NCBI GenBank assembly: GCA_035571835.1
Contig: DATNBU010000018.1
Span: 1-64,000 of the forward strand
Direction: 5' to 3'
Length of the DNA: 64,000 nt
From: Candidatus Limnocylindrales bacterium
GTDB lineage: Bacteria; Desulfobacterota; Binatia; UBA1149; CAITLU01
The notes beneath the pieces are model-generated. The model did not search any database. It saw nothing but the letters and a program-made list of their open reading frames with translations, and was not told the DNA's origin. The translations under genes and the position numbers were made by a program. Below, in pieces: positions 1 to 64,000 of this stretch; positions within the stretch are counted from its first letter, which is position 1, and each line of letters starts with the position of its first letter.

Positions 1-40
1 GATCAACCGAGCCTACGCGGCCTTTCAGAAACTCTCTGCC

Positions 41-1177
41 TTATCGTTCAAAGTTGATGACGTTCTTAATGCCCGTTGCTTGGCCCAGCAGAAGATCGTG
101 GTGCGCTTCCATCGGGTAGCGACCGGTGATGAGCGATCGGACGGCATCTGGCCAGCGTTGCACGAAGATCCCCAAGTCTCGGATCGCATCCTCGAACGTC
201 CCGCGGCTGGCGTTCACGGTTCCGAAGACCACCTGATTCTTCAGCACGAGGTTTCGCATCAGGATGTCCGTGTCCACCGGAATCGGCCCCTTGCGCCCCG
301 GGACCCCCGTAAACACGAAGATTCCATTGGTGCCGAGCACGCTCATCGCGTCGAACGCGACGCCGGACGCACCGGCCGCTTCATAGACGACGTCGATGCT
401 GCCGACTGCGCGCGGAAGGTCTTTGACCGCCGTATCGGACGCGGAGATGTAGTGGCCGCCGAAGCATTCGACGAGCCTCGCTTTGGCCGAGCCGTGGTGC
501 TCGCGCGAGTAGACGAACGTATCGAAGCCGGCGGTCGCGAGAGCCATCGCACCGAGGAGTCCCACCGGTCCGGCGCCGAGCACGACCGCGCGGTGGCAGC
601 TTCCGTTGTTCCTGCCGGACCTGTCGGACCTGTCGGAAAGGACCGGGCACGCCCACGGAAGACGCTGCTGGACCTGCCAGATCTGCTCGAGCGCTTTCTC
701 GGCGATGGTCAGCGGCTCGACCAGCACGCCGACGTCGCGAAGCTTTTTCGGCACCACGTTCATGTAGCGCTCGTGGTCGACGATGATCTCGGTCATGTAG
801 CCGTGCGCCTGCTTGATGCCGCGCTCGACGAAGTCGCCCGTGTAGCAGAAGTCCTGGCGCGAGCTCCCGCACGCGGTGCATTCGTCGTGCGGACAAGGCC
901 GGCGCACGGTCGGTACGACCAGATCGCCGACCTTCACGCGCGTCACGTCGGGCGCGATCTCGAGGATTTCGCCGAGCGACTCGTGGCCGATCACGAGATG
1001 CTCCGAGCCCGTTGGCGGCTGCCCGTAGTCGAAGCAGCAGATCTCGCGGTCGGTGCCGCAGACTCCGACGTCGAGAATCCGCACGCGGACGTGCCCCGGC
1101 TCGAGGCGCAGCGCCGGTTCGGCAACGTTCTGGAGGGAAATGGATCGGGTTGCGGGCGAGACGGTAATGGCTTTCAT
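41..1177 (-). CDS. Zinc-dependent glucose 1-dehydrogenase-like MDR dehydrogenase
   Basis: This 378-residue medium-chain dehydrogenase probably oxidises glucose or a related sugar with NAD(P). The N-terminal half has the catalytic zinc site (CGTD near residue 40, GHE near 65) and a Cys-rich structural zinc lobe (CPHDECTACG near 93). The Rossmann motif GAGPVGLLG follows near residue 200. CGTDREI is typical of the archaeal-type glucose dehydrogenase branch, and the length fits. A short insertion of SDRSDRSG type, encoded by tandem gtcggacct-like DNA, sits just before the Rossmann fold and probably forms a loop. The gene is divergent from the alpha-glucan genes that follow. Substrate is inferred from the family; other polyols are possible. 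Confidence 0.85.
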   Translation of the reverse strand: MKAITVSPATRSISLQNVAEPALRLEPGHVRVRILDVGVCGTDREICCFDYGQPPTGSEHLVIGHESLGEILEIAPDVTRVKVGDLVVPTVRRPCPHDECTACGSSRQDFCYTGDFVERGIKQAHGYMTEIIVDHERYMNVVPKKLRDVGVLVEPLTIAEKALEQIWQVQQRLPWACPVLSDRSDRSGRNNGSCHRAVVLGAGPVGLLGAMALATAGFDTFVYSREHHGSAKARLVECFGGHYISASDTAVKDLPRAVGSIDVVYEAAGASGVAFDAMSVLGTNGIFVFTGVPGRKGPIPVDTDILMRNLVLKNQVVFGTVNASRGTFEDAIRDLGIFVQRWPDAVRSLITGRYPMEAHHDLLLGQATGIKNVINFER

Positions 1178-1300
1178 GGGACGATCCGATGCCGGACGTA
1201 CGGCCGGGTTTCATCGGCCGTCGTCAAACCGGCCAGGCGCTGTCGCGCGCGTGCTTCGTCGGCGTCCGCGCCGGTGCGTCCGCAGTATCGGCAGCGGTTC
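1178..1300. promoter_or_regulatory. Divergent intergenic region between dehydrogenase and glycosyltransferase
   Basis: This 123-bp gap separates two divergent start codons, so promoters for both must lie in it. I see no clear -35/-10 pair or operator. Confidence 0.3.
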
Positions 1301-2782
1301 ATGAAGAAGATGCGTAACCTCCACGCCGCCGCGTCATCACAGCGCGTGTCCTCTGCGACCTCCCTCCACCAAAGGCCGGCGCCGCGACTGTCTGGTCGCG
1401 GCGCCGGCTCCCTCCAGGGCCTCAAGGTGCTGAGCTTCGGCTGGGAGCTGGCTCCGATTCTTTCCGGCGGGCTCGGTGTGGCGTGCGCAGGCCTCGGCCG
1501 TGCACTGGTCGAAGAAGGCGTCGAGCTGACGTTCGTTCTTCCGAAACTTCCGCGTCCGATTTCTCCGAAAGGAATCCGCGTAAGGAATGCGCGCGACGTG
1601 CCGGTCGACGTTGCTCCGGAACGGCGGATCGCGCCCGAGAGCACGTCCGCCGGCGCAGCGGCTCCCGACTGCGCGATCCGGTTCGAGACGGTGCTTGCGC
1701 CGTACCAGACGCACGCGTCGTACCGCAACGCGCTCGGCGGCTCGCGGCTTGCGGGCGGCGGCAGCGCCGGCAGCGCCGGCAGCGCCGACGCCGCGCGCGG
1801 CAACGAAGCCGCGGACGCGTCACTTTACGGCGGCGATCTTCTCGCCGAAGTCGATCGCATGGCCGAAGCCGCCCGCAGCATCGCGGCCGATACGGCTCAC
1901 GATCTCATCCACTGCCACGACTGGATGACGTTCGCAGCCGGCGTTGCGGCGCGCGAAGTCTCCGGAAAGCCGCTCGTCGTGCACGTGCATTCGACCGAAA
2001 GCGACCGCAGCGGCGGCTCCGGCGGCAATGCGGCAATTCGCGCGTACGAGCAGGCGGGCCTCGTCGCGGCCGATCGCATCGTCGCGGTCAGTGATTTCAC
2101 GCGCCGAAAAATCCTCGAGCAGTATCCCGGCGTCGACAGCGCGAAGCTTCGCGTCGTGCACAACGGCATCGAGCAGGCGGGCCAGGCTGATGTCGAATGC
2201 CCGCCGCTCGGTGAGCGCCATCCGGTCGTGCTGTTTCTCGGACGGCTTACTGCGCAGAAGGGCCCGGAGTGGTTCCTGCGCGCCGCCGAGCTGGTCCACC
2301 GGCTGCGGCCCGATACGCAGTTCGTCGTCGCCGGAGGCGGCGAGATGCTTCCGTGGATGATCGAGCGCGCGGCCGACCTCGGCCTGGCCGCGAGCTTCTT
2401 CTTTACCGGCTTTCTCAGCGGCGACGACATCGTGCGCGCGTACGAGATGGCCGACGTGTTCGTGATGCCGAGCGTCAGCGAGCCGTTCGGCCTGGTTCCC
2501 GTCGAAGCGATGCTGCGCGGAACCCCGGCGATCGTCAGCCGCCAGTCCGGCGTCAGCGAAGTGATCCGTCACTGCCTGAAGGTCGACTTCTGGGACACGG
2601 CCGATCTGGCCGACAAGATCATTGGCGTCATCGACCACCGGCCGCTGGCCGAATCTCTTTCCAGCGGCGGGCGGCGCGAGGCTTCGCGCATGGACTGGCA
2701 AGGGCCCGCCCGCCGCCTTCTCGCAATTTTTTCCGAAGTGCTCGCCGAGCCGCGCGTGCTTCCCACTGGAGCAATCCGATGA
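1301..2782 (+). CDS. Glycogen/starch synthase-like glycosyltransferase (GT-B fold)
   Basis: This 493-residue protein probably transfers glucose from a nucleotide sugar to an alpha-glucan. The N-terminal domain opens with a synthase-like glycine loop (SGGLGVACAGLG near residue 55), the position of the KTGGL loop in GT5 enzymes. The C-terminal domain has FLGRLTAQKG and the donor-site E-x7-E motif in EPFGLVPVEA near residue 392. ATG 1301 is the first start after the divergent gene; the frame is open further upstream, but that part is antisense to the dehydrogenase and looks non-protein-like. A GSAGSAGSA run near residue 155 is a low-complexity insert. The stop overlaps the next start (ATGA), so it is translationally coupled to the GH57 gene. 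Confidence 0.85.
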   Translation: MKKMRNLHAAASSQRVSSATSLHQRPAPRLSGRGAGSLQGLKVLSFGWELAPILSGGLGVACAGLGRALVEEGVELTFVLPKLPRPISPKGIRVRNARDVPVDVAPERRIAPESTSAGAAAPDCAIRFETVLAPYQTHASYRNALGGSRLAGGGSAGSAGSADAARGNEAADASLYGGDLLAEVDRMAEAARSIAADTAHDLIHCHDWMTFAAGVAAREVSGKPLVVHVHSTESDRSGGSGGNAAIRAYEQAGLVAADRIVAVSDFTRRKILEQYPGVDSAKLRVVHNGIEQAGQADVECPPLGERHPVVLFLGRLTAQKGPEWFLRAAELVHRLRPDTQFVVAGGGEMLPWMIERAADLGLAASFFFTGFLSGDDIVRAYEMADVFVMPSVSEPFGLVPVEAMLRGTPAIVSRQSGVSEVIRHCLKVDFWDTADLADKIIGVIDHRPLAESLSSGGRREASRMDWQGPARRLLAIFSEVLAEPRVLPTGAIR

Positions 2783-4071
2783 ACAAGCTCTGCGCATATT
2801 TCCAGATTCACCAGCCGCACCGCCTGCGCCGCATGCGCGTGTTCGATATCGGCGCGCGGCTGTCGTGCGATGGCCGAGCGGAGCGGGTTGCGGACATGCC
2901 CGGCGATGCGGTGTCGACAGACCACTGGTTCGACGACGATCTCGACCATCGCGTGCTCGCGCGCGTCGTCGAACGATGCTACCGCCCCGCGACGCGAACG
3001 CTGCTGTTGCACGCGCGCCGCTACGGCCCGCAGTTCCGCGTGGCGTTCGGCGTGACGTCGACGGTGCTTGCGCAGCTCGAGCGCCACGCGCCCGACGTGC
3101 TCGACAACCTCGGCGAGCTCGTCGCATCGGGCTCCGCGGAAGTTCTCGGCGAAACGTCGCATCACTCGCTCGCATGGCTCGTCGACGTGGACGAGTTCGC
3201 GGCGCAGGTCGAAGAGCACCGCGATGCCGTCCGTCGCCGCTTCGGCGTCACGCCGGCGGTGTTCCGCAACACCGAGATGCTGTTCGACGACGGGCTCGCG
3301 GCTTGGCTCGCCGGCCGCGGCTATCGCGCGGTGCTCGCCGAAGGCGCCGATCGCCTGCTCGGCGGCCGCTCCGCCACCAGCATCTACAAGGCGGCCCCGG
3401 CGGCGCGGCTTCGCGTGCTGCTTCGCCATTACCGGCTGAGCGACGACGTCGGTTTCCGCATCGATCACGCCGACGGCGGCCGTCCGCTTGCCGCTGCGAC
3501 GTGGGTGCAGTGGGTCGCCGCCGCCGGCGGCCAGAGCGTCAACGTGTTTCTCGATTTCGAAACGTTCGGCGAGCACCAGGGCACGGCTTCGATGAAGCTG
3601 CTCGAGGAGCTGCCCGATGCGCTCGCCGCTGCCGGCGTCGCGATGCATCTGCCGAGCGAGGCCGCGGCGCTTGCGGCCGACGACAGCATCTCGGCGCGCG
3701 GGATTGTTTCGTGGGCGGACGAATCACGCGACGAGAGCGCGTGGCTCGGCAACTCGATGCAGCGTTCGGCGACGGCGCGGCTGTACGCGCTGCTGCCGGC
3801 CGTGCGCGAGACCGGCGACCGGCGTGTGCTCGAAGCATGGCGGCGCCTCGCGACCAGCGATCACGCCTACTACATGTCGACCAAGGGCTTCGGCGACGGC
3901 GAAGTGCACGCGCACTTCCGCCCGTACGAAAGCCCCTACGAAGCCCACCTCAACTTCATGAACGTCCTCGCCGACCTGAAGCTGCGCCTGACCGGAAAAA
4001 GGGGACAGGTACATTTAAAAAAGCTCAACGAATTCGTGCCGCAGAAATTCGCGGCGAGCAGCCCGCCGTGA
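2779..4071 (+). CDS. Glycoside hydrolase family 57 (alpha-amylase/glucanotransferase-like)
   Basis: This 430-residue cytoplasmic enzyme probably hydrolyses or rearranges alpha-glucans made by the upstream synthase. GH57 landmarks are present: the N-terminal YFQIHQPHR motif, the nucleophile Glu in FRNTEMLFDD (about residue 164) and the acid/base Asp in FLDFETFGEH (about residue 258). It overlaps the synthase gene by four bases. The last 25 or so residues (from GKRGQVHLKK) are encoded by an inserted inverted-repeat module (3995-4109), so the C-terminus has been rewritten compared with a normal end near residue 405. Whether it makes branches, hydrolyses or transfers cannot be decided from sequence. 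Confidence 0.88.
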   Translation: MNKLCAYFQIHQPHRLRRMRVFDIGARLSCDGRAERVADMPGDAVSTDHWFDDDLDHRVLARVVERCYRPATRTLLLHARRYGPQFRVAFGVTSTVLAQLERHAPDVLDNLGELVASGSAEVLGETSHHSLAWLVDVDEFAAQVEEHRDAVRRRFGVTPAVFRNTEMLFDDGLAAWLAGRGYRAVLAEGADRLLGGRSATSIYKAAPAARLRVLLRHYRLSDDVGFRIDHADGGRPLAAATWVQWVAAAGGQSVNVFLDFETFGEHQGTASMKLLEELPDALAAAGVAMHLPSEAAALAADDSISARGIVSWADESRDESAWLGNSMQRSATARLYALLPAVRETGDRRVLEAWRRLATSDHAYYMSTKGFGDGEVHAHFRPYESPYEAHLNFMNVLADLKLRLTGKRGQVHLKKLNEFVPQKFAASSPP

Positions 4072-4109
4072 ATTTGCTGCGAAAAAATAATTGTACCTGT
4101 CCCCTTTTT
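3995..4109. repeat. Inverted-repeat module with GGGGACAGGTAC arms (copy A)
   Basis: The left arm AAAAAGGGGACAGGTACATT starts at 3996. The right arm (about 4085-4109) is its near-perfect reverse complement, ending GTACCTGTCCCCTTTTT. The roughly 65-bp centre carries the end of the GH57 gene. A second module with the same arms lies at 28091-28180. It sits between convergent genes, so the hairpin could terminate both. The arms resemble REP-like palindromes mobilised by Y1 (RAYT) transposases in other bacteria; no such transposase is encoded here. Confidence 0.8.
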
Positions 4110-4348
4110 CAGTCGCGCAGGGCGTCGCGGATGAGGCGGATCGTGGCCTGGTAGTCTTCGAGATAGCGGGCGCAGTCGGCGCATGCGTCGAGGTGCAGGC
4201 GGCACCGGCTTTCATCGGCGGCGCCGAGCTCGCCGGCGAGATAATCCGCGAGCACGCCAATCAGCCACTGGCAGGTGATGTCTTGTTCCACGCGCACGTC
4301 CCTGTGGGCATTCACGGAGGAAAGGCAATCGGCCGGAGAAGCTAGCAT
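4109..4348 (-). CDS. Zinc-finger (zf-HC2) anti-sigma-like protein
   Basis: This 79-residue protein has the anti-sigma zinc-finger pattern: LADYLAGEL followed by C-x3-HLDAC-x2-C near residues 50-60. Such domains bind ECF sigma factors or act as short redox-sensing anti-sigma proteins. ATG 4348 is chosen because a GAGGG ribosome site precedes it. No sigma gene is adjacent; the ECF sigma in the window is over 6 kb away and has a different partner. There is no obvious transmembrane segment, so it would be cytoplasmic. The stop codon lies inside the edge of the inverted-repeat module. Function beyond the zinc finger is inferred. Confidence 0.7.
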   Translation of the reverse strand: MLASPADCLSSVNAHRDVRVEQDITCQWLIGVLADYLAGELGAADESRCRLHLDACADCARYLEDYQATIRLIRDALRD

Positions 4349-4475
4349 CGGACCCTCGTGACCGCAGCAGGCTCCGGGCTTGTCGAGTGGAAGTCCCGCA
4401 CGGAGCTCCGATGCCACGCCAGTTCGCCGGTTACACCGCGCGTAACTCTTTGCCGCACGCGGCGTCCAACCGCCC

Positions 4476-5852
4476 ATGGCGCAATCGCTCTCCCGTTTCC
4501 TCCGTCGGCTCCTGCCCGCATCCGACGGCCTCTCGCCCCGCGTCCGCGAAGCGATCGCCCGCACCGAAGACGCCAACGAAATCCTGCTCGGATGGGTCCA
4601 GCTGGCCGTCGTCACGCTGCTCGGCGCGCTCTACCTCGCGGCGCCGAAAGGCTTCGAAGCCAAGGACGTCGCGTTCGAGCCGGTGCCGTGGCTGCTCGCG
4701 TCGTACGCGCCGCTCGTCGTTGCGCGCCTCGTGCTCGCGCATCGCCGCCGGCTCGGCCCGGTGATCCTGACAGCATCGGTCATCATCGACATCAGCGTGC
4801 TGTTCCTGTTGATCTGGAGCTTTCACATCCAGTACTGCCAGCCCCCCGCGTTCTACCTGAAGGCGCCGACCTTCGCGTACGCATTCCTGTTCATCGCGCT
4901 GCGCAGCCTGCGCTACGACTTCCGCTACCTCGTGCTGACCGGCGTGACCGCCGCGATCGGCTGGATGGCACTGGTCGGCTACGCGCTCGGCCCCGGCGAC
5001 GCCGAGATCACGCGAAGCTTCGTCGACTATGCGATGGGCTATCACGTGCTGATCGGCGCCGAGCTCGACAAGGTCGTCTCGATGGCGATGGTCACCGGCG
5101 TGCTCGCGGTCGGCACCGTGCGCTCGCGGCGACTGCTCGCCGTGGCCGCGAGCGAAGGCCAGGCACGCCGCGAGCTGACGCGCTTCTTCAGCCCCGCCGT
5201 CGCGACTCGCATCGTCACGTCGGCCGACGCGATCCGGCCGGGCGAAGGCGAGATCCGCGAAGCCACGGCGCTGATGATCGACCTGCGCGGCTTCACGCGC
5301 CTTGCATCCACGCTGCCGCCGGATCGCGTGATGTCGCTGCTCGGGGACTTCCAGCGCCGCATGGTCGCCGTGCTGTTCCGCCACAACGGCTGCGTCGACA
5401 AGTTCCTCGGCGACGGCATCCTCGCGCACTTCGGCGCCGCCACGGAAAACGCGGCGCACGCGGCCGATGCGCTGCGTGCGGTCGACGACATCGTCGTTGC
5501 CGCCGACGAGTGGAGCCTTGCTGCGGCGGCCGACGGCGTCCCAGACCTCGACATCGGCGCCGCGTGCGCGAGCGGCGAGATTCTCTTCGGCGCGGTCGGC
5601 GACTCGGACCGGCTCGAATACACGGTGATCGGAAATCCGGTGAACCTTGCCGCCAAGCTCGAAAAACATACCAAGGCCGAACGCGTGCGAGCGCTGGCCA
5701 GCAGCGTGACGTGGGAGCTGGCCGTACGGTCCGGCTACGTGCCACCCGCGGATCGACAGATGCTCCGCGCGCGCGAGGTCGCCGGCGTCTCCGAGCCGGT
5801 CGACCTCGTCGTGCTCGCCGAACGCCGGTCGCTGGCCGCTGCCGCGGCCTGA
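4476..5852 (+). CDS. Membrane-anchored class III adenylate/guanylate cyclase
   Basis: This 458-residue protein has about five or six hydrophobic segments (residues 38-220) followed by a class III cyclase domain (about 262-440). Metal-binding aspartates are visible in LMIDLRGFT and KFLGDG. The GNPVNLAAKLE block keeps the transition-state Asn, but has Lys where most enzymes have Arg; this VNLAAKLEKH form occurs in other bacterial cyclases. It should make cAMP (or less likely cGMP) at the inner membrane. Only 15 bp separate it from an NADH dehydrogenase with a cyclic-nucleotide-binding tail, which is therefore its likely target. Activity of the Lys variant is assumed, not shown. Confidence 0.88.
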   Translation: MAQSLSRFLRRLLPASDGLSPRVREAIARTEDANEILLGWVQLAVVTLLGALYLAAPKGFEAKDVAFEPVPWLLASYAPLVVARLVLAHRRRLGPVILTASVIIDISVLFLLIWSFHIQYCQPPAFYLKAPTFAYAFLFIALRSLRYDFRYLVLTGVTAAIGWMALVGYALGPGDAEITRSFVDYAMGYHVLIGAELDKVVSMAMVTGVLAVGTVRSRRLLAVAASEGQARRELTRFFSPAVATRIVTSADAIRPGEGEIREATALMIDLRGFTRLASTLPPDRVMSLLGDFQRRMVAVLFRHNGCVDKFLGDGILAHFGAATENAAHAADALRAVDDIVVAADEWSLAAAADGVPDLDIGAACASGEILFGAVGDSDRLEYTVIGNPVNLAAKLEKHTKAERVRALASSVTWELAVRSGYVPPADRQMLRAREVAGVSEPVDLVVLAERRSLAAAAA

Positions 5853-5867
5853 TCTGCGGGGAATGCC

Positions 5868-7478
5868 ATGACGGAAACATCGCGCAAGCGCATCGTGATC
5901 CTCGGCGGCGGATTCGCCGGCGTCTACACGGCCCGCCGCCTCGAAAAGAAACTGAAGCGCCTCGGCGCCCGCGCCGGCGAGTACGAGGTCGTGCTCGTCA
6001 ACCGCGACAATTACTTCGTATTCCAGCCGATGCTGCCGGAAGTAATCTCGGGAAGCATCGGGATTCTCGACACGGTCAGCCCGCTGCGGCGGCTGCTGCC
6101 GCGAACGACGATCGTCGTGCGCGAAGTCGAGGACATCGACCTCGCGACAAGGACGATCCGCACGAGCCCCGGCGTGCATCCGCATCCGAGCGAGATCCGG
6201 TTCGATCACCTCGTGCTCGCGCTCGGCACGGTCACCGATTTCCGCGGCCTGCGCGGCCTGCCCGAGCACGCCATGCCGTTCAAGAACCTCGCTGACGCCC
6301 TTGCGCTGCGCAATCACGTGATCGGCGCGCTCGAAGAAGCCGCCGTCGAGCATGAGGAAGAGCTGCGCCGCCAACTCCTCACGTTCGTGGTCGCCGGCGG
6401 AGGATTTTCCGGCGTCGAGGTTGCGGCCGAGCTCAACGACTTCGTGCGCGAGGTGGCGCGCAGCTACTCGTCGATCGATCCGGGCGACATCCGCGTGGTG
6501 CTGCTGCATTCGCAGGACCGCATCCTGCCCGAGGTGTCGCCGAAGCTCGCGCTGTTCGCGCAGAAAATCCTTGCTGCCCGCGGCGTCGAGATCCGCCTGA
6601 ACACGCGGCTCGAGGCAGCCAGCGCCGAAGCTGCGCTGCTTGCCGGCGGTGAGCGCATAGCAACGCGTACGCTCGTCTCGTCGGTACCGAGCTCGCCGCA
6701 TCCGCTGATCCAGGCGCTGTCGCTTGCGAAAGCGCCGAACGGGCGCGTGATCGTCACGCCGCGCCTTGCGGTCGACGGAGCCGACAGGATCTGGGCGCTC
6801 GGTGACTGCGCGCTCGTGCCGAACCCGGACGGCGCCACGTTCGCACCGCCGACCGCGCAGCACGCGATCCGTCAGGCGACCGTCGTGGCCGACAACATCG
6901 CGGCATCGATCGCCGGCACAAAGCAGCGCAGCTTTTCGTTCGCCGGACTCGGCAAGATGGGATCGCTCGGGCACCGCACGGCCGTTGCCGACGTGTTCGG
7001 CTTTCAGGTCTCCGGATTTCTCGCGTGGTGGCTATGGCGGACGATTTATCTCGCCAAGCTTCCGGGCTGGGCTCGCCGCATCAAGGTCGCCACGTCATGG
7101 ACGCTCGACCTTTTCCTCCAACCCGACCTCGTGCAGCTGCGCGCCGGAGCGACAAGCGGTCTTCGCCACGAACATTACGAACCCGGTCAGGCGGTCTTTC
7201 ACCAGGGAGACGTCGGCGACAGCATCTTCGTGATCGTCGACGGAGCGGCCGAAGTGTTGCGCGAAGAGTCGGCGACCAGCACGCGCGTCGCGTGCCTCGG
7301 GGCAGGCGAGGTCTTCGGCGAGATGGCCCTTCTCGGGCGAAGCGTGCGCAACGCGACCGTGCGATGCCTCGAACCGATGACAATCCTGCGCCTGCCGAAA
7401 CGCGACTTCCGCCTGCTCGACGCATCACTGCCGGCGCTCAGGCGAAGCTTCGAGGACGTGGCTGCGGCGAGGGGCTGA
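5868..7478 (+). CDS. Type II NADH dehydrogenase with C-terminal cyclic-nucleotide-binding domain
   Basis: This 536-residue flavoprotein should pass electrons from NADH to quinone without pumping protons. An FAD motif (GGGFAGVYTARRLE, residue 10 on), a second dinucleotide motif (VVAGGGFSGVEVAAEL, about 174) and the C-terminal FAD contact WALGDCA support NDH-2. Ordinary NDH-2 ends near residue 420; here a CNBD follows (about 425-530) with the phosphate-binding cassette FGEMALLG-x3-RNATV, including the Glu and Arg that hold cyclic nucleotide. The gene lies 15 bp after a membrane cyclase, so I infer that respiratory NADH oxidation is gated by local cAMP. Ligand and direction of control are unknown. 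Confidence 0.88.
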   Translation: MTETSRKRIVILGGGFAGVYTARRLEKKLKRLGARAGEYEVVLVNRDNYFVFQPMLPEVISGSIGILDTVSPLRRLLPRTTIVVREVEDIDLATRTIRTSPGVHPHPSEIRFDHLVLALGTVTDFRGLRGLPEHAMPFKNLADALALRNHVIGALEEAAVEHEEELRRQLLTFVVAGGGFSGVEVAAELNDFVREVARSYSSIDPGDIRVVLLHSQDRILPEVSPKLALFAQKILAARGVEIRLNTRLEAASAEAALLAGGERIATRTLVSSVPSSPHPLIQALSLAKAPNGRVIVTPRLAVDGADRIWALGDCALVPNPDGATFAPPTAQHAIRQATVVADNIAASIAGTKQRSFSFAGLGKMGSLGHRTAVADVFGFQVSGFLAWWLWRTIYLAKLPGWARRIKVATSWTLDLFLQPDLVQLRAGATSGLRHEHYEPGQAVFHQGDVGDSIFVIVDGAAEVLREESATSTRVACLGAGEVFGEMALLGRSVRNATVRCLEPMTILRLPKRDFRLLDASLPALRRSFEDVAAARG

Positions 7479-7627
7479 GGTCTTGCTCGGCAGAGCTGCG
7501 GCACATCCTGTTGCTTAGGCGGCTTCGGTCCCGAGCCTAAGGTCGTCGGTATGTTCGGCGACCCGAACGCGCGCGCGCCTTCGGTACCAGGACCAGCTAC
7601 ATCGACAAGATCCGAGCTCCGACGACG

Positions 7628-7855
7628 TCTTCACGGAGCGGCCGCCATCGCCCGACATTCCGCGGGGAATGTTCGCGCATCGGCGAGATTGCCGCGCCTC
7701 GCATCCATGAAGGCGCGGCCGAAGTCGAGGTCCGTCTTCACGGAGCGGCCGCCATCGCCCCGCGGTCGCCGACCCGACATTCCGCGGGGAATGTTCGCGC
7801 ATCGGCGAGATTGCCGCGCCTCGCATCCATGAAGGCGCGGCCGAAGTCGAGGTCG
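7628..7855. repeat. 107-bp tandem duplication at the 3' end of HNH element copy 1
   Basis: The stretch beginning TCTTCACGGAGCGGCCGCCA at 7628 recurs at 7735 with near identity, except for a 14-bp insertion in the second unit. It contains the 3' end of the HNH gene and the palindrome, so copy 1 has one extra palindrome and an orphan copy of the last 30 or so codons. Confidence 0.9.
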
Positions 7856-9054
7856 GCCTGATACTGGTTGTGCGACGCGCAGCGCAGCTCGATGTTCTCC
7901 GGCGTGGTAGGTCCGCCCATCGCGAAGGGAGCTCTGTGGTGGAACTCGATGTTGCCGGTCTCGCGGCAGCGACGTCCTCGGCCGTCTACGTAGCGGCAGC
8001 GTCCCGAGTCGCGCCGCCATACTTCGCGCCGCACGGCCGCGGGGATGGTCCGGGATCGCTGGCCTCGCTGCGAAGCCGCCGTATCGGCCGCGGGCGTTGT
8101 GCCGGGCCGATCGGTGCATTTTTCTTTCGTCGGCATCGTCGACCCCGGTCGATCGGTGCAGCCTGCCTTGCGCGTGAGCGTCTGGACGAGCAGCACGTCG
8201 ATCGCACGACTGATGATCGCGGCCGCGTCGCGGCCGGTCGACGAGCGGCCGAGCAGGTCCTGTAGCGACCGAAGCTTGTCGTGCGTGGCTTCGTCTACGG
8301 TGATCTCGATCTTGTAACGACGCGGGCTGAGCGGAACGATCGGCTTCGGCACTGTTGCCGGCTGGGCTGACGGTGGAGCGATTGCAGCGCCGACGACCTC
8401 GGAGTCCGGCCGATTACTCGAGCAACCGACGAACTTGCGGTCTGCCCAAGTTCGCGGATCGCTCGCACCGCAGCCGACGGACTCGCGATCTGTCGAAGCC
8501 CACCGATCGCTCGCACCGTCGGCCCGTTCGCGATCCATCGAACTTCCGTCGTCCAACGCTGGCGCCGCCACCGCCGGCCCATTGCTCGCCGCGTCCGCAC
8601 CGCGACGCCGCGGCATCGCCCGAACACGCGACGCCACATCCGCTCGCGGCGCGAGCTCGGCAACCAGCCGCTCGACCTCGCGTGAGCTCTTGTGCCTGGC
8701 GCGCTCGAGCACTCGCACGTGGTTCTCGGTCGTCAGATGCCTCGCCAGCAGATGGATCGCGCTCAGATGCAGCTCGCCGCGTGCGACGAGGTCCAGCACG
8801 ACCGGAAAGCGACGCGCCGTGCGCGCAGCCCAAAGCCGCTTGGCCGTTACCTGCTCTGACATGTGGAAGCGCTCCATGCAGAAGCTGAACATGGAGGAGC
8901 AGGCATGCCTGGCCCAGAGCTTGCGCTCGTCGATCTCGGTGATCGCGACGAGTAGCGCCGCAGTCGTACGACGGTCGCGTGCGACGAGACACTCGAAGTG
9001 ATCGAGCAGTTCCTTTTCGGAGAGCTTTGCAATGCTGTCGAAGGATGTCGTCAT
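7738..9054 (-). CDS. HNH endonuclease (DUF222/13E12-like), element copy 1
   Basis: This 438-residue protein has a helical N-terminal region (residues 1-140) typical of 13E12/DUF222-type proteins, a Pro/Ser/Asp-rich linker and a C-terminal HNH nuclease. The nuclease shows RDSGRCRY, FHHRAPF and NIELRCASHNQYQ, giving the Cys, His-His, Asn and His positions of a metal-dependent nicking or cleaving site. ATG 9054 is chosen because copy 2 (50105) starts at the same MTTSFDS; the frame is open another 66 codons upstream, but those are poorly conserved. Compared with copy 2 it has a linker insertion of about 45 residues with SDR/DRE repeats. It probably drives mobility of the element; the target is unknown. 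Confidence 0.85.
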   Translation of the reverse strand: MTTSFDSIAKLSEKELLDHFECLVARDRRTTAALLVAITEIDERKLWARHACSSMFSFCMERFHMSEQVTAKRLWAARTARRFPVVLDLVARGELHLSAIHLLARHLTTENHVRVLERARHKSSREVERLVAELAPRADVASRVRAMPRRRGADAASNGPAVAAPALDDGSSMDRERADGASDRWASTDRESVGCGASDPRTWADRKFVGCSSNRPDSEVVGAAIAPPSAQPATVPKPIVPLSPRRYKIEITVDEATHDKLRSLQDLLGRSSTGRDAAAIISRAIDVLLVQTLTRKAGCTDRPGSTMPTKEKCTDRPGTTPAADTAASQRGQRSRTIPAAVRREVWRRDSGRCRYVDGRGRRCRETGNIEFHHRAPFAMGGPTTPENIELRCASHNQYQADLDFGRAFMDARRGNLADARTFPAECRVGDRGAMAAAP

Positions 9055-9778
9055 GACGACCCTTGTAACACGGGTTTTTCTGGCGTCGTTCTCGGTAAGG
9101 ACGCGACTGCCATCAAGCATGGATCTGTGGCAGCGAGCCGCAAGATCCGAGCGGCGCAACGCGCGAAGTCGGCGAAAAAAAACGTGCGCTCTGTTTTGCT
9201 TCGCTAGAGGCGATCTCAAGCGGCGAAATATCGCGTCAAGCGAAATCGACATCGCGACGACGCTTCAATAACAAAAGTAGCATAGCGCGGCCGTGATTCG
9301 CGCCCGGCAGGACGCGACCAGATCAGTGCGCGAGGTAGGGCAGGACACTCTCGACCCTGCCGTCCCGCTGACGGCGCCCGATCCGACGAAATCTTTCGGA
9401 CCCGTCGCCATCGCTCACCTCGGGCACGTGCTCAATACACCGATCACTCTGATCGCTGACGCATCGAACGAAACCTGGATCACATTCCCCGCGGAATGTT
9501 CGCAGCGACATAGCGCGCTGACCGTACTGCGCATCGCAACCCCAAGCTCATCGCCGGTAACAGCATCGACACGAGCCGGCGTCCATCCGCATGAATCAGA
9601 TCGTCCGGCGCTGTGATCTCCGGTCTACGAGACGAAGAGGCTGAAGTTGGCGTCCGTGTCGAGTTGTGACGTCGCACACGCAGGCAACTTCCAGTCTCCG
9701 CGCCGCGCCGCTATACGGTCCCCCATGGGCACGATCACTGGGGCAGCGTCTCAAAAGGCAGCACTTGAAAGGACATCA
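9055..9778. other. Left end of HNH element copy 1 and gene-free spacer
   Basis: Bases 9055 to about 9583 are the upstream arm of the element, with clear homology to 49565-50104 in copy 2. They hold the palindrome at 9482-9499. A short + strand frame reading TFPAECS across the palindrome has a counterpart in copies 2 and 3, but I do not call it a gene. 9584-9778 is unique sequence that should hold the lipoprotein promoter; a GAAAGGA ribosome site lies at 9767-9773. Confidence 0.6.
9482..9499. repeat. 18-bp palindrome, left end of element copy 1
   Basis: ACATTCCCCGCGGAATGT is the shared palindrome with one changed central base. It sits about 85 bp inside the left edge, as in copies 2 and 3. 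Confidence 0.85.
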
Positions 9779-10675
9779 ATGTCATCTGCACGATTCGGCA
9801 GTTCTCTCGCGCGTCGGGGGCTTCTGTCTCTCGCGCTCCTCGTCCTCGCCGCCGGCTGCGGCGACGGTAACAGGTCGTACGACAGCTCGCCTGCCGACGA
9901 CACGAACGCGCCGGTCTATACGGTAACGGTCGCGGTCACGTCCGACGCGAACCTCGGTGCGCTCCAGCTCGAGGTCCGGCACCGCGGCGACAGCGGCGGC
10001 TTCGTGGCCGACGGCGACCGGGCTCGCTGCCAGGCGGAAGTGACAGCTATCATGGCCGCCAACGTCCTTGGCCACGGGTCGCTCAAGGTCGGGCTCGTCA
10101 GCCTGGCCGGCTTCCGCACGCCGGCCACGATCGTCCACTGCTCGTTTCGAACCTACGAGGTGATCAGCACGCAATCGTTCGATGTCGACGTCACCGACGC
10201 GTCGGATCCGAACGGCGACGCCGTGCGTCCCGTACCGACGGCCGTCGTGAGCAGCGTCGTCTCCGGCGACGATCACGATCCGGATTACGACGACAGCTGC
10301 GATCCGTCATGGCGGGCTTACACGCTGGAGATCAGCGTCAACCAGTCTTCGGCCCCGCGAATCGGTGCGCTTCAGCTCGAGGTCACGCATCTCGGCGACA
10401 GCGGTTGTTTCATCGGACGGGGAGACCAGATCGACTGCGTAGCGCTCGTCGACGCGCTGGTCGCTGCAAATTATCCGGGCGAGCGAACTGCGAAGATCGG
10501 CATGATCAGTCTCGACGGGATTCCCACGCCGGCCGCTGTCATACGCTGCGGGTTCCGAACCAGTGAGTCACTCAGTCCGGCGTCATTCCTGGTGGAGGTC
10601 ATGGATGCATCGACGACAGGCGGCGATCCCATCGATCCGCCTCCGAGCGTCGGCATCACGGTTACTGGTCGCTGA
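9779..10675 (+). CDS. Lipoprotein with two tandem GALQLEV domains
   Basis: This 298-residue protein starts with a lipoprotein signal (hydrophobic LLSLALLVL then lipobox LAAGC near residue 26), so it should be anchored in an outer or inner membrane leaflet. ATG 9779 follows a GAAAGGA ribosome site. The mature part is two homologous units of about 110 residues, each with GALQLEV-x-H-x-GDSG near its start, a conserved Cys pair and a C-terminal FRT-E-x-x-S segment ending in a V-x-DAS motif. The first unit has GG where the second has GC. The all-beta pattern recalls cohesin-like modules, which would pair with the dockerin-like repeats of the protease at 62-64 kb, but this is speculative. No function is assigned. 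Confidence 0.75.
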   Translation: MSSARFGSSLARRGLLSLALLVLAAGCGDGNRSYDSSPADDTNAPVYTVTVAVTSDANLGALQLEVRHRGDSGGFVADGDRARCQAEVTAIMAANVLGHGSLKVGLVSLAGFRTPATIVHCSFRTYEVISTQSFDVDVTDASDPNGDAVRPVPTAVVSSVVSGDDHDPDYDDSCDPSWRAYTLEISVNQSSAPRIGALQLEVTHLGDSGCFIGRGDQIDCVALVDALVAANYPGERTAKIGMISLDGIPTPAAVIRCGFRTSESLSPASFLVEVMDASTTGGDPIDPPPSVGITVTGR

Positions 10676-10698
10676 CACACGAACCCGATGACCGGAGC

Positions 10699-11349
10699 TC
10701 AGCACGCGCCTGCTCCGTCCATCATCTCCTTCTGCACGAGGGTCTTCAGCGCCTGCCGTGCACGATGAAGCCGAACCTTGACGGCAACGGTCTTGATTCC
10801 GAGCATCGCGGCGGTCTCTTCCGTGGTCAGATCCTCGATGTCGCGAAGCATCAGGACCACGCGGTAGGATTCGGGAAGCCGGTCCATGCAGCGCCGCATC
10901 AGCACGCGCAGCCGTTCGCGTTCGAGCGCATCGGCAGGTGACAGATCGACGTAATCGTGAGCCTCGACGATGCGGCTTCCGTCGGCATGGAAGCGCGGCG
11001 TCTGGTCTTCGATCGAAACTTCGGGCTTGCGCTTGCGGCTGCGCAGCTTCATCAGCGACACGTTGATCACGATGCGGTGCAGCCACGTCGAAAGCCGCGA
11101 TCTTCCCTCGAACGTCGCGACGGAACGGAACGCGTGAAGGAAGGCTTCCTGCACGACGTCGTGCGCGTCTTCCTCGCGCCGTACCATGCGGCGCGCGGTC
11201 GAGAGCATACGGCCGCCGTTCGCGCGCACGAGCTCTTCATAGGCGCTTTCGTCACCGGCCTGCATGCGCGCGACGAGCAGGCTGTCGTCGTCGTCGATGC
11301 GAACGGGAGGAGCGAGCTCCTCGACCAGTAAAAGTGCGGATGCGTTCAT
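10699..11349 (-). CDS. ECF-family RNA polymerase sigma factor
   Basis: This 216-residue sigma-70 family protein has region 2 at about residues 35-100 (YEELVRANGGRMLSTARRM, then DVVQEAFLHAFRSV) and region 4 at about 155-205 (LPESYRVVLMLRDIEDLT, then a helix-turn-helix ending VRLHRARQALK). It has no region 1 or 3, as in ECF factors. Its ATG overlaps the stop of the upstream STAS gene (11346-11349), so the two are translationally coupled. No zinc-finger anti-sigma is in the operon. Target promoters are unknown. Confidence 0.92.
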   Translation of the reverse strand: MNASALLLVEELAPPVRIDDDDSLLVARMQAGDESAYEELVRANGGRMLSTARRMVRREEDAHDVVQEAFLHAFRSVATFEGRSRLSTWLHRIVINVSLMKLRSRKRKPEVSIEDQTPRFHADGSRIVEAHDYVDLSPADALERERLRVLMRRCMDRLPESYRVVLMLRDIEDLTTEETAAMLGIKTVAVKVRLHRARQALKTLVQKEMMDGAGAC

Positions 11350-11612
11350 GACGCGACCTCCTGGAGAAGCTCCCGGACGAACGGCGACGCGCCGATCAGC
11401 TCGACGTCGTCGCGCTCGGCGGCGACCAGCGCGGCGGCGCCCGGCTTGTCGAGAAATCCGATTCCCGCAAGGTCGATGACGACGCGGCGGTTCGCGGCGA
11501 GACAGGCCGCAAGGATCGCCCGCAGCTCGATCAGATCGCCGTGCGTCAGCCGTCCCTCGAGTCGGAGAACCGTGGCCTTCTTATGTCCGTCCAGTCGTGT
11601 GATTCTGAGCAT
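11346..11612 (-). CDS. STAS-domain protein (anti-anti-sigma fold) coupled to ECF sigma
   Basis: This 88-residue single-domain protein has the SpoIIAA/STAS layout: beta strands, VVIDLAGIGFLD, then a helix. In phosphorylatable anti-anti-sigma factors the motif is D-S-S/T-G; here it is D-K-P-G, so the usual phospho-Ser/Thr is missing. It may be a constitutive or degenerate partner, or act through other contacts. It is the first gene of a two-gene operon with the ECF sigma. ATG 11612 is the first Met of the conserved domain. Confidence 0.75.
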   Translation of the reverse strand: MLRITRLDGHKKATVLRLEGRLTHGDLIELRAILAACLAANRRVVIDLAGIGFLDKPGAAALVAAERDDVELIGASPFVRELLQEVAS

Positions 11613-11950
11613 GGGCGCTATTGAGCAAGGCCCGTGCCGCAATCGCGCATCGCCGGCCGGCGGCCTGCAATCCGCGCAAGATCGGGTAGTTGCGACGAAC
11701 GGTTCACTGCGGGCGTGGGACGGTCGAAGGCGGCCCCACGAAACTTCGATGGAGGCGCTACGAACCGTCGTGGCAGGGTCGTGGGTTCGTGGGGCCGTGG
11801 GGCCGTGGGGCCGTGGGGTCGTCGGCTCGCTGGTTTCGTGAGCTGCGAGGTCGTGGGATCGCCGGATCGTCGGCCGTGCGGTGTGATCGTGGTCCGTGCG
11901 GTGGGATCGGCGGCGTGCGGTAGTCGGCGACCGCGTCGCGGCTGCGGCAC
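11613..11950. promoter_or_regulatory. Gene-free spacer with G-quadruplex-type repeat upstream of STAS/ECF operon
   Basis: This 338-bp stretch lies between the NtrC-type gene (its stop side) and the STAS/ECF operon (its start side), so it should contain the operon promoter. Its middle has four GGGG tracts separated by identical CCGT spacers (11791-11818) within a longer GT-rich run. I see no gene in it. Confidence 0.6.
11791..11818 (+). repeat. GGGGCCGT tandem array (possible G-quadruplex)
   Basis: Four GGGG runs at 11791, 11799, 11807 and 11815 are spaced by CCGT, an 8-bp tandem repeat that fits the canonical four-tract G-quadruplex pattern on the + strand. It is about 180 bp upstream of the STAS start. 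Confidence 0.75.
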
Positions 11951-13960
11951 TCAGCGCTGGCGGACGATGCCGAGACGTTTGAGGCGGCTTCGCAGCGTAT
12001 TCGGATGAAGGCCGAGCATCGTCGCCGCGCCGGCCGGGCCCTCGATGACCCAGCCGCACCGCTCGAGGCTTTCCTGGATACGCTTGCGCTCGAGCTCGCC
12101 GAGCGTGAGCCCTTCCGGTTCGTCGCGTGACGGCCGAGCGGCGGAAGGCGGAACATGTGCCGCGCCGCCCTCTCGCGGCGGCGACTTGAACGACAGCAGG
12201 CTTTCCTCGATCTCGAGCACCGGCCCGTCGGAGACGATCATCCCGCGCTCCACGACGTTCTCGAGCTCGCGGATGTTTCCCGGCCATGGATAGTCGCGGA
12301 GCCTTGCGAGCGTGGCCGGATCGACGTGCGTGAACTTGCGCCCGAGACGCGCGCTGTAGCGCGACATGAAGTAGTGCACGAGCAGCGAGATGTCCTCGCG
12401 CCGTTCGCGAAGCGGCGGCACGCGCAGCACGAACACGTTGACACGGAAATAGAGATCGGAGCGAAACTTCCCTTCGGCCACTGCGGCTTCGAGGTCGCGG
12501 TTGGTGGCGGCGACGAAGCGCACGTCGACGCGCTGCGTGCGCGTCGAGCCGACGGCTTCGAACTCGCGCTCCTGCAGCACGCGCAGGAGCTTGACCTGCA
12601 CGTCCAGCGGCGTCTCGCCGAGCTCGTCGAGGAACAATGTCCCCTTGTCGGCGAGCGCAAAGCGTCCGATGCGCCGTTCGGAGGCTCCGGTGAATGCTCC
12701 CTTCTCGTGGCCGAAAAGCTCGCTCTCGACGAGCCCCGCCGGCAGCGCACCGGCGTTGACCTTGATGAGCGGGCGATCCTTGCGCGCCGACAGATCGTGC
12801 ACCGCGCGCGCGATCAGCTCCTTGCCCGTACCGGTCTCACCGAGAATGAGCACCGTCGAATCGGTCGGCGCCACGCGCTCGACCTGCTGCAGCACGCGCC
12901 GGATCGCGTCCGAAGAGCCGACGATGGTTTCGAAGTCGTGCTCGGCGCGAATCTCCTCGCGCAGATACGCGTTCTGCGCGAGCAGTCGCGCCTTCTCGCG
13001 CTCGGCCAGCACGCGTGCGGTGATGTCGACGATCATCGTGCGGGTGTGCTTTCCGTCGGGCTCGGGCTTCGACCAGCGCTGCACGTAGACCGGGCGGCCG
13101 TTGTCCTTGCGGCGAAGCTCGATTTCGATCGCGGCGCGCTCGCGGCCCTTCTGCTCGGACGCAAGCGACTCCTGGACGCGGTCCTGGTTGTCCTGCTCGG
13201 GCGCGACGAGTGACATGCCGTACGTGCCGGGCACGTCGCCCGGAGCCAGCCCGAGCAGCTCCATGAACGCGCGGTTGGCGCTGAGAAAGCGCGTGTCGGT
13301 GTCTTCGTACACGTAGGCGATCGGAGCTTCCTCGAACAGGTCGCGGAACTGTTTCTCCGAGTTGCGGAGCTTCCTTTCGATGCCGATGCGCTCGAGCTCG
13401 GCGGCGGCGCGGGACGCGAAGATGCGGAACATCTGGAGCTGGATCGCTTCGAGCGGCATCGTGCGGCGATCGAAGACCGCGAGGTGCCCGATCGTCTTTC
13501 CGCCGGCGTCACTGAGCGGAACTCCGAGATAACTTTCGATATGGCGCTCGACGAGCGGCAGGTCGCGCGGAAACAGCCGGTAGACGTTGCTCGCGTGATG
13601 GCAGAGATTTCCGCGCACGACGTCCTCGCACGGAGTTCCCGGAAGCTCCCACGACGAGTTCTCGAGGAAGCGGCCGTCGCCGTAGAACGCCAGCGTCCGT
13701 ACGCGCGACGGCGATTCGGCGAACTCGGCAACGAACGCGAACTGCACGTCGATGGCTGCCGCAAGCGAGCGCACCAGCGACTGCAGGAACTCCTCGCCGG
13801 TGCTGCGCGACGTGCCCTCGAGGATGAGGCGGAGAACTTCGGCCTCGCCAAGGCCTGCGAACGAACCGGCCGTGCCGGCCTTCGTAACCGCTGCGCTGTT
13901 GTCACCCGTTGCGCTGTTGTCGCCAGGCGCGCTCTTTTCGGCAGGGCCTCGGTCTTTCAT
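11951..13960 (-). CDS. Sigma-54-dependent transcriptional activator with GAF and PAS sensors
   Basis: This 669-residue NtrC-family activator should open sigma-54 promoters in response to a small-molecule or redox signal. A low-complexity N-terminus precedes a GAF-like domain (about 40-195), a PAS domain (about 205-320), the AAA+ domain (about 345-580) with Walker A GETGTGKE, the sigma-54 contact loop EKGAFTGA (about 422) and FLDELGE, and a Fis-type helix-turn-helix at the C-terminus (GLHPNTLRSRLKRLGI). No receiver domain is present, so phosphorelay control is unlikely. It is divergent from the DUF336-cupin/gluconolactonase pair 73 bp away, which may be its target; I do not see a convincing -24/-12 site there. 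Confidence 0.92.
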   Translation of the reverse strand: MKDRGPAEKSAPGDNSATGDNSAAVTKAGTAGSFAGLGEAEVLRLILEGTSRSTGEEFLQSLVRSLAAAIDVQFAFVAEFAESPSRVRTLAFYGDGRFLENSSWELPGTPCEDVVRGNLCHHASNVYRLFPRDLPLVERHIESYLGVPLSDAGGKTIGHLAVFDRRTMPLEAIQLQMFRIFASRAAAELERIGIERKLRNSEKQFRDLFEEAPIAYVYEDTDTRFLSANRAFMELLGLAPGDVPGTYGMSLVAPEQDNQDRVQESLASEQKGRERAAIEIELRRKDNGRPVYVQRWSKPEPDGKHTRTMIVDITARVLAEREKARLLAQNAYLREEIRAEHDFETIVGSSDAIRRVLQQVERVAPTDSTVLILGETGTGKELIARAVHDLSARKDRPLIKVNAGALPAGLVESELFGHEKGAFTGASERRIGRFALADKGTLFLDELGETPLDVQVKLLRVLQEREFEAVGSTRTQRVDVRFVAATNRDLEAAVAEGKFRSDLYFRVNVFVLRVPPLRERREDISLLVHYFMSRYSARLGRKFTHVDPATLARLRDYPWPGNIRELENVVERGMIVSDGPVLEIEESLLSFKSPPREGGAAHVPPSAARPSRDEPEGLTLGELERKRIQESLERCGWVIEGPAGAATMLGLHPNTLRSRLKRLGIVRQR

Positions 13961-14033
13961 CAGCGGTTCTCCCCGGACGCATCCTCTGAAACCTCACTTC
14001 CGCGGCGGCGTCAAAGGCGCGGAGGGTTTTTCG

Positions 14034-14939
14034 ATGAAACGAGGATTTCTCACACACCGGAATCGGTGGGTCGCGCCGGTTGTCGCGCCCGTCACCGTGG
14101 TCCTGCTGGCCGCTCTTTCGCCAGCCGCAGCCGGCGCACAGACGGCGACCCGGCCCGGGCTGACGCTGGACGGCGCCCGTCAGGTCATTGCGGCCGGCGT
14201 CGCGTACGCAGCGAAGAACGGCGCTCCCGGCGGTGTCATCGCGGTTGTCGACGAAGGCGGCAACCTCATGGCCGTCGAGCGTCTCGACGGAACGTTCGCG
14301 GCCGGTGCCATGATCTCGATCGGAAAGGCGCGCACCGCGGCGCTGTTCAAAAAGCCGACGAAGTTCTTCGAAGACGTGGTGAACAAGGGCCGCACCGCGA
14401 TGACGGCGCTTGCCGATTTCACACCGCTGCAGGGCGGCGTGCCGATCGTTTCGGGAACATCGATCGTCGGTGCGGTCGGTGTCAGCGGCGCAGCCAGTGC
14501 GCAACAGGACGAAGAGATCGCGATGGCCGGCGCCGCAGTGCTCGCATCGCCCGCGACCAGCGCGCAGCCGGTGCTTTATTTCGACCACGCTTCGGTCGAT
14601 GCGGCGTTCGCCAAAGGCGCGGCGCTGTTCGATGGATCCGGTGGTCGAAATTTCATGGTGCATGCGAGCCGCCGCGACCAGGCCGGGATGGCCGAGGTCC
14701 ATACGCTCGATACCGACGTCATCCATGTACTGGACGGATCCGCCACGCTCGTGACAGGCGGGACGGTTGCGGACCAGCACGAGGTCGAGCCGAACGAGCT
14801 TCGAGGGTCCTCGATCACCGGCGGACAGACGCGGCGCATTTCCAGAGGTGACGTCATCATCGTTCCGAACGGCGTGCCGCACTGGTTCGAGGAAGTCCCG
14901 TCGCCGCTCATCTACTACGTCGTCAAGGTGCGGCGATGA
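14034..14939 (+). CDS. Secreted DUF336 (GlcG/HbpS-like) protein fused to a cupin domain
   Basis: This 301-residue protein starts with a signal peptide (MKRGFLTHRNRW, hydrophobic core, cleavage near AGAQT), so it acts in the periplasm or outside. ATG 14034 follows GGAGGG at 14021. Residues about 40-175 form a GlcG/HbpS-type DUF336 domain with the usual GAPGGVIAVVDEGGNLMAV and GIPIVSGTSIVGAVGVSG-like pattern. Residues about 190-300 form a small cupin with DQHEVEP and NGVPHWFEEV metal-ligand positions. DUF336 proteins bind haem or modify small molecules; the fusion suggests a single enzyme on a small organic acid or sugar product. The stop overlaps the next start (ATGA). Confidence 0.82.
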   Translation: MKRGFLTHRNRWVAPVVAPVTVVLLAALSPAAAGAQTATRPGLTLDGARQVIAAGVAYAAKNGAPGGVIAVVDEGGNLMAVERLDGTFAAGAMISIGKARTAALFKKPTKFFEDVVNKGRTAMTALADFTPLQGGVPIVSGTSIVGAVGVSGAASAQQDEEIAMAGAAVLASPATSAQPVLYFDHASVDAAFAKGAALFDGSGGRNFMVHASRRDQAGMAEVHTLDTDVIHVLDGSATLVTGGTVADQHEVEPNELRGSSITGGQTRRISRGDVIIVPNGVPHWFEEVPSPLIYYVVKVRR

Positions 14940-16588
14940 GACTGCGGGCATGGGCTGCCGCACGCGGCAGATTCGTTCTGCGCGTGGTCCTGACGATCCT
15001 CGTCGATGTGCTCGCGCTGCTGGTCGCGTACGCGGACGCCGCCGTGCTGCCGGAGACGCCCGCGCTTGCGACGGTCGATCTCGCAACGGCAGACGGCCTT
15101 CGCACTGTCGCGGGCACGTGGCGATACAGCGATGCGAAAGTTTCGGCGGCCGCTTTTCGAAGCGCGGGGACGGCGGGTCAGCCCACGGGCGATCCCGTCG
15201 AGACCTACGACATCGTCCCGCATGCCGGCGCTGCGGGGTTCGACGATTCCGAGTGGCAGATGATCGCTCCCGAGTCACTGTCGCAGCGACGCGGCAACGG
15301 GCGGCTCAGCTTCAACTGGTATCGTCTGTCGCTGACCGTTCCGGCGCGAGTCGGCAGCATCGACGTCGCCGGCACCACGGCCGTGTTCGAAACCTCGGTC
15401 GATGACTACGCGGAAATCTGGGTGGATGGAGAGATCACACGCGCGCCGCAGCAGTCCGGCGGATCGGTCATCGCCGGCTGGAATGCGACGAACCGCGTAA
15501 TCGCTGCGCGGCACGTGCATCCCGGACAGAACATCGTCATCGCCGTGTTCGGCGCGAACGGTCCGCTTTCGAACCCGCCGACGAACTTCATCTACATGCG
15601 GTCGGCGCGGCTGTCGTTTCACGCGTCGGCTCCGGGCGCGGTCGCAATGGCGCCCGCTGAAGCGAACGTGGAAGTGATCCGCAACGATCCGGCGCTCGAC
15701 GAGATCGTCAGCGCCAATCCGAAGCTGTTCAAGCTCGCCGAAGGCTTCGAGTTCACCGAAGGTCCGGTGTGGGTCGCCGGCGACGGCTATCTGCTGTTCA
15801 GCGATCCCAACAGCAACATCATCTACAAGTACCGCCCGGATGGTGATCTGTCGGTCTTTCGCCGGTCGAGCGGTTACGAAGGCGCCGACATCGCGGAGTA
15901 CCACCAGCCGGGCTCGAACGGGCTTGCGATCGATCGCGAGGGTCGACTCGTCGTCGACGAGCATGGCCGCCGGCGCGTGTCGCGCGTCGAGAAAGACGGC
16001 ACCGTCACGGTGCTCGCCGCCAGTTATGGAGGGAAGCGGCTGAACAGCCCGAACGACCTGGTGCTTCATTCGGACGGCTCGATCTATTTCACCGACCCGC
16101 CGTTCGGACTTCCGAAGGCGTTCGACGATCCGCGCAAAGAGCTCGCGTTCAGCGGCGTCTATCGCATTTCGGACGGCAGGCTCGATCTTCTCGTCGACGA
16201 CCTGACCGGTCCCAACGGCATCGCATTCTCACCGGACGAGAAGTTCCTTTACGTCGGCGACTGGGACGAGAAAAAGAAAGTGGTGATGCGCTATCCGGTC
16301 CTTGCGGACGGCAAGACCGGCGCCGGGGAAGTCTTCTTCGACATGACGTCCGCGCCCGGCGAGGACGCGATCGACGGCATCGAAGTGGACGTCAACGGAA
16401 ATCTCTACGTATCGGGGCCGGGCGCGCTGTGGATCCTGTCGCCGTCGGGCAGGCATCTCGGAAGCGTCGTGACGCCGCAGCATGTGCACAACATGGCGTG
16501 GGGCGGCGACGACGCAAAGACGCTCTACCTGTGCGCCCGCGGTGGCCTGTACCGGATGCCAATGGGCATTGCCGGAGTTCGCCGCTGA
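14936..16588 (+). CDS. SMP-30/gluconolactonase-family protein with N-terminal beta-sandwich
   Basis: This 550-residue protein begins with a membrane/signal segment (VVLTILVDVLALLVAYA), so it is probably exported. Residues about 60-230 look like a galactose-binding-type beta-sandwich. Residues about 245-545 are a six-bladed SMP-30/LRE propeller with FTEGPVW, NSPNDLVLHSDGSIYFTDP and GPNGIAFSPDE, which carry the metal-binding Glu, Asn and Asp positions of gluconolactonases. Hydrolysis of a sugar lactone is the family reaction. It is coupled to the DUF336-cupin gene by a four-base overlap; with a glucose dehydrogenase also in the window, a glucose-to-gluconate route is possible, but the genes are far apart. 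Confidence 0.85.
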   Translation: MRLRAWAAARGRFVLRVVLTILVDVLALLVAYADAAVLPETPALATVDLATADGLRTVAGTWRYSDAKVSAAAFRSAGTAGQPTGDPVETYDIVPHAGAAGFDDSEWQMIAPESLSQRRGNGRLSFNWYRLSLTVPARVGSIDVAGTTAVFETSVDDYAEIWVDGEITRAPQQSGGSVIAGWNATNRVIAARHVHPGQNIVIAVFGANGPLSNPPTNFIYMRSARLSFHASAPGAVAMAPAEANVEVIRNDPALDEIVSANPKLFKLAEGFEFTEGPVWVAGDGYLLFSDPNSNIIYKYRPDGDLSVFRRSSGYEGADIAEYHQPGSNGLAIDREGRLVVDEHGRRRVSRVEKDGTVTVLAASYGGKRLNSPNDLVLHSDGSIYFTDPPFGLPKAFDDPRKELAFSGVYRISDGRLDLLVDDLTGPNGIAFSPDEKFLYVGDWDEKKKVVMRYPVLADGKTGAGEVFFDMTSAPGEDAIDGIEVDVNGNLYVSGPGALWILSPSGRHLGSVVTPQHVHNMAWGGDDAKTLYLCARGGLYRMPMGIAGVRR

Positions 16589-16619
16589 CGGGCGACCGAT
16601 GAACAGTTCGCCGGCGTGC

Positions 16620-17606
16620 CTACCCGTTCAGTTTCGGCAGCACGTCGCGCCCGAACGCTTCGATCCACTCCTTCTGGTTGCGGCCGACGTTGTGCAGGTA
16701 GATCTGATCGAATCCGAGGTCGATGAACTTCTGGATCTCCTTGCGGTGCACTTCGCAATCGGCCGTCATCAGCATGCGGCCCTGGAAATCGTCGGTGCGG
16801 ACCATCTTCGCCATCTGCTCGAAATCGAGCGGTGAGCGGATGTCCTGCTTCGGGAATTTCATGCCGCCGTTCGGCCACTCGATCAGCGCGTTCTGCATGG
16901 CCTGCTCGTCGGTTTCTGCCCATGACAGGTGCAGCTGGAGAATCTTGCGGCAACCGTTCGGGTTGCGCCCGCCCTTCTTGCAGCCTTCGGCGACGGCCTT
17001 GAGCACCTTGTCGATCTTCTCGACGGGAGCTCCGACCGTGATGATGCCGTCGGCGTGCATGCCGACGCGTCTTGCCGTGATCGGTCCGGCGGTCGCGATG
17101 TAAATCGGCGGCGGCTTCTCGGGCATCGTCCACAGGCGAACCGTTTCGATCTTGAAGTATGGACCTTCCTGGCGCGTGTCTTTTCCGGTGAACAGGCGGT
17201 GCATGAAGTCGACGGCTTCGAACATCCGGTTCGCACGTTCCGGCGCCTCCGGCCAGTAGCCGGCCACGACGTGCTCGTTGATGGCTTCGCCCGACCCGAG
17301 CCCGAGCCAGAACCGTCCCGGGTACATCGCTTCCATGGTCGCGGCGGCCTGCGCGATGATGACCGGATGCGTGCGGAACGACGGGCACGTCACGCCCGGT
17401 CCGATGTCGCCTTTGGTGCGCTCGGCAACAGCGGCCATGAACGACCAGACGAACGCCGATTGTCCCTGCTGCGGGACCCACGGCTGGAGATGGTCCGACG
17501 CCATGATGCCGTCGAAGCCGTTCTGCTCGGCCAGCACGCACAGATTGAGCGCTTCGGTCGGATGGAACTGCTCGAGCATCGCGGCGTATCCGATTTTTAC
17601 AGTCAT
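16620..17606 (-). CDS. LLM-class F420-dependent oxidoreductase (F420-G6P dehydrogenase-like)
   Basis: This 328-residue TIM-barrel protein belongs to the luciferase-like family that uses coenzyme F420 or flavin. GFDGIMASDHLQPWVPQQG, RFWLGLGSGEAINEH and the later GPITARRVG match the F420-dependent glucose-6-phosphate dehydrogenase subgroup. Start ATG 17606 follows an AAAGGA ribosome site; an upstream extension is not protein-like. The substrate is not certain; several paralogues with other substrates exist in Actinobacteria and Binatota-like genomes. It implies that the host makes F420. Confidence 0.85.
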   Translation of the reverse strand: MTVKIGYAAMLEQFHPTEALNLCVLAEQNGFDGIMASDHLQPWVPQQGQSAFVWSFMAAVAERTKGDIGPGVTCPSFRTHPVIIAQAAATMEAMYPGRFWLGLGSGEAINEHVVAGYWPEAPERANRMFEAVDFMHRLFTGKDTRQEGPYFKIETVRLWTMPEKPPPIYIATAGPITARRVGMHADGIITVGAPVEKIDKVLKAVAEGCKKGGRNPNGCRKILQLHLSWAETDEQAMQNALIEWPNGGMKFPKQDIRSPLDFEQMAKMVRTDDFQGRMLMTADCEVHRKEIQKFIDLGFDQIYLHNVGRNQKEWIEAFGRDVLPKLNG

Positions 17607-17856
17607 GGGCGATTCCTTTGCGGACCCGGCAAGCGGCACCGCTTCGCTGCGGAGCCCTCGCGGGTGAAGCGGCGCACCGATGCAGCCGCCGACCACGCCG
17701 GATGTCAATCGCTTGCCCCGCGTGCAGCAGCCGCAGGACCGGGTCAGCCGGCGCACCCGCCCCCGGTTTTGCCTTTCCTCTGAGACCAGCAGGTTTCCAG
17801 GAACTTTCCACGTTCTTTCCAGACTCGCTGGACCCGCATGTGCGAGCCTCGCAACC
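17607..17856. promoter_or_regulatory. Divergent intergenic spacer
   Basis: This 250-bp gap lies between the divergent LLM gene and a small unknown gene. I see no repeat, palindrome or RNA gene in it. Confidence 0.25.
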
Positions 17857-18144
17857 ATGGATGCACCCGACAAACGCGCAGGCGGTCAGCCCGATGGCGA
17901 GCCGCGCGACACCCGTGCCGGCTCGCAGGCTGCCGCAGGCACGCCGGCTACCGAGCTCACCAAAGAGGCCTCGCCGCGCCAGGCCTTTCTGCTTCAAGTC
18001 GCGGAACTGGCCGAAGGCGGCGAGCTGCGCGGCCGCGTGCAGAGCCTCGCGACGGCCGACGGCGGCAATTTCTCGTCAGTGACCGCGCTGATCGCGATTC
18101 TGCGCCGCGTCCTGACGGAGCCCGCGGAGCGAACCGACGAGTAA
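17857..18144 (+). CDS. Small hypothetical protein
   Basis: This 95-residue protein has a polar, Gly/Thr/Ala-rich first third and a helical last two thirds (FLLQVAELAEGGELRGRVQS). I recognise no family. ATG 17857 is the only start that gives a plausible protein; no good ribosome site is seen. Coding character is moderate, and another overlapping frame is also open, so it may not be real. Confidence 0.4.
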   Translation: MDAPDKRAGGQPDGEPRDTRAGSQAAAGTPATELTKEASPRQAFLLQVAELAEGGELRGRVQSLATADGGNFSSVTALIAILRRVLTEPAERTDE

Positions 18145-18267
18145 CGGGTTGCTGATGCCTGCCACGATCGGCGTGGGCAGGCGCAGCACCGCGGCCGCGA
18201 AGCGAAATCCAGGTCGCCACGCCGCAAGTACGATCGATTTACGAAACACTGAGGGAGGATCATCGAC

Positions 18268-20490
18268 ATGACATTCAATGAAGCGAAGAACACACCGCGG
18301 CGGACCGGCCATCGTACGTTGCGGATGGCAGCAGCGGTGTTCGCGCTGCTGCAGGCGACCGTGCTGTGCACCGCTCCGATCGCCGGAGCGAGAGCCAATG
18401 CGAATCCCGGCACAGAGGAAGGCGGAGGTAGCGCCAACCCGGTCACGCCGCCTCCGTACGTATATCCGGTCGAAGGCTTTACGTGGTCGGCGCCGCAGCG
18501 CTATAGCTACTGGACGACGGCGTGGCACGAGTGGGGCGGCGCGCCGAAGCCGTGGCAGACCGAAACCTACAACGACGACTACGTGAATCCCAAGACCTGG
18601 TATCTGTATTTCAACGGTTGCCAGAGCGAGGCCGACTACTACCACGACTTCTACGGCGACGTGAAAGACGAGGACGGGCACATCCTCTATCCGAAGGGTA
18701 CGTCGCGGTATCAGTGGAAGTGGAACGGCAAGACCATTGCGCCTTCGACCGATTGCTACACCGTCCTCGATTTCCCGGCGCAGGGAAATTACTGGGTCGA
18801 GCTCACGGAGACGGATGCCGACAACGCGGTGACGACCTGGACGATTCCGGTGCAGGTCAAGGACTACCTCGTCGTGGTTCTCGGCGATTCGTTCGCATCG
18901 GGCGAGGGCGCGGTCGACTGGCCGATCTACCCGGAAATTCCGAACGACCCGCCGCAGAACGCCGACTGGGCAGACGACCGCTGTCATCGCTCCATGTATT
19001 CCGGCGGCGCCCAGGCGGCCGCGCTGCTCGAGGCTGCCGATCCGAAGACGAGCGTCACGTTCCTGTCATTCGCATGTTCGGGAGCTACGCTCGACACCAT
19101 GCGGTACAACACGGGAACCCTCGACACGCTCGACCCGTACAACCCGACGCTCGGTTTCGAGCGCGGCACCGGCATCACCGGCCCGTACGCCGGCATGGAG
19201 CCTCCGCCGAACGGCGTGGGACCTTACGAGGTGGCCAGCCAGACCGTGCAGCTCAACTACGCGCTCACCGGGCACCTGACACACCCTCCGCGCAAAGTAG
19301 ACACGCTGATCGCCGCCGGCGGCATCAACGACGTGCGTTTCTCCGACCTGGTTGGCGTCTGCATCCTCGAGGATCTCTGCCATCTGCAGCCCGTCGGCAC
19401 GGGTGGCGTCCAGCTCGACCAGCAGTTTGCCAACGATCTCGAGAATGTCGCGCCCGGTTGGGAGAAACTCGGCGACCAGCTCGACGGCTACGGTATCCAG
19501 GTTGCGCCGCACATGAAGCTGGCGCTCGAGTACCCTGGGTTTTTCCAGACGGACAGCGGCCTTCAGTGCCCGGAGCTGTTCACCGACATCACTGCCCTTG
19601 GCAAATGGGATTTCGACGAGATCGGTGTCGCCGAGGCCGTGTGGGCGCCGTCGCTGAATACAGCCGTGCAATTGGGGTCAGGCGGTGCCGGCTTCGATTT
19701 CGTCGGTGGCATCGACGCAGCATTCAAGAAGCACGGCATGTGCGCGAACGATCGCTTCATCAACACCGCCACCGATGCCCTGAACACGCAGGGTGACGAG
19801 AACGGCAACGTAGCGAATCCGTTTCATACGCAGAGCAGCACGACCGGAACAGCCCATCCCAACAGGAAAGGCTACGCGGCAGTTGCCGCAAAGATCCTCG
19901 ATCACCTGCAGCCGTACATCGTCAACGAGCCTCCGGTCGCCAACCCGGACGAGGTCCAGGCGGCTGCGATTTATGGCAGCCAGTTCAACGTGCTCACCAA
20001 CGACACGGACCCGGATGGCGATCCTCTGTCTGCACGCCTGGTGTCGGAGCCCCGGTACGGACACGTCACGATCGCGCCGAACGGAGAAGCCTCCTATCGC
20101 GCGAACTTCAACTACGCAGGCCCCGACAACTTCACCTACGAGGTCACCGACGGCGAGTACAGCGTGATCACAGGCGTCACCATCACGGTCGCTCCGCTGC
20201 AGGTAGCGACGACCGAGGTTTCGTACGGCACGATCACGCCGATCGGAGGACTGCTCGGCGGCTTCGTGCTCGAGCCGCCGTACCTCATCGTGTTCGACAA
20301 GCCGCTGAAGCCGAAGCGCGGCCTGATCTCGCAGGTGCCGGGCGTGGATGCGGTCATGTACAGTGCACCCGACCTCGCGCATCGCCGGCGGCTGAAGCTT
20401 CCCTACACGATCTACTCGCAGGCAGCGCCTCCCAGCACCGCCGCGGGCAGCAGCGTGCGCGGGATGCTGCAGATCAAGGTCATGAAGTAA
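18268..20490 (+). CDS. Secreted SGNH/GDSL-type hydrolase with C-terminal cadherin-like repeat
   Basis: This 740-residue protein has a signal peptide (residues 1-44, ending near AGARA), a beta-rich domain (about 60-190) with a conserved Cys pair, then an SGNH hydrolase. The GDSFASGEG block with the nucleophile Ser is near residue 206, AAGGINDVRF gives the Gly/Asn positions and TAHPNRKGY (about 528) gives the catalytic His. A VANPD-x-NDTDPDGDPL unit (about 545-640) matches the Ca-binding Big_9/tandem-95 fold, and a short beta C-terminus follows. It probably hydrolyses an ester or acyl group on an extracellular polymer or lipid. A GGAGGA ribosome site precedes the ATG. Confidence 0.85.
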   Translation: MTFNEAKNTPRRTGHRTLRMAAAVFALLQATVLCTAPIAGARANANPGTEEGGGSANPVTPPPYVYPVEGFTWSAPQRYSYWTTAWHEWGGAPKPWQTETYNDDYVNPKTWYLYFNGCQSEADYYHDFYGDVKDEDGHILYPKGTSRYQWKWNGKTIAPSTDCYTVLDFPAQGNYWVELTETDADNAVTTWTIPVQVKDYLVVVLGDSFASGEGAVDWPIYPEIPNDPPQNADWADDRCHRSMYSGGAQAAALLEAADPKTSVTFLSFACSGATLDTMRYNTGTLDTLDPYNPTLGFERGTGITGPYAGMEPPPNGVGPYEVASQTVQLNYALTGHLTHPPRKVDTLIAAGGINDVRFSDLVGVCILEDLCHLQPVGTGGVQLDQQFANDLENVAPGWEKLGDQLDGYGIQVAPHMKLALEYPGFFQTDSGLQCPELFTDITALGKWDFDEIGVAEAVWAPSLNTAVQLGSGGAGFDFVGGIDAAFKKHGMCANDRFINTATDALNTQGDENGNVANPFHTQSSTTGTAHPNRKGYAAVAAKILDHLQPYIVNEPPVANPDEVQAAAIYGSQFNVLTNDTDPDGDPLSARLVSEPRYGHVTIAPNGEASYRANFNYAGPDNFTYEVTDGEYSVITGVTITVAPLQVATTEVSYGTITPIGGLLGGFVLEPPYLIVFDKPLKPKRGLISQVPGVDAVMYSAPDLAHRRRLKLPYTIYSQAAPPSTAAGSSVRGMLQIKVMK

Positions 20491-20631
20491 CGTCGGCCGT
20501 GTGTCGCCGGCGTCTCGCGGATGCGGGGCGCCGGCGATATCGACACCGGCTCGTTTCGATGCCGCTACCGGCGATGGACCTGTTGTTGCGATGCGCGGCA
20601 CAACCAGCGCGGCTATCTCGTCGATGCGCGA

Positions 20632-20649
20632 ACATTCCCCGGGGAATGT
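20632..20649. repeat. 18-bp palindrome, left end of element copy 3
   Basis: This is a perfect palindrome, ACATTCCCCGGGGAATGT, identical to both sites of copy 2. Confidence 0.9.
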
Positions 20650-20681
20650 GACCTGGGTTTCGTCTGATGCATCACGGCCTC

Positions 20682-20836
20682 CTACGCCGGCTAACATCGA
20701 GCTGCGCTGCGCGGCACACAACCAGTATCAGGCGGACCTCGACTTCGGCCGCGGCTTCATGGACGCGAGGCGCGGCAATCCCGCCGATGCGCGAACATTC
20801 CCCGGGGAATGTCGCGGGATGGCGGCTGCGCCGTGA
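20682..20836 (+). pseudogene. C-terminal fragment of HNH endonuclease gene
   Basis: The frame encodes NIELRCAAHNQYQADLDFG and the tail TFPGECR as in the intact copies, but the N-terminal domain and the first HNH residues are gone. It cannot make a nuclease. It reads open from 20501, through the left arm, so a short fusion peptide is possible. Confidence 0.8.
20795..20812. repeat. 18-bp palindrome, right end of element copy 3
   Basis: This is a perfect palindrome, ACATTCCCCGGGGAATGT, inside the HNH gene fragment. Confidence 0.9.
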
Positions 20837-21035
20837 AGACGTCGTTGAGGTGAGCTCGGTTGTCGGCCCGGGGCGTAGCCGCTCAGGCGGCGCGCGGCGA
20901 TCGCTACGCCTATCTTTGAGTCACCTGCCTACGCATGCGGCAGATCGGGCGGCAAAAGCATGCGGATTGCTGCGTTTGTGACGAATCGCGGGCGGCCTCG
21001 ACTTTGCTTACCCGTGGGGTTCAGGCCCGCGGACC

Positions 21036-24000
21036 ATGCCCATACACGTCGCCCTCCATCATCGCAGCAGCTACAGGTACGACCGCCGCGTCGAGCTCGG
21101 GCCGCAGACCATCCGCCTGCGCCCGGCGCCGCACTGCCGCACGCGCATCCTCAGCTACTCGCTCAAGGTCGAGCCCGCCGGACATTTCCTGAACTGGCAG
21201 CAGGACCCGCAGGCCAATTTCCTTGCGCGCATGGTGCTGCCCGAGAAGACCGACACGTTCGTCGTCGACGTCGACCTGGTCGCCGAGATGTCGGTGCTCA
21301 ACCCGTTCGACTTCTTCCTCGAGCCGCACGCCGAGCAGTTCCCGTTCGCGTACGACGCCGGCCTCGACCACGAGCTCGAGCCGTTCCGGCGCCGGCTTGA
21401 AAAGACTCCGCTGTTCGACGGCTATCTCGCACGCGCCAGAGCCGCGCTTCTCCCGGATGGCCAAGTGAGCGCGGGAGCGCGAACGCCAGAACCGAGCGCG
21501 GGAGCGCGAACATCAGAAGGCCCGCGCACCATCGACTTCCTCGTCGCCCTCAACCGCCTCGTCTTCAGCGACGTGCGCTACCTCATCCGTCTCGAGCCCG
21601 GCGTGCAGACGCCGGAGCAGACCCTCGAAAAACGCTCCGGCTCGTGCCGCGATTCCGCGTGGCTGCTGTGCCAGATGCTGCGCTCGTTCGGGCTGCCGTC
21701 GCGTTTCGTCAGCGGTTACCTCATCCAGCTCGTCGCCGACGTGAAGGCGCTCGACGGGCCCGCCGGCGCCGCGCAGGATTTCACCGATCTGCACGCGTGG
21801 TGCGAAGTCTACCTTCCGGGCGCGGGCTGGATCGGCCTCGATCCGACGTCGGGGCTTCTCGCCGGCGAGGGCCACATCCCGGTGGCTGCGACGGCCGATC
21901 CGCAGAGCGCTGCGCCGATCAGCGGCGCGGTCGAACCGTGCCGCTCCGAGTTCCATCACGAGATGACGGTCACGCGCATCTTCGAATCGCCGCGCGTGAC
22001 CAAGCCGTACAGCGACAGGCAATGGGCCGAAATCGATGCGCTCGGCCGCGCGGTCGACCACGACCTCGCACGCGGCGACGTGCGGCTGACGATGGGTGGC
22101 GAGCCCACGTTCGTGTCGATCGACGACGTCGACGCCGACGAATGGAATACGGCTGCGCTCGGACCCAACAAGACTCGCCTCGCGTGCCAGCTCATCAAGC
22201 GCCTGAAGAAACGCTTCGCGCCGGGCGGGTTCCTGCAGTACGGCCAGGGCAAATGGTATCCGGGCGAGCCGCTGCCGCGCTGGGCGTACGCGTGCTACTG
22301 GCGCACCGACGGAGCGCCGGTCTGGACGCACCCGGATCTTTTCGCCGATGCGGAGCACGATTACGGCTTCAGCAAGGTCGAAGCGGAGCGCTTTGCTGTC
22401 GCGTTCGCGCGGCGGCTCGGCTGCGGCGACCAGTGGCTGATGCCGGCGTACGAAGATACGTGGCATTACCTCTGGAAGGAGCGCCGTCTTCCGGCCAACG
22501 TCGATCCGTTCCGATCCGAGCTGAAAAACGAACAGGACCGCGTGCGCCTCGCGCGCCTGTTCGAAACCGGGCTCGACGAGGTCGTCGGCTACGTGCTGCC
22601 GCTGCGCCGCATCGAGCGCGGCAAGGAGCGCGTCTGGAATTCGACGTCGTGGTTCCTGCGCCCGGGCCGCTGCTACCTGCTCCCCGGCGATTCGCCGCTC
22701 GGACTGCGCCTGCCGCTTGAATCGCAGCCGTGGGTAAAGCCCGGCGACTATCCGCACCTGGTCGAGCGCGATCCGCTCGAGCTGCGTCCGCCGCTCGCCG
22801 CGCTCGTCGCAGATGCGCGCGCGGCGTCGGCGCAGAAAATCGAAGACGACGCCGCGGCCGCAGCCAAGCCTCCCGCGCCAGGCGAATCCGCCGAATGGAT
22901 CGCGCGCACCGCGCTGTGCGTCGAGGCGCGCGGCGGCCGCCTGTATGTGTTCCTTCCGCCGGTCGAAACGCTCGAGGATTATCTCGACTGCCTGCGCGCG
23001 GTGGAAGACACCGCGGTCGGGCTCGCGCTTCCGATCATCCTCGAAGGCTACGCGCCGCCGGCTGACCCTCGCCTGAATGTGCTCAAGCTGACGCCCGATC
23101 CCGGCGTCATCGAAGTCAACGTGCAGCCGTCGCATTCGTGGAGCGAAATGGTCGACCTGACCGAGTTCGTCTACGAGGAAGCGCGCCAGACGCGGCTCGG
23201 GACCGAGAAGTTCCTGCTCGACGGACGCCACAGCGGCACCGGCGGCGGCAACCACATCGTGCTCGGCGGCGCGACGGCCGCGGATTCCCCGATCCTGCGG
23301 CGGCCGGATCTGCTCCGCAGCCTCGTCTCGTACTGGCAGAACCATCCTTCGCTTTCGTTCCTGTTCAGCGGCCTGTTCATCGGGCCGACCAGCCAGCATC
23401 CGCGCATCGACGAAGCCCGCAACGATTCGCTCTACGAGCTCGAGATCGCGTTCGCGCAGATTCCCGACGACGGGCCGTGCCCGCCGTGGCTCGTCGACCG
23501 GCTGTTTCGAAACCTTCTCGTCGACGCCACCGGCAACACGCATCGCAGCGAATTCTGCATCGACAAGCTCTACGCGCCGGAGACGGCGACCGGGCGGCTC
23601 GGCCTGCTCGAGATGCGCGCGTTCGAGATGCCGCCGCACGCGCGCATGAGCCTCGCGCAGCAGCTCCTGCTTCGCACGCTGGTGGCCGCATTCTGGAAGA
23701 AGCCGTATCGACGCAAGCTCGTGCGCTGGGGCAGCTCGATCCACGATCGCTGGATGCTGCCGCACTTCGTCTGGAACGACTTGTGCGACGTCGTGGGCGA
23801 GCTTGCGGCCGATGGCTATGCGGTGCGGCCCGAATGGTTCGCGCCGCATTTCGAATTTCGCTTCCCGCAGATCGGAGACCTCGATGCGGCGGGCGTGCAT
23901 CTTGAGATCCGCACTGCGCTCGAGCCGTGGCACGTGCTCGGAGAAGAACCGGGCGGCGCCAGCACGGCGCGCTACGTCGACTCGTCTCTGGAGCGCGTGC

Positions 24001-24425
24001 AGGTCAAGGTCCGCGGCCTGACCGATTCGCGTCACGTCGTTGCGGTCAACGGCTGGTCATTGCCGCTTCATCCGACGGGGACGCACGGTGAGGGAGTCGC
24101 GGGCGTGCGCTATCGCGCATGGCAGCCGCCGAACTGCCTGCATCCGACGATCAAGGTCCACGCGCCGCTGGTGTTCGACCTCGTCGACACATGGACCGGC
24201 AGAAGCATCGCCGGCTGCACGTACCACGTGAGCCATCCGGGAGGGCGCAGCTACGAGACGTTTCCCGTCAACGCATACGAGGCCGAAAGCCGCCGCCTGT
24301 CGCGCTTCTTCCGCAACTCGCACACGCCCGGCCCGCTGACGGCGCGAAGCGGACAGGCCAGCCGCGAATACCCGTTCACGCTCGACCTTCGTGCGCCGGG
24401 AGGCACCGCGGGACGCACCGGATGA
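21036..24425 (+). CDS. Transglutaminase-like protein with DUF2126 domain
   Basis: This 1129-residue protein has an N-terminal transglutaminase-like module (residues 1-300) with Cys in GSCRDSAW (about 203), His in DLHAWCEVY (about 253) and Asp in LDPTSG (about 268), then a large DUF2126 domain (about 330-1120). It is the usual first gene of a conserved cluster with circularly permuted ATP-grasp, alpha-E and transglutaminase proteins, predicted in the literature to make or break amide/peptide bonds. A repeated SAGART segment near residues 145-160 is an in-frame tandem insertion. No signal peptide, so it is cytoplasmic. Confidence 0.88.
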   Translation: MPIHVALHHRSSYRYDRRVELGPQTIRLRPAPHCRTRILSYSLKVEPAGHFLNWQQDPQANFLARMVLPEKTDTFVVDVDLVAEMSVLNPFDFFLEPHAEQFPFAYDAGLDHELEPFRRRLEKTPLFDGYLARARAALLPDGQVSAGARTPEPSAGARTSEGPRTIDFLVALNRLVFSDVRYLIRLEPGVQTPEQTLEKRSGSCRDSAWLLCQMLRSFGLPSRFVSGYLIQLVADVKALDGPAGAAQDFTDLHAWCEVYLPGAGWIGLDPTSGLLAGEGHIPVAATADPQSAAPISGAVEPCRSEFHHEMTVTRIFESPRVTKPYSDRQWAEIDALGRAVDHDLARGDVRLTMGGEPTFVSIDDVDADEWNTAALGPNKTRLACQLIKRLKKRFAPGGFLQYGQGKWYPGEPLPRWAYACYWRTDGAPVWTHPDLFADAEHDYGFSKVEAERFAVAFARRLGCGDQWLMPAYEDTWHYLWKERRLPANVDPFRSELKNEQDRVRLARLFETGLDEVVGYVLPLRRIERGKERVWNSTSWFLRPGRCYLLPGDSPLGLRLPLESQPWVKPGDYPHLVERDPLELRPPLAALVADARAASAQKIEDDAAAAAKPPAPGESAEWIARTALCVEARGGRLYVFLPPVETLEDYLDCLRAVEDTAVGLALPIILEGYAPPADPRLNVLKLTPDPGVIEVNVQPSHSWSEMVDLTEFVYEEARQTRLGTEKFLLDGRHSGTGGGNHIVLGGATAADSPILRRPDLLRSLVSYWQNHPSLSFLFSGLFIGPTSQHPRIDEARNDSLYELEIAFAQIPDDGPCPPWLVDRLFRNLLVDATGNTHRSEFCIDKLYAPETATGRLGLLEMRAFEMPPHARMSLAQQLLLRTLVAAFWKKPYRRKLVRWGSSIHDRWMLPHFVWNDLCDVVGELAADGYAVRPEWFAPHFEFRFPQIGDLDAAGVHLEIRTALEPWHVLGEEPGGASTARYVDSSLERVQVKVRGLTDSRHVVAVNGWSLPLHPTGTHGEGVAGVRYRAWQPPNCLHPTIKVHAPLVFDLVDTWTGRSIAGCTYHVSHPGGRSYETFPVNAYEAESRRLSRFFRNSHTPGPLTARSGQASREYPFTLDLRAPGGTAGRTG

Positions 24426-24474
24426 GCACCGCGCCGGTTGGTGACAGGCGCGCGTTGAGAAAAGGATGCGAGCG

Positions 24475-27222
24475 GTGAGCACGGTCGGTCTCAGCGAGAA
24501 TCCTGCAGGCGCCGATCCGGAGGCGGGCCGGTCACCGCTTCTTGCTGCCTACGGGCGCCCAGAGCGCGCGCCAGCGCGCGATCAGACAGACCGCGCGCCA
24601 GCGCGCGATCAGACAAACCGCGCGTCAGAGAGCGATCAGCAGGAAGCCGTTTTCGACGAAGTGCTCGACAGCACGGGACAGGTGCGCCCGCACTACGCGG
24701 GCCTCGTCGCCGAGCTCGACGATCTCGGCGAAGCCGAGCTCGGCCGCCGCTCCGAAGCGGGCCGGCGCATCAGCCACGAGCAGGGCGTCGCCTACAATGT
24801 CTACGGCGAGCCGCGCGGCAGCGAGCGCGCGTGGGAGCTCGATCCGGTCCCGTTCCTGATTTCTTCCGCCGAATGGACGGCGCTCGAGAAAGCGCTCGTG
24901 CAGCGCGCAACGCTGCTCAATCGCATTCTCGCCGACTGCTACGGCTCGCAGCAGCTGCTGCGCTCGAGCTGGCTGCCGCCGGCGCTCGTCTTTGCGCAGC
25001 CCGACTTCCTGCGGCCGCTCCACGACGTGCGCGTGCCGCGCGACACGTTCCTGCACTTCTATGCCGCCGATCTCGCCCGTTCGCCCGACGGCCAGTGGTG
25101 GGTCACGTCCGACCGCACGCAGGTTCCGACGGGAGCCGGCTACGCGCTTGCCAACCGCATGGTCACGTCGCGCATCCTGCCGGAAGCATTTCGCAACTGC
25201 GCGGTGCAGCGTCTCGCCGGTTTCTTCCGCGAGGTTCAGCGCACGCTTGCCGAGCTCGCACCGCGCGGCAACGAGAATCCGCGCGTCGTGCTTCTGACTC
25301 CCGGCCCGTACAACGACACGTACTTCGAGCAGACGTGGCTCGCGCGCTATCTCGGCTACTCGCTGGTCGAAGGCCAGGACCTTACGGTGCGCGACGACCG
25401 CGTCTACCTGAAGACGCTCGGAGGCCTCGAGCCGGTCGACGTGATCCTCCGCCGCGTCGACGACGACTTCTGCGATCCGCTCGAGCTGCGCAACGAATCG
25501 GTGCTCGGCGTGCCGGGCCTGGTCGAAGCGCTGCGCGCCGGCAACGTGACGGTCGCCAACGCGCTCGGCAGCGGGCTCGTGCAGAGCCCTGCATTCATGG
25601 GATTCCTGCCCGGCCTCTGCCGTCATCTGCTCGGCGAAGAGCTGGCGCTTCCGTCGGTCGCGACGTGGTGGTGCGGACAGAAAGACGCCGGCGAATACGT
25701 GCTCGAGCATCTCGACGAAGTCGTCGTGAAGTCGACGTTCCGCTCCTCGCTTCCCGGCAGCAGGATCGGCGGAGAGATGACGCCCGACGAACGCGAGGCG
25801 CTGCGCCAGCGGATCCTGTTCCAGCCGCACCTGTTCGTCGGTCAGGAGCGCGTGCCGCTTGCGACGGCGCCGTCGTGGAACGGCACCAGCGTGCAGCCGA
25901 GGCCGGTCGCGCTTCGCGTGTATCTCGTGGCGACGCAGGACGGCTACGCGGTCATGCCCGGCGGCCTGGCCAGGGTGACGCCCGAAGTTGCCGGCCGGCT
26001 GATTTCGACGCAGATCGGAAGCTCGAGCAAGGATACGTGGGTCATCAGCGATGCTCCGGTGCAGGCCAGGAGCCTGCTGCAGGTTGCACGCGACGAAGAC
26101 ATCGAGCTCCGGCGCGTCGGAAACAATCTTCCGAGCAGGCTCGCGGACAACTACTACTGGCTCGGCCGCTACGGCGAGCGCAGCGACGCCACCGCGCGCC
26201 TGCTGCGCGCCGCATTGCTGCGATTCTCGCTCGAGAGCGCGCGCGACGTCGGGCCCTTGCTGTCGCTCATTCAGCCGGTGCTCGAAACGCTGACGGCGCA
26301 GGACCAGCTTCCCGGCCTCCGCGAAAACCCGCTGCTGCGCGACGATCCGGAAGGGCTCGAAGCCGAGCTTCTCGCCACGATCTTCGACGCCGAGCGCAAA
26401 GGCAGCCTGATGTCGCTCGCGGATCAGCTGCAGAAGCTCGTGATCCTCGTGCGCGACCGCTCGTCCAACGACCTGTGGCGCGTGCTGCGTACACTGGACG
26501 ACGGATTGGCTCCGGCTGCTGCCGCAGCCGGTCCGATGCTGGCCGGCGATGCGGTGCGCGTGCTCAACCACGTGATCCTCGGGATCGCTGCGTTTCACGG
26601 GCTGGCGCGCGAGAACATGACGCGTGCGCAGGGCTGGCGTTTCCTCGACATCGGCGTGCGCATCGAACGGGCGATGTACCTGTCCACGTTTCTCGCGAGC
26701 GCGCTGCAGAGCCCGGAAGCCGAGAACCCGAGCGTGCTCGAGACAGTCCTCGAAGTTGCCGACTGCACCATCACATACCGCTCGCGCTACAACCTGCTGC
26801 CGAACATCGCCGCGGTCTACGATCTCGTCATGCTCGACGACACCAATCCGCGCTCGCTGTTCTTCCAGCTGAACTCGATCCTCCGGCATCTCGAGAAGCT
26901 TCCGCGTGCGCGCGAGTCGGCGCTGCCGAGCGCGGCCGACCGCATCCTGATTGCGAGCCTGTCGCGGCTGCAGCTGCTCGATCCGCGGCCGCTCGCGCGA
27001 ATGGCCGGCGCGTGGCACGAGAGCGAAACCGGACAGCTCCTTCGCGACATCCTGATCGAGCTGCCGCGTTTCTCGGACCTGATCGCCGTCAGCTATTTTG
27101 CTCATTCGGAGATTTCGCACGCCGGATGGGCGTCGCGTCGCAGCGGCGCCGGAGAATCGATCGTCAGCCAGATCGCGTCGATGGCGAGAAACGAAGGCCG
27201 CACGCCGGGAACGGTGCTGTGA
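24475..27222 (+). CDS. Circularly permuted ATP-grasp protein fused to alpha-E domain
   Basis: This protein of about 915 residues joins two genes that are often separate: a circularly permuted ATP-grasp type 2 domain (about 50-535, with TPGPYNDTYFEQ and VVKSTFRSSLPGSRI) and an alpha-E helical domain (about 545-895, starting RLADNYYWLGRYGER). ATP-grasp members ligate a carboxylate to an amine. GTG 24475 is preferred because GAGAAAAGGA sits about ten bases before it; ATG 24466 lies directly on that site. Near residues 25-50 a tandem APARDQT segment is an in-frame insertion. It sits 50 bp after DUF2126 and overlaps the next gene. Confidence 0.88.
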   Translation: MSTVGLSENPAGADPEAGRSPLLAAYGRPERAPARDQTDRAPARDQTNRASESDQQEAVFDEVLDSTGQVRPHYAGLVAELDDLGEAELGRRSEAGRRISHEQGVAYNVYGEPRGSERAWELDPVPFLISSAEWTALEKALVQRATLLNRILADCYGSQQLLRSSWLPPALVFAQPDFLRPLHDVRVPRDTFLHFYAADLARSPDGQWWVTSDRTQVPTGAGYALANRMVTSRILPEAFRNCAVQRLAGFFREVQRTLAELAPRGNENPRVVLLTPGPYNDTYFEQTWLARYLGYSLVEGQDLTVRDDRVYLKTLGGLEPVDVILRRVDDDFCDPLELRNESVLGVPGLVEALRAGNVTVANALGSGLVQSPAFMGFLPGLCRHLLGEELALPSVATWWCGQKDAGEYVLEHLDEVVVKSTFRSSLPGSRIGGEMTPDEREALRQRILFQPHLFVGQERVPLATAPSWNGTSVQPRPVALRVYLVATQDGYAVMPGGLARVTPEVAGRLISTQIGSSSKDTWVISDAPVQARSLLQVARDEDIELRRVGNNLPSRLADNYYWLGRYGERSDATARLLRAALLRFSLESARDVGPLLSLIQPVLETLTAQDQLPGLRENPLLRDDPEGLEAELLATIFDAERKGSLMSLADQLQKLVILVRDRSSNDLWRVLRTLDDGLAPAAAAAGPMLAGDAVRVLNHVILGIAAFHGLARENMTRAQGWRFLDIGVRIERAMYLSTFLASALQSPEAENPSVLETVLEVADCTITYRSRYNLLPNIAAVYDLVMLDDTNPRSLFFQLNSILRHLEKLPRARESALPSAADRILIASLSRLQLLDPRPLARMAGAWHESETGQLLRDILIELPRFSDLIAVSYFAHSEISHAGWASRRSGAGESIVSQIASMARNEGRTPGTVL

Positions 27223-28091
27223 ACTACCGCATCAGCCATCGCACGGTCTACGACTACTCCGAGCCGGTGACGGTCTCGCATCACGCCGCGCGACTGACGC
27301 CGCGGATCACGCGCGGACAGACGTTCGAGGACTTCACGATCCACATCGAGCCGGAGCCGACGATCCGCAAGCTGCGCCTCGACTACTTCGGCAACGGCGT
27401 GTGCTTCTTCAGCATCCAGTCGATTCACCAGCGCCTCGAAGTCACCGCCAGCAGTATCGTCGTCACGTCGTCGGAGACACCGGTCGCAACCGGCCTGTCT
27501 CCGGGATGGGAGAGCGTTGCGCGACTGTTTCGCGATCCGGTTTCGCCGGACGTCGTCGAGCCGTTTCAGTTCGTGTTCGACTCGCCGCTGCTTTGCGCAT
27601 CGCCGGAGCTCGCGGCTTACGCGGCGCCGTCGTTCACGCCCGGGCGGCCGCTGCTCGCCGCCGTCTCCGATCTCACGCAGCGGATCTACAGGGAGTTCGA
27701 GTACGATCCGGTCGCGACGACGGTCTCCACGCCGCCCGCCGAAGTCTTCGCCGCGCGCCACGGCGTCTGTCAGGACTTCGCGCACGTGGCGATCGCGTGC
27801 CTGCGTTCGATGGGGCTGCCGGCTCGGTACGTGAGTGGCTACCTTCGTACGATTCCCGCACCGGGCCAGCCGAAGCTCGTCGGTGCCGACGCGTCGCATG
27901 CGTGGTTTTCGGTGTTCAGTCCCGGTCTCGGCTGGGTCGATTTCGATCCGACCAACGGCGTGATGCCATCAGAAGACCACATCAGCGTGGCGTTCGGCCG
28001 CGATTTCAGCGACGTGAGCCCGCTCAGCGGCATCATCACCGGCGGCGGCGAGCACACCGTCGACGTTGCGGTCGACGTCGACGCGAGCTGA
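27219..28091 (+). CDS. Transglutaminase-like cysteine protease family protein
   Basis: This 290-residue protein has the N-terminal beta domain (YRISHRTVYDYSEPV) and the transglutaminase core: Cys in HGVCQDFAH (about 182), His in SHAWFSV (about 226) and Asp in DFDPTNG (about 241). It starts with GTG 27219, overlapping the stop of the ATP-grasp gene by GTGA. It completes the DUF2126/ATP-grasp/alpha-E/transglutaminase cluster. The likely role is amidase or peptidase toward the product of the ATP-grasp enzyme. The stop is next to an inverted-repeat module. Confidence 0.9.
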   Translation: MNYRISHRTVYDYSEPVTVSHHAARLTPRITRGQTFEDFTIHIEPEPTIRKLRLDYFGNGVCFFSIQSIHQRLEVTASSIVVTSSETPVATGLSPGWESVARLFRDPVSPDVVEPFQFVFDSPLLCASPELAAYAAPSFTPGRPLLAAVSDLTQRIYREFEYDPVATTVSTPPAEVFAARHGVCQDFAHVAIACLRSMGLPARYVSGYLRTIPAPGQPKLVGADASHAWFSVFSPGLGWVDFDPTNGVMPSEDHISVAFGRDFSDVSPLSGIITGGGEHTVDVAVDVDAS

Positions 28092-28180
28092 AAAAAGGGG
28101 ACAGGTACATTTAAATTTCGCGTGAAAAAACGCGCCCGTTGATTTTACGACGTTTTTTTAATTGTACCTGTCCCCTTTTA
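28091..28180. repeat. Inverted-repeat module with GGGGACAGGTAC arms (copy B)
   Basis: The left arm AAAAAGGGGACAGGTACATT (from 28092) is the reverse complement of the right arm around 28158-28180. The arms equal those at 3995-4109 but the AT-rich centre differs. It lies between convergent stop codons (28091 and 28178) and can act as a bidirectional terminator. Confidence 0.85.
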
Positions 28181-30010
28181 AATTCCGTCGATACGCTGCC
28201 AGATCTCTTCGGCGACTTTGTCGACGTGGGGGCTCATTGCGCCCGTGACCTGCGTTCGAACGGTGTCGCGGGTTTTTTCGCGTCCGTCGTCGATGATCGC
28301 CTGCATGCGGCTTTCGGAAAGGATCGTCGCGGCCAGCCAGCCGGGAAGCTCGTACTCCTTGACGGCGGCCGTGATCGCTTCGCGTCCGAACCACAGGCCT
28401 GCGCCCGCGGCGACGAGACCGCCGACGGCACCGATGACGAACGCGAGCGGCCCGCTGTGGACGACTCCGACGAGCACCGCAACGCCGACGGCCTTTCCGA
28501 AGCCGCCGCTGATGGTTCCGGTCGCGATCGCGACGGCGCCCGAGACGGCAAGGCCGACCGCATCGGTCAGGCTGTCGCCGATCGGAGCGACGAGCCGGCC
28601 GGCTGCCGCGCCGCCGTCGTCGTCGAGAATCGCGCGGCGCGCTTCCGGATCGATCGTGATCGAGTTTCCGAGCCGCCTGGAAATGATCTTCTCGACCGCG
28701 AGCGTAAGAACCGATTCGAACCGCTGCTGCGCGCTGCGGACTTTTTCCGCGAGTTCGCCGCTGAAACTTTCGACGGCGGACTGGATGCGAAGCTCGAGAT
28801 CCGTCAGCCGTCCGCCGTTCTCGCGGAACCGGGCCAGCTCGGAGCGGATCGACGCATCGAAAAGATTGGCGCACACGTATTCGCCGACGTCTTCGGCCAT
28901 CGCATCCACTTCGACGAGATACGCCGTGCGGATTTCGGCGAGCACGCCCTGGCGGCGCGATTCGCGCCACTGGTGGAGCCGGCTCTGGAAATAGCGGTCG
29001 GCGAAAGAAACCTGCACGGCCGACGCGAGCCGCCTGATGCGGCCCGACTCCCACATCCACAGCAGCAGGCGCGGGATCGCGACGACGACGAGTGCGGTCA
29101 GCGCGTACAGGTGAATCCACTGCGCGGCCGGCACGCCGCTCTCGCTCGTCAACTGGCGGAAATCGAGCCGCGATGCGAGATCGATGCGGAGCACCGCGGC
29201 CGCCGGGCCGAGGAGCGTGCTCAGCAGGAACGAGACGGCCGACTCGCTGCGAATGAACGTGCTGCGCCAGACGACGTTGTAGTCGAAGAACAGCCCGCGG
29301 ATGTACATGCCGGCAACGGCGCCGCTGACGAGGCCGAGCGCTCCGAGATGCAGCAGGCGCTCGATACGAAGACTCGTCAGCTCGCGCGCCGAGCGCACCC
29401 AGTGCACGAGAAACGACGCGATGCCTGCGGCCCAGCGCTTTTCGTCTTCGACCGCCGCTCGCGCGCCGGATCGCCACCGCAGCCAGCGCTGCCAGACGCT
29501 CTCGGCAATCAGCATCCGGAAAAGCCACGGAAGCTCCGCAGCCTGCTCGCTCGCCGATTCGCGCACGGGCGGAGCGGAGCCGGCCACGTCGCGGATCGCG
29601 ATCGCATCGGAGCCGGCGCTTCGCATTCGACGTCGGATCGAACGCACGAGCAGCAGCACGTACAGAACGAGGTTCCACGCGACCAGCGCGAGGATCGGAT
29701 TGAAAAGGATGTGGATCTTCCCGGACGGCCCGAGCTCGTTCGACAGCACGCCGACCGCAAACCCGAGACCGAGCACGAGCGATGCGGCCGAATCCGGCAA
29801 GCGAGGCAGCTGGAGGATCGCGCGGCACAGCTCGCGGCGCGGGAAATTCTCGAGCAGGGACGCCGCGCGCCGCGCGAACCACGAGCCGACGTCGTCGCAG
29901 TCGCCGGCCTCGGCGAACGCCGCCGCCTGCGCGGCGTCATCGATTGCCACGGCGCCGTGTTCCTCGATTGCGCGGACGAGGAGAACCCTGGCGGCGTCGG
30001 CTTCCAGCAT
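28178..30010 (-). CDS. DUF2868 membrane protein
   Basis: This 610-residue protein has two N-terminal transmembrane segments around residues 80-115 (ILALVAWNLVLYVLLLV), more membrane segments around 210-320, a helical region, and a glycine-rich hydrophobic stretch around 500-550 (VGVAVLVGVVHSGPLAFVIGAVGG). The N-terminal half matches DUF2868. Such genes are usually paired with a DUF3482 GTPase, which I do not see here. ATG 30010 is chosen as the first Met compatible with the neighbouring divergent gene. Function unknown; probably inner membrane. Confidence 0.75.
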   Translation of the reverse strand: MLEADAARVLLVRAIEEHGAVAIDDAAQAAAFAEAGDCDDVGSWFARRAASLLENFPRRELCRAILQLPRLPDSAASLVLGLGFAVGVLSNELGPSGKIHILFNPILALVAWNLVLYVLLLVRSIRRRMRSAGSDAIAIRDVAGSAPPVRESASEQAAELPWLFRMLIAESVWQRWLRWRSGARAAVEDEKRWAAGIASFLVHWVRSARELTSLRIERLLHLGALGLVSGAVAGMYIRGLFFDYNVVWRSTFIRSESAVSFLLSTLLGPAAAVLRIDLASRLDFRQLTSESGVPAAQWIHLYALTALVVVAIPRLLLWMWESGRIRRLASAVQVSFADRYFQSRLHQWRESRRQGVLAEIRTAYLVEVDAMAEDVGEYVCANLFDASIRSELARFRENGGRLTDLELRIQSAVESFSGELAEKVRSAQQRFESVLTLAVEKIISRRLGNSITIDPEARRAILDDDGGAAAGRLVAPIGDSLTDAVGLAVSGAVAIATGTISGGFGKAVGVAVLVGVVHSGPLAFVIGAVGGLVAAGAGLWFGREAITAAVKEYELPGWLAATILSESRMQAIIDDGREKTRDTVRTQVTGAMSPHVDKVAEEIWQRIDGI

Positions 30011-30037
30011 CAGGGCGGTTCTACTACTTCTTGCGGG

Positions 30038-30940
30038 ATGGGAGATCATGTTCAGGGGCCGGACCGGACCTTCGGGCACGCGACCGTCGTGCTCGGCGAC
30101 AAGAACGGGAAATATCCGCACGGGAACTCGCTGGTGATTCGCGGCACCCGCCGCACGGCGGTCCTCGATCCGTCGCTCGCGCTCGTCGAGCGGGAGGGCG
30201 GCTTTCGCGGACCGGCCGACCTGGTCGTGCTGAGCCACGTGCACGAAGATCACGTCGCCGGCCTTCATCTTTTCCCCGATGCCGAGGTCCATGCGCACCG
30301 CGAGGATGTCGACGGCATCCGCTCGATGGCCGGGCTTCAGAGGATGTACGGCTACGCGCTTCCGGACGAGACGCTTTCGGACTGGCTGGTCGGCTCGTTT
30401 CACTACGCGCCGCGGCCGGATGCCCGCGCGTACGAAGACGGCGCGGTCTTCGAGCTTGGCGACTGCCGCATCCGCGCATTCCATCTTCCCGGGCACACGC
30501 GCGGCCACTGCGCGCTGCTCGTCGAGCCGGAGGGAGTTCTTTTCCTCGGCGACATCGACCTGACCGGCTTCGGTCCGTACTACGGCGACGCGTGGTCGGA
30601 TCTGGAGGACTTCGAGCGTTCGCTCGAGCGCATCCGTTCGATCCCGGCGCGGGTCTGGGTGTCATTCCACCACGTCGGCGTCATCGAGGATCAGGCGGTG
30701 TTCGACGAGAAGCTCCGGCGCTTCGCGGGAAAGATCAATGAGCGCGACGACGCGATCGCCGAGTTCCTGCGCGAGCCGCGCACGGTCGACGAGATGGTCG
30801 CGCATCGCTTCGTGTATCCGCCGCACGCGGCGCTGCCGTTCGTCGACGCCGTCGAAAAACGGACGATCGAGCAGCATCTGCGGCGCGGGGTGGAGCGGGG
30901 ACGGATCGTATGTGAGGGGGAACGGTATCGAGCGGTATAG
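30038..30940 (+). CDS. MBL-fold metallohydrolase
   Basis: This 300-residue protein has the metallo-beta-lactamase metal motif HVHEDH (about residue 66), LPGHTRGH (about 160) and FLGDIDLTGFGPYY (about 170). The C-terminal 70 residues form a winged-helix-like extension (TVDEMVAHRFVYPP) as in lactonase/glyoxalase-like LACTB2 proteins. Substrate is unknown; a thioester or lactone is likely. ATG 30038 is preferred over the long open frame upstream, which is antisense to the DUF2868 gene. Only 27 bp separate the divergent starts. Confidence 0.85.
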   Translation: MGDHVQGPDRTFGHATVVLGDKNGKYPHGNSLVIRGTRRTAVLDPSLALVEREGGFRGPADLVVLSHVHEDHVAGLHLFPDAEVHAHREDVDGIRSMAGLQRMYGYALPDETLSDWLVGSFHYAPRPDARAYEDGAVFELGDCRIRAFHLPGHTRGHCALLVEPEGVLFLGDIDLTGFGPYYGDAWSDLEDFERSLERIRSIPARVWVSFHHVGVIEDQAVFDEKLRRFAGKINERDDAIAEFLREPRTVDEMVAHRFVYPPHAALPFVDAVEKRTIEQHLRRGVERGRIVCEGERYRAV

Positions 30941-30994
30941 AGCGTTGCGCTCGCGCCGGGCCGCGCCATGCGATGCATGACGCGGCCCGTGCTG

Positions 30995-31044
30995 AAATCG
31001 GGGACAGACACCGATTTCCGGAAATCGGTGTCTGTCCCCGATTT
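30995..31044. repeat. 50-bp perfect palindrome with GGGGACAGACACC arms
   Basis: Bases 30995-31019 (start AAATCGGGGACAGACACC) are the exact reverse complement of 31020-31044, with no loop. It lies between the convergent MBL (stop 30940) and DUF6600 (stop 31053) genes. It is similar in type, but not identical, to the modules at 3995 and 28091, and likely works as a terminator. GGGGACAGACACC palindromes accompany Y1/RAYT transposases in other genomes. Confidence 0.9.
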
Positions 31045-31052
31045 ACTCGCGA

Positions 31053-32774
31053 TCAGTGTCGGCCGTGCGGCGGCGGCGGCGGCGGCTGACCCGAATCGTC
31101 CGCCGGCGGCTGCCCGCCCTGACCGCGATGCGGGTTCGCTCCGCCTTGCGGGCCGTGCGGCGGCGGCGCCGGATTGCCGCGATGCTCAACCGCACCTTGC
31201 GGCGCGACTTCCTGCTGGTGCCGCTGCGGGGGCTCGCGATACTCGGGCCGCTCCGCCTGCGGCTGCCGCTGATGCTGCATCTGCTCCTGCCGCATTTGTT
31301 GCTGCTGCGTGCGTTCCTGCTGCATCTGTTGTTGCTGCATGCGTTCCTGCCGCATCTGCTGCTGCTCCATGCGCTCCTGCTGCATCTGCTGAGGCTGCGC
31401 CTCACGCTGCTGGTGCTGCGGCTGCATCTGCTCAGGCTGCGCCTCTCGCTGCTGGTGCTGCGGCTGCACATGCTCCGGCCGCACGCGCTCGGGCTGCACG
31501 CGCTCGGGCTGCTCCTCGGGCTGCACGCGCTCATGCTTCATGCGTTCGGGCTGTGCCTGCTCGGCACGATCCGGTCGCATGTGCTGAGGCTTCGCCTCGC
31601 GAGGCTCGGGCTGCGCCGGCTGCTCGGCGCGATTGCCAGGCTGGCCTTGTTCCATTCCATGAACAGGCTGCTCATCTTCCATGCCCGGACGCTGGCGACC
31701 ATGTGCATTCGGTCCACCGTTGTCCGGCCGCCCGCCGTGGCGGTCTGCGCCGCTGCCCGCTCCGGGCGCTTGTTCTTCGGCTGCCGGTTGAGGCCCGCCT
31801 TTGCCTGCCGTGCTTTCGTCAGGAACGGTGCGGCTCGGCTTCTTCTGGCTCTCCGGCACGCGGTCGAGGCGCGCCTTCTCTTCGCGGATCGTGTCGCGCT
31901 TGCGCGCCTCCGGCGTCGGCTCCTTCGCGAGGCCGAGACGATCCGGAGTCTTGTCCGTCGTCTCGCGGACCTGCGGGCGGAACATCTGCACGCGATCGCC
32001 GCGCGTGTCGACGCGCGTGTGCGGCTTGTCGGCAGCTTCGATCGTCACAGGGCGCACCGGCCGTCCGGTTGCCTGCTCGATCGTGCGCCGGTCGATGCTG
32101 TGTCCGATCCGCTCGGGATGGCTCTCGTCGTACTGCGTGACGTCACGCGACTGGCTGTAGATCCGGTCGCGCTCGCGGTGGTCGCTGATCTGATGGCGGC
32201 CGACGCGGTCCGACGTGAAGTCGCGGTCGCGCGTAAACACCCAGCGATCCCAGTCGCGGCCACGGTGGCGATCGTCCCAGTCGTGATCGTGATGCCAGTT
32301 GTCCCAGCGGTACTCGGGATGGATGTCGAAATAGACGGGCCACAGCGGAGCCCATCCGATGTAACCGGATTCGACCCGCCAGCTTACCCACGCCGGAGCC
32401 CACGTGTGTCCGGGCACCCAGCTCCATCCGTAGTACGGATCGAAGTACCAGCGGCCGTAGTGATACGTGGCCCAGCCCCACGGTTCGTCGGACACCCACG
32501 TCCATCCGAATTCGTCGGACCATAGCCACTGACCTTCGGTGTACGGGCGCCAGCCAGGACCAACCCGGGCCGGATGCCAGACCCAGCCGAAGTCCGCCTG
32601 GAAGAACCATTGTCCGTGCGGCGCGAGGTTCGAGTAGAAGATGCCCACGTCGACGTCCTGCGCGTTGGCCGCCTGTGGCGCCACGCTGTCGACGAGGAGC
32701 GCACCGCCGGTGCTGCAGACGAGGAAGGCGGCAAGCGCAAGGCTGCCGGGAATCTGGAGCTTGTGAAATTTCAT
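31053..32774 (-). CDS. Secreted DUF6600-type protein with long Gln/Met/Pro-rich tail
   Basis: This 573-residue protein has a signal peptide (cleavage near AANAQD, residue 39), a Trp/Tyr-rich DUF6600-type domain (about 40-190: YSNLAPHGQWF, YGRWYFDPYYGWSWVPG), then a low-complexity region. Residues about 330-540 are dominated by EQPERVQPERVRPE-like and MQQERMEQQQM-like repeats, ending in PPPPPPHGRH. The Trp-rich folded part is typical of envelope proteins; the tail looks intrinsically disordered. It lies at the start of the stress island. No recurrent promoter motif is seen directly upstream. Confidence 0.8.
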   Translation of the reverse strand: MKFHKLQIPGSLALAAFLVCSTGGALLVDSVAPQAANAQDVDVGIFYSNLAPHGQWFFQADFGWVWHPARVGPGWRPYTEGQWLWSDEFGWTWVSDEPWGWATYHYGRWYFDPYYGWSWVPGHTWAPAWVSWRVESGYIGWAPLWPVYFDIHPEYRWDNWHHDHDWDDRHRGRDWDRWVFTRDRDFTSDRVGRHQISDHRERDRIYSQSRDVTQYDESHPERIGHSIDRRTIEQATGRPVRPVTIEAADKPHTRVDTRGDRVQMFRPQVRETTDKTPDRLGLAKEPTPEARKRDTIREEKARLDRVPESQKKPSRTVPDESTAGKGGPQPAAEEQAPGAGSGADRHGGRPDNGGPNAHGRQRPGMEDEQPVHGMEQGQPGNRAEQPAQPEPREAKPQHMRPDRAEQAQPERMKHERVQPEEQPERVQPERVRPEHVQPQHQQREAQPEQMQPQHQQREAQPQQMQQERMEQQQMRQERMQQQQMQQERTQQQQMRQEQMQHQRQPQAERPEYREPPQRHQQEVAPQGAVEHRGNPAPPPHGPQGGANPHRGQGGQPPADDSGQPPPPPPHGRH

Positions 32775-32877
32775 ACGAACCTCTTCCTTCCGATCGATAT
32801 ATTCGCGTTCACTGTTCGGTATCCGCGATCGCTGTCCGGTTTTCGCGTCCAGGTTGCCTGCTCGCTGCGTGCGCAGC

Positions 32878-33099
32878 TCAGGTCTGCTTGCGATCGAACA
32901 TCAGCATCAGCACGCCGCCGCCGACCGCGACCGCGGCCAGCCATTGCGGGATGCGGACCGTCTTGTTGTCCTTGATCGAAAGCTCGATCGGGCCGATCTT
33001 CGCGTCGTGGCTTTCTTCTGTGTACGTGAACTGGCCGTAGGCGAGGCCGCCTGCACCGGCAAGTATGAGCAGGATTGCCAGAATCTTGATGGGACTCAC
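32878..33099 (-). CDS. Small two-helix membrane protein
   Basis: This 73-residue protein has a transmembrane helix at each end (ILAILLILAGAGGLAYG and WLAAVAVGGGVLMLMF) flanking a short soluble loop (KIGPIELSIKDNKTVRIPQ). GTG 33099 is chosen because AGGAGATCATATC precedes it perfectly; an upstream ATG lacks a ribosome site. I know similar small proteins from stress islands, but no function. The recurrent motif lies 115 bp upstream in the correct orientation (33214-33243). Confidence 0.7.
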   Translation of the reverse strand: MSPIKILAILLILAGAGGLAYGQFTYTEESHDAKIGPIELSIKDNKTVRIPQWLAAVAVGGGVLMLMFDRKQT

Positions 33100-33326
33100 G
33101 ATATGATCTCCTGCACTTCTGGCCTTCGCTTCATCTCGACGCGTTCGCATCAACGCGTTCGTGCGCGGCCCCGAACGGACCTCCGCACGTCCGTTCTATG
33201 TACGAAAGTTAGCGGCGAAAAGAGCGGACTGCTACGCGCGTAGTTCCACGCAGGTCGTGTTTTGCGATCAAAGAGGATCGACGGCGGATGGTTTTGCCCA
33301 GTTGCGCCAATCGGCGGCCTTGCACA
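33100..33326. other. Intergenic spacer with stress-island motif
   Basis: This 227-bp gap contains the palindromic CTACGCGCGTAG site and no gene that I can support. Confidence 0.4.
33214..33243 (-). promoter_or_regulatory. Stress-island motif upstream of small membrane gene
   Basis: Read on the minus strand it is TACGCGCGTAG, CAG, TCCG, then CTCTTTTCGCC, matching the consensus YACGYGCGTAG-WWN-TSCG-NNCTTWCCG. It contains the 12-bp palindrome CTACGCGCGTAG (33232-33243). Confidence 0.65.
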
Positions 33327-33608
33327 TCACTCGCTGTAACCATCGGCGGAAGGGCCGGCACCGCTTGCGGCGACGGGGACCATCTTCATGCGAATGTTCG
33401 GCCCGAAGCTGTTCGCCTCCATCGCATGGTCGGCGACCCGGCCGTGGAACGGCATCTCCTTGTCCAGGCGGGCAGCTGCGACCAGGAACGTCAGCGCCAG
33501 AAGGCCGAACAGCCATCCGATCTCGGCCGACATCCCGGCGTATCCGAGCGCGCCGTAGGCGAATGCGATCAACGTCAGCACGAACATGACCATGGCGACA
33601 AAAGCCAT
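33327..33608 (-). CDS. DUF1328-like small membrane protein
   Basis: This 93-residue protein starts with a hydrophobic region like that of DUF1328 proteins (FVLTLIAFAYGALGYAGMSAEIGWLFGLLALTFLV) and has a polar 45-residue tail. Its pattern matches the 58-residue protein at 52743. An AAGGGGA ribosome site precedes ATG 33608. DUF1328 genes are common in general-stress regulons of soil bacteria. A motif site lies 120 bp upstream (33728-33753). Confidence 0.65.
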   Translation of the reverse strand: MAFVAMVMFVLTLIAFAYGALGYAGMSAEIGWLFGLLALTFLVAAARLDKEMPFHGRVADHAMEANSFGPNIRMKMVPVAASGAGPSADGYSE

Positions 33609-33727
33609 TGAAGTTCCCCTTCGCGAACGAGTACGGGCGCGGCGCCGGCCGTCATGCGGGCTGCGGCGATTCTGTACCCGTCGGAAGGGAGTTTAGGGAT
33701 CGAAGGGCTGCGCGGATAGACGGGAGT

Positions 33728-33753
33728 TGCACGCGCGCAGATCTACGCGTGTG
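33728..33753 (-). promoter_or_regulatory. Stress-island motif upstream of DUF1328-like gene
   Basis: Read on the minus strand: CACACGCGTAGATCTGCGCG. It closely matches the site upstream of sodB (TACGCGTAGTTCTGCGCTC) in the first half; the CTTACC-like second half is weak. Confidence 0.5.
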
Positions 33754-33755
33754 CG

Positions 33756-34058
33756 TCAGTCGGTGTTTTTCTCGATCGCGACGATCGGTGCGTCGGTGAA
33801 GAGATAACGGCGCAGCATGCCGTCGAAGTGGGCGTCGTGGCGCCGGATCCATTCGAGCAGCATCGTCGCGTGCTCGATCTCTTCGTGTTTGTTGTGGAGA
33901 AGCACTTCCTTGAGCTGCGGGTCCGAGCACGCGTCGGCACGCTGCTGGTACCAGTCGATCGCTTCCCATTCCTCCATGAGGCTGACGATCGCGCGGTGCA
34001 TGTTGCGCGTGTCTTCGGAAAGAACCTCTACGGCTTCGTGGAAGCCCGTATTCGCCAT
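33756..34058 (-). CDS. Encapsulated-ferritin-like protein (EncFtn family)
   Basis: This 100-residue two-helix ferritin-like protein matches EncFtn: NMHRAIVSLMEEWEAIDWYQQR, HNKHEEIEHATMLLEWIRRHD and YLFTDAPI. The Glu residues in MEEWEAIDW and the Glu/His in HEEIEHA are the ferroxidase ligands; two chains make one site. It should oxidise Fe(II). The C-terminus ends 14 residues after the fold, without the LTVGSLRR-type encapsulin-targeting peptide, and no encapsulin shell gene is within the window. It is 23 bp downstream of the DUF3309 gene and probably co-transcribed with it. Confidence 0.85.
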   Translation of the reverse strand: MANTGFHEAVEVLSEDTRNMHRAIVSLMEEWEAIDWYQQRADACSDPQLKEVLLHNKHEEIEHATMLLEWIRRHDAHFDGMLRRYLFTDAPIVAIEKNTD

Positions 34059-34081
34059 GGGGAGAGTGCTCGCGATGCCGG

Positions 34082-34231
34082 CTACAGACGGCCAGTCAGC
34101 AGGAGCACGACCACGACGATGAGCGCGACACCGCCAAAGCCGGACGGGCCGTAGCCGAGGTTATGATAGCCCCAGTTCGGCAGTCCACCGATCACGAGAA
34201 GAAGAAGAATGATGAGCAGGAGATTGGACAT
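34082..34231 (-). CDS. DUF3309 small membrane protein
   Basis: This 49-residue protein has the full DUF3309 pattern: LLLIILLLLVIGGLPNW, YGPSGFGG and VVVVLLLTGRL, i.e. two transmembrane helices joined by a Gly/Tyr-rich loop. ATG 34231 has GAGAGAA upstream. It probably forms an operon with the EncFtn-like gene. Confidence 0.85.
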   Translation of the reverse strand: MSNLLLIILLLLVIGGLPNWGYHNLGYGPSGFGGVALIVVVVLLLTGRL

Positions 34232-34303
34232 GTTGTGTTCTCTCTTTGCGTGCAGACTCTGCCGCGCGCGCTTCATCTTCTTTTTACCGATCTTCGATGC
34301 GAT

Positions 34304-34342
34304 CCGGTAGATCGTAGTACTACTCACGTAGTTCTACGTACG
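34304..34342. promoter_or_regulatory. Bidirectional stress-island motif between DUF3309 and ndvB-like gene
   Basis: Minus-strand reading (34304-34330): TACGTGAGTAG, TAC, TACG, ATCTACCGG, one of the best consensus matches, 73 bp before the DUF3309 start. Plus-strand reading (34322-34342): CTCACGTAGTTCTACGTACG, directly before the glucan synthase start. The arms overlap. Confidence 0.65.
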
Positions 34343-34364
34343 TCATTCACGCACGAAAAAAGGC

Positions 34365-37300
34365 GTGAGAGATTGCATCGACAACGCCCGCCGCAGCCAT
34401 TACAACAGCGGACGGCATGAGTGCATCACGGCATTCAGGGAAACGTCGGATCTGAAGAATCTTCGTCTACTACTGGAACGCACACTCCGACGTACCGCCG
34501 CGGACGCCGCGGATCCCGAAGACCTGATTCGAAGCGAGCTCTTCAGCATCGAGCGGCTCGAGCAGCACGCCGAAACTCTTGCCGCCGCCCAGCACGTGAC
34601 GACGCGCCCCACCGGCGAACGCCGGCTCGCACCGCGGCTGCGCGACAACGGACGTGTGCTGCTGGCAGCCTACCGCACGATCGGCGAGACCATTCGCGAG
34701 GAACGTGCGATCACGCCGGCCGCAGAATGGCTGGTCGACAACTTCCACGTCGTCGAAGAACAGATCCGCGAAATTCGCGACGACATGCCGGCAGGTTTCT
34801 ACAGGGAGCTGCCGAAACTCTCGGACGGGCCGCTCGCGGGGTATCCGCGCGTATTCGGCCTCGCGTGGGGATTCGTCGCGCACACCGACAGTCTTTTCGA
34901 TCCGGAGACGCTGCGCCGCTTCGTCGGTGCGTACCAGCGCGTCCAGCCGCTGACGATCGGCGAGCTGTGGGCAGTGGCCATCACCCTGCGCGTCGTGCTC
35001 GTGGAAAATCTTCGCCGCGCGGCCGACCGCATCGTCACGAGTCGAATTTCCCGCCAGGACGCCGACGCCGCTGCCAATCGTCTTCTCGGAGTGGGCTGCA
35101 CCGCAGAATCCGCAACCAACGTTCTGCGTCGCTTCGAGCATGTCCGCCTGCGCGCCGCGTTTGCCGTGCAGCTCGTCCAGCGGCTGCGCGATCAGGATCC
35201 GGATGTCACGCCGGCGCTGCGCTGGCTCGACGAAAAGCTTGCGGCCCAGGGGACGACCGCCGACGAAATCGTTCGCGAGGAGCACCAGCTTCAGGGTGCG
35301 ATGAACGTGACGGTGCGCAACATCATCACCAGCATGCACCTGATGTCGGATGTCGACTGGGCCGATCTGTTCGAGGCCATCAGCCTGGTCGATGCCGAGT
35401 TGCGCGCGGGAAGCGACTTTGCCGCCATGGATTTCGCGACGCGTGATCGATACCGCCACGAGATCGAATCGCTCGCGCGCGGATCCCGCCACTCGGAGCT
35501 CGATGTCGCGCGCCGCGCGATGAGCGCGGCTAATGCGGTGTCGCATCTCGACGTCGCCGACGCTGTCGAACGCGGCCGTCATCAGGATTCCGGTTATCAT
35601 CTGATTGGCGGCGGCCGCACGGTCTTCGAACGCACGCTCGCATTCCGGGTGCCGCCGCACGAGTGGCTGCCTCGCGCGTACCGCGCCGCCGGCATCGCCG
35701 GCTATCTCGGCACGGCGGCGATTCTGACCGCCACTCTTCTTCTGCCCGCAGTGCTCGGCGTCGCGTCCTACGGCGTCGACCGATGGATGCTCGCGCTGCT
35801 TGCGGTGCTTGGCCTCGTGCCGGCGACCGATGCTGCATTCGCGCTGCTCAACCGCCACGTCGCGGCGCGTTTCGGCGCGTCGAGGCTGCCCGCTCTCGAG
35901 CTCGAGGACGGCATACCGCCGGAGCTGCGCACCATGGTGGTCGTTCCGACGCTGCTGACGACACCGGCGGAGATCGGCGAGCAGATCGAACGGCTCGAGG
36001 TCCGCCATCTTGCCAGCGGTGAGGAAGATCTGCGTTTCGCGTTGCTGTCCGACTGGACGGACGCCGCGCACGAGAGCGAGCCGGGCGACGAAATACTCGT
36101 CGCCTCCGCCGCTGCGGCCATCGATGTTCTCAACCAGCGCTATCCGCCTGCAGCGGACGGCAAGCGGTTCCTGCTCCTGCACCGCCGCAGGGTCTGGAAT
36201 GCGGGCGAAGGCGTGTGGATGGGCTGGGAGCGCAAGCGCGGCAAGCTGCACGAGCTCAACCGGCTGCTTCGCGGCGCGCTCGACACCACGTTCGTCGCGA
36301 TCGGCGGCATCGCGCCGTCTGTGCCCGGCGGCGTGCGCTACGTGATCACGCTCGACGCCGACACGCGCCTTCCACGCGAAGCGGCGCGGCGACTGGTCGG
36401 CAAGATGGCCCATCCGCTCAACCGTCCGCGCCTCGATCTGCGCAGCGGACGCGTGGTGGACGGCTATGCGGTGCTGCAGCCGCGCGTGATCCCGTCGTTT
36501 CCGATCGGCGGCGAAGGATCGATCTTCCAGCGCGTGTTCTCCGGTCCGGGCGGGATCGATCCGTACGCGTCGGCTGTCTCCGACGTGTATCAGGACCTTT
36601 TCGGCGAAGGCTCGTTTACCGGCAAGGGAATCTACGACGTCGACGTCTTCGAGGCCGCACTCGAAGGCCGCATCCCCGAAAACGCCGTGCTCAGCCACGA
36701 TCTTCTCGAGGGCGTGTTCGCCAGGGCGGGCCTGGTTTCCGACATCGAAGTCGTCGAAGAGTTTCCGTCGCGCTACGACGTAGCCGCTGCCAGGCAGCAT
36801 CGCTGGGCACGCGGGGACTGGCAGCTTCTGCCGTGGATCATTGGGAAGGGGCGCGCGGCGACGCGCGACGGGAAGGCGCGCGCGGCGACGCGCGACGGGC
36901 ACGGTAGCGCGGCAACGCGCGACGGCGATTCCGCGCGTGCGGCGATTCCGGTGATCGGACGCTGGAAGATGCTCGACAACCTGCGCCGTACGCTGTCCGC
37001 GCCGGCCGCGTTCCTCGCGCTCGCCGCCGGCTGGATGATGCCGCGTCACGCGGCAACGCTGTGGACGGGATGCGTGCTTGCGCTACTCGCGGTTCCCGCG
37101 GTCCTGCCGTTACTCGCCGGCATCGTTCCGAGGCGGGCCGGCATCTCCAAGCGAAGTCATCTGCGCTCGATCGCTGCCGATCTCGAGCTCGCGCTGCTGC
37201 AGACGGCATTCCTGGTCACGCTGCTCGCGCACCAGACGTGGCTGATGGCCGACGCGATCGTGCGTACGCTGCTCCGACTCGTCGTCAGTCACCGGCGCAT

Positions 37301-40300
37301 GCTCGAATGGCTGACGGCTGCGCAGGCGAAGTTCAGCCTGCCGCTCGATGTTCCCGGGTTTTATCTGCGCATGGCCGGCGGCGTCGGGCTCGCTGCTGCT
37401 GTCGCATTGCTGGTGCTCTCGGGCGGGCACGGCGCGGCGCCGGTCGCGTTGCCGTTCGTCGCGCTGTGGGCCTTGTCGCCGGTCGTCGCGCAGTGGGCGA
37501 GCCGTCCGCCGGACGTCTTCGGCGCCGGCCAGCTCGACGGGGCCGATCGCATTGCACTGAGGATGGTTGCGCGGCGTACGTGGCGCTTTTTCGAGACGTT
37601 CGTCACCGGCGCCGATCACATGCTTCCGCCGGACAATTTCCAGGAGATTCCGAATCCGGCCACCGCGCACCGGACGTCTCCGACCAACCTCGGCCTGTAT
37701 CTGCTGTCGGTCGCGGCCGCGCGCGACTTCGGGTGGTCGGGACTCGTCGAGACGGTCGAGCGGCTCGAAGCGACGCTTGGGGCCATGGACCGCCTCGAGC
37801 GGTTTCGCGGCCACTTCTTCAACTGGTACGCGACCGAAGACCTGCGCACGCTCAGCCCGAAGTACGTCTCGTCGGTCGACAGCGGCAACCTCGCCGGGCA
37901 TCTGCTCGCGATCGCGAGCACGTGCCGCGAGATGCTCGTCCGGCCGGTCGTCGATGGGCAATGTTTCGCCGGAATTGCCGATGCGCTGAGGCTTGCGACC
38001 GAAGCGCTCGGCCAGCTGACCGGGAATCGCCACACGCAGATCGTCACCCGCAAGCATCTCGACGATGCGCTGGCGAACCTCGCGTCGCTGCTCGACAGCC
38101 CGCAGCCGCAGGCGCCGTCGGACGTGCTCGCTCATCTGACCCGGCTCGGCGTGCAGGCGGACATCGTCGCCGACATCGCGCGAACCTGGACCGCGGAGCG
38201 AAACGACGGAGCAGGTACGGATTTCCTGTTCTGGGTGGACGCGGTCCGTGCGTCGATTACGAGTCACACCCGCGACCTGGATCTTCTGATGCCGCGACGG
38301 ACGCTGAGCGCTTCAGCCGGTGCAGCCCGCACAAGCTTGCCGCTCGTTGCCGATTCGCACGGCGACGCTTTCGACCGCGAGTCGATTCCGACGCTCGCTG
38401 ATGTTGCCGATCTTGCCGACGGCTGCGGCGGCTGTGGCGGCTGCGAGGCGGCGCGCTCGCTCGAGCGGCGCGTGACGGCGCTTTCCGACCTCGCCAGGCA
38501 GCTGTTCGACCGCATGGAATTCGGATTCCTCCTCGATCCTGCGCGCAACCTTCTTTCGATCGGCTACCAGGTGGCCGAGGGCAAGCTCGATACCAACTGC
38601 TACGACCTGCTCGCTTCCGAAGCGCGGCTCGCGAGCTTCATCGCCATTGCCAAGGGCGACCTTCCGGTGCGGCACTGGTTCCGTCTCGGCCGCTCGCTGA
38701 CGCCCGTGGATCGCGGATCCGCTCTCGTCTCGTGGTCGGGTTCGATGTTCGAGTATCTGATGCCGTCGCTCGTGATGCGCGCGGCAACCGGAAGCCTGCT
38801 CGAGCAGACCAGCCGCCTCATCGTGCGCAGGCAGGTCCGCTACGGCAGCGATCGCGGCGTGCCGTGGGGAGTTTCCGAGTCGGCGTACAACGCGCGCGAC
38901 CTCGAGTTCACTTACCAGTACTCGAACTTCGGCGTGCCGGGGCTCGGTCTCAAGCGCGGGCTGAGCGAGGACGTCGTCGTCGCTCCGTATGCAACCGCGC
39001 TGGCCACCATGGTCGATCCCGCCGGCGCCGTGAAGAACTTTGCCCGTCTTGCGGATGCGGGAGCATGCGGCCGCTACGGCTACTACGAAGCCCTCGATTA
39101 CACGCCGACTCGCCTGCCCGAGGGCAAACCGGTGGCGATCGTCCAGGCGTACATGGCCCATCACCAGGGCATGACGATTCTCGCCATCGCCAATGCGCTC
39201 CACGACGGCGAGATGCGTACGCGTTTCCACGCGGACGCGATGGTGCAGGCGACCGAGCTTCTGCTTCAGGAGCGCACGCCGCGCGACGTCGCCGTCTCAC
39301 GGCCGCGCGCGGAGGAGGTCCACGTTGCTTCCGACGTGCGCGAGTTGGTTCCTCCGATGGTGCGCCGGTTCCGTTCGGCGCACGACCGCATTCCGCGCAC
39401 GCACCTGCTTTCGAACGGCCGCTATGCCGTGATGCTGACAGCCGCCGGCTCCGGCTCGAGCCGTTGCGGCGATCTTGCGGTGACGCGCTGGCGCGAGGAC
39501 GTGACGTGCGACGCGTGGGGTTCCTACGTCTTCCTGCGCGACCGCATCGATGGCACAGTGTGGTCCGCCGGCTACCAGCCGACCGCGGTCGACGCCGACA
39601 GCTACAACGTGTCGTTCTCCGAAGATCGCGCCGAGATCACGAGGCGCGACGGAACCATCCGCACCACGCTCGAGATTTCGGTCTCGTCCGAGGCCGACGG
39701 CGAAGTCCGGCGGGTCTCGCTCGCCAACCTCGGCAACCGCACGCGCGAAATCGAGGTGACTTCCTATGCCGAGATCGTGCTGTCGACCGCAGCCGCCGAT
39801 CTTGCGCATCCGGCGTTCTCCAAGCTGTTCGTCGAGACGGAATACGTCGAGGCGGTCGGCGCGCTGCTGGCCACGCGGCGTCCGCGCTCGCCCGGCGATC
39901 CCCAGGTCTGGGCGGCGCACCTGGCCGTCGTCGAAGGCGAAAGCATCGGGGCACACGAATTCGAAACCGATCGTGCGCGCTTTCTCGGTCGCGGGCGCAC
40001 GATCCGCACGCCGGTGGCGATCGAAAACGGCGCGTCGCTCGGCGGCACGGTCGGCACCGTGCTCGATCCGGTCTTCAGCCTGCGGCGGTCGGTGCGCATC
40101 CCGCCGGGTACCACGGCGCGAATCGCATTCTGGACATTGATTGCGCCCACCCGCAGCGAGGCGATCGATCTCGCCGACAAGCACCACGATGCGACCGGCT
40201 ACGAACGCGCGGTCACGCTCGCGTGGACGCAGGCGCAGGTGCAGCTCCATCATCTCGGCATCGGCCCGGATGAAGCGCAGTACTTCCAGCGCCTCGCCAA

Positions 40301-43235
40301 CCACGTGCTGTACTCGAATTCGACGCTGCGGCCTTCGTCCGAGGCGCTCGCGCGCAACGGCCTCGGTCAGAACGCATTGTGGCCGCACGGCATTTCCGGG
40401 GATCTGCCGATCGTGCTGGTGCGCATCGACGACGTCGGAAATGTCGAGCTCGTGCGCCAGATCCTTCGTGCGCATGCGTACTGGCGCATCAAGCGCCTGT
40501 GCGTCGACATCGTGATCCTCAACGAGCGGCCGTCGACGTACCTCGCGGACCTGCAGGGATCGCTCGAAGCGATCGTGCGCGCCGGCCATCTCGAAGGCGA
40601 TGCCGCATGCGGAACTGTTTACCTTCTGCGAGCCGAGCAGATTTCGGTGGAAGTGCGAACGTTGCTCGCGAGCGCGGCCAGAGTCGTGCTGCGCGGCAGG
40701 CGCGGAAGCCTGTTCACGCAGCTCCAGCAGGCCGAAGATGCGCAGCCGGCGGTCGTGCGTGCGCTGCCGGCTCCGCCTGCTCGTGCGATCGTGCACGTAC
40801 CGCAAAGCACGGACCGGCGCGCGCCCGACCTCGAGTACTTCAATGGACTCGGCGGGTTCGACGACGACGCGCGCGAATACGTCACGGTTCTCGGCGACCG
40901 GCAGTGGACGCCCGCCCCGTGGATCAACGTGATCGCCAACCCGTCGTTCGGTTTCCAGGCGTCGGTCGAAGGCGCCGGCTACACGTGGTCGCTCAACAGC
41001 CACGAAAACCAGATCACGCCGTGGTCGAACGATCCGGTCGCGAGCCCGCCGGGCGAGGTGCTCTACGTCCGCGACGAAGACAGCGGTGTGCTGTGGTCGC
41101 CGACGGCGCTGCCGATTCGCGACCATGGATCCTACGTGTGCCGCCACGGTCAGGGCTACACCCGCTTCGAGCACGACGCGCACGGCATCGCGCTCGAGCT
41201 CGTGCAGTACGTGCCGGTGGCCGACCCGGTCAAGATCTCGCGGCTCGTGCTCCGCAATCACACCGGCAAGACCCGGCGTCTGTCGATTACGGCCTACGTC
41301 GAATGGGTTCTTGCGGCCACGCGCACGGCAGCTTCGCCGCACCTCGTCACCGAAATCGATGGCAGCACCGGTGCGCTCATGGCGCGCAACTGCTGGCGCA
41401 CGGAATTCGGTGAACGCGTCGCCTTTGCCGATCTCGGCGGGCGGCAGCTTTCGTGGACGGGTGACCGCGGCGAATTTCTCGGTCGCAACGGCGCGCTCGA
41501 CCGGCCCGCCGCACTGGCCGGCGGCGAGCCGCTTTCGAATCGTACCGGTGCGGGCCTGGATTCCTGCGCAGCGCTGCAGGGGCGGATCGAGCTCAAGCCC
41601 GGCGAGCAGGCCGAGCTCGTCTTCACGCTCGGCGAAGCCGGAAGTGCTGCGGAAGCCCGCGTCCTCGTCGAGCGTTACCGGAACATCGATCTCGACGACG
41701 TGCTGCGCACGGTGATCCGGTCCTGGGACGACATCCTCGGCCGCGTCGAAGTGCGCACGCCCGACCGGGCGATGGACATCCTTCTGAACCGCTGGCTGCT
41801 CTACCAGACGCTCGCCTGCCGGATATGGGCGCGGGCCGGTTTCTATCAGGCAAGCGGAGCGTACGGATTTCGCGATCAGCTGCAGGACGTGATGGCGATC
41901 GCGTCTACGCGGCCCGACGTCGCACGCGAGCAGATCGTCCGCGCCGCAGGCCGGCAGTTCCTCGAAGGCGACGTGCAGCACTGGTGGATGCCGGCCGCCG
42001 GACAGGGCGTGCGAACGCACGTCTCCGACGACAGGCTCTGGCTGCCATACGTGGCGGCGCACTACATCGAAGTGACGGGCGACGCGGGGATCCTGGACGA
42101 ACGCGTCGCGTTCCTCGAGGGCGCCACTCTCGGCAAGGACGAGGCCGATGCGTACTTCCATCCGATTGCATCCGACGTCGAGGCGACAGTCTTCGAGCAC
42201 TGCGTGCGCGCGATCGAATGCAGTCTTTCGGTCGGTGCGCACGGCCTGCCGCTGATGGGCGGCGGGGACTGGAACGACGGCATGAACCGCGTCGGCGCCG
42301 GCGGCAGCGGCGAAAGCGTGTGGCTCGGCTGGTTCCTCGGAGCGACGCTGTCGTCGTTCGCACCTCTGGCCGATGCGCGCGGAGAGCGGGCACGCGCGGC
42401 GGCATGGCGAGAGCACGCTGCGGCTCTGGCGACTGCGCTCGAGCGCGAAGCGTGGGACGGAGCGTGGTACCGGCGGGGCTATTTCGACGACGGCACGCCG
42501 CTCGGCAGCTCAATCAGCAACGAGTGCCGCATCGACTCGATCGCGCAGTCGTGGGCAGTGATGTCGCGGATGGCGGATCCGTCGCATGCGGCTCTCGCGA
42601 TGGCTGCCGTCGACCAGCACCTCGTCCGTCGCGACGACAAGCTCGCGCCGCTTTTCACTCCGCCGTTCGACCACACCGACCACGATCCCGGTTACATCAA
42701 GGGATACCCCCCGGGCATTCGCGAGAACGGGGGGCAGTATACGCACGCTGCAGCATGGTCGGTGATTGCGTTCGCCGAGCTTGGCGACGGCGACAAGGCA
42801 GCCGGGCTGTTCTCACTGCTCAACCCGATCCTGCACGCGAACACCCGCTCCGGCGTGCACCGTTACAAAGTCGAGCCGTACGTGATGCCGGCCGATGTGT
42901 ACTCCGTGCCGCCGCATGCCGGTCGCGGCGGCTGGACGTGGTACACCGGCTCGGCCGGATGGATGCATCGCGCAGGTCTCGAGTGGATTCTCGGGCTGCG
43001 CGTGCGTGGTTCTGTGCTGCGGATCGAGCCATGCGTGCCGAAGACATGGCCGGAGTATGAGATGGTCTACCGTCACGGATCGGCCCGCTACCAGATCGCC
43101 GTCGAGAATCCTCGCGGTGCCGGTCGCGGCGTGACGCTGGTCGAGATCGACGGCGTCGCTTCCCGAACCGGTGTCGCGGAAATCCCTCTCGTCGATGACG
43201 GCGGAGCTCATCTCGTTCGCGTGGTTCTCGGATGA
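34365..43235 (+). CDS. ndvB: Cyclic beta-1,2-glucan synthase-like protein (NdvB type)
   Basis: This 2956-residue membrane enzyme matches NdvB/Cgs size and order: N-terminal cytoplasmic part, GT84-type domain (LDADTRLPREAARRL near residue 665), membrane helices (about 430-480, 895-940 and 975-1040), a glucoamylase-like domain (about 1500-1620: GVSESAYNARDLEFTYQYS and YMAHHQGM), two beta-sandwich glycosyltransferase-36 regions, and a GH94 phosphorylase-like C-terminal domain with GGDWNDGMNRVG (about 2640). It should polymerise UDP-glucose into beta-1,2-glucan for osmotic or envelope stress. Start GTG 34365 is the first in frame, with no clear ribosome site. A GKGRAATRDG tandem insert lies near residue 830. 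No NdvA exporter gene is adjacent. Confidence 0.88.
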   Translation: MRDCIDNARRSHYNSGRHECITAFRETSDLKNLRLLLERTLRRTAADAADPEDLIRSELFSIERLEQHAETLAAAQHVTTRPTGERRLAPRLRDNGRVLLAAYRTIGETIREERAITPAAEWLVDNFHVVEEQIREIRDDMPAGFYRELPKLSDGPLAGYPRVFGLAWGFVAHTDSLFDPETLRRFVGAYQRVQPLTIGELWAVAITLRVVLVENLRRAADRIVTSRISRQDADAAANRLLGVGCTAESATNVLRRFEHVRLRAAFAVQLVQRLRDQDPDVTPALRWLDEKLAAQGTTADEIVREEHQLQGAMNVTVRNIITSMHLMSDVDWADLFEAISLVDAELRAGSDFAAMDFATRDRYRHEIESLARGSRHSELDVARRAMSAANAVSHLDVADAVERGRHQDSGYHLIGGGRTVFERTLAFRVPPHEWLPRAYRAAGIAGYLGTAAILTATLLLPAVLGVASYGVDRWMLALLAVLGLVPATDAAFALLNRHVAARFGASRLPALELEDGIPPELRTMVVVPTLLTTPAEIGEQIERLEVRHLASGEEDLRFALLSDWTDAAHESEPGDEILVASAAAAIDVLNQRYPPAADGKRFLLLHRRRVWNAGEGVWMGWERKRGKLHELNRLLRGALDTTFVAIGGIAPSVPGGVRYVITLDADTRLPREAARRLVGKMAHPLNRPRLDLRSGRVVDGYAVLQPRVIPSFPIGGEGSIFQRVFSGPGGIDPYASAVSDVYQDLFGEGSFTGKGIYDVDVFEAALEGRIPENAVLSHDLLEGVFARAGLVSDIEVVEEFPSRYDVAAARQHRWARGDWQLLPWIIGKGRAATRDGKARAATRDGHGSAATRDGDSARAAIPVIGRWKMLDNLRRTLSAPAAFLALAAGWMMPRHAATLWTGCVLALLAVPAVLPLLAGIVPRRAGISKRSHLRSIAADLELALLQTAFLVTLLAHQTWLMADAIVRTLLRLVVSHRRMLEWLTAAQAKFSLPLDVPGFYLRMAGGVGLAAAVALLVLSGGHGAAPVALPFVALWALSPVVAQWASRPPDVFGAGQLDGADRIALRMVARRTWRFFETFVTGADHMLPPDNFQEIPNPATAHRTSPTNLGLYLLSVAAARDFGWSGLVETVERLEATLGAMDRLERFRGHFFNWYATEDLRTLSPKYVSSVDSGNLAGHLLAIASTCREMLVRPVVDGQCFAGIADALRLATEALGQLTGNRHTQIVTRKHLDDALANLASLLDSPQPQAPSDVLAHLTRLGVQADIVADIARTWTAERNDGAGTDFLFWVDAVRASITSHTRDLDLLMPRRTLSASAGAARTSLPLVADSHGDAFDRESIPTLADVADLADGCGGCGGCEAARSLERRVTALSDLARQLFDRMEFGFLLDPARNLLSIGYQVAEGKLDTNCYDLLASEARLASFIAIAKGDLPVRHWFRLGRSLTPVDRGSALVSWSGSMFEYLMPSLVMRAATGSLLEQTSRLIVRRQVRYGSDRGVPWGVSESAYNARDLEFTYQYSNFGVPGLGLKRGLSEDVVVAPYATALATMVDPAGAVKNFARLADAGACGRYGYYEALDYTPTRLPEGKPVAIVQAYMAHHQGMTILAIANALHDGEMRTRFHADAMVQATELLLQERTPRDVAVSRPRAEEVHVASDVRELVPPMVRRFRSAHDRIPRTHLLSNGRYAVMLTAAGSGSSRCGDLAVTRWREDVTCDAWGSYVFLRDRIDGTVWSAGYQPTAVDADSYNVSFSEDRAEITRRDGTIRTTLEISVSSEADGEVRRVSLANLGNRTREIEVTSYAEIVLSTAAADLAHPAFSKLFVETEYVEAVGALLATRRPRSPGDPQVWAAHLAVVEGESIGAHEFETDRARFLGRGRTIRTPVAIENGASLGGTVGTVLDPVFSLRRSVRIPPGTTARIAFWTLIAPTRSEAIDLADKHHDATGYERAVTLAWTQAQVQLHHLGIGPDEAQYFQRLANHVLYSNSTLRPSSEALARNGLGQNALWPHGISGDLPIVLVRIDDVGNVELVRQILRAHAYWRIKRLCVDIVILNERPSTYLADLQGSLEAIVRAGHLEGDAACGTVYLLRAEQISVEVRTLLASAARVVLRGRRGSLFTQLQQAEDAQPAVVRALPAPPARAIVHVPQSTDRRAPDLEYFNGLGGFDDDAREYVTVLGDRQWTPAPWINVIANPSFGFQASVEGAGYTWSLNSHENQITPWSNDPVASPPGEVLYVRDEDSGVLWSPTALPIRDHGSYVCRHGQGYTRFEHDAHGIALELVQYVPVADPVKISRLVLRNHTGKTRRLSITAYVEWVLAATRTAASPHLVTEIDGSTGALMARNCWRTEFGERVAFADLGGRQLSWTGDRGEFLGRNGALDRPAALAGGEPLSNRTGAGLDSCAALQGRIELKPGEQAELVFTLGEAGSAAEARVLVERYRNIDLDDVLRTVIRSWDDILGRVEVRTPDRAMDILLNRWLLYQTLACRIWARAGFYQASGAYGFRDQLQDVMAIASTRPDVAREQIVRAAGRQFLEGDVQHWWMPAAGQGVRTHVSDDRLWLPYVAAHYIEVTGDAGILDERVAFLEGATLGKDEADAYFHPIASDVEATVFEHCVRAIECSLSVGAHGLPLMGGGDWNDGMNRVGAGGSGESVWLGWFLGATLSSFAPLADARGERARAAAWREHAAALATALEREAWDGAWYRRGYFDDGTPLGSSISNECRIDSIAQSWAVMSRMADPSHAALAMAAVDQHLVRRDDKLAPLFTPPFDHTDHDPGYIKGYPPGIRENGGQYTHAAAWSVIAFAELGDGDKAAGLFSLLNPILHANTRSGVHRYKVEPYVMPADVYSVPPHAGRGGWTWYTGSAGWMHRAGLEWILGLRVRGSVLRIEPCVPKTWPEYEMVYRHGSARYQIAVENPRGAGRGVTLVEIDGVASRTGVAEIPLVDDGGAHLVRVVLG
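36841..36934 (+). repeat. In-frame tandem repeat within the ndvB-like gene
   Basis: The unit GGCGCGCGGCGACGCGCGAC recurs at about 30-bp spacing, giving (K/H)-(A/G)-(R/S)-AATRDG three times. It sits in the loop after the GT84 catalytic region, just before a membrane segment, and is probably absent from typical NdvB proteins. Confidence 0.75.
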
Positions 43236-43254
43236 TCGGCAAGGTGAAAGCGAA

Positions 43255-46200
43255 ATGAAGCAACGATCCGCCACTCGCGCAAAACCGCAGGCGCCCGAAT
43301 CTTCCGCCGCACCAGCTGCATCCGATGCGGCGCGTGCCCACGTCGAGCCCGCATTTCCGATTGTCGGTATCGGCGCTTCCGCCGGCGGCCTCGACGCCTA
43401 CCGTACGCTGTTCTCGACGCTGCCGGCCGATTGCGGCGCGGCATTCGTGCTGATCCAGCATCTCGACCCTACGCGCAAGAGCCTGACGGCCGAGCTGGTC
43501 GGCGGGTACACGATGATGCCCGTCGTGCAGGCCGAAGAGGGGATGCGCGTCGAGATCGATCACGTCTACGTCATTCCGCCGAATACGTACCTTGGCATCC
43601 GCGATCGCACGCTGCGGCTGAGCGTGCCCGCCGAGTCGCGCAGCCTGCGCATGGCAGTCGATTTTTTCTTCGAGTCGCTGGCGGCTGCGGAGCACGATCG
43701 TGCGGTCGGCATCATTCTTTCCGGCAGCGGAACCGACGGCACCAACGGGCTGAAAGCCATCAAGGCCGCCGGCGGCCTGACGATGGTGCAGGATCCAAAA
43801 ACCGCGCAACACGACGGCATGCCGCGGAGCGCGATCGCGAGCGCCGATCACGTGCTTCCTGTCGAGCAGATGGCTTCGACGCTGCTTGACCACCTGCGCA
43901 GCAACGCCGGCAGTGAGGTCGCTGCCGAAACAGTCCCGAACGCCGTGTCGCATGCGCTCCTGGAAGCGATCGCCGTGCTGCAGGCGCGCACCAGCTTCGA
44001 CTTCAGCGGTTACAAGAAAGGGACGCTCCAGCGCCGCCTGCAGCACCGGATGAGCCTGCGCCGCATCGCCGCGATCGACGATTACACCGAGCTGCTGCGC
44101 ACCGATCCGGATGAAGCCTCCGCACTTTTTGCTGATCTTCTGATCAACGTGACCGGCTTCTTCCGCGATCCCGAGGCATGGCAGATTCTGCAGGAGAAAG
44201 TCGTACGGCCGATGGTGGCTGCGCAGCCCGTCGATGCCCCGATTCGGGTGTGGGTGCCCGCCTGCGCGTCCGGAGAAGAAGCGTATTCGATGGCGATCGT
44301 CTTTCTCGAAGAGCTCGAACAAGCGGGCAAGCGCTGCGAGCTTCAGATCTTTGCTTCGGACCTCGATACGGACGCGCTCGAGACCGCGCGCGCCGGCATC
44401 TATCCGGCAGCGGTTGTGAAGAACCTCGGGCCCCGGCGGACGGCCCGCTACTTTCTGCAGACCGAGCACGGCGTACGCGTCAGCAAGCAGCTTCGCGACA
44501 CGGTGGTTTTCGCGCAGCAGAGCCTGGTGCGCGATCCGCCGTTCTCGAAGCTCCAGCTCGTCAGTTGTCGCAACCTGCTGATCTATCTCGAGCAGCCGGT
44601 GCAGGACCGGCTCATTCCGCTCCTGCATTTCGCGCTGGTGAACGGCGGCTGTCTTTTCCTCGGGAGCGCCGAAGGCATCGGTCCGCACACGGACCTGTTC
44701 GAGGCCATCTCCGCAAAGTGGAGGATTTATCGACGCATCGGCCGGGCGCGTCACGAGCGGCTCGAGTTTCCGATCAGCGGTGCGCATCTGCCGATCGTGC
44801 ACGGAAGAATACCCGGCCCGCCGACACCGGCCCGCCTGGCCGCGCTCGCGCAGACCCTGATGCAGCGTTACTCGCCGGCCTGCGTGATCATCAACCGCAT
44901 CGGCGAGATTCTCTATTTCCACGGACCGACCGACGATTACCTGACGCGCCCCGACGGTTTGCCGACCAGGGATCTGATCGGCCAGGTGCGCGAGGGACTG
45001 CGCAGCAAGCTGCGCGGCGCGGTTCGCGACGCCATCCACGGCAAGCAGAAGGTGGTGGTCAGCGGCGTGCACGTGCGCCGCGGCGACAGTTTTCCACGAG
45101 TCCGCATCGTCGTGGAGCCGCTGCCGTCGACGACCGAGACCGAGAGCCTGTGGCTCGTCGTCATGGAAGACGAGACCGAATCCGACGACGTCGGGACGGC
45201 ACCGCCGGCGTCCGGAGAAGACATCGCCCACGTGCAGCAGCTCGAGTACGAGCTTCGCGCGACCAAGGAAGATCTTCATCAGACGATCGAAGAGCTGCGC
45301 GCATCCAACGAAGAGCTGATGTCGAGCAATGAGGAGCTGCAGTCGACCAACGAGGAGCTGGAAACGTCGAAGGAAGAGCTGCAGTCGCTCAACGAAGAGC
45401 TGACGACGGCCAACAGCCAGCTCGAGAACAAGATCGGCGAGCTCGAAGCGAGCAACAACGACCTCGACAACCTGCTCGCCAGCACCAACATCGCGACGCT
45501 GTTCCTCGACACGCAACTTCGTATCCGCCGGTTCACGCCGGCTGCCACGCGACTGTTCAGCCTGATCGCGGCGGATATCGGCCGACCGCTTTCCGACATT
45601 GCCCAGCGCTTCCGCGATCCGGCACTGCTGTCGGATGCGGCGCTGGTGCTGACCGAGTCGGTCACCCCGCGGCAGGAGGTCCAGGCCCAGGACGGCCGCT
45701 GGTACGTGCGCCAGGTGCTTCCGTACCGCACGCGCGACAACCGCACCGAAGGCGTCGTCATCACGATGTCGGACGTCGCGGCCGAAGCGATCGAGGAAGC
45801 CCGCCTGTACGCGGAAGCGATCGTCGACACGGTGCGCGAACCGCTGCTGGTGCTCGACGGCGATCTTCGCGTGGTCTCGGCCAACCGCTCCTTCTATTCG
45901 ACCTTCAAGGTGTCGAGCGCGGATACGGCCGGTCGCTCGCTGTACGAGCTCGGCGGCGGCGAATGGGACATCCCGCAGCTGCGTACGCTGCTCGGCGAGG
46001 TGCTTCCCAAGCAGCACGTGATGAACGATTTCCCGATGAAGCATGATTTCCTGACCACTGTCGGTCCGCGCAACCTGCTCCTCAATGCGCGCGCGCTGCT
46101 GCGTGGCGGAGACCGGCCCGGTCTCATCCTGCTCGCCATCGAGGACGTCACCGAGCGCATGCAGCTCCAGTCGGTGCTGCGCGAAAGCGAAGACCGCACC

Positions 46201-46962
46201 CGCAACGCAGAAGAAGCGAGGCGCCGCCACTCCGAGCTCGCGCACAGCCAGCGCATCAGCACGGTCGGCGAGCTCGCAAGCGGGCTCGCGCACGAGCTCA
46301 ACCAGCCGCTCGCGGCCATCGCGAACGAGGTCGAGGCGTGCGTGCGTTACCTTCGCGCCGGCAAGGCGGACCCTGTCAAGCTGTTGTCGCTGCTCGGCGA
46401 GGTTTCCAGCGAGGCGCTGCGCGCCAGCCAGATCGTCTCGCATCTGCGCAGCTTCATCGAAAAGGGATCCCCGACCTTCGAGCTGGCCGATCTCAACGAC
46501 ATCGCCAGAGACGTGGCGCGGCTGATGCGGCACGAGATCGAAAGCGCGCAGGTCTCTCTCGAGATCGACGCCGCGCGGCGTCAACTCCCGATCAATGCCG
46601 ATCGTATCCAGATCGAACAGATCATCGTGAACCTGATCCAGAATGCGATCGACTCGCAGCGCACCGTTCCCGGCGAATTGCGCAAGATCCGGCTGACGAC
46701 CAGGGCCGCATCCGGAATGGCCGAGCTCTCCGTCCGGGACAACGGCCCGAGGATGGCCACGGCGGATGCGGAGCGCATGTTCGAGCCGTTCTTTACGACC
46801 AAGGCCGAAGGGCTCGGCATGGGACTGGCGATCAGCCGAAGCATCATCGAAGCGCACCGCGGACGGGTGTGGGCGGAAACGCCGGGCACAGGCGATCGCG
46901 GAACCACCGTGTGTTTCTCGCTTCCGCTGCAGCGGCCGGGGCGCAAGCGAAGCGCCGGCTGA
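43255..46962 (+). CDS. CheB-CheR-PAS hybrid histidine kinase
   Basis: This 1235-residue cytoplasmic protein has a CheB methylesterase domain (about 34-215; Ser42 in GIGASAGG, Asp in SGSGTDGTNG), a CheR methyltransferase domain (about 235-480), a PAS-like domain, a long coiled coil rich in SNEELQSTNEELE (about 660-735), two PAS domains (about 735-965) and a HisKA/HATPase kinase (H-box GLAHELNQPLAAI, about 1010). There is no receiver domain. Such proteins are sensor kinases, not chemotaxis enzymes, in non-chemotactic bacteria. ATG 43255 follows AAGGTGAAAG. It lies 19 bp after the ndvB-like gene and just before a FixJ-type regulator, its likely phosphotransfer partner. Confidence 0.9.
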   Translation: MKQRSATRAKPQAPESSAAPAASDAARAHVEPAFPIVGIGASAGGLDAYRTLFSTLPADCGAAFVLIQHLDPTRKSLTAELVGGYTMMPVVQAEEGMRVEIDHVYVIPPNTYLGIRDRTLRLSVPAESRSLRMAVDFFFESLAAAEHDRAVGIILSGSGTDGTNGLKAIKAAGGLTMVQDPKTAQHDGMPRSAIASADHVLPVEQMASTLLDHLRSNAGSEVAAETVPNAVSHALLEAIAVLQARTSFDFSGYKKGTLQRRLQHRMSLRRIAAIDDYTELLRTDPDEASALFADLLINVTGFFRDPEAWQILQEKVVRPMVAAQPVDAPIRVWVPACASGEEAYSMAIVFLEELEQAGKRCELQIFASDLDTDALETARAGIYPAAVVKNLGPRRTARYFLQTEHGVRVSKQLRDTVVFAQQSLVRDPPFSKLQLVSCRNLLIYLEQPVQDRLIPLLHFALVNGGCLFLGSAEGIGPHTDLFEAISAKWRIYRRIGRARHERLEFPISGAHLPIVHGRIPGPPTPARLAALAQTLMQRYSPACVIINRIGEILYFHGPTDDYLTRPDGLPTRDLIGQVREGLRSKLRGAVRDAIHGKQKVVVSGVHVRRGDSFPRVRIVVEPLPSTTETESLWLVVMEDETESDDVGTAPPASGEDIAHVQQLEYELRATKEDLHQTIEELRASNEELMSSNEELQSTNEELETSKEELQSLNEELTTANSQLENKIGELEASNNDLDNLLASTNIATLFLDTQLRIRRFTPAATRLFSLIAADIGRPLSDIAQRFRDPALLSDAALVLTESVTPRQEVQAQDGRWYVRQVLPYRTRDNRTEGVVITMSDVAAEAIEEARLYAEAIVDTVREPLLVLDGDLRVVSANRSFYSTFKVSSADTAGRSLYELGGGEWDIPQLRTLLGEVLPKQHVMNDFPMKHDFLTTVGPRNLLLNARALLRGGDRPGLILLAIEDVTERMQLQSVLRESEDRTRNAEEARRRHSELAHSQRISTVGELASGLAHELNQPLAAIANEVEACVRYLRAGKADPVKLLSLLGEVSSEALRASQIVSHLRSFIEKGSPTFELADLNDIARDVARLMRHEIESAQVSLEIDAARRQLPINADRIQIEQIIVNLIQNAIDSQRTVPGELRKIRLTTRAASGMAELSVRDNGPRMATADAERMFEPFFTTKAEGLGMGLAISRSIIEAHRGRVWAETPGTGDRGTTVCFSLPLQRPGRKRSAG

Positions 46963-47001
46963 GACATGTCCCCGCAACGACGATCTCGCGCATAGGTAGA
47001 A

Positions 47002-47057
47002 CCACGCGCGTAGTTTTCCGACCTCCCCGGATTCCTACGTGCGTAGTATTGTCGGGG
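47002..47057 (+). promoter_or_regulatory. Two stress-island motif sites upstream of the first FixJ-type regulator
   Basis: Site one (47002-47030) reads CCACGCGCGTAG, TTT, TCCG, ACCTCCCCGG; site two (47036-47057) reads TACGTGCGTAG, TAT, TGTCG. Both point to the regulator, 75 and 48 bp before its start. This suggests autoregulation. Confidence 0.65.
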
Positions 47058-47104
47058 ATGAGAACGCATCTATCATCCGGAGCGAGCCACGAGGAGCGAA
47101 GCGC

Positions 47105-47719
47105 GTGACAGAACAGGCAGCAACGGTCTTTGTCGTCGACGACAACGTGAGCGTCCGCAACTCGATCTTCGAATTGCTGACTTCGGTTTCGCTGCCGGTC
47201 GAAACTTTCGCGACTTCCGAAGAGTTCCTTGCCGCGTACCGGCCGGAGCGGCCGGGTTGCCTGCTGCTCGACGTGAGGCTGAAAGACGGTAACGGCCTCG
47301 ATCTTCAGGACGAGCTCCAGCGGCGGCGCGCGACCCTTCCGGTGATCGTGCTGACCGGGCACGGCAACGTGCCGATGTCGGTGCGGGCACTCAAAGCCGG
47401 AGCGTTCGATTTCCTGCAGAAGCCTCCGCCGCCGGCGGTACTGGTCGAGAGAGTCCAGGCTGCGATCGGAAGCGACCGGGCCGCGCGCGCGCTGCTGTCG
47501 GAAAAACAGGTCGCCCTGAATCGCCTGTCGTCGCTCACGCCGCGCGAACGCGACGTGATGTCGCTGCTGGTGGCAGGCGAGACCTCCAAGGATGTCGCGT
47601 CGACGCTCGGGCTGAGCGTGCGGACCGTCGAAGGACATCGCCGCCGCGTCCTGTCCAAGCTCGACGTCACGTCGGCTGCGCAGCTCGTGCGCGTCGTGAT
47701 GACGGCCAGAGCCGCCTGA
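47105..47719 (+). CDS. FixJ/NarL-type response regulator 1
   Basis: This 204-residue regulator has a receiver domain (residues 5-120; acidic pair VVDDN, phospho-acceptor Asp in CLLLDVRL about 52, Thr in LTGHG, Lys in FLQKP) and a LuxR-type DNA-binding domain (about 140-200: LTPRERDVMSLLVAGETSKDVA, VRTVEGHRRRVLSKL). GTG 47105 follows GAGGAG and gives the same N-terminus as the paralogue at 48915. It lies 142 bp after the CheB/CheR-kinase gene. Phosphorylation by that kinase and binding to the nearby motif are inferred. Confidence 0.9.
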   Translation: MTEQAATVFVVDDNVSVRNSIFELLTSVSLPVETFATSEEFLAAYRPERPGCLLLDVRLKDGNGLDLQDELQRRRATLPVIVLTGHGNVPMSVRALKAGAFDFLQKPPPPAVLVERVQAAIGSDRAARALLSEKQVALNRLSSLTPRERDVMSLLVAGETSKDVASTLGLSVRTVEGHRRRVLSKLDVTSAAQLVRVVMTARAA

Positions 47720-47743
47720 TCCGTTATTCCCCGGTCAATCGAT

Positions 47744-47784
47744 CCCGCGAGGAAGATGGCCAAGCGCGCCGTCTTCCTCGCGGG
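47744..47784. terminator. Strong stem-loop after regulator 1
   Basis: CCCGCGAGGAAGATGGC (47744-47760) pairs with 47768-47784 in a 17-bp stem with one mismatch and a 7-nt loop. There is no T-tract, so it is a candidate terminator or mRNA-protecting hairpin 24 bp after the stop. Confidence 0.55.
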
Positions 47785-48070
47785 GGATGGAGAGTATCGC
47801 CGGCAAATGTCCCGCCAGGGAGGAGAATAAGGGACATTGCCTCCGACTCTCTACAGCGATGTGTCAGTGTGCGACATGTCGCACTCTAGCCGCGTCACGA
47901 TTCGCGACAAGAACGAACTTCTACTTGCGTAGAACTACGCGGGACGACCAGTGCGCAGACGCTGATGCACGCCCCGATCGCGCCCGCGTAGCTTCACGCG
48001 CGTACTTCTCCGATCTTTCGGACTTCCGCCAGTGCCGTAAGCTGGGCGAAGTTCGAACAAGGAGAACTTC
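47785..48070. promoter_or_regulatory. Spacer with two stress-island motif sites
   Basis: No gene is seen. An inverted arrangement CTACTTGCGTAGAACTACGC (47921-47940) and a forward site at 47995-48021 (CACGCGCGTAC, TTC, TCCG, ATCTTTCGG) lie upstream of the secreted protein gene at 48071; the second is 50 bp from its start. Confidence 0.6.
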
Positions 48071-48481
48071 ATGATGAACAGAATTCATTCCACGGTTTCT
48101 TTCGGGTTGGTCCTCGGTGTGCTCGCAACGGCTTCGGTCGTCGCGGCCGAGACGTCAACAGTCACCACAAAGTCCACGACCTATGTTGGTACGGTGTCGG
48201 AGGTCAATCCGGCGACCTCGACGATCGTCCTGCACTCGGAGGCATCACCCACTCCGGTAACGTACAGCTACACGAAGGAGACGACCTTCGTGGATTCGAC
48301 CGGCAAGGTCGTCTCGCAGGAAACGATCCGCAACTCGCCGGTCACGGTCGAGTACGCAACGGAAGGCGGCGTGACGGTTGCGCGCCGCGTCGTGCAGACC
48401 GGACCGAGTGTCGTCGTGACACCGCCGGCGGCAGGATCGGTTCACGAGAAGACGACGACCCGTACCGAAACCACGCACTGA
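48071..48481 (+). CDS. Small exported Thr/Val-rich protein
   Basis: This 136-residue protein has a signal peptide (MMNRIHSTVSFGLVLGVLATASVVAAE, cleavage near residue 27) and a beta-rich mature part with many Thr/Val/Ser residues (STIVLHSEASPTPVTYSYT; VTVEYATEGGVTVARRV). I recognise no family. AAGGAG at 48059 supports ATG 48071; ATG 48074 is equally possible. The motif site 50 bp upstream places it in the proposed regulon. Confidence 0.7.
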   Translation: MMNRIHSTVSFGLVLGVLATASVVAAETSTVTTKSTTYVGTVSEVNPATSTIVLHSEASPTPVTYSYTKETTFVDSTGKVVSQETIRNSPVTVEYATEGGVTVARRVVQTGPSVVVTPPAAGSVHEKTTTRTETTH

Positions 48482-48586
48482 TCTAACCCTCTTCGGAGAG
48501 CAGAACCCTTGGGCGCGCCGTCATTGCGGCACGCCCGAGGGCGCCCCGGACCCCTTCTCTTCGGCCTTCCCGAAAAGGAAATTCCA

Positions 48587-48763
48587 ATGAACAAGCTTCT
48601 TGTCGCCTTCAGCGTTCTCGCGTTCACTACGGTGGCCTCCGGCTGCAGCTGCGAGCGTCGCACCACCACGACCACGCACGAGAGCGTGCAGAGCGTCCCG
48701 GCCGAGCCGGTCGTCGTGGAAAAACGGACCTCGACTCACGTGGAAACACATACGACCGAGTAG
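48587..48763 (+). CDS. Small lipoprotein
   Basis: This 58-residue protein has a lipoprotein signal (MNKLLVAFSVLAFTTVASGC, lipobox ASGC at residue 20) and a Thr/Val/Glu-rich mature part (TTTTTHESVQSVP, VETHTTE). AAAGGAA precedes ATG 48587. It resembles in style the Thr-rich protein just upstream. No family recognised. Confidence 0.65.
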   Translation: MNKLLVAFSVLAFTTVASGCSCERRTTTTTHESVQSVPAEPVVVEKRTSTHVETHTTE

Positions 48764-48914
48764 GCAGGACCGACCCGTTCTTTGCGAGCGCGCGTCCGTT
48801 CGACGCTCGCGTCGAGCGGTGACCGCTGTCACGGAGAGAATGTCTCTTGATCTAGGAAAAGCAGCGGGAGACAGTCCCGCAAGGCGTTGAGCTGTGCCCC
48901 AGCAATCCCCACAG

Positions 48915-49541
48915 ATGACCGAGCAAGCAGCTACCGTCTTCGTGGTCGACGACGACGCGGCCGTTCGCCGTTCGCTCTGCGAGCTGTTCGCGTCGGTGTC
49001 GCTTCCGGTCGAGGCGTATTCGTCCAGCCGCGAGTTCCTGGATGCCTTCGATCCGCGTCGCCCAGGCTGCCTGCTTCTCGACATGCGACTGAAGGAAGGC
49101 AGCGGTCTCGATCTCCAGGACGAGCTGCGCCGGCGCGACGTGCGCCTGCCGATCATCGTGCTGACGGGGCATGGCGACGTGGCGAGCTCGGTGCGCGCGC
49201 TCAAGGCAGGAGCGTTCGATTTCCTCCAGAAGCCTCCGCCGCCGGCGGAGCTCCTCGACAGAATTTACGCTGCGATCGAAAACGATCGCGCCGCACGCGA
49301 AGCGGCCTCGCGGCGGGCCGAAGGGCTCGACCGCCTTTCGTCGCTGACCCCGCGCGAGCGGGAAGTGATGGCGCTCCTGGTCGCGGGCAGTACCTCCAAG
49401 GAAGTCGCCTACGACATGGGCATCAGCGTGCGCACCATAGAAGGGCACCGGCGCCGGATCCTGTCGAAGCTGCAGGTGACGTCGGCGGCGCAGCTCGTGC
49501 GCTTCGTGATGAATGCGCGCGGCGACAAGACCGAAGACTGA
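48915..49541 (+). CDS. FixJ/NarL-type response regulator 2
   Basis: This 208-residue regulator is a close paralogue of the one at 47105: the two share TEQAATVFVVDD, RPGCLLLD, GSGLDLQDEL, ALKAGAFDFLQKPPPPA and the C-terminal HTH. All receiver residues are present (DDD, Asp in CLLLDMRL, Lys in FLQKP). The start is set at ATG 48915 by homology; GTG 48894 is an alternative that adds seven residues. No motif copy is seen in its own upstream gap. HNH element copy 2 begins within 30 bp of its stop. Confidence 0.88.
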   Translation: MTEQAATVFVVDDDAAVRRSLCELFASVSLPVEAYSSSREFLDAFDPRRPGCLLLDMRLKEGSGLDLQDELRRRDVRLPIIVLTGHGDVASSVRALKAGAFDFLQKPPPPAELLDRIYAAIENDRAAREAASRRAEGLDRLSSLTPREREVMALLVAGSTSKEVAYDMGISVRTIEGHRRRILSKLQVTSAAQLVRFVMNARGDKTED

Positions 49542-50104
49542 GGAAAGGGTGTTCGTGGATTGGTGTGGGTGTCGATGCCGCTACCGACGATGGCTTTGTT
49601 GTTACGATGCGCAGCACGGCCAGCGCGCTATGTGGCTGCTGCAGCGAACATTCCCCGGGGAATGTGACCCAGGTTTCGTCTGATGCATCAGCGCTCAGAG
49701 TGATCGGTGTCTTGAGCATCTGCAGCGGGGCGCGACGGCGACGGATCCGAAGGTTTGTCGGATAGTACGCGCGCGGCGTCGCGCAACGTCAGCGGGACGG
49801 CAAGGTCGAGAGTGCTCTGCTCGACCTCGCGCACTCATCTGGTCGCGTCCTGCCGGGCGCGAATCACGGCCAGCTATGACACTTTTGTTATCGAAGCGTC
49901 GTCGCGATGTCGATTTCGCTTGACGCGGTTTTTCGTCGCTTGACGTCGCGTATAGCGAAGCGAAACGGAGCGCACGGATTTTTTCGCCGACTTCGAGCGT
50001 TACGCCGCTCGGATCTCGCGGCTTGTCGCGACAGGCGCATGTCTCTGAGCGGTCGCGTCCTTGGGACGAACGACGCCTGAAAAACCCGTGTTACAAGGGT
50101 CGTC
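49542..50104. other. Left arm of HNH element copy 2
   Basis: From about 49565 this 560-bp stretch is homologous to 9055-9583 (inverted) and, for its first 130 bp, to 20542-20672. It contains the palindrome at 49648. A minus-strand frame (49719 down to 49423) reads TFPGECS across the palindrome and is similar in copies 1 and 3; I treat it as element sequence, not a gene. Confidence 0.6.
49648..49665. repeat. 18-bp palindrome, left end of element copy 2
   Basis: Perfect ACATTCCCCGGGGAATGT, about 83 bp inside the left edge. Confidence 0.9.
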
Positions 50105-51304
50105 ATGACGACATCCTTCGACAGCGTTGCAAAACTCTCCGAACAGGAACTGCTCGATCACTTCGAGTGCCTCGTCGCTCGCGACCGTCGTACTACTGCG
50201 GCGCTTCTCGTCGCCATCGCCGAGATCGACGAGCGCAAGCTCTGGGCCAAGCATGCCTGCTCCTCCATGTTCAGCTTCTGCATGGAGCGCTTCCACATGT
50301 CGGAGCAGGTAACTGCGAAACGGCTCTGGGCTGCGCGTACGGCGCGCCGCTTTCCGGTCGTGCTGGACCTGGTCGCACGCGGCGAGCTGCATCTCAGCGC
50401 GATCCATCTGCTGGCCAGGCATCTGACGACCGAGAACCACCTGCGAGTGCTCGAGCGCGCCAGGCACAAGAGTTCGCGCGAGGTCGAGCGGCTGGTTGCC
50501 GAGCTGGCGCCGCGAGCGGATGTGGCGTCGCGTATTCGTGCGATGCCCAGGGCTCGCGCAGGGTGCGCGGCGAACAATGGGCCGGCGGTGGCAGCGCCAA
50601 CGTTGGACGACACTGCGATCGCTCCACCGTCAGCGCAGCCGGCAAAAGTGACGAAGCCGATCGTTCCGCTCAGCCCGCGTCGTTACAAGATCGAGATCAC
50701 CGTAGACGAAGCCACGCACGACAAGCTCCGGTCGCTTCAGGATCTGCTCGGCCGCTCGGCGACCGGTCGCGACGCAGCCGCGATCATAAGTCGTGCGATC
50801 GACGTGCTGCTCGTCCGGACACTCGCGCGCAAGGCAGGCTCGACCGATCGACCGAAATCGACGACGTCGCCGAAAGAAAAATGCACCGATCGACCGGGGT
50901 CGACCACGTCGACGAACGCGGAATGCCCCGACTGTCCCGCCACAATGCCCGCGGCCGATACAGCCGCTTCGCAGCGAGAACAGCGATCCCGGACAATCCC
51001 CGCAGCCGTGCGGCGTGAGGTATGGCGACGCGACTCGGGACGCTGCCGCTACGTAGACGGCCGCGGACGTCGCTGCCGCGAGACGGGCAACATCGACTTC
51101 CACCACAAAGCTCCGTTCGCCATGGGCGGACCTCCTACGCCGGCTAACATCGAGCTGCGCTGCGCGGCACACAACCAGTATCAGGCCGACCTCGACTTCG
51201 GCCGCGCCTTCATGCACGCGAAGCGTGGCAATCTCGCCGATGCGCGAACATTCCCCGGGGAATGTCGTGCCGTCGACGGCGGCGCGATGGCGGCCGCTCC
51301 GTGA
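50105..51304 (+). CDS. HNH endonuclease (DUF222/13E12-like), element copy 2
   Basis: This 399-residue protein is about 90% identical by eye to copy 1 outside the linker, where copy 1 carries an extra 45 residues. The N-terminal helical domain (residues 1-140) includes ELLDHFECLVARDRRTTAAL and HLSAIHLLARHLT. The HNH nuclease is at residues 300-380 (RRDSGRCRY, FHHKAPF, NIELRCAAHNQYQ). The C-terminus crosses the palindrome as TFPGECR. Strong conservation in the nuclease part and divergence in the linker suggest the protein is still under selection. Confidence 0.87.
   Translation: MTTSFDSVAKLSEQELLDHFECLVARDRRTTAALLVAIAEIDERKLWAKHACSSMFSFCMERFHMSEQVTAKRLWAARTARRFPVVLDLVARGELHLSAIHLLARHLTTENHLRVLERARHKSSREVERLVAELAPRADVASRIRAMPRARAGCAANNGPAVAAPTLDDTAIAPPSAQPAKVTKPIVPLSPRRYKIEITVDEATHDKLRSLQDLLGRSATGRDAAAIISRAIDVLLVRTLARKAGSTDRPKSTTSPKEKCTDRPGSTTSTNAECPDCPATMPAADTAASQREQRSRTIPAAVRREVWRRDSGRCRYVDGRGRRCRETGNIDFHHKAPFAMGGPPTPANIELRCAAHNQYQADLDFGRAFMHAKRGNLADARTFPGECRAVDGGAMAAAP
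51248..51265. repeat. 18-bp palindrome, right end of element copy 2
   Basis: Perfect ACATTCCCCGGGGAATGT inside the 3' end of the HNH gene. Confidence 0.9.
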
Positions 51305-51445
51305 AGACGTCGGAAGACGTCGTCGGAGTCCGGATCTTGTCGATGTAGATTGTCCTGGTAGCGAAGGCGCGCGCGAATTCCTCGCGCGTTCGCCGAACAT
51401 ACCGACGACCGTCTGCTCGGACCGAATCCACCGAAGCGACAGGAG

Positions 51446-51570
51446 TCAGACAAACGCGACGGCGAGGTGCGACAGAAATCAGACACGCGACGGTGAGGCG
51501 CGACAGGAATCAGACACGCGACGGCGAGGTGCGACAGAAATCAGAAAGGCGACGGGCGAGGTGCGACGCC
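51446..51570. repeat. 31-bp tandem repeat, about four units
   Basis: The unit begins TCAGACACGCGACGGCGAGG and repeats at 51446, 51479, 51510 and 51541 (last partial). It lies just outside the right end of element copy 2 in a gene-free stretch. Confidence 0.85.
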
Positions 51571-51679
51571 CCATCCGCAGGACGTCCCAAGTCTCCCATC
51601 GCTGGCAGCAGTGGTCTGGGCCTGGAAATCAGGCTGGTTGCGCGCGGCTCCAGGACCTCGAAGGACCCATACCAACCCG

Positions 51680-51757
51680 CGACGAGCCCGAAAAACTCGT
51701 CGGGCGAAGGACTTCGCAGCCCATGCCGTCGCGAGACGCGCGGCATGGGCTGCGAAG
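51680..51757 (-). terminator. Two hairpins after the orphan LuxR-type gene
   Basis: CTTCGCAGCCCATGCCG (51712-51728) pairs perfectly with 51741-51757, a 17-bp stem with a 12-nt loop. A second smaller hairpin, GACGAGCCCGAAAAACTCGTC, lies at about 51681. Together they should terminate the minus-strand gene that stops at 51765. Confidence 0.7.
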
Positions 51758-51764
51758 CTTTCCG

Positions 51765-52079
51765 TCAGGCCATACCCTGCTTGACCAGCAGGACGGCCGC
51801 CTGGGTCCGGTTGCGGACTTCGATTTTGCGGAAGATCCTCTTGAGCTCCGATTTCACCGTCTCGGTGGAAATGCCGAGGCGAACCGCCATCTCGGAGTTC
51901 GTCAGTCCGTCGCAGATCAGGCGCAGCACGTGTTTCTCGCGCTCGGTCATCGCCCGGCGCGGTGCGGCGGAGTCGATCGCGATCACCCGGTTTTGCGGCG
52001 CGGCGGCCGACCGCTGCGGGATCGAGCCGTTGGAGTGCGGATTGGAGAAGCTCGGAGAGGAATTGTTTGTGATGCTCAT
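51765..52079 (-). CDS. Orphan LuxR-type DNA-binding protein
   Basis: This 104-residue protein has a 40-residue Ser/Asn/Pro-rich lead and a single GerE/LuxR helix-turn-helix (MTEREKHVLRLICDGLTNSEMAVRLGISTETVKSELKRI is the pattern, residues 44-95). It has no receiver or sensor domain. Such standalone HTH proteins may act constitutively or with another subunit. ATG 52079 has GAAAGG upstream. A partial motif site in reverse orientation (52254-52272) lies 175 bp before it. Confidence 0.8.
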   Translation of the reverse strand: MSITNNSSPSFSNPHSNGSIPQRSAAAPQNRVIAIDSAAPRRAMTEREKHVLRLICDGLTNSEMAVRLGISTETVKSELKRIFRKIEVRNRTQAAVLLVKQGMA

Positions 52080-52253
52080 GAGTTGGCTACCTTTCTTGTT
52101 CGCGCGGGTTGGCTGAAATTGTGCGGATTGTATTGCCGGCGCGCCGGTCGCAGGGAACGATTCGGCCGGCAGCGCGCGTTGCTCTCCGCGGGAATCGCGC
52201 TTGCCAGTCACTCTAGTCGACTCGTCGCGGCTGCCTAGATCGGAATGTTGCGC

Positions 52254-52305
52254 GCGCAGAACTACGCGCGTAGGGCCACCCACGTAGTTTTGCGATCTTA
52301 CCCGG
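52254..52305. promoter_or_regulatory. Bidirectional stress-island motif between luxR-like gene and 138-residue protein gene
   Basis: Minus-strand site TACGCGCGTAGTTCTGCGC (52254-52272) faces the LuxR-type gene. Plus-strand site (52279-52305) reads CCCACGTAG, TTT, TGCG, ATCTTACCCGG and ends 28 bp before ATG 52333. The two are 6 bp apart. Confidence 0.7.
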
Positions 52306-52332
52306 CGCCCTGCGGAAGGTTACAAGCAGGGC

Positions 52333-52749
52333 ATGAAGCCAGCGACGACGACTGCTGAATCCGCCGCTCCCGGTCCTTCCGCGGACCCGCGGGCTTACGC
52401 CATGCTTCTGCGACGCGAGCATTCCAGCCCGCACTCGGACATTCCACCCGAGCGCCGGCTGCTCGTTGCGCTGATGCGCGACGCGATGCGGTGCATCGAC
52501 AAGTACCGGCACGCGCGCGATTCGCAAGGCAGGCGCCGCTTCGAACAGGATGCCGAGTGGATCCTCTCGAACGATGCAAGCTGGGTCTACGCGTTCGTTC
52601 GCGTCTGCGAAGCTCTTGATCTGGATCCCCCGGCGGTTCGCCGTTCGCTCGGCCTGCTGCCAGGCGACACCGATCGGCCGGCCGGCCGCGCAACGATCGC
52701 AACCATCGCCCCCTCGGCGCTGCAGGAAAGGAGACTCCCGTCATGCTGA
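52333..52749 (+). CDS. Conserved hypothetical protein (stress operon)
   Basis: This 138-residue soluble protein has an alpha-helical core with ERRLLVALMRDAMRCIDKY and FEQDAEWILSNDASWVYAFVRVCEALDLDP. I recall similar unnamed proteins from deltaproteobacterial genomes but no function. It opens a four-gene operon with DUF1328, a small membrane protein and an ABC protein. Its end overlaps the DUF1328 start by seven bases. The motif lies 28 bp upstream. Confidence 0.7.
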   Translation: MKPATTTAESAAPGPSADPRAYAMLLRREHSSPHSDIPPERRLLVALMRDAMRCIDKYRHARDSQGRRRFEQDAEWILSNDASWVYAFVRVCEALDLDPPAVRRSLGLLPGDTDRPAGRATIATIAPSALQERRLPSC

Positions 52750-52919
52750 ATTACGCCGTTACTTTTTTCGTGATCGCCCTGATCGCTTCGGTGCTCGGCT
52801 TTGCCGGTGTCGCCGGCATGTCGATGCAGATCGGCTGGCTGTTCGCGGTCATCGCTGTCGTGCTGCTCGTTGTCTCGATGATCTCGGGCGGCGGTCGCGG
52901 ATTGCTGCGAAGGTCCTGA
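52743..52919 (+). CDS. DUF1328 small membrane protein
   Basis: This 58-residue protein is full-length DUF1328: MLNYAVTFFVIALIASVLGF, AGVAGMSMQIGWLF and VVLLVVSMISG, ending GLLRRS. Two transmembrane helices. ATG 52743 follows AAAGGAGA and lies inside the end of the preceding gene. Confidence 0.85.
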   Translation: MLNYAVTFFVIALIASVLGFAGVAGMSMQIGWLFAVIAVVLLVVSMISGGGRGLLRRS

Positions 52920-52927
52920 GAAGATTC

Positions 52928-53119
52928 ATGCCGATCGTTCGCAACGTACTGTGGGTGCTGGTCGGGGTGGTCGTCGGGCAGGCCATCTGCCTCGCCGGTG
53001 GCCGCGACACGCTCGCGCTGACTGCGAACGACACGATCTCTTTCGCGAGCCTGACTGTCTTCGTGATGCTGCTCGTCACCTCGCGCGAGCGGTGGCCGTC
53101 CGCGCCGGCAGCGCTCTGA
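52928..53119 (+). CDS. Small two-helix membrane protein
   Basis: This 63-residue protein has two predicted transmembrane helices (VRNVLWVLVGVVVGQAICLAG and ISFASLTVFVMLLVTS). No family recognised. It starts 8 bp after the DUF1328 stop and ends 10 bp before the ABC gene, so it is part of the operon. Confidence 0.6.
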   Translation: MPIVRNVLWVLVGVVVGQAICLAGGRDTLALTANDTISFASLTVFVMLLVTSRERWPSAPAAL

Positions 53120-53129
53120 GTCCAATCCG

Positions 53130-54947
53130 ATGACGACGGAGAACGGTTCGACCGGATCCGCGGGATCCGGCGAATCCGCCGGCTTGCCGAACGATGCCAC
53201 CGCCAACGGGGCCGGTGCATCCACAGCCAAAACGTTCCGGCAGTTCCGCGATATCTCCAAAGCGTTCTTCGCATCGAGCCAACAGCGCAAGGCGCGAGGC
53301 TTTCTCGTCGTGCTGCTTGCGCTCGCGCTCTCGGTCGGCGGCGTCGAGGTCCTGATCAGTTACGCGGGCCGCGATTTCATGACCGCGATTGCGAAGAAGG
53401 ATTCGGGCGCCTACTGGCGCCTGCTCGGAATCTATCTCGGAACCTTCGCGCTGGCCGTGCCGCTCGGCGTCTATTACCGCTGGACCGAGCACCGCCTCGC
53501 GCTGCTGTGGCGCGAATGGCTCGCCTCGCACCTGATCCAGCGCTACTTCAACAACCGCGCGTACTACCGGCTTCGCGGATCCGACGGCGTCGACAACCCG
53601 GACCAGCGAATCAGCGAAGACGTCCGCAACTTCACGGAAAATTCGCTCTCGTTCCTGCTGATCGTGCTCAACTCCGGCGTCACGCTGGTCGCTTTCCTCG
53701 GCGTTCTGTGGGGAATCTCGGGGCTTCTGGTCGCGGTGCTGTTCGGGTACGCGATTGCCGGCACGATCCTGAGCGTGCTGATCGGCAAGCGGCTCGTGCG
53801 CCTGAGCTTCCAGCAGTACCAGAAGGAAGCCGACCTGCGTTACGGCCTCGTGCGCGTTCGCGACAACGCCGAGTCGATCGCGTTCTACCGCGGCGAGAGC
53901 CGCGAGCAGAACGATCTCGGAGCGCGGCTCGGCAAAGTCGTCGCCAATACCGGCCTCATCATCAACTGGAACCGGCGGCTCGCGTTCTTCACCACGCCCT
54001 ACAACTACGCGGCATTCGTGCTTCCGCTGGCCGTCGTTGCGCCGATGTTCATGCAGGGGCGGATCGAGTTCGGCGTGGTCACGCAGGCTGTCGCAGCCTT
54101 TGCGCAGGTGCTGGCCGCGGTTTCGCTCATCATCACCAAGTTCGAAGGCCTGAGCACCTATCTTGCCGGCGTGCAGCGTCTCGGCGCGCTGTGGGACAAT
54201 CTCGACGACTTCGATGCCGACGAAGCGCGAGCCGCGCTCGAGGCCGGCGAGCAGCTCGACGAGGACAGCCGCTTCATCCGCCTGGACGGCCTCACCGTGT
54301 GTACGCCCGCGTCGTCGGGTCCGACGAAGACGCTCGTCGAAGAGCTGTCGTTCGACCTGCGGCGGCGCCAGAGCCTGCTCATCATGGGACCGAGCGGAAC
54401 CGGCAAAAGCTCGGTCTTGCGCACCATCGCCGGCCTGTGGCCGAGCGGCGGGGGTTCGCTCGAGCGTCCGCCGCTCATCGAGCTGATGTTCCTGCCGCAG
54501 CGTCCGTACATGGTCGACGGCAGCCTGCGCGATCAGCTCCTGTATCCGTATCCGAAGCAGAAGCTCACCGACGACCGGATTCGCGAGGTTGTCGAGCAGG
54601 TCAATCTCGCGGACGTGTTCGCGCGGGTCGACGACGATCTCGACCGCGTGGTCGACTGGACCAACGTGCTGTCGATCGGCGAGCAGCAGCGCATCGCGTT
54701 CGCGCGCCTGTTCCTGCGCAAGCCCCGCTTCGCGTTCCTCGACGAAGCCACCAGCGCGCTCGACGAGGACAACCAGCATTCGCTTTACGAAATGCTGCAG
54801 AAGTCGGGCATCGGCTTCGTCAGCGTCGGGCACCGGCAGACGCTTGCCCAGTACCACGAGCGAATCCTGCATCTGGAAATCGACGGCACGTGGGAGGTCC
54901 AAGACGCGGCGGCGGCCGGAGAGCCGGAGTCGCTGTCAGCTGCTTAA
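53130..54947 (+). CDS. ABC transporter, fused membrane and ATPase domains (SbmA/YddA-like)
   Basis: This 605-residue half-transporter has an ABC_membrane_2-type transmembrane domain (about 45-350; FRQFRDISKAFF, YYRWTEHRLALLWREWL, DNPDQRISEDVRNF) and a C-terminal ATPase with Walker A GPSGTGKSS (about 420), signature LSIGEQQRIAFARL and Walker B FAFLDEATSALD. The EAA-like DNPDQRI motif marks the YddA/BacA/peroxisomal ABCD group, which usually import or export peptides, fatty acyl groups or vitamin B12-related molecules. It is last in a four-gene stress operon. Confidence 0.9.
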   Translation: MTTENGSTGSAGSGESAGLPNDATANGAGASTAKTFRQFRDISKAFFASSQQRKARGFLVVLLALALSVGGVEVLISYAGRDFMTAIAKKDSGAYWRLLGIYLGTFALAVPLGVYYRWTEHRLALLWREWLASHLIQRYFNNRAYYRLRGSDGVDNPDQRISEDVRNFTENSLSFLLIVLNSGVTLVAFLGVLWGISGLLVAVLFGYAIAGTILSVLIGKRLVRLSFQQYQKEADLRYGLVRVRDNAESIAFYRGESREQNDLGARLGKVVANTGLIINWNRRLAFFTTPYNYAAFVLPLAVVAPMFMQGRIEFGVVTQAVAAFAQVLAAVSLIITKFEGLSTYLAGVQRLGALWDNLDDFDADEARAALEAGEQLDEDSRFIRLDGLTVCTPASSGPTKTLVEELSFDLRRRQSLLIMGPSGTGKSSVLRTIAGLWPSGGGSLERPPLIELMFLPQRPYMVDGSLRDQLLYPYPKQKLTDDRIREVVEQVNLADVFARVDDDLDRVVDWTNVLSIGEQQRIAFARLFLRKPRFAFLDEATSALDEDNQHSLYEMLQKSGIGFVSVGHRQTLAQYHERILHLEIDGTWEVQDAAAAGEPESLSAA

Positions 54948-54949
54948 GA

Positions 54950-55046
54950 GCGGCCTCGGCCGCTCGTCGGATGGATGCGGCCTCGGCCGCTCGTCGAATG
55001 GCTGCGGCCTCGGCCGCTCGTCGGATGGACGCAGCCCCGGCTGCTC
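54950..55046. repeat. 27-bp tandem repeat, 3.6 units
   Basis: The unit GCGGCCTCGGCCGCTCGTCG plus seven bases repeats exactly in phase at 54950, 54977 and 55004, with a degenerate fourth copy at 55031. It begins two bases after the ABC gene stop; 27 bp is nine codons, so it may derive from coding expansion. GGCCTCGGCC is itself palindromic. Confidence 0.88.
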
Positions 55047-55058
55047 TCCGCGTAGATA

Positions 55059-55086
55059 CACGTGCGTAGTAGTGCGAGCTTACCGC
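55059..55086 (+). promoter_or_regulatory. Stress-island motif upstream of five-gene operon
   Basis: CACGTGCGTAG, TAG, TGCG, AGCTTACCGC, a near-perfect consensus site ending 28 bp before ATG 55114. Confidence 0.7.
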
Positions 55087-55113
55087 CCTGCCGCAGGGTG
55101 CGTAGAGTACGGT

Positions 55114-55500
55114 ATGTCCGCCGACAGTCCCGTTACCTCTTCTCTCGAACACCTCGTCTCAGCCAGTCACAGCATCCTGTCCAAGCGCATCGACCTGGTT
55201 CTGCTCGAAGTCCAGGAAATCGTTTCGCGTTCGCTGACGGGTGCGGCACTTGCGGGGATCTGCATGCTTCTGGCCGCCGGCGCGTGGTTCGCAGTCGCCG
55301 GCGCGGGCGTTCTGCTGCTGATCCCGGATTCGGCCGCGACGCTTCGCCTGTTCACGTTCGGCCTCGTCAACTGCGCAGGTGCGCTCGGCTGCGCGATGAT
55401 GCTGACACGCTTCGGCCAGTCGGCTCGCACCCGCGCACCCAGGGCCAGCCATGACGCACACCACACGCTGGATGCGAATCCAGCGATCGAGAGCATCTGA
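55114..55500 (+). CDS. DUF1469/phage-holin-superfamily-like membrane protein
   Basis: This 128-residue protein has an amphipathic N-terminal helix (VSASHSILSKRIDLVLLEVQEI), then two transmembrane helices (LAGICMLLAAGAWFAVAGAGVLLLI; LFTFGLVNCAGALGCAMML). The pattern fits the holin-superfamily III/YqjE group found beside YqjD/DUF883 genes. It is not phage-derived in this context. First gene of the operon 55114-57761. Confidence 0.7.
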   Translation: MSADSPVTSSLEHLVSASHSILSKRIDLVLLEVQEIVSRSLTGAALAGICMLLAAGAWFAVAGAGVLLLIPDSAATLRLFTFGLVNCAGALGCAMMLTRFGQSARTRAPRASHDAHHTLDANPAIESI

Positions 55501-55503
55501 GCC

Positions 55504-55746
55504 ATGGACAACCCCGACTACAGCGAAGAGCGCGAAGAGCTCCTTCAATCGATCGAGCACGACCGGGAAGAAGTGCGCGTTGCGCTCCATGAGCTGAGCG
55601 ACGCGGCCGGGCACAAGCTCGACGTGAGCGACCGCATCCGGTCCTCGCCGCTGACGTGGGCACTCGGCGCATTCCTGATCGGTGCGTGGCTCGGCGACCG
55701 TACCGCGTCGCACGAGAGCGCCCATCGATCCTGGCGAGACGCCTGA
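55504..55746 (+). CDS. DUF3618-like small protein
   Basis: This 80-residue protein has a charged helical first half (EEREELLQSIEHDREEVRVALHEL) and a single hydrophobic segment (PLTWALGAFLIGAWLG). The arrangement matches small DUF3618/YqjD-type ribosome- or membrane-associated stress proteins. It starts 3 bp after the previous stop. Confidence 0.65.
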   Translation: MDNPDYSEEREELLQSIEHDREEVRVALHELSDAAGHKLDVSDRIRSSPLTWALGAFLIGAWLGDRTASHESAHRSWRDA

Positions 55747-55763
55747 GAAGAGGGAGACAAACG

Positions 55764-55970
55764 ATGATGACAGAATCTGCCACCGAGCCGCGCCTTCTGA
55801 CGACGAGCGAGCCGCAAGCCCAATCGGAGATCGATGCGCTCGGCTCGGGTCTCAAGGACCTGGAAATGCAGGCCCGCGCATTCGTTCACGAGCGACCGAT
55901 CGTCGCCGTGCTGGTCGCGGCCGGCCTCGGCTACCTGCTCGCACGCCTCGCGTCGCGGACATCGCGGTGA
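55764..55970 (+). CDS. DUF883/ElaB-YqjD-like small membrane protein
   Basis: This 68-residue protein has a soluble helix and a C-terminal transmembrane segment ARAFVHERPIVAVLVAAGLG, the YqjD/ElaB hallmark (x-R-P-x-x-A-V-x-x-A-x-G-x-G-x-L). AGGGAG precedes ATG 55764 (55767 is also possible). Its stop overlaps the next GTG start. Confidence 0.75.
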   Translation: MMTESATEPRLLTTSEPQAQSEIDALGSGLKDLEMQARAFVHERPIVAVLVAAGLGYLLARLASRTSR

Positions 55971-56368
55971 AAATCGTGCGCGATTCCGACACCAACGAAG
56001 AAGCACCGACCGCAGGCGCCCAGCCGCTACTGCGCGACCTGCGCTCGATCGGCCATCACGCGCGGCAGCTCCAGCACAACGCGGCGACGCTTGCGACGGA
56101 AGTCCAGAGCGCGAGCGACGACCTCGAGCGATACGTCACCGATCGCGTCCGCCGTCAGCCGTACAGTACGCTCGGAGCGGCCGCCGGGATCGGTTACGTG
56201 CTCGGCGGCGGCCTGCGGTCCTCGCTCACAATGATGATGCTCGGCGCTGCAGCGCGAATCGTCGCGGGTCAGCTCGTGCGCGAGCTCTCAAGCATGGCCG
56301 GACAGATGGGCTCGCGGCCGGTTCCGCCAGAGCCTGCCGGCACGCCGGCCCTCGAGCCGGTCACCTGA
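55967..56368 (+). CDS. YqjD-like membrane protein with longer N-terminus
   Basis: This 133-residue protein starts with GTG 55967, overlapping the previous stop by GTGA. A helical region (RSIGHHARQLQHNAATLATEV, DDLERYVTDRVRRQPY) is followed by a Gly-rich hydrophobic segment (LGAAAGIGYVLGGGL) and a second one. This is the DUF883 layout with an extra C-terminal helix. Confidence 0.65.
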   Translation: MKIVRDSDTNEEAPTAGAQPLLRDLRSIGHHARQLQHNAATLATEVQSASDDLERYVTDRVRRQPYSTLGAAAGIGYVLGGGLRSSLTMMMLGAAARIVAGQLVRELSSMAGQMGSRPVPPEPAGTPALEPVT

Positions 56369-56399
56369 GCCCTGGCCGGTACGAGGATTCGCCATCGCA

Positions 56400-57761
56400 A
56401 TGAACGACGGCGCCAATACCTCCGGAAGCTTCGATCTGCGCGCCATCGCCGCCGCCACGGCGGTCGTGATCGCGATGGTCGCGGTCGCAGCCGTCGCGTA
56501 CGAGCTGCTCGACGTCCTCCTGATGATGTTCGTCGGCGTCGTCGTCGCGGCGGCGCTTCAGCCGTGGCACGGCGCGCTTTGCCGGCGCGGTATCCCGAAA
56601 GGCCTTGCGGTCCTGCTCCTCTATGTGTTCCTGCTGCTGGCGCTTACGCTCGTCGCGTTTGCCGTCGGGCCGATGCTGTTCGACCAGCTCGGTACGTTCG
56701 CAGCCGCACTGCCCGAGAACTACGGCAAAGCCCGCGCGCACCTGCAGGGAAGCGGCACCGGCCTGTTTCGATTTATCGCTGCGCGTCTTCCGCCGTTCGA
56801 GCGACTTGCTCCGGCTCTGACGGATCTGGCGCCGCAACTCGTTGCGGGCACTCTCGGCGTCACCACCAGCATCGTGAAGATCCCGGTCTACTTCGTCAGC
56901 GTGCTGGCGATCGCGTTTTACTGGACGCTCGAGCTCCCGCGCTTCGAGCGCGTGGTGGTTTCGATGATCCCCGTCGAAAGCCGGCCGCGCGCGCTCAACA
57001 TCTGGCATGAGATCGAGCTGCGGCTCGGCGGTTTCCTGCGAGGTCAGGGGCTCGCGATGTTTTTCATCGGTGTGGCTTCTGCAGCCGGTTACGCGCTGAT
57101 CGGTCTGCCGAACGTGCTCGCGCTCGGTGTGCTGGCCGGGCTTCTCGAAGCCGTGCCGCTCATCGGTCCATTGCTTGCGGTCGCGCCCGCTCTGCTGGTG
57201 GCTCTGCCGCTCGGCGGCCACAGCGTGCCGTTCGTCATAGCGTTCGCCGTGCTGCTGCATCTGGTCGAGAGCAATGTGCTGATCCCGCGCATCATGCACC
57301 GCACCGTCGGCGTGAGCGCGCTCGTCAGCCTGGTGGCAATCCTCTCGTTCGGCACGCTGTATGGGATCGCCGGAGTTTTCGTCGCCATTCCGATGGCGGC
57401 CGTGATCCAGGCGCTGCTCGATACGCTGTTCGTCAACGCCGACGTGCAGCCGACCGGAGCGATCGACGACCCGACCGACGACCTGCGCGTCCACGTGCGC
57501 TCGATCGGCCAGCAGGCCCGGTCGCGGCTTCGGGGTCGCACCAGCCGGATGGGAATCGATCCGGCGTCGGCCGACCATGTGGTGGACGCCGTCGATCAGC
57601 AGATCGAAGCAGCGGTCAAACGCGTCGAGACACTGATCGCAGCGGACGACGCGCCCGGAGCGCCCGCAACGCAGCGACTCGAGGAAGCGGTGCAGGAAGT
57701 GGAGACGCTGAACGTTGCCGCACACGATGCGGAACAGGAAACGTCTGCCGCGAAACCCTGA
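56400..57761 (+). CDS. AI-2E family transporter (UPF0118)
   Basis: This 453-residue permease has about eight transmembrane helices (residues 12-345), including the conserved MFVGVVVAAALQP and VESNVLIPRIMHRTVGVSALVSLVAI segments of the AI-2E exporter family. A 100-residue cytoplasmic C-terminal extension (about 350-453) is charged and helical and longer than usual. Family members export solutes, ions or autoinducer-like molecules; the substrate is not known. It closes the five-gene operon, 31 bp after the previous gene. Confidence 0.88.
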   Translation: MNDGANTSGSFDLRAIAAATAVVIAMVAVAAVAYELLDVLLMMFVGVVVAAALQPWHGALCRRGIPKGLAVLLLYVFLLLALTLVAFAVGPMLFDQLGTFAAALPENYGKARAHLQGSGTGLFRFIAARLPPFERLAPALTDLAPQLVAGTLGVTTSIVKIPVYFVSVLAIAFYWTLELPRFERVVVSMIPVESRPRALNIWHEIELRLGGFLRGQGLAMFFIGVASAAGYALIGLPNVLALGVLAGLLEAVPLIGPLLAVAPALLVALPLGGHSVPFVIAFAVLLHLVESNVLIPRIMHRTVGVSALVSLVAILSFGTLYGIAGVFVAIPMAAVIQALLDTLFVNADVQPTGAIDDPTDDLRVHVRSIGQQARSRLRGRTSRMGIDPASADHVVDAVDQQIEAAVKRVETLIAADDAPGAPATQRLEEAVQEVETLNVAAHDAEQETSAAKP

Positions 57762-57784
57762 GCGGGCGGCGAAGGTTCACGGCC

Positions 57785-58399
57785 TCAGAGTACGAGGTCG
57801 ACCGTGCGCACGGAGTGGAAACGGCGCCCCACGTCTTCCCAGTCGACGAGCTTCCAGAACGCGCTGACCCAGCTCGCCTTCACGTTCTGGTACTGCAGGT
57901 AGTAGGCGTGCTCCCACATGTCGAGAACCAGCAGCGGAATCGTTCCGTTGCCGATGTTGCCCTGATGGTCGTAGATCTGCTCGACGACCAGTCGCTGGCC
58001 GACGGCCTCCCAGGCCAGGGCTCCCCAGCCCGAACCCTGAACGTTGGTTGCCGCTTCGATCATCTGACTGCGCATCGCATCGAAGCCGCCGAAGCATTCG
58101 TTGATCGCAAAACGCAGCTCGCCGTCGGGCTCGCCGCCGCCATGCGGACTCAAGTTGCGCCACAGCAGCGAGTGCAGCACGTGACCCGAGACGTGGAACG
58201 CGAGGCTTTTCTGAAGCTGGTTGATGGTCTCGAAGTGGCTGCTTGCGCGCGCCGTCGCAAGCTTGCCGAGCGTTGCATTCGCGCCGGCGACGTACGCCGC
58301 GTGATGCTGGCTGTGATGGAGCTCGAGCATCTGCGCCGAGTAGTGCGGCTCGAGCGCGGAATAGTCGTAAGTGAGCTCGGGTAAAACGTAGGTTTTCAT
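57785..58399 (-). CDS. sodB: Superoxide dismutase, Fe/Mn type
   Basis: This 204-residue enzyme dismutates superoxide. The four metal ligands are visible: His in LELHHSQHHAAYV, His in FHVSGHVLHSLLW, and Asp and His in LVLDMWEHAYYLQY. QGSGWGALAW is the conserved second-shell region. A Phe-x-Gly-Gly-Phe loop (NECFGGFD) and Gln/Gly positions do not let me choose Fe or Mn with certainty. No signal peptide, so cytoplasmic. A good motif site lies 30 bp before its start (58429-58453), in the right orientation. Confidence 0.93.
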   Translation of the reverse strand: MKTYVLPELTYDYSALEPHYSAQMLELHHSQHHAAYVAGANATLGKLATARASSHFETINQLQKSLAFHVSGHVLHSLLWRNLSPHGGGEPDGELRFAINECFGGFDAMRSQMIEAATNVQGSGWGALAWEAVGQRLVVEQIYDHQGNIGNGTIPLLVLDMWEHAYYLQYQNVKASWVSAFWKLVDWEDVGRRFHSVRTVDLVL

Positions 58400-58428
58400 G
58401 TCCGGTTGTACGACGCTCTCCGGTGCGT

Positions 58429-58453
58429 CCGATAGAGCGCAGAACTACGCGTA
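58429..58453 (-). promoter_or_regulatory. Stress-island motif upstream of superoxide dismutase
   Basis: Minus-strand reading TACGCGTAG, TTC, TGCG, CTCTATCGG; its end lies 30 bp before ATG 58399. Confidence 0.68.
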
Positions 58454-58504
58454 CCGCCCGGATGCGGACTGTCAGGCTGCACAGGCCGCGCATGCCCGTA
58501 CAAC

Positions 58505-58531
58505 CACGTGCGTAGAAGTCCCGCCTTACCG
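58505..58531 (+). promoter_or_regulatory. Stress-island motif upstream of CsbD gene
   Basis: CACGTGCGTAG, AAG, TCCC, GCCTTACCG, ending 144 bp before ATG 58675. Confidence 0.68.
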
Positions 58532-58674
58532 ATCGCCCGGAGCAGCCCTATACAGGAGGGACCATGCACGGTGTCGACCTGCACCGCAGATCCGAGCCAT
58601 TTCGTGCATGCCAAGCATCTTCATCCCGCGATGACGGTGGTCACCCCCGGAAGGCACAACAGAAGGAGATCGCG

Positions 58675-58887
58675 ATGAACTGGGATCAGATTGAAGGAAA
58701 GTGGAAAGAGCTCGCCGGCGGCGTCAAGGAACATTGGGGCAAGCTCACCGACGACGAGCTGACGGAGATCGGCGGCAAGCGAGACAGGCTCGCCGGCGTG
58801 ATCCAGTCGAAATACGGCCTCGCCAAGGAAGCCGCCGAAGAACAGATCACGAGGTTCGAAAAGAGCCTCGACAAGGTCGTCCACTGA
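58675..58887 (+). CDS. CsbD-family stress protein
   Basis: This 70-residue protein has the CsbD pattern: MNWDQIEGKWKELAGGVKEHWG, LTDDELTEIGGKRDRLAG, IQSKYGLAKEAAEEQI. CsbD-like proteins are small, hydrophilic, abundant general-stress proteins of unknown mechanism. AGAAGGAG precedes ATG 58675. The upstream gap carries a motif site. Confidence 0.93.
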   Translation: MNWDQIEGKWKELAGGVKEHWGKLTDDELTEIGGKRDRLAGVIQSKYGLAKEAAEEQITRFEKSLDKVVH

Positions 58888-59034
58888 TTACGCCTGTTCG
58901 CCGTCGGCCTGGCCGAAGGCGAATGCTCCGACGATCGCCCGCCGTGCAGACATTCTCTCTGCCGGCGGGCGCGTCACGCACTGCACAAGCTCCCGCCCGC
59001 TCGAGCCGGCATCCGGCAGCAAGGAAAAACAAAC

Positions 59035-60093
59035 ATGATTTCGAAATCCGCCATTCTCACAAAAGGTCGCGCCGGCTCGCTTGCCGCGCTGCTTGCCATC
59101 GCTTTCGCAACTCCGGCACTGGCCGCCAACGCTCCGGCCGATGCGTGGATCACCACCAAGGTGAAGATCTCGCTGGCGACCACCGAGGGCGTCAGCTCGA
59201 CCAACGTCAACGTCGACACGGTTGACCGCCAGGTCACGCTGCACGGTACGGTGAATACCGATGCCGAACGTCAGGCTGCCGAGCGCACGGCGAAGGCCGT
59301 TCAGGGCACTGCCGGCGTCCGCAATCTTCTGCAGGTCGTACCGGCCCGGCAGGAAGCTGCGGTCGAAGAAAAAGACGATGCGATCAGCCAGCGCGTGACC
59401 GCAGCTCTTTCGGGCGACCCGTCGCTCAAGGACAGCACGATCACGGTGCAGTCGGTCAACAAGGGTGTCGTCCTGCTGATGGGCAAGGCGACGACGCTCA
59501 GCGACCAGCTGACGGCGATCGAGATCGCGACGGCAGTCAAGGGCGTACGCCGCGTCGCAAGCGAGATCCAGAGCCAGGAAACGCTTGCCGATGCCGACGT
59601 CTGGATGGAGCGCAACGTTCCGGTCGGCACCCAGCCGGCGACCACGCGAAGCGCAGCCAACGACCTCTACATCACGTCGATGGTCAAGATGCGGCTGCTC
59701 GGCAACGCTGCGACTCCGGCGATGGAAATCAACGTGGATACGCGCGCGGGCGTCGTAACACTGTTCGGCATGGTTCCGACTGCCGAGAGCAAGTCGATCG
59801 CCGAGGCCGAGGCCAAAAAGGCCGGCGGCGTCGCATCGGTGAAGAACGAGCTCCAGGTCGTGCCGAATGCCAATCAGCCGACGATCGAAGCCAAGGATGA
59901 CGTGATCCAGGGCAACGTGAAGACCAATCTCGCTCGCCACGCGGAGCTCATCAGTGTGAGCAGCGAAGTGAAGAACTGCGTCGTGCGGCTGACCGGAAGC
60001 GTGGCTTCGGGCACCGACCGCGTGCAGGCGATGCAGGTTGCCCGTGCGACCAGGGGCGTGTGTTCGGTCAGCGGCGATCTCGTTATTCGCTGA
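59035..60093 (+). CDS. Exported protein with four BON domains
   Basis: This 352-residue protein has a signal peptide (cleavage after PALAA, about residue 32) and four BON domains (about 32-100, 118-185, 215-285, 292-350), each with the hydrophobic V-x-L-x-G pattern (VTLHGTV, VVLLMGKA, VTLFGMV, VVRLTGSV) and a following helix. BON proteins such as OsmY and Kbp are periplasmic or cytoplasmic osmotic-stress proteins that bind membranes or K+. AAGGAAAAA precedes ATG 59035. It belongs in theme to the stress island, but I see no motif copy directly before it. Confidence 0.9.
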   Translation: MISKSAILTKGRAGSLAALLAIAFATPALAANAPADAWITTKVKISLATTEGVSSTNVNVDTVDRQVTLHGTVNTDAERQAAERTAKAVQGTAGVRNLLQVVPARQEAAVEEKDDAISQRVTAALSGDPSLKDSTITVQSVNKGVVLLMGKATTLSDQLTAIEIATAVKGVRRVASEIQSQETLADADVWMERNVPVGTQPATTRSAANDLYITSMVKMRLLGNAATPAMEINVDTRAGVVTLFGMVPTAESKSIAEAEAKKAGGVASVKNELQVVPNANQPTIEAKDDVIQGNVKTNLARHAELISVSSEVKNCVVRLTGSVASGTDRVQAMQVARATRGVCSVSGDLVIR

Positions 60094-60183
60094 CCGTAGG
60101 ATAGGCTCCGCGCCGCGATGCTGCCGGGGGCAACGTCGCGGCGCGGGTGCCGATTCTATCTGAAGGAACGTCCGGCTGTCCGC

Positions 60184-61833
60184 TCAGCGCTCGTAGCTGA
60201 TCGCGACGTCTGCGTTCTCGCCGTCCAATCTTTCCGTCAGCATGCGGTCGGCCGGGCCGCTCGAGAAGAATGCCCTCTCGAACATCGCGGTCGCAGCGGC
60301 CTCGCCGAGCTCGATCTGGCGCCCGTGCGCCATCCACGTCGGACCCGGAAGCGGGCAGATCGGCTCGCACGCCGAAGCGGTCGTGTCGACACCGGCCGCA
60401 GCGCCGCCGAGAAAATCATCCGGAATCGTGACTTCCAGTGTCACCGGCCGCGGCGAGCCCGGCGGGATCAGCGACGGACAGGCGAGCGCGTCGTCGGCGT
60501 TGATGCTGTCGTCATGCAGGAAATCGCTGATGAAGTTGGTGTGCAGGCCGCCGTCGAGCGACACGAGATACTTCTCGGGGTTTGCGTCCGAATAGGCGGC
60601 GAGATGATTGCTCGTCGGCAGCGTGACGATGTCGGCCGTGCCAGAGACGATCATCAGCGGGGCCGTGCCGCCGGAATAGAACTCGTGCTCGAAGAAGCAC
60701 GCGAGCGGAGCCAGCGCGACCACCGCCTTGATGCGCGGATCGGCCAGCGTCGGATGGTAGGCCGCGCCGAGCACGGTTGCACCGCCTAGCGAGTGACCGA
60801 GCACGCCGATGCGCGATGCATCGATCTTTCCTTCGAGAAAACTTCCCGGTGTCGCGCTGAGCGCGAGCACCTGATCGATGATGAAGCCGACGTCGACGAC
60901 CTGCTCGTCCAGATCCACGAGCGTTGGACCGCCCGGAGCGTTCAGACTCGACAGCGGGAACTCCGGCGAGACGACGATCATTCCGTGGCTTGCCAGATGG
61001 TCGACCAGCTCGGTCGAATCGAAGCGGAATCCGCCGAAGCCGTGTGCGCGGACCACGAGCGGGAGCTTGCCGGTTGTTTCCGAGAAGACCGGATACGTGA
61101 CCGCTGCGACCAGGGTGCGGTCCGGTGCGCCTTCGTATGTTCCGTTCGGCCGCGTGGCGCGCGTCGAGTCCACGAACGTGAACGTGCGCGACGTGGTGTG
61201 ATAGCGGCCCGGCCCCGCGAAGTCGGCGGTGCCGAGGTTCGCAAGGTCGGCTTCGCCTTCGCGGAACGCCGCTTCGACGGCGGTTTCGATGCTCGCGGCG
61301 TCTCCGCCGGCAGGGCACGAACCTTCGCCTTCCACTTTGGTGACCGTCGCCGCAAGCTTCGCGTTGCAGCGCGAGTCGTCGAGAAAAAGGAGGCCTTTCG
61401 AGATCACTTTGGTCTCGGCCTTCTCGATGCACGATGCGAAGCGGCCGGCCGCTTCGATCTTGCCGGCGATGCACGCGAGCTGACCCGCATCCGCGCTTCC
61501 CGGATCGAGCAGCACGTCGAGCGCGCCGGCGAGATCGGCGCCGCGCGACGCAAGCACGCTCGCGTCGCCGCTCGTGCGGCAGCTGCTGCCATAGCGGTCT
61601 TCGGCTCCGGCGAAAGCTTTCTGCAGCGAGTCGTCGCAGGAGATCGAGTCGGGCGTGCCGGATTCGAGGACTGCGGCGGCGAGACTTCGCAGCATGCAGC
61701 CCTGGTGCTTTCCGACCGCCTTGTGCTTGGCGACGAGGCAGCGCTGCTCATCGGAAGGCGATGCTGCGCAGAGGCCGGGCAACGCAACAAGCAGAAGAGC
61801 GACAGCGGTGGAACGGATACGGTTTTGATTCAC
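60184..61833 (-). CDS. Secreted alpha/beta hydrolase (dienelactone-hydrolase/PET-hydrolase-like) with Cys-rich N-terminus
   Basis: This 549-residue protein has a signal peptide (cleavage near AASPS, residue 25), a Cys-rich N-terminal region (about 30-195) with KAVGKHQGC-x-L and GRFASCIEKAE repeats often seen in proteins of the same kind of genome, and an alpha/beta hydrolase domain (about 205-500). The nucleophile Ser is in GVLGHSLGGAT (about 347) and a His candidate is in GLHTNFI (about 431); oxyanion region HGFGGFRF. It probably cleaves an ester of lipid, polyester or polymer. It stands alone between the BON gene and the protease. Confidence 0.8.
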   Translation of the reverse strand: MNQNRIRSTAVALLLVALPGLCAASPSDEQRCLVAKHKAVGKHQGCMLRSLAAAVLESGTPDSISCDDSLQKAFAGAEDRYGSSCRTSGDASVLASRGADLAGALDVLLDPGSADAGQLACIAGKIEAAGRFASCIEKAETKVISKGLLFLDDSRCNAKLAATVTKVEGEGSCPAGGDAASIETAVEAAFREGEADLANLGTADFAGPGRYHTTSRTFTFVDSTRATRPNGTYEGAPDRTLVAAVTYPVFSETTGKLPLVVRAHGFGGFRFDSTELVDHLASHGMIVVSPEFPLSSLNAPGGPTLVDLDEQVVDVGFIIDQVLALSATPGSFLEGKIDASRIGVLGHSLGGATVLGAAYHPTLADPRIKAVVALAPLACFFEHEFYSGGTAPLMIVSGTADIVTLPTSNHLAAYSDANPEKYLVSLDGGLHTNFISDFLHDDSINADDALACPSLIPPGSPRPVTLEVTIPDDFLGGAAAGVDTTASACEPICPLPGPTWMAHGRQIELGEAAATAMFERAFFSSGPADRMLTERLDGENADVAISYER

Positions 61834-62033
61834 TTCGAGGACCCCCGGGACATGCCCTCCACATCCCTACAGCGGAAGAGGAGTTGTGTCGACGTACTTT
61901 CGCTCTGGCGGGATGCTCGGTGCGATTGCGGGTTCGTGAGCTCGGCGCCGCTGTCCAGCGCCCATCCGGCTAGAAAGGGTATCGACGAGAGCGTAAGGTC
62001 CGCGACCCGCGCAGAAGCCGGGCGAAACAATCG
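61834..62033. promoter_or_regulatory. Divergent intergenic spacer
   Basis: This 200-bp gap separates the divergent hydrolase and protease genes and must hold both promoters. No recurrent motif or palindrome is seen. Confidence 0.25.
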
Positions 62034-63956
62034 ATGAGCTCGATCGACAGGTTGTGGCCGGAATCTCGGAGTGACGGGTTCGTTCGTGCCGTCCTTGTCG
62101 CACGCATGTTTCTGATCGTGCTGATCGCGGCGTCCGTGCTTCCAACGCTCGCGCACGCCGCACCGTCGGCAGAGATCCCGTATGCAATCGTCAATGCCGA
62201 CGGGACTCAGTTTACGGCTGTGACGAAAGGCGACGAGTGGAACAACTGGATCGAAACGACCGGTGGGTTCACTGTCGAAAAAGCCGCGAACGGGAACTGG
62301 TACTACGTTCGCGAGCTGATCGGGGACCGGCCGGTACTCGATCAGACTGTCGCAAGAGGCGCGCCACCAGCCGGTCTCGAAAAGCACGTGCATGCGGAGT
62401 CGAGGATCGAACAGTACGCAGCGACGATGCTGTCCGCAGGCTCCGCGGCAGGCTTTCAGGGCAAGGTGCTGTTCATTCTCGTGGAGTTTTCGAATTACGC
62501 AGGAAGCACAACCGAATCGAGCTGGGCAAAGTACGCAGGCACGCTGATTCCGCAGTACTACGCGGAAGCGTCGAGCGGCGCAGTGTCGCTAGCGCCCGCG
62601 GCGGAGAATTTCGGAAGTCCGAACAACGGAGTCGTCGGCTGGCTCAACCTCGGTTACCCGCATCCGGACACCGGCTCGCAATGGGTGACCGCGAACAAGA
62701 CGCTCACTCACGACGCGATCGTCGCTGCGGACCCGTACGTGGACTTTGCGGCGTTCGATGCGAATCACGACGGGTCCGTGCAGAGCGACGAGCTCGCGAT
62801 CGTCGTAGTCGCGGCGGGCTACGAAGCAGCCTACAGCAGCACGTACAGGCCGAGCCTCTGGGCACACTCCGGCAGCCTCGAGTCGCCGGTTGTTGCGGAC
62901 GGAGTATCGGTCGCGAGCTCCCGGAGCGGCGGCTACGGCTACGCGCAACTCGGCGAGATCCATCGTTCCACCGCGCTCGACGCACACCGCGCTACACTCG
63001 GAGTTCCGGTCCACGAGCTCGGTCACCTGATCTTCCGGCTGCCGGACCTGTATGTCTCCATGTACGACGTGATGTCGTCGGGGCTGTGGGGCGCGAAGGA
63101 TTCCGATGCGTACATCGGAATGACGCCGGTGCTGCCTTCGGCGTGGACCAAGTCCACGCTTTCCTGGGTTACGCCGATCGAAGCTCACGGGGTCCAGGCA
63201 GTCATCACCGCTGCGGGCGCGCCGGGCGGATCGAACACCGTCTTCCGGATGTCGACGCGGGTACCGTCGCAATACTTCCTCGTCGAGAACCGGCGAAACG
63301 TCGGCTATGACCGTGGTCTTCAGTGGTCGCTCGGCGAGAATTTCAAAGGCGGTGCTGCAATCTGGCACGTCGACGAGACCGTGGCGTACGGCAACGATTC
63401 GCATCGCAAGGTCGATCTGGAGGAAGCAGACGGCACTGCGGACGGTGGAAACACGGACCTCTGGTACGTCGGCAATCGAACGATCTTCAATGACACCAGC
63501 GTTCCGAACAGTCGCCTGTACGATGGATCGAGCACGTACGAGAGCATCGATGTTCTGACGCCGTCGCTGTTTTCGATGAGCATTCTGTTCAGTGATGCGG
63601 ACACGTGCTCGGGGCCCGGTGCCGAGGGTACTCCGTGCACGGATGGGGACGAGTGTACGAAGAACGACGCGTGCAAGGCGGGAGTCTGTACCGGCGATGC
63701 CGACCCTTCGTGCGGAGAGATTGTGTGCGGCGATGGCAACGGCGACGGAGAAGTGACGGCCTCGGATGCGCTCGAGGCATTGCGTGTCGCGGTCGGGAGC
63801 GGCAGCTGTCCGAACGGAGCGTGCGATTACAATGGAAGTGGTGAGGTCACGGCGTCGGATGCGCAGGCGATTCTTCGCGTGGCGATAGGAGAGGTGATTG
63901 CGCCGAATTGTGGGGCCGCCGAGCAGCGGGCTGCGGTTCGCCAGACGAGTTATTGA
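62034..63956 (+). CDS. M6-like secreted metalloprotease with dockerin-like calcium repeats
   Basis: This 640-residue protein has a hydrophobic export signal (MFLIVLIAASVLPTLAHA, starting at an internal Met at residue 25), a pro-region, and an M6/immune-inhibitor-A-type catalytic domain with the zinc site HELGHLIFRLPDLY (about residue 326). An EF-like DANHDGSVQSDE lies near 242. A Cys-rich EGF-like segment (about 525-560) precedes two dockerin-like units, DGNGDGEVTASDALEAL (about 564) and YNGSGEVTASDAQAIL (about 598). ATG 62034 is kept, but ATG 62106 gives a normal signal peptide and may be the true start. Confidence 0.83.
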   Translation: MSSIDRLWPESRSDGFVRAVLVARMFLIVLIAASVLPTLAHAAPSAEIPYAIVNADGTQFTAVTKGDEWNNWIETTGGFTVEKAANGNWYYVRELIGDRPVLDQTVARGAPPAGLEKHVHAESRIEQYAATMLSAGSAAGFQGKVLFILVEFSNYAGSTTESSWAKYAGTLIPQYYAEASSGAVSLAPAAENFGSPNNGVVGWLNLGYPHPDTGSQWVTANKTLTHDAIVAADPYVDFAAFDANHDGSVQSDELAIVVVAAGYEAAYSSTYRPSLWAHSGSLESPVVADGVSVASSRSGGYGYAQLGEIHRSTALDAHRATLGVPVHELGHLIFRLPDLYVSMYDVMSSGLWGAKDSDAYIGMTPVLPSAWTKSTLSWVTPIEAHGVQAVITAAGAPGGSNTVFRMSTRVPSQYFLVENRRNVGYDRGLQWSLGENFKGGAAIWHVDETVAYGNDSHRKVDLEEADGTADGGNTDLWYVGNRTIFNDTSVPNSRLYDGSSTYESIDVLTPSLFSMSILFSDADTCSGPGAEGTPCTDGDECTKNDACKAGVCTGDADPSCGEIVCGDGNGDGEVTASDALEALRVAVGSGSCPNGACDYNGSGEVTASDAQAILRVAIGEVIAPNCGAAEQRAAVRQTSY

Positions 63957-64000
63957 GGCATTCACCATGGTGGTGGTGCAACCCGGCAGGTATACGCTGT
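63957..64000. other. Window end
   Basis: The last 44 bases follow the protease stop and hold no feature that I can identify. Confidence 0.3.

Follow-up and report, generated by a model that had tools for sequence, protein, structure and literature searches.

The cyclic nucleotides of bacteria are known chiefly as transcriptional signals. In PKG and HCN channels, the binding of a cyclic nucleotide relieves inhibition. The arginine and glutamate of the CNBD cassette contact the cyclic phosphate and the ribose. Plant and fungal NDH-2s that carry an EF-hand are regulated by Ca2+; the protein described here is likewise an NDH-2 joined to a second-messenger domain, the pairing being Ca2+ and EF-hand there and cyclic nucleotide and cyclic-nucleotide-binding domain (CNBD) here. 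Parts of the account by Kannan et al. (2007; PMC2246266) assign bacterial CNB domains mainly to transcriptional signalling, suggest that CNB domains may take part in NADH production and describe a 'Bact_Pyrredox' family, in which tandem CNB domains with the cassette GEMGLISGRRRGATVRA are likewise joined to a pyridine nucleotide-disulphide oxidoreductase; for that family, those parts mention no NDH-2 and no partner cyclase. The published description sets the present protein apart, since profile search found a single CNBD stretch in it, with GEMALLGRSVRNATVRC, and not a tandem. The mycobacterial acetyltransferases MtKat and MsKat, as described in parts of PMC5861322, are also bacterial enzymes with a fused CNBD and are directly activated by cAMP; however, the enzyme is a different one and its CNBD is N-terminal. 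The literature searched yielded no relevant title on an NDH-2 with cyclic-nucleotide binding, which is weak evidence of novelty as subscription journals are thinly covered, and the terms 'cyclic nucleotide' and 'cNMP' are absent from parts of a review of NDH-2-type enzymes (PMC6947548).

The analysed window is a stretch of 64,000 nucleotides, in which two adjacent genes lie on the plus strand. The first encodes a membrane class III nucleotide cyclase of 458 amino acids (4476..5852), identified by its PF00211 match, hydrophobic segments and catalytic residues. After a gap of 15 bp between the cyclase stop and the NDH-2 start (5853..5867), equally long in the other species of the genus (L002), an NDH-2–CNBD fusion protein of 536 amino acids follows (5868..7478), as defined by its ORF, domain profiles and an AF2 model. 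Profiles, alignment and model divide the fusion into an NDH-2 core that includes the putative membrane-anchor helices (residues 1–415; 5868..7112) and a CNBD with the cassette FGEMALLGRSVRNATV and two C-terminal helices (residues 433–536; 7164..7475). These parts are connected by a short linker (residues 416–432; 7113..7163) within a fixed-length stretch from Trp411 to Gly447. The initial annotation had placed both ORFs at these positions and described an extra C-terminal domain with an intact phosphate-binding cassette, and both descriptions hold. A scan of 4050–7700 for promoters and terminators gave nothing that exceeded shuffled sequence. We infer that the cyclase and NDH-2 genes are co-transcribed, probably on one transcript.

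The NDH-2 core was compared with the solved enzymes. Profile search of the 5868–7478 product gave Pyr_redox_2 (PF07992; E 2.2e-37) and NDH2_C (PF22366; E 2.4e-8), both above cut-off, so the protein has the flavoprotein core with two dinucleotide-binding domains plus the NDH2_C domain that defines an NDH-2. The AF2 model (pLDDT 90.3, pTM 0.86) superposes on C. thermarum NDH-2 (5kmr) with an rmsd of 1.9 over 385 residues. The core fold is shared with this enzyme and with those of S. aureus (5na1), mycobacteria (9mqy) and yeast (Ndi1, 5yjw), with Z scores of 46.8, 45.8, 44.8 and 43.9, respectively. Also shared are the NDH2_C domain, the glutamate that is Glu184 here and a known form of the quinone motif; the difference is the additional C-terminal CNBD of about 105 residues. 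The core contains the FAD and NADH domains, and Glu184, Gln331 and Arg335 are each present in 57/57 aligned fusions. Glu184 is the counterpart of S. aureus E172, an equivalence taken from the GxGxxG-E context, and the quinone motif AQHAIR (residues 330–335) is the AQxAxR variant of AQxAxQ. Parts of PMC5299459 report the E172-type glutamate in 97% of NDH-2s and the AQxAxR form in 15% of 1762 NDH-2s. By analogy with NDH-2 structures, helices 384–397 and 401–414 are putative membrane anchors. His214 replaces the glutamate of the C. thermarum sequence, a trait found in 20 of 21 plain close relatives; the replacement raised the idea that NADPH is the substrate, and the plain relatives carry the histidine too. 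The genome additionally encodes complex I and another NDH-2-like gene; thus, the fusion would be a switchable extra entry point for NADH.

The C-terminal domain is a canonical CNBD by profile (cNMP_binding, E 3.4e-21, above cut-off) and by fold, and its cassette (residues 483–498) includes Glu485 and Arg494. A structure search (VIA-align) with the full model listed no chains other than oxidoreductases, and a separate model of the C-terminal 139 residues was therefore built and searched. The latter model has a pLDDT of 77.3, with the first 32 residues, the anchor helix included, below 50. It matches ligand-bound CNBDs, among them the M. loti domain 3cl1 (Z 18.2, rmsd 2.6, 106 residues), and fits both cAMP-bound and cGMP-bound domains. 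The CNBD profile ranks a Toxoplasma multi-CNB protein, PKGs and PKA regulatory subunits highest among its solved relatives; repeated domains inflate such ranks. The fold, cassette and C-terminal helices are shared with the M. loti channel, SthK, HCN channels and the CNB domains of PKG and PKA regulatory subunits; however, those domains gate a pore or a kinase, whereas this one sits on a flavoenzyme. From Trp411 to Gly447, the connection between the anchor helix and the CNBD is exactly 37 residues in 57/57 fusions, whereas lengths within the CNBD and the core vary, and this constancy argues for rigid coupling.

We propose that this NDH-2 is gated by a ligand that the neighbouring cyclase, most likely as cAMP, supplies near the enzyme, a reading to which we give a probability of about 60%. 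The NDH-2 core would oxidize NADH and pass the electrons via FAD to the membrane quinone, with the CNBD placed after the membrane-anchor helices on its fixed-length linker. A cyclic nucleotide, which may be cAMP or cGMP, would bind at the Glu485/Arg494 cassette and shift the CNBD helices. The short fixed connection would relay this shift to the anchor helices beside the quinone entrance, so that NDH-2 activity would go up or down with the cyclic-nucleotide level. Our guess, by analogy with PKG and HCN channels, is that binding would lift an inhibition. We infer both the ligand binding and its allosteric effect; a canonical, conserved CNBD on an NDH-2 makes enzyme-level control by a cyclic nucleotide probable. 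Translated, probably, from a shared transcript, the membrane cyclase would furnish the ligand close to NDH-2. If true, direct switching of a non-pumping NADH dehydrogenase by either nucleotide would tie a second messenger to the NADH/NAD+ balance and the respiratory rate at enzyme speed.

The activity and product of the window cyclase are predicted from its sequence. The 4476–5852 product matches PF00211 (Guanylate_cyc) with an E value of 1.1e-7 and 32.1 bits against a cut-off of 21.9, as a class III catalytic domain should. Five hydrophobic segments lie between residues 36 and 215, followed by the catalytic domain (about 258–450), and the nearest solved relatives by sequence are 6fht, a bacteriophytochrome-adenylate cyclase protein, and 2w01. 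By alignment, D269, D313, K309, T383 and N390 are all present; we take D269 and D313 to be the metal-binding aspartates and K309/T383 the ATP-type pair. Of the transition-state pair, Asn390 is present and Lys394 stands where arginine is usual, in both species of the genus; among the other cyclase loci compared, L123 likewise has lysine and L121 has histidine at this position. Lys394 may make the window cyclase slow or dead. The roles of the cyclase positions are described in part in PMC4215837, and the Asn–Arg pair is usual, not universal, since an active cyclase without the asparagine is known (PMC4215837).

A different source of the ligand would leave the gating intact: the CNBD may draw on the general cellular pool, the adjoining cyclase being incidental in this genus and serving other effectors. 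Among the loci examined, the gene pair is found only in the own genus (two species) and at three Rokubacteria/Methylomirabilota loci, and a close orthologue of the window cyclase occurs in 2/148 genomes of the class, its own genome counted. A cyclase is the upstream neighbour in only 3/54 cases (set A2, which omits 3/57 neighbours, L042, L044 and L063), and broad conservation of the pair is thereby ruled out. Elsewhere the fusions adjoin other genes, such as Cytochrome_C554 upstream (5/54) and transaldolase downstream (9/51; set A3, which omits 3/54 neighbours, L042, L074 and L084). Most fusions lack an adjoining cyclase; thus, local supply is not general. Counting those of the window, the genome has 21 PF00211 and 15 PF00027 matches, and with so many class III cyclases a private cyclic-nucleotide pool is not needed. 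However, the same-strand cyclases immediately upstream of fusions outside the genus exceed what gene density predicts (3 of 50 loci in all, against 0.07 expected), and the 15-bp gap is kept in both species of the genus. A cyclase also lies in the flanks of 7/50 fusion loci (at L025 as a contig-end fragment) against 0.66 expected, and a further flank cyclase is present at L074, which is not among the 50. We regard supply from the general pool as doubtful. The partner cyclases vary in type: those of L049 and L053 have the Glu/Ala substrate pair and look guanylyl-type, and in that of L043 the N-terminus is a response regulator and both substrate pairs are absent. Gating of NDH-2 by a ligand is well supported as a reading of the sequences; with the gene pair rare and two partner cyclases apparently of the GTP type, supply of cAMP by the neighbouring cyclase is no more than plausible. 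The initial annotation's local cAMP control is thus retained as probable enzyme-level control with the ligand not fixed as cAMP, and as to the cyclase as local source, the pair recurs in a second species, the neighbourhood is not generally conserved and the usual arginine is replaced.

The fusion was traced among relatives in genome contigs, where 326 loci encode a relative. Of the best 80 loci, 58 encode a CNBD and 21 do not, while L057 is truncated by its contig end; this search is not exhaustive, as it missed a fusion in G160. The fusion is thus ruled out as an oddity of its own genus. The 57 aligned fusions group as a single clade spanning ten phylum labels, with support of 99/88 and recovery in 98% of 200 bootstrap trees. 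The statement in the initial annotation that NDH-2s normally lack this domain is correct in general, but a large NDH-2 clade possesses it. Fusion set A1 omits 3/58 fusion loci (L042 and L071 contain X, and L062 is out of frame), set A4 omits L068 and L094, and L044 and L060 were used only from 585 and 6474 on, respectively. Among the matches listed for 98 relatives, only those in G000 and G001 are full-length, and another long match, G056:C2, ends with no CNBD.

Class III cyclases (PF00211 above cut-off) accompany the fusion at the genome level. They occur in 51/51 fusion genomes searched against 12/18 without a fusion (one-sided Fisher 1.5e-4, phylogeny ignored). In the Chlamydiia sample they occur in 19/19 fusion genomes against 45/97 without a fusion, and against 34/54 with plain NDH-2 only (Fisher 7.5e-4), again with phylogeny ignored. 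None of these counts takes account of phylogeny or genome size, and the co-occurrence is partly to be expected in such genomes. The 51 genomes are those of 50 of the 58 fusion loci, L042, L062 and L071 included, plus G160; the loci outside this search are L027, L031, L034, L047, L068, L074, L084 and L094. Two of the 21 plain loci were left out (L079, the same isolate as L023, and L099, the same as L088), and the chlamydial G258 was not counted as plain NDH-2, since it matched in the CNBD only. Fusion carriers lacking cyclases, which would oppose a cyclic-nucleotide ligand, are ruled out among the genomes searched.

These counts also bear on whether the CNBD is a structural module (one that makes a dimer contact, seats the enzyme at the membrane or docks a partner) with ligand binding absent or irrelevant. 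Parts of PMC2246266 describe some CNB families with non-canonical cassettes or sensing other signals, and two of the 57 fusions (L068 and L094) have lost cassette residues, so a CNBD can persist without them. However, Phe483 and Gly484 are present in 57/57 fusions, Glu485 in 55/57 and Arg494 in 56/57, and of the 103 CNBD columns these are among the eight that vary least. If the role were purely structural, there would be no need to keep this glutamate and arginine over ten phylum labels; a cyclase is also present in every fusion genome searched, and we judge the structural reading improbable. A coincidental cyclase link with some other small ligand (a nucleoside or another nucleotide), as in trypanosomatid PKA, which uses nucleosides instead of cAMP according to parts of PMC10959531, is very improbable given the kept arginine and glutamate and the cyclases associated at genome level.

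The ligand-gated NDH-2 may thus act as a direct switch of respiration in many phyla. Tentatively, and at somewhat less than even odds, we suggest one clade of messenger-gated NADH dehydrogenases that spread to about ten phyla, Chlamydiae included, in which some lineages have a two-gene cyclase–NDH-2 membrane module for enzyme-speed control of respiratory electron entry by cAMP or cGMP without transcription. For the cyclases encoded in small chlamydial genomes, the family suggests a role in metabolism. Its 57 aligned members are test proteins for the post-translational regulation of NDH-2, among them Mariprofundus EBB-1, whose record is titled as a pure culture, and Planctomycetes Pan216, for which the fusion lies on a complete chromosome.

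The 458-residue class III cyclase gene (4476–5852, + strand) and the 536-residue NDH-2 fusion gene (5868–7478, + strand) are co-directional; these coordinates bear out the order of the genes and the 15 bp gap between them described in the initial annotation. By profile search, the fusion protein is composed of an NDH-2 core, an NDH2_C region and a C-terminal cyclic-nucleotide-binding domain (CNBD), in that order. The AF2 model built from 57 homologues shows a mean pLDDT of 90.3 and a pTM of 0.86, and solved NDH-2s match it in a structure comparison. Judged by sequence and predicted fold, the protein is an NDH-2. In the alignment of 57 fusions, Glu184 is invariant, and Gln331 and Arg335, at the positions of the AQxAxR motif, a variant quinone motif described in PMC5299459, are kept in all 57. 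The NDH-2 of C. thermarum differs at the position of His214, where it has a glutamate; histidine occupies this position in 54 of the 57 fusions and in 20 of 21 relatives without a CNBD (plain NDH-2s), a difference that may bear on cofactor preference.

The CNBD is canonical in both sequence and model. Among solved structures, its profile scores best against a Toxoplasma multi-CNB protein, PKGs and PKA regulatory subunits, and the domain modelled with its anchor helix fits cAMP-bound and cGMP-bound CNBDs over about residues 421–536. The key residues of the phosphate-binding cassette, Glu485 and Arg494, are retained in 55/57 and 56/57 fusions, respectively, and lie within the eight most conserved of the 103 CNBD columns, where the commonest residue of the median column is found in 30/57. 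An NDH-2 with an extra CNBD and an intact cassette, as first proposed, is confirmed by the domain match and by both residues. Two Planctomycetota fusions have altered cassettes (the glutamate is lost in L068 and L094, and the arginine in L068) and are natural candidates for a ligand-independent form. The distance from the invariant Trp411 to the invariant Gly447 is 37 residues in all 57 fusions, unlike the internal lengths of the CNBD and core, which vary. From this fixed length, we infer that the stretch would act as a rigid mechanical connection and not as a tether.

The PF00211 domain of the window cyclase follows hydrophobic segments within residues 36–215. The alignment assigns D269 and D313 as metal-binding aspartates and K309/T383 as an ATP-type substrate pair. 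According to PMC4215837, the adenylyl pair is Lys/Asp and the guanylyl pair is Glu with varied residues, while Thr at the second place occurs in some cyclases of either kind. The transition-state Asn390 is present, and Lys394 stands at the usual Arg position, a replacement shared with the cyclase of the genus's second species; the same source reports activity for one cyclase that lacks the usual Asn.

In the most likely mechanism, the fusion CNBD takes up a cyclic nucleotide, a step that we hold to be highly probable. The ligand-bound domain would move the anchor helices close to the quinone site, and this shift would turn NDH-2 activity up or down, the sign being a guess; we put the probability that binding alters activity at about 0.65. 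The adjoining cyclase would make the ligand nearby, a local supply to which we give even odds. The genome also encodes the complex I 49-kDa subunit, a second NDH-2-like protein (contig C33, 23980–25221, 34% identity), 21 PF00211 matches and 15 PF00027 matches, the window's own included. Judged from these genes, the fusion would be an extra entry for NADH electrons, probably a regulated one, in a cell with many cyclic-nucleotide proteins.

The pair is not widely conserved. Cyclases occur in the fetched flanks of 7/50 fusion loci versus 0.66 expected from cyclase density in those genomes, and directly upstream on the same strand in 3/50 versus 0.07, related loci being non-independent in both counts. 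These upstream cyclases belong to L043 (Methylomirabilota; with a response-regulator N-terminus, and Arg and Gly at the substrate positions) and to L049 and L053 (Rokubacteria; Glu and Ala, a guanylyl-type pair). The fetched flanks of three other Rokubacterial fusions (L040, L045 and L060) contain no cyclase. In the Chlamydiia contig G236:C20, left out of the 7/50, the fusion (41886–43466) and a cyclase domain (44684–45211) lie about 1.2 kb apart on opposite strands. Cytochrome_C554 (5) and Guanylate_cyc (3) lead the families among 54 upstream neighbours scanned; the former, directly 5′ of the fusion at L038 (4669–5952) and L074 (1982–3409), is a possible electron partner. The transaldolase family matches 9/51 downstream neighbours scanned; such a gene lies just 3′ of the fusion at L048 (7618–8265), with similar genes in other Chlamydiae loci.

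At the genome level, 50 of the 58 fusion genomes were searched, and PF00211 exceeds the cut-off in every one of them. Adding G160, a fusion carrier reached via plain relatives, gives 51/51 versus 12/18 for the fusion-less genomes reached in the same way (one-sided Fisher, 1.5e-4, ignoring phylogeny and genome size). The fusion is found in 19/116 sampled Chlamydiia genomes, and each of the 19 also has a plain NDH-2. Cyclases are present in 19/19 of these versus 45/97 without the fusion (3e-6) and 34/54 with only a plain NDH-2 (7e-4), again ignoring phylogeny and genome size.

In 98 relatives, the listed matches are full-length only for the window's genome and one congener; the next matches stop at about residue 427, and one longer match, read through, lacks the CNBD. 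In genome_contigs, the best 80 of 326 relatives comprise 58 with a CNBD, 21 without and one cut. In a phylogeny of 93 NDH-2 cores, one side of a single branch is made up of the 57 fusions (support 99/88; 98% of 200 bootstrap trees), which carry ten phylum labels (Acidobacteriota, Myxococcota, Ignavibacteriota, Planctomycetota, Lindowbacteria, Rokubacteria, Methylomirabilota, Nitrospirota, Pseudomonadota and Chlamydiota). Since, outside the genus, the shortest tree paths from the window's fusion lead to L022 and L021 (Acidobacteriota) and to L026 (labelled Myxococcota), and the plain NDH-2s of the window's class are placed elsewhere, transfer between lineages would fit, but L025 and L026 may belong to the window's class. 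The records are mainly MAGs, with M30B1 and M30B2 each closed to a chromosome; the Planctomycetes Pan216 record is a complete chromosome with no MAG mark, and the title of the Mariprofundus EBB-1 record gives a pure culture.

A literature search joining NDH-2 or NADH dehydrogenase with cyclic-nucleotide domains found no relevant title. Kannan et al. (2007) describe a 'Bact_Pyrredox' family, in which CNBs are attached to an oxidoreductase of the pyridine nucleotide-disulphide type, and suggest that CNB domains may have a role in NADH production; by that description, its tandem CNBs and different cassette set it apart from the fusion (PMC2246266). Mycobacterial acetyltransferases are described as bacterial enzymes under direct cAMP control (PMC5861322).

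Around the pair, a family 57 glycoside hydrolase gene (PF03065; 2773–4068, + strand), preceded by a reading that is glycosyltransferase-like in translation, lies 5′ of the cyclase, and a short anti-sigma-like reading with a putative zf-HC2 zinc finger (4112–4312, − strand; start presumed) is divergent from it. Downstream, near-repeats are seen at about 7640–7800, and the open reading frame at 7738–9252 (− strand) has a weak HNH endonuclease match, below the cut-off. A 48 bp repeat is present in two copies at 8422–8518.
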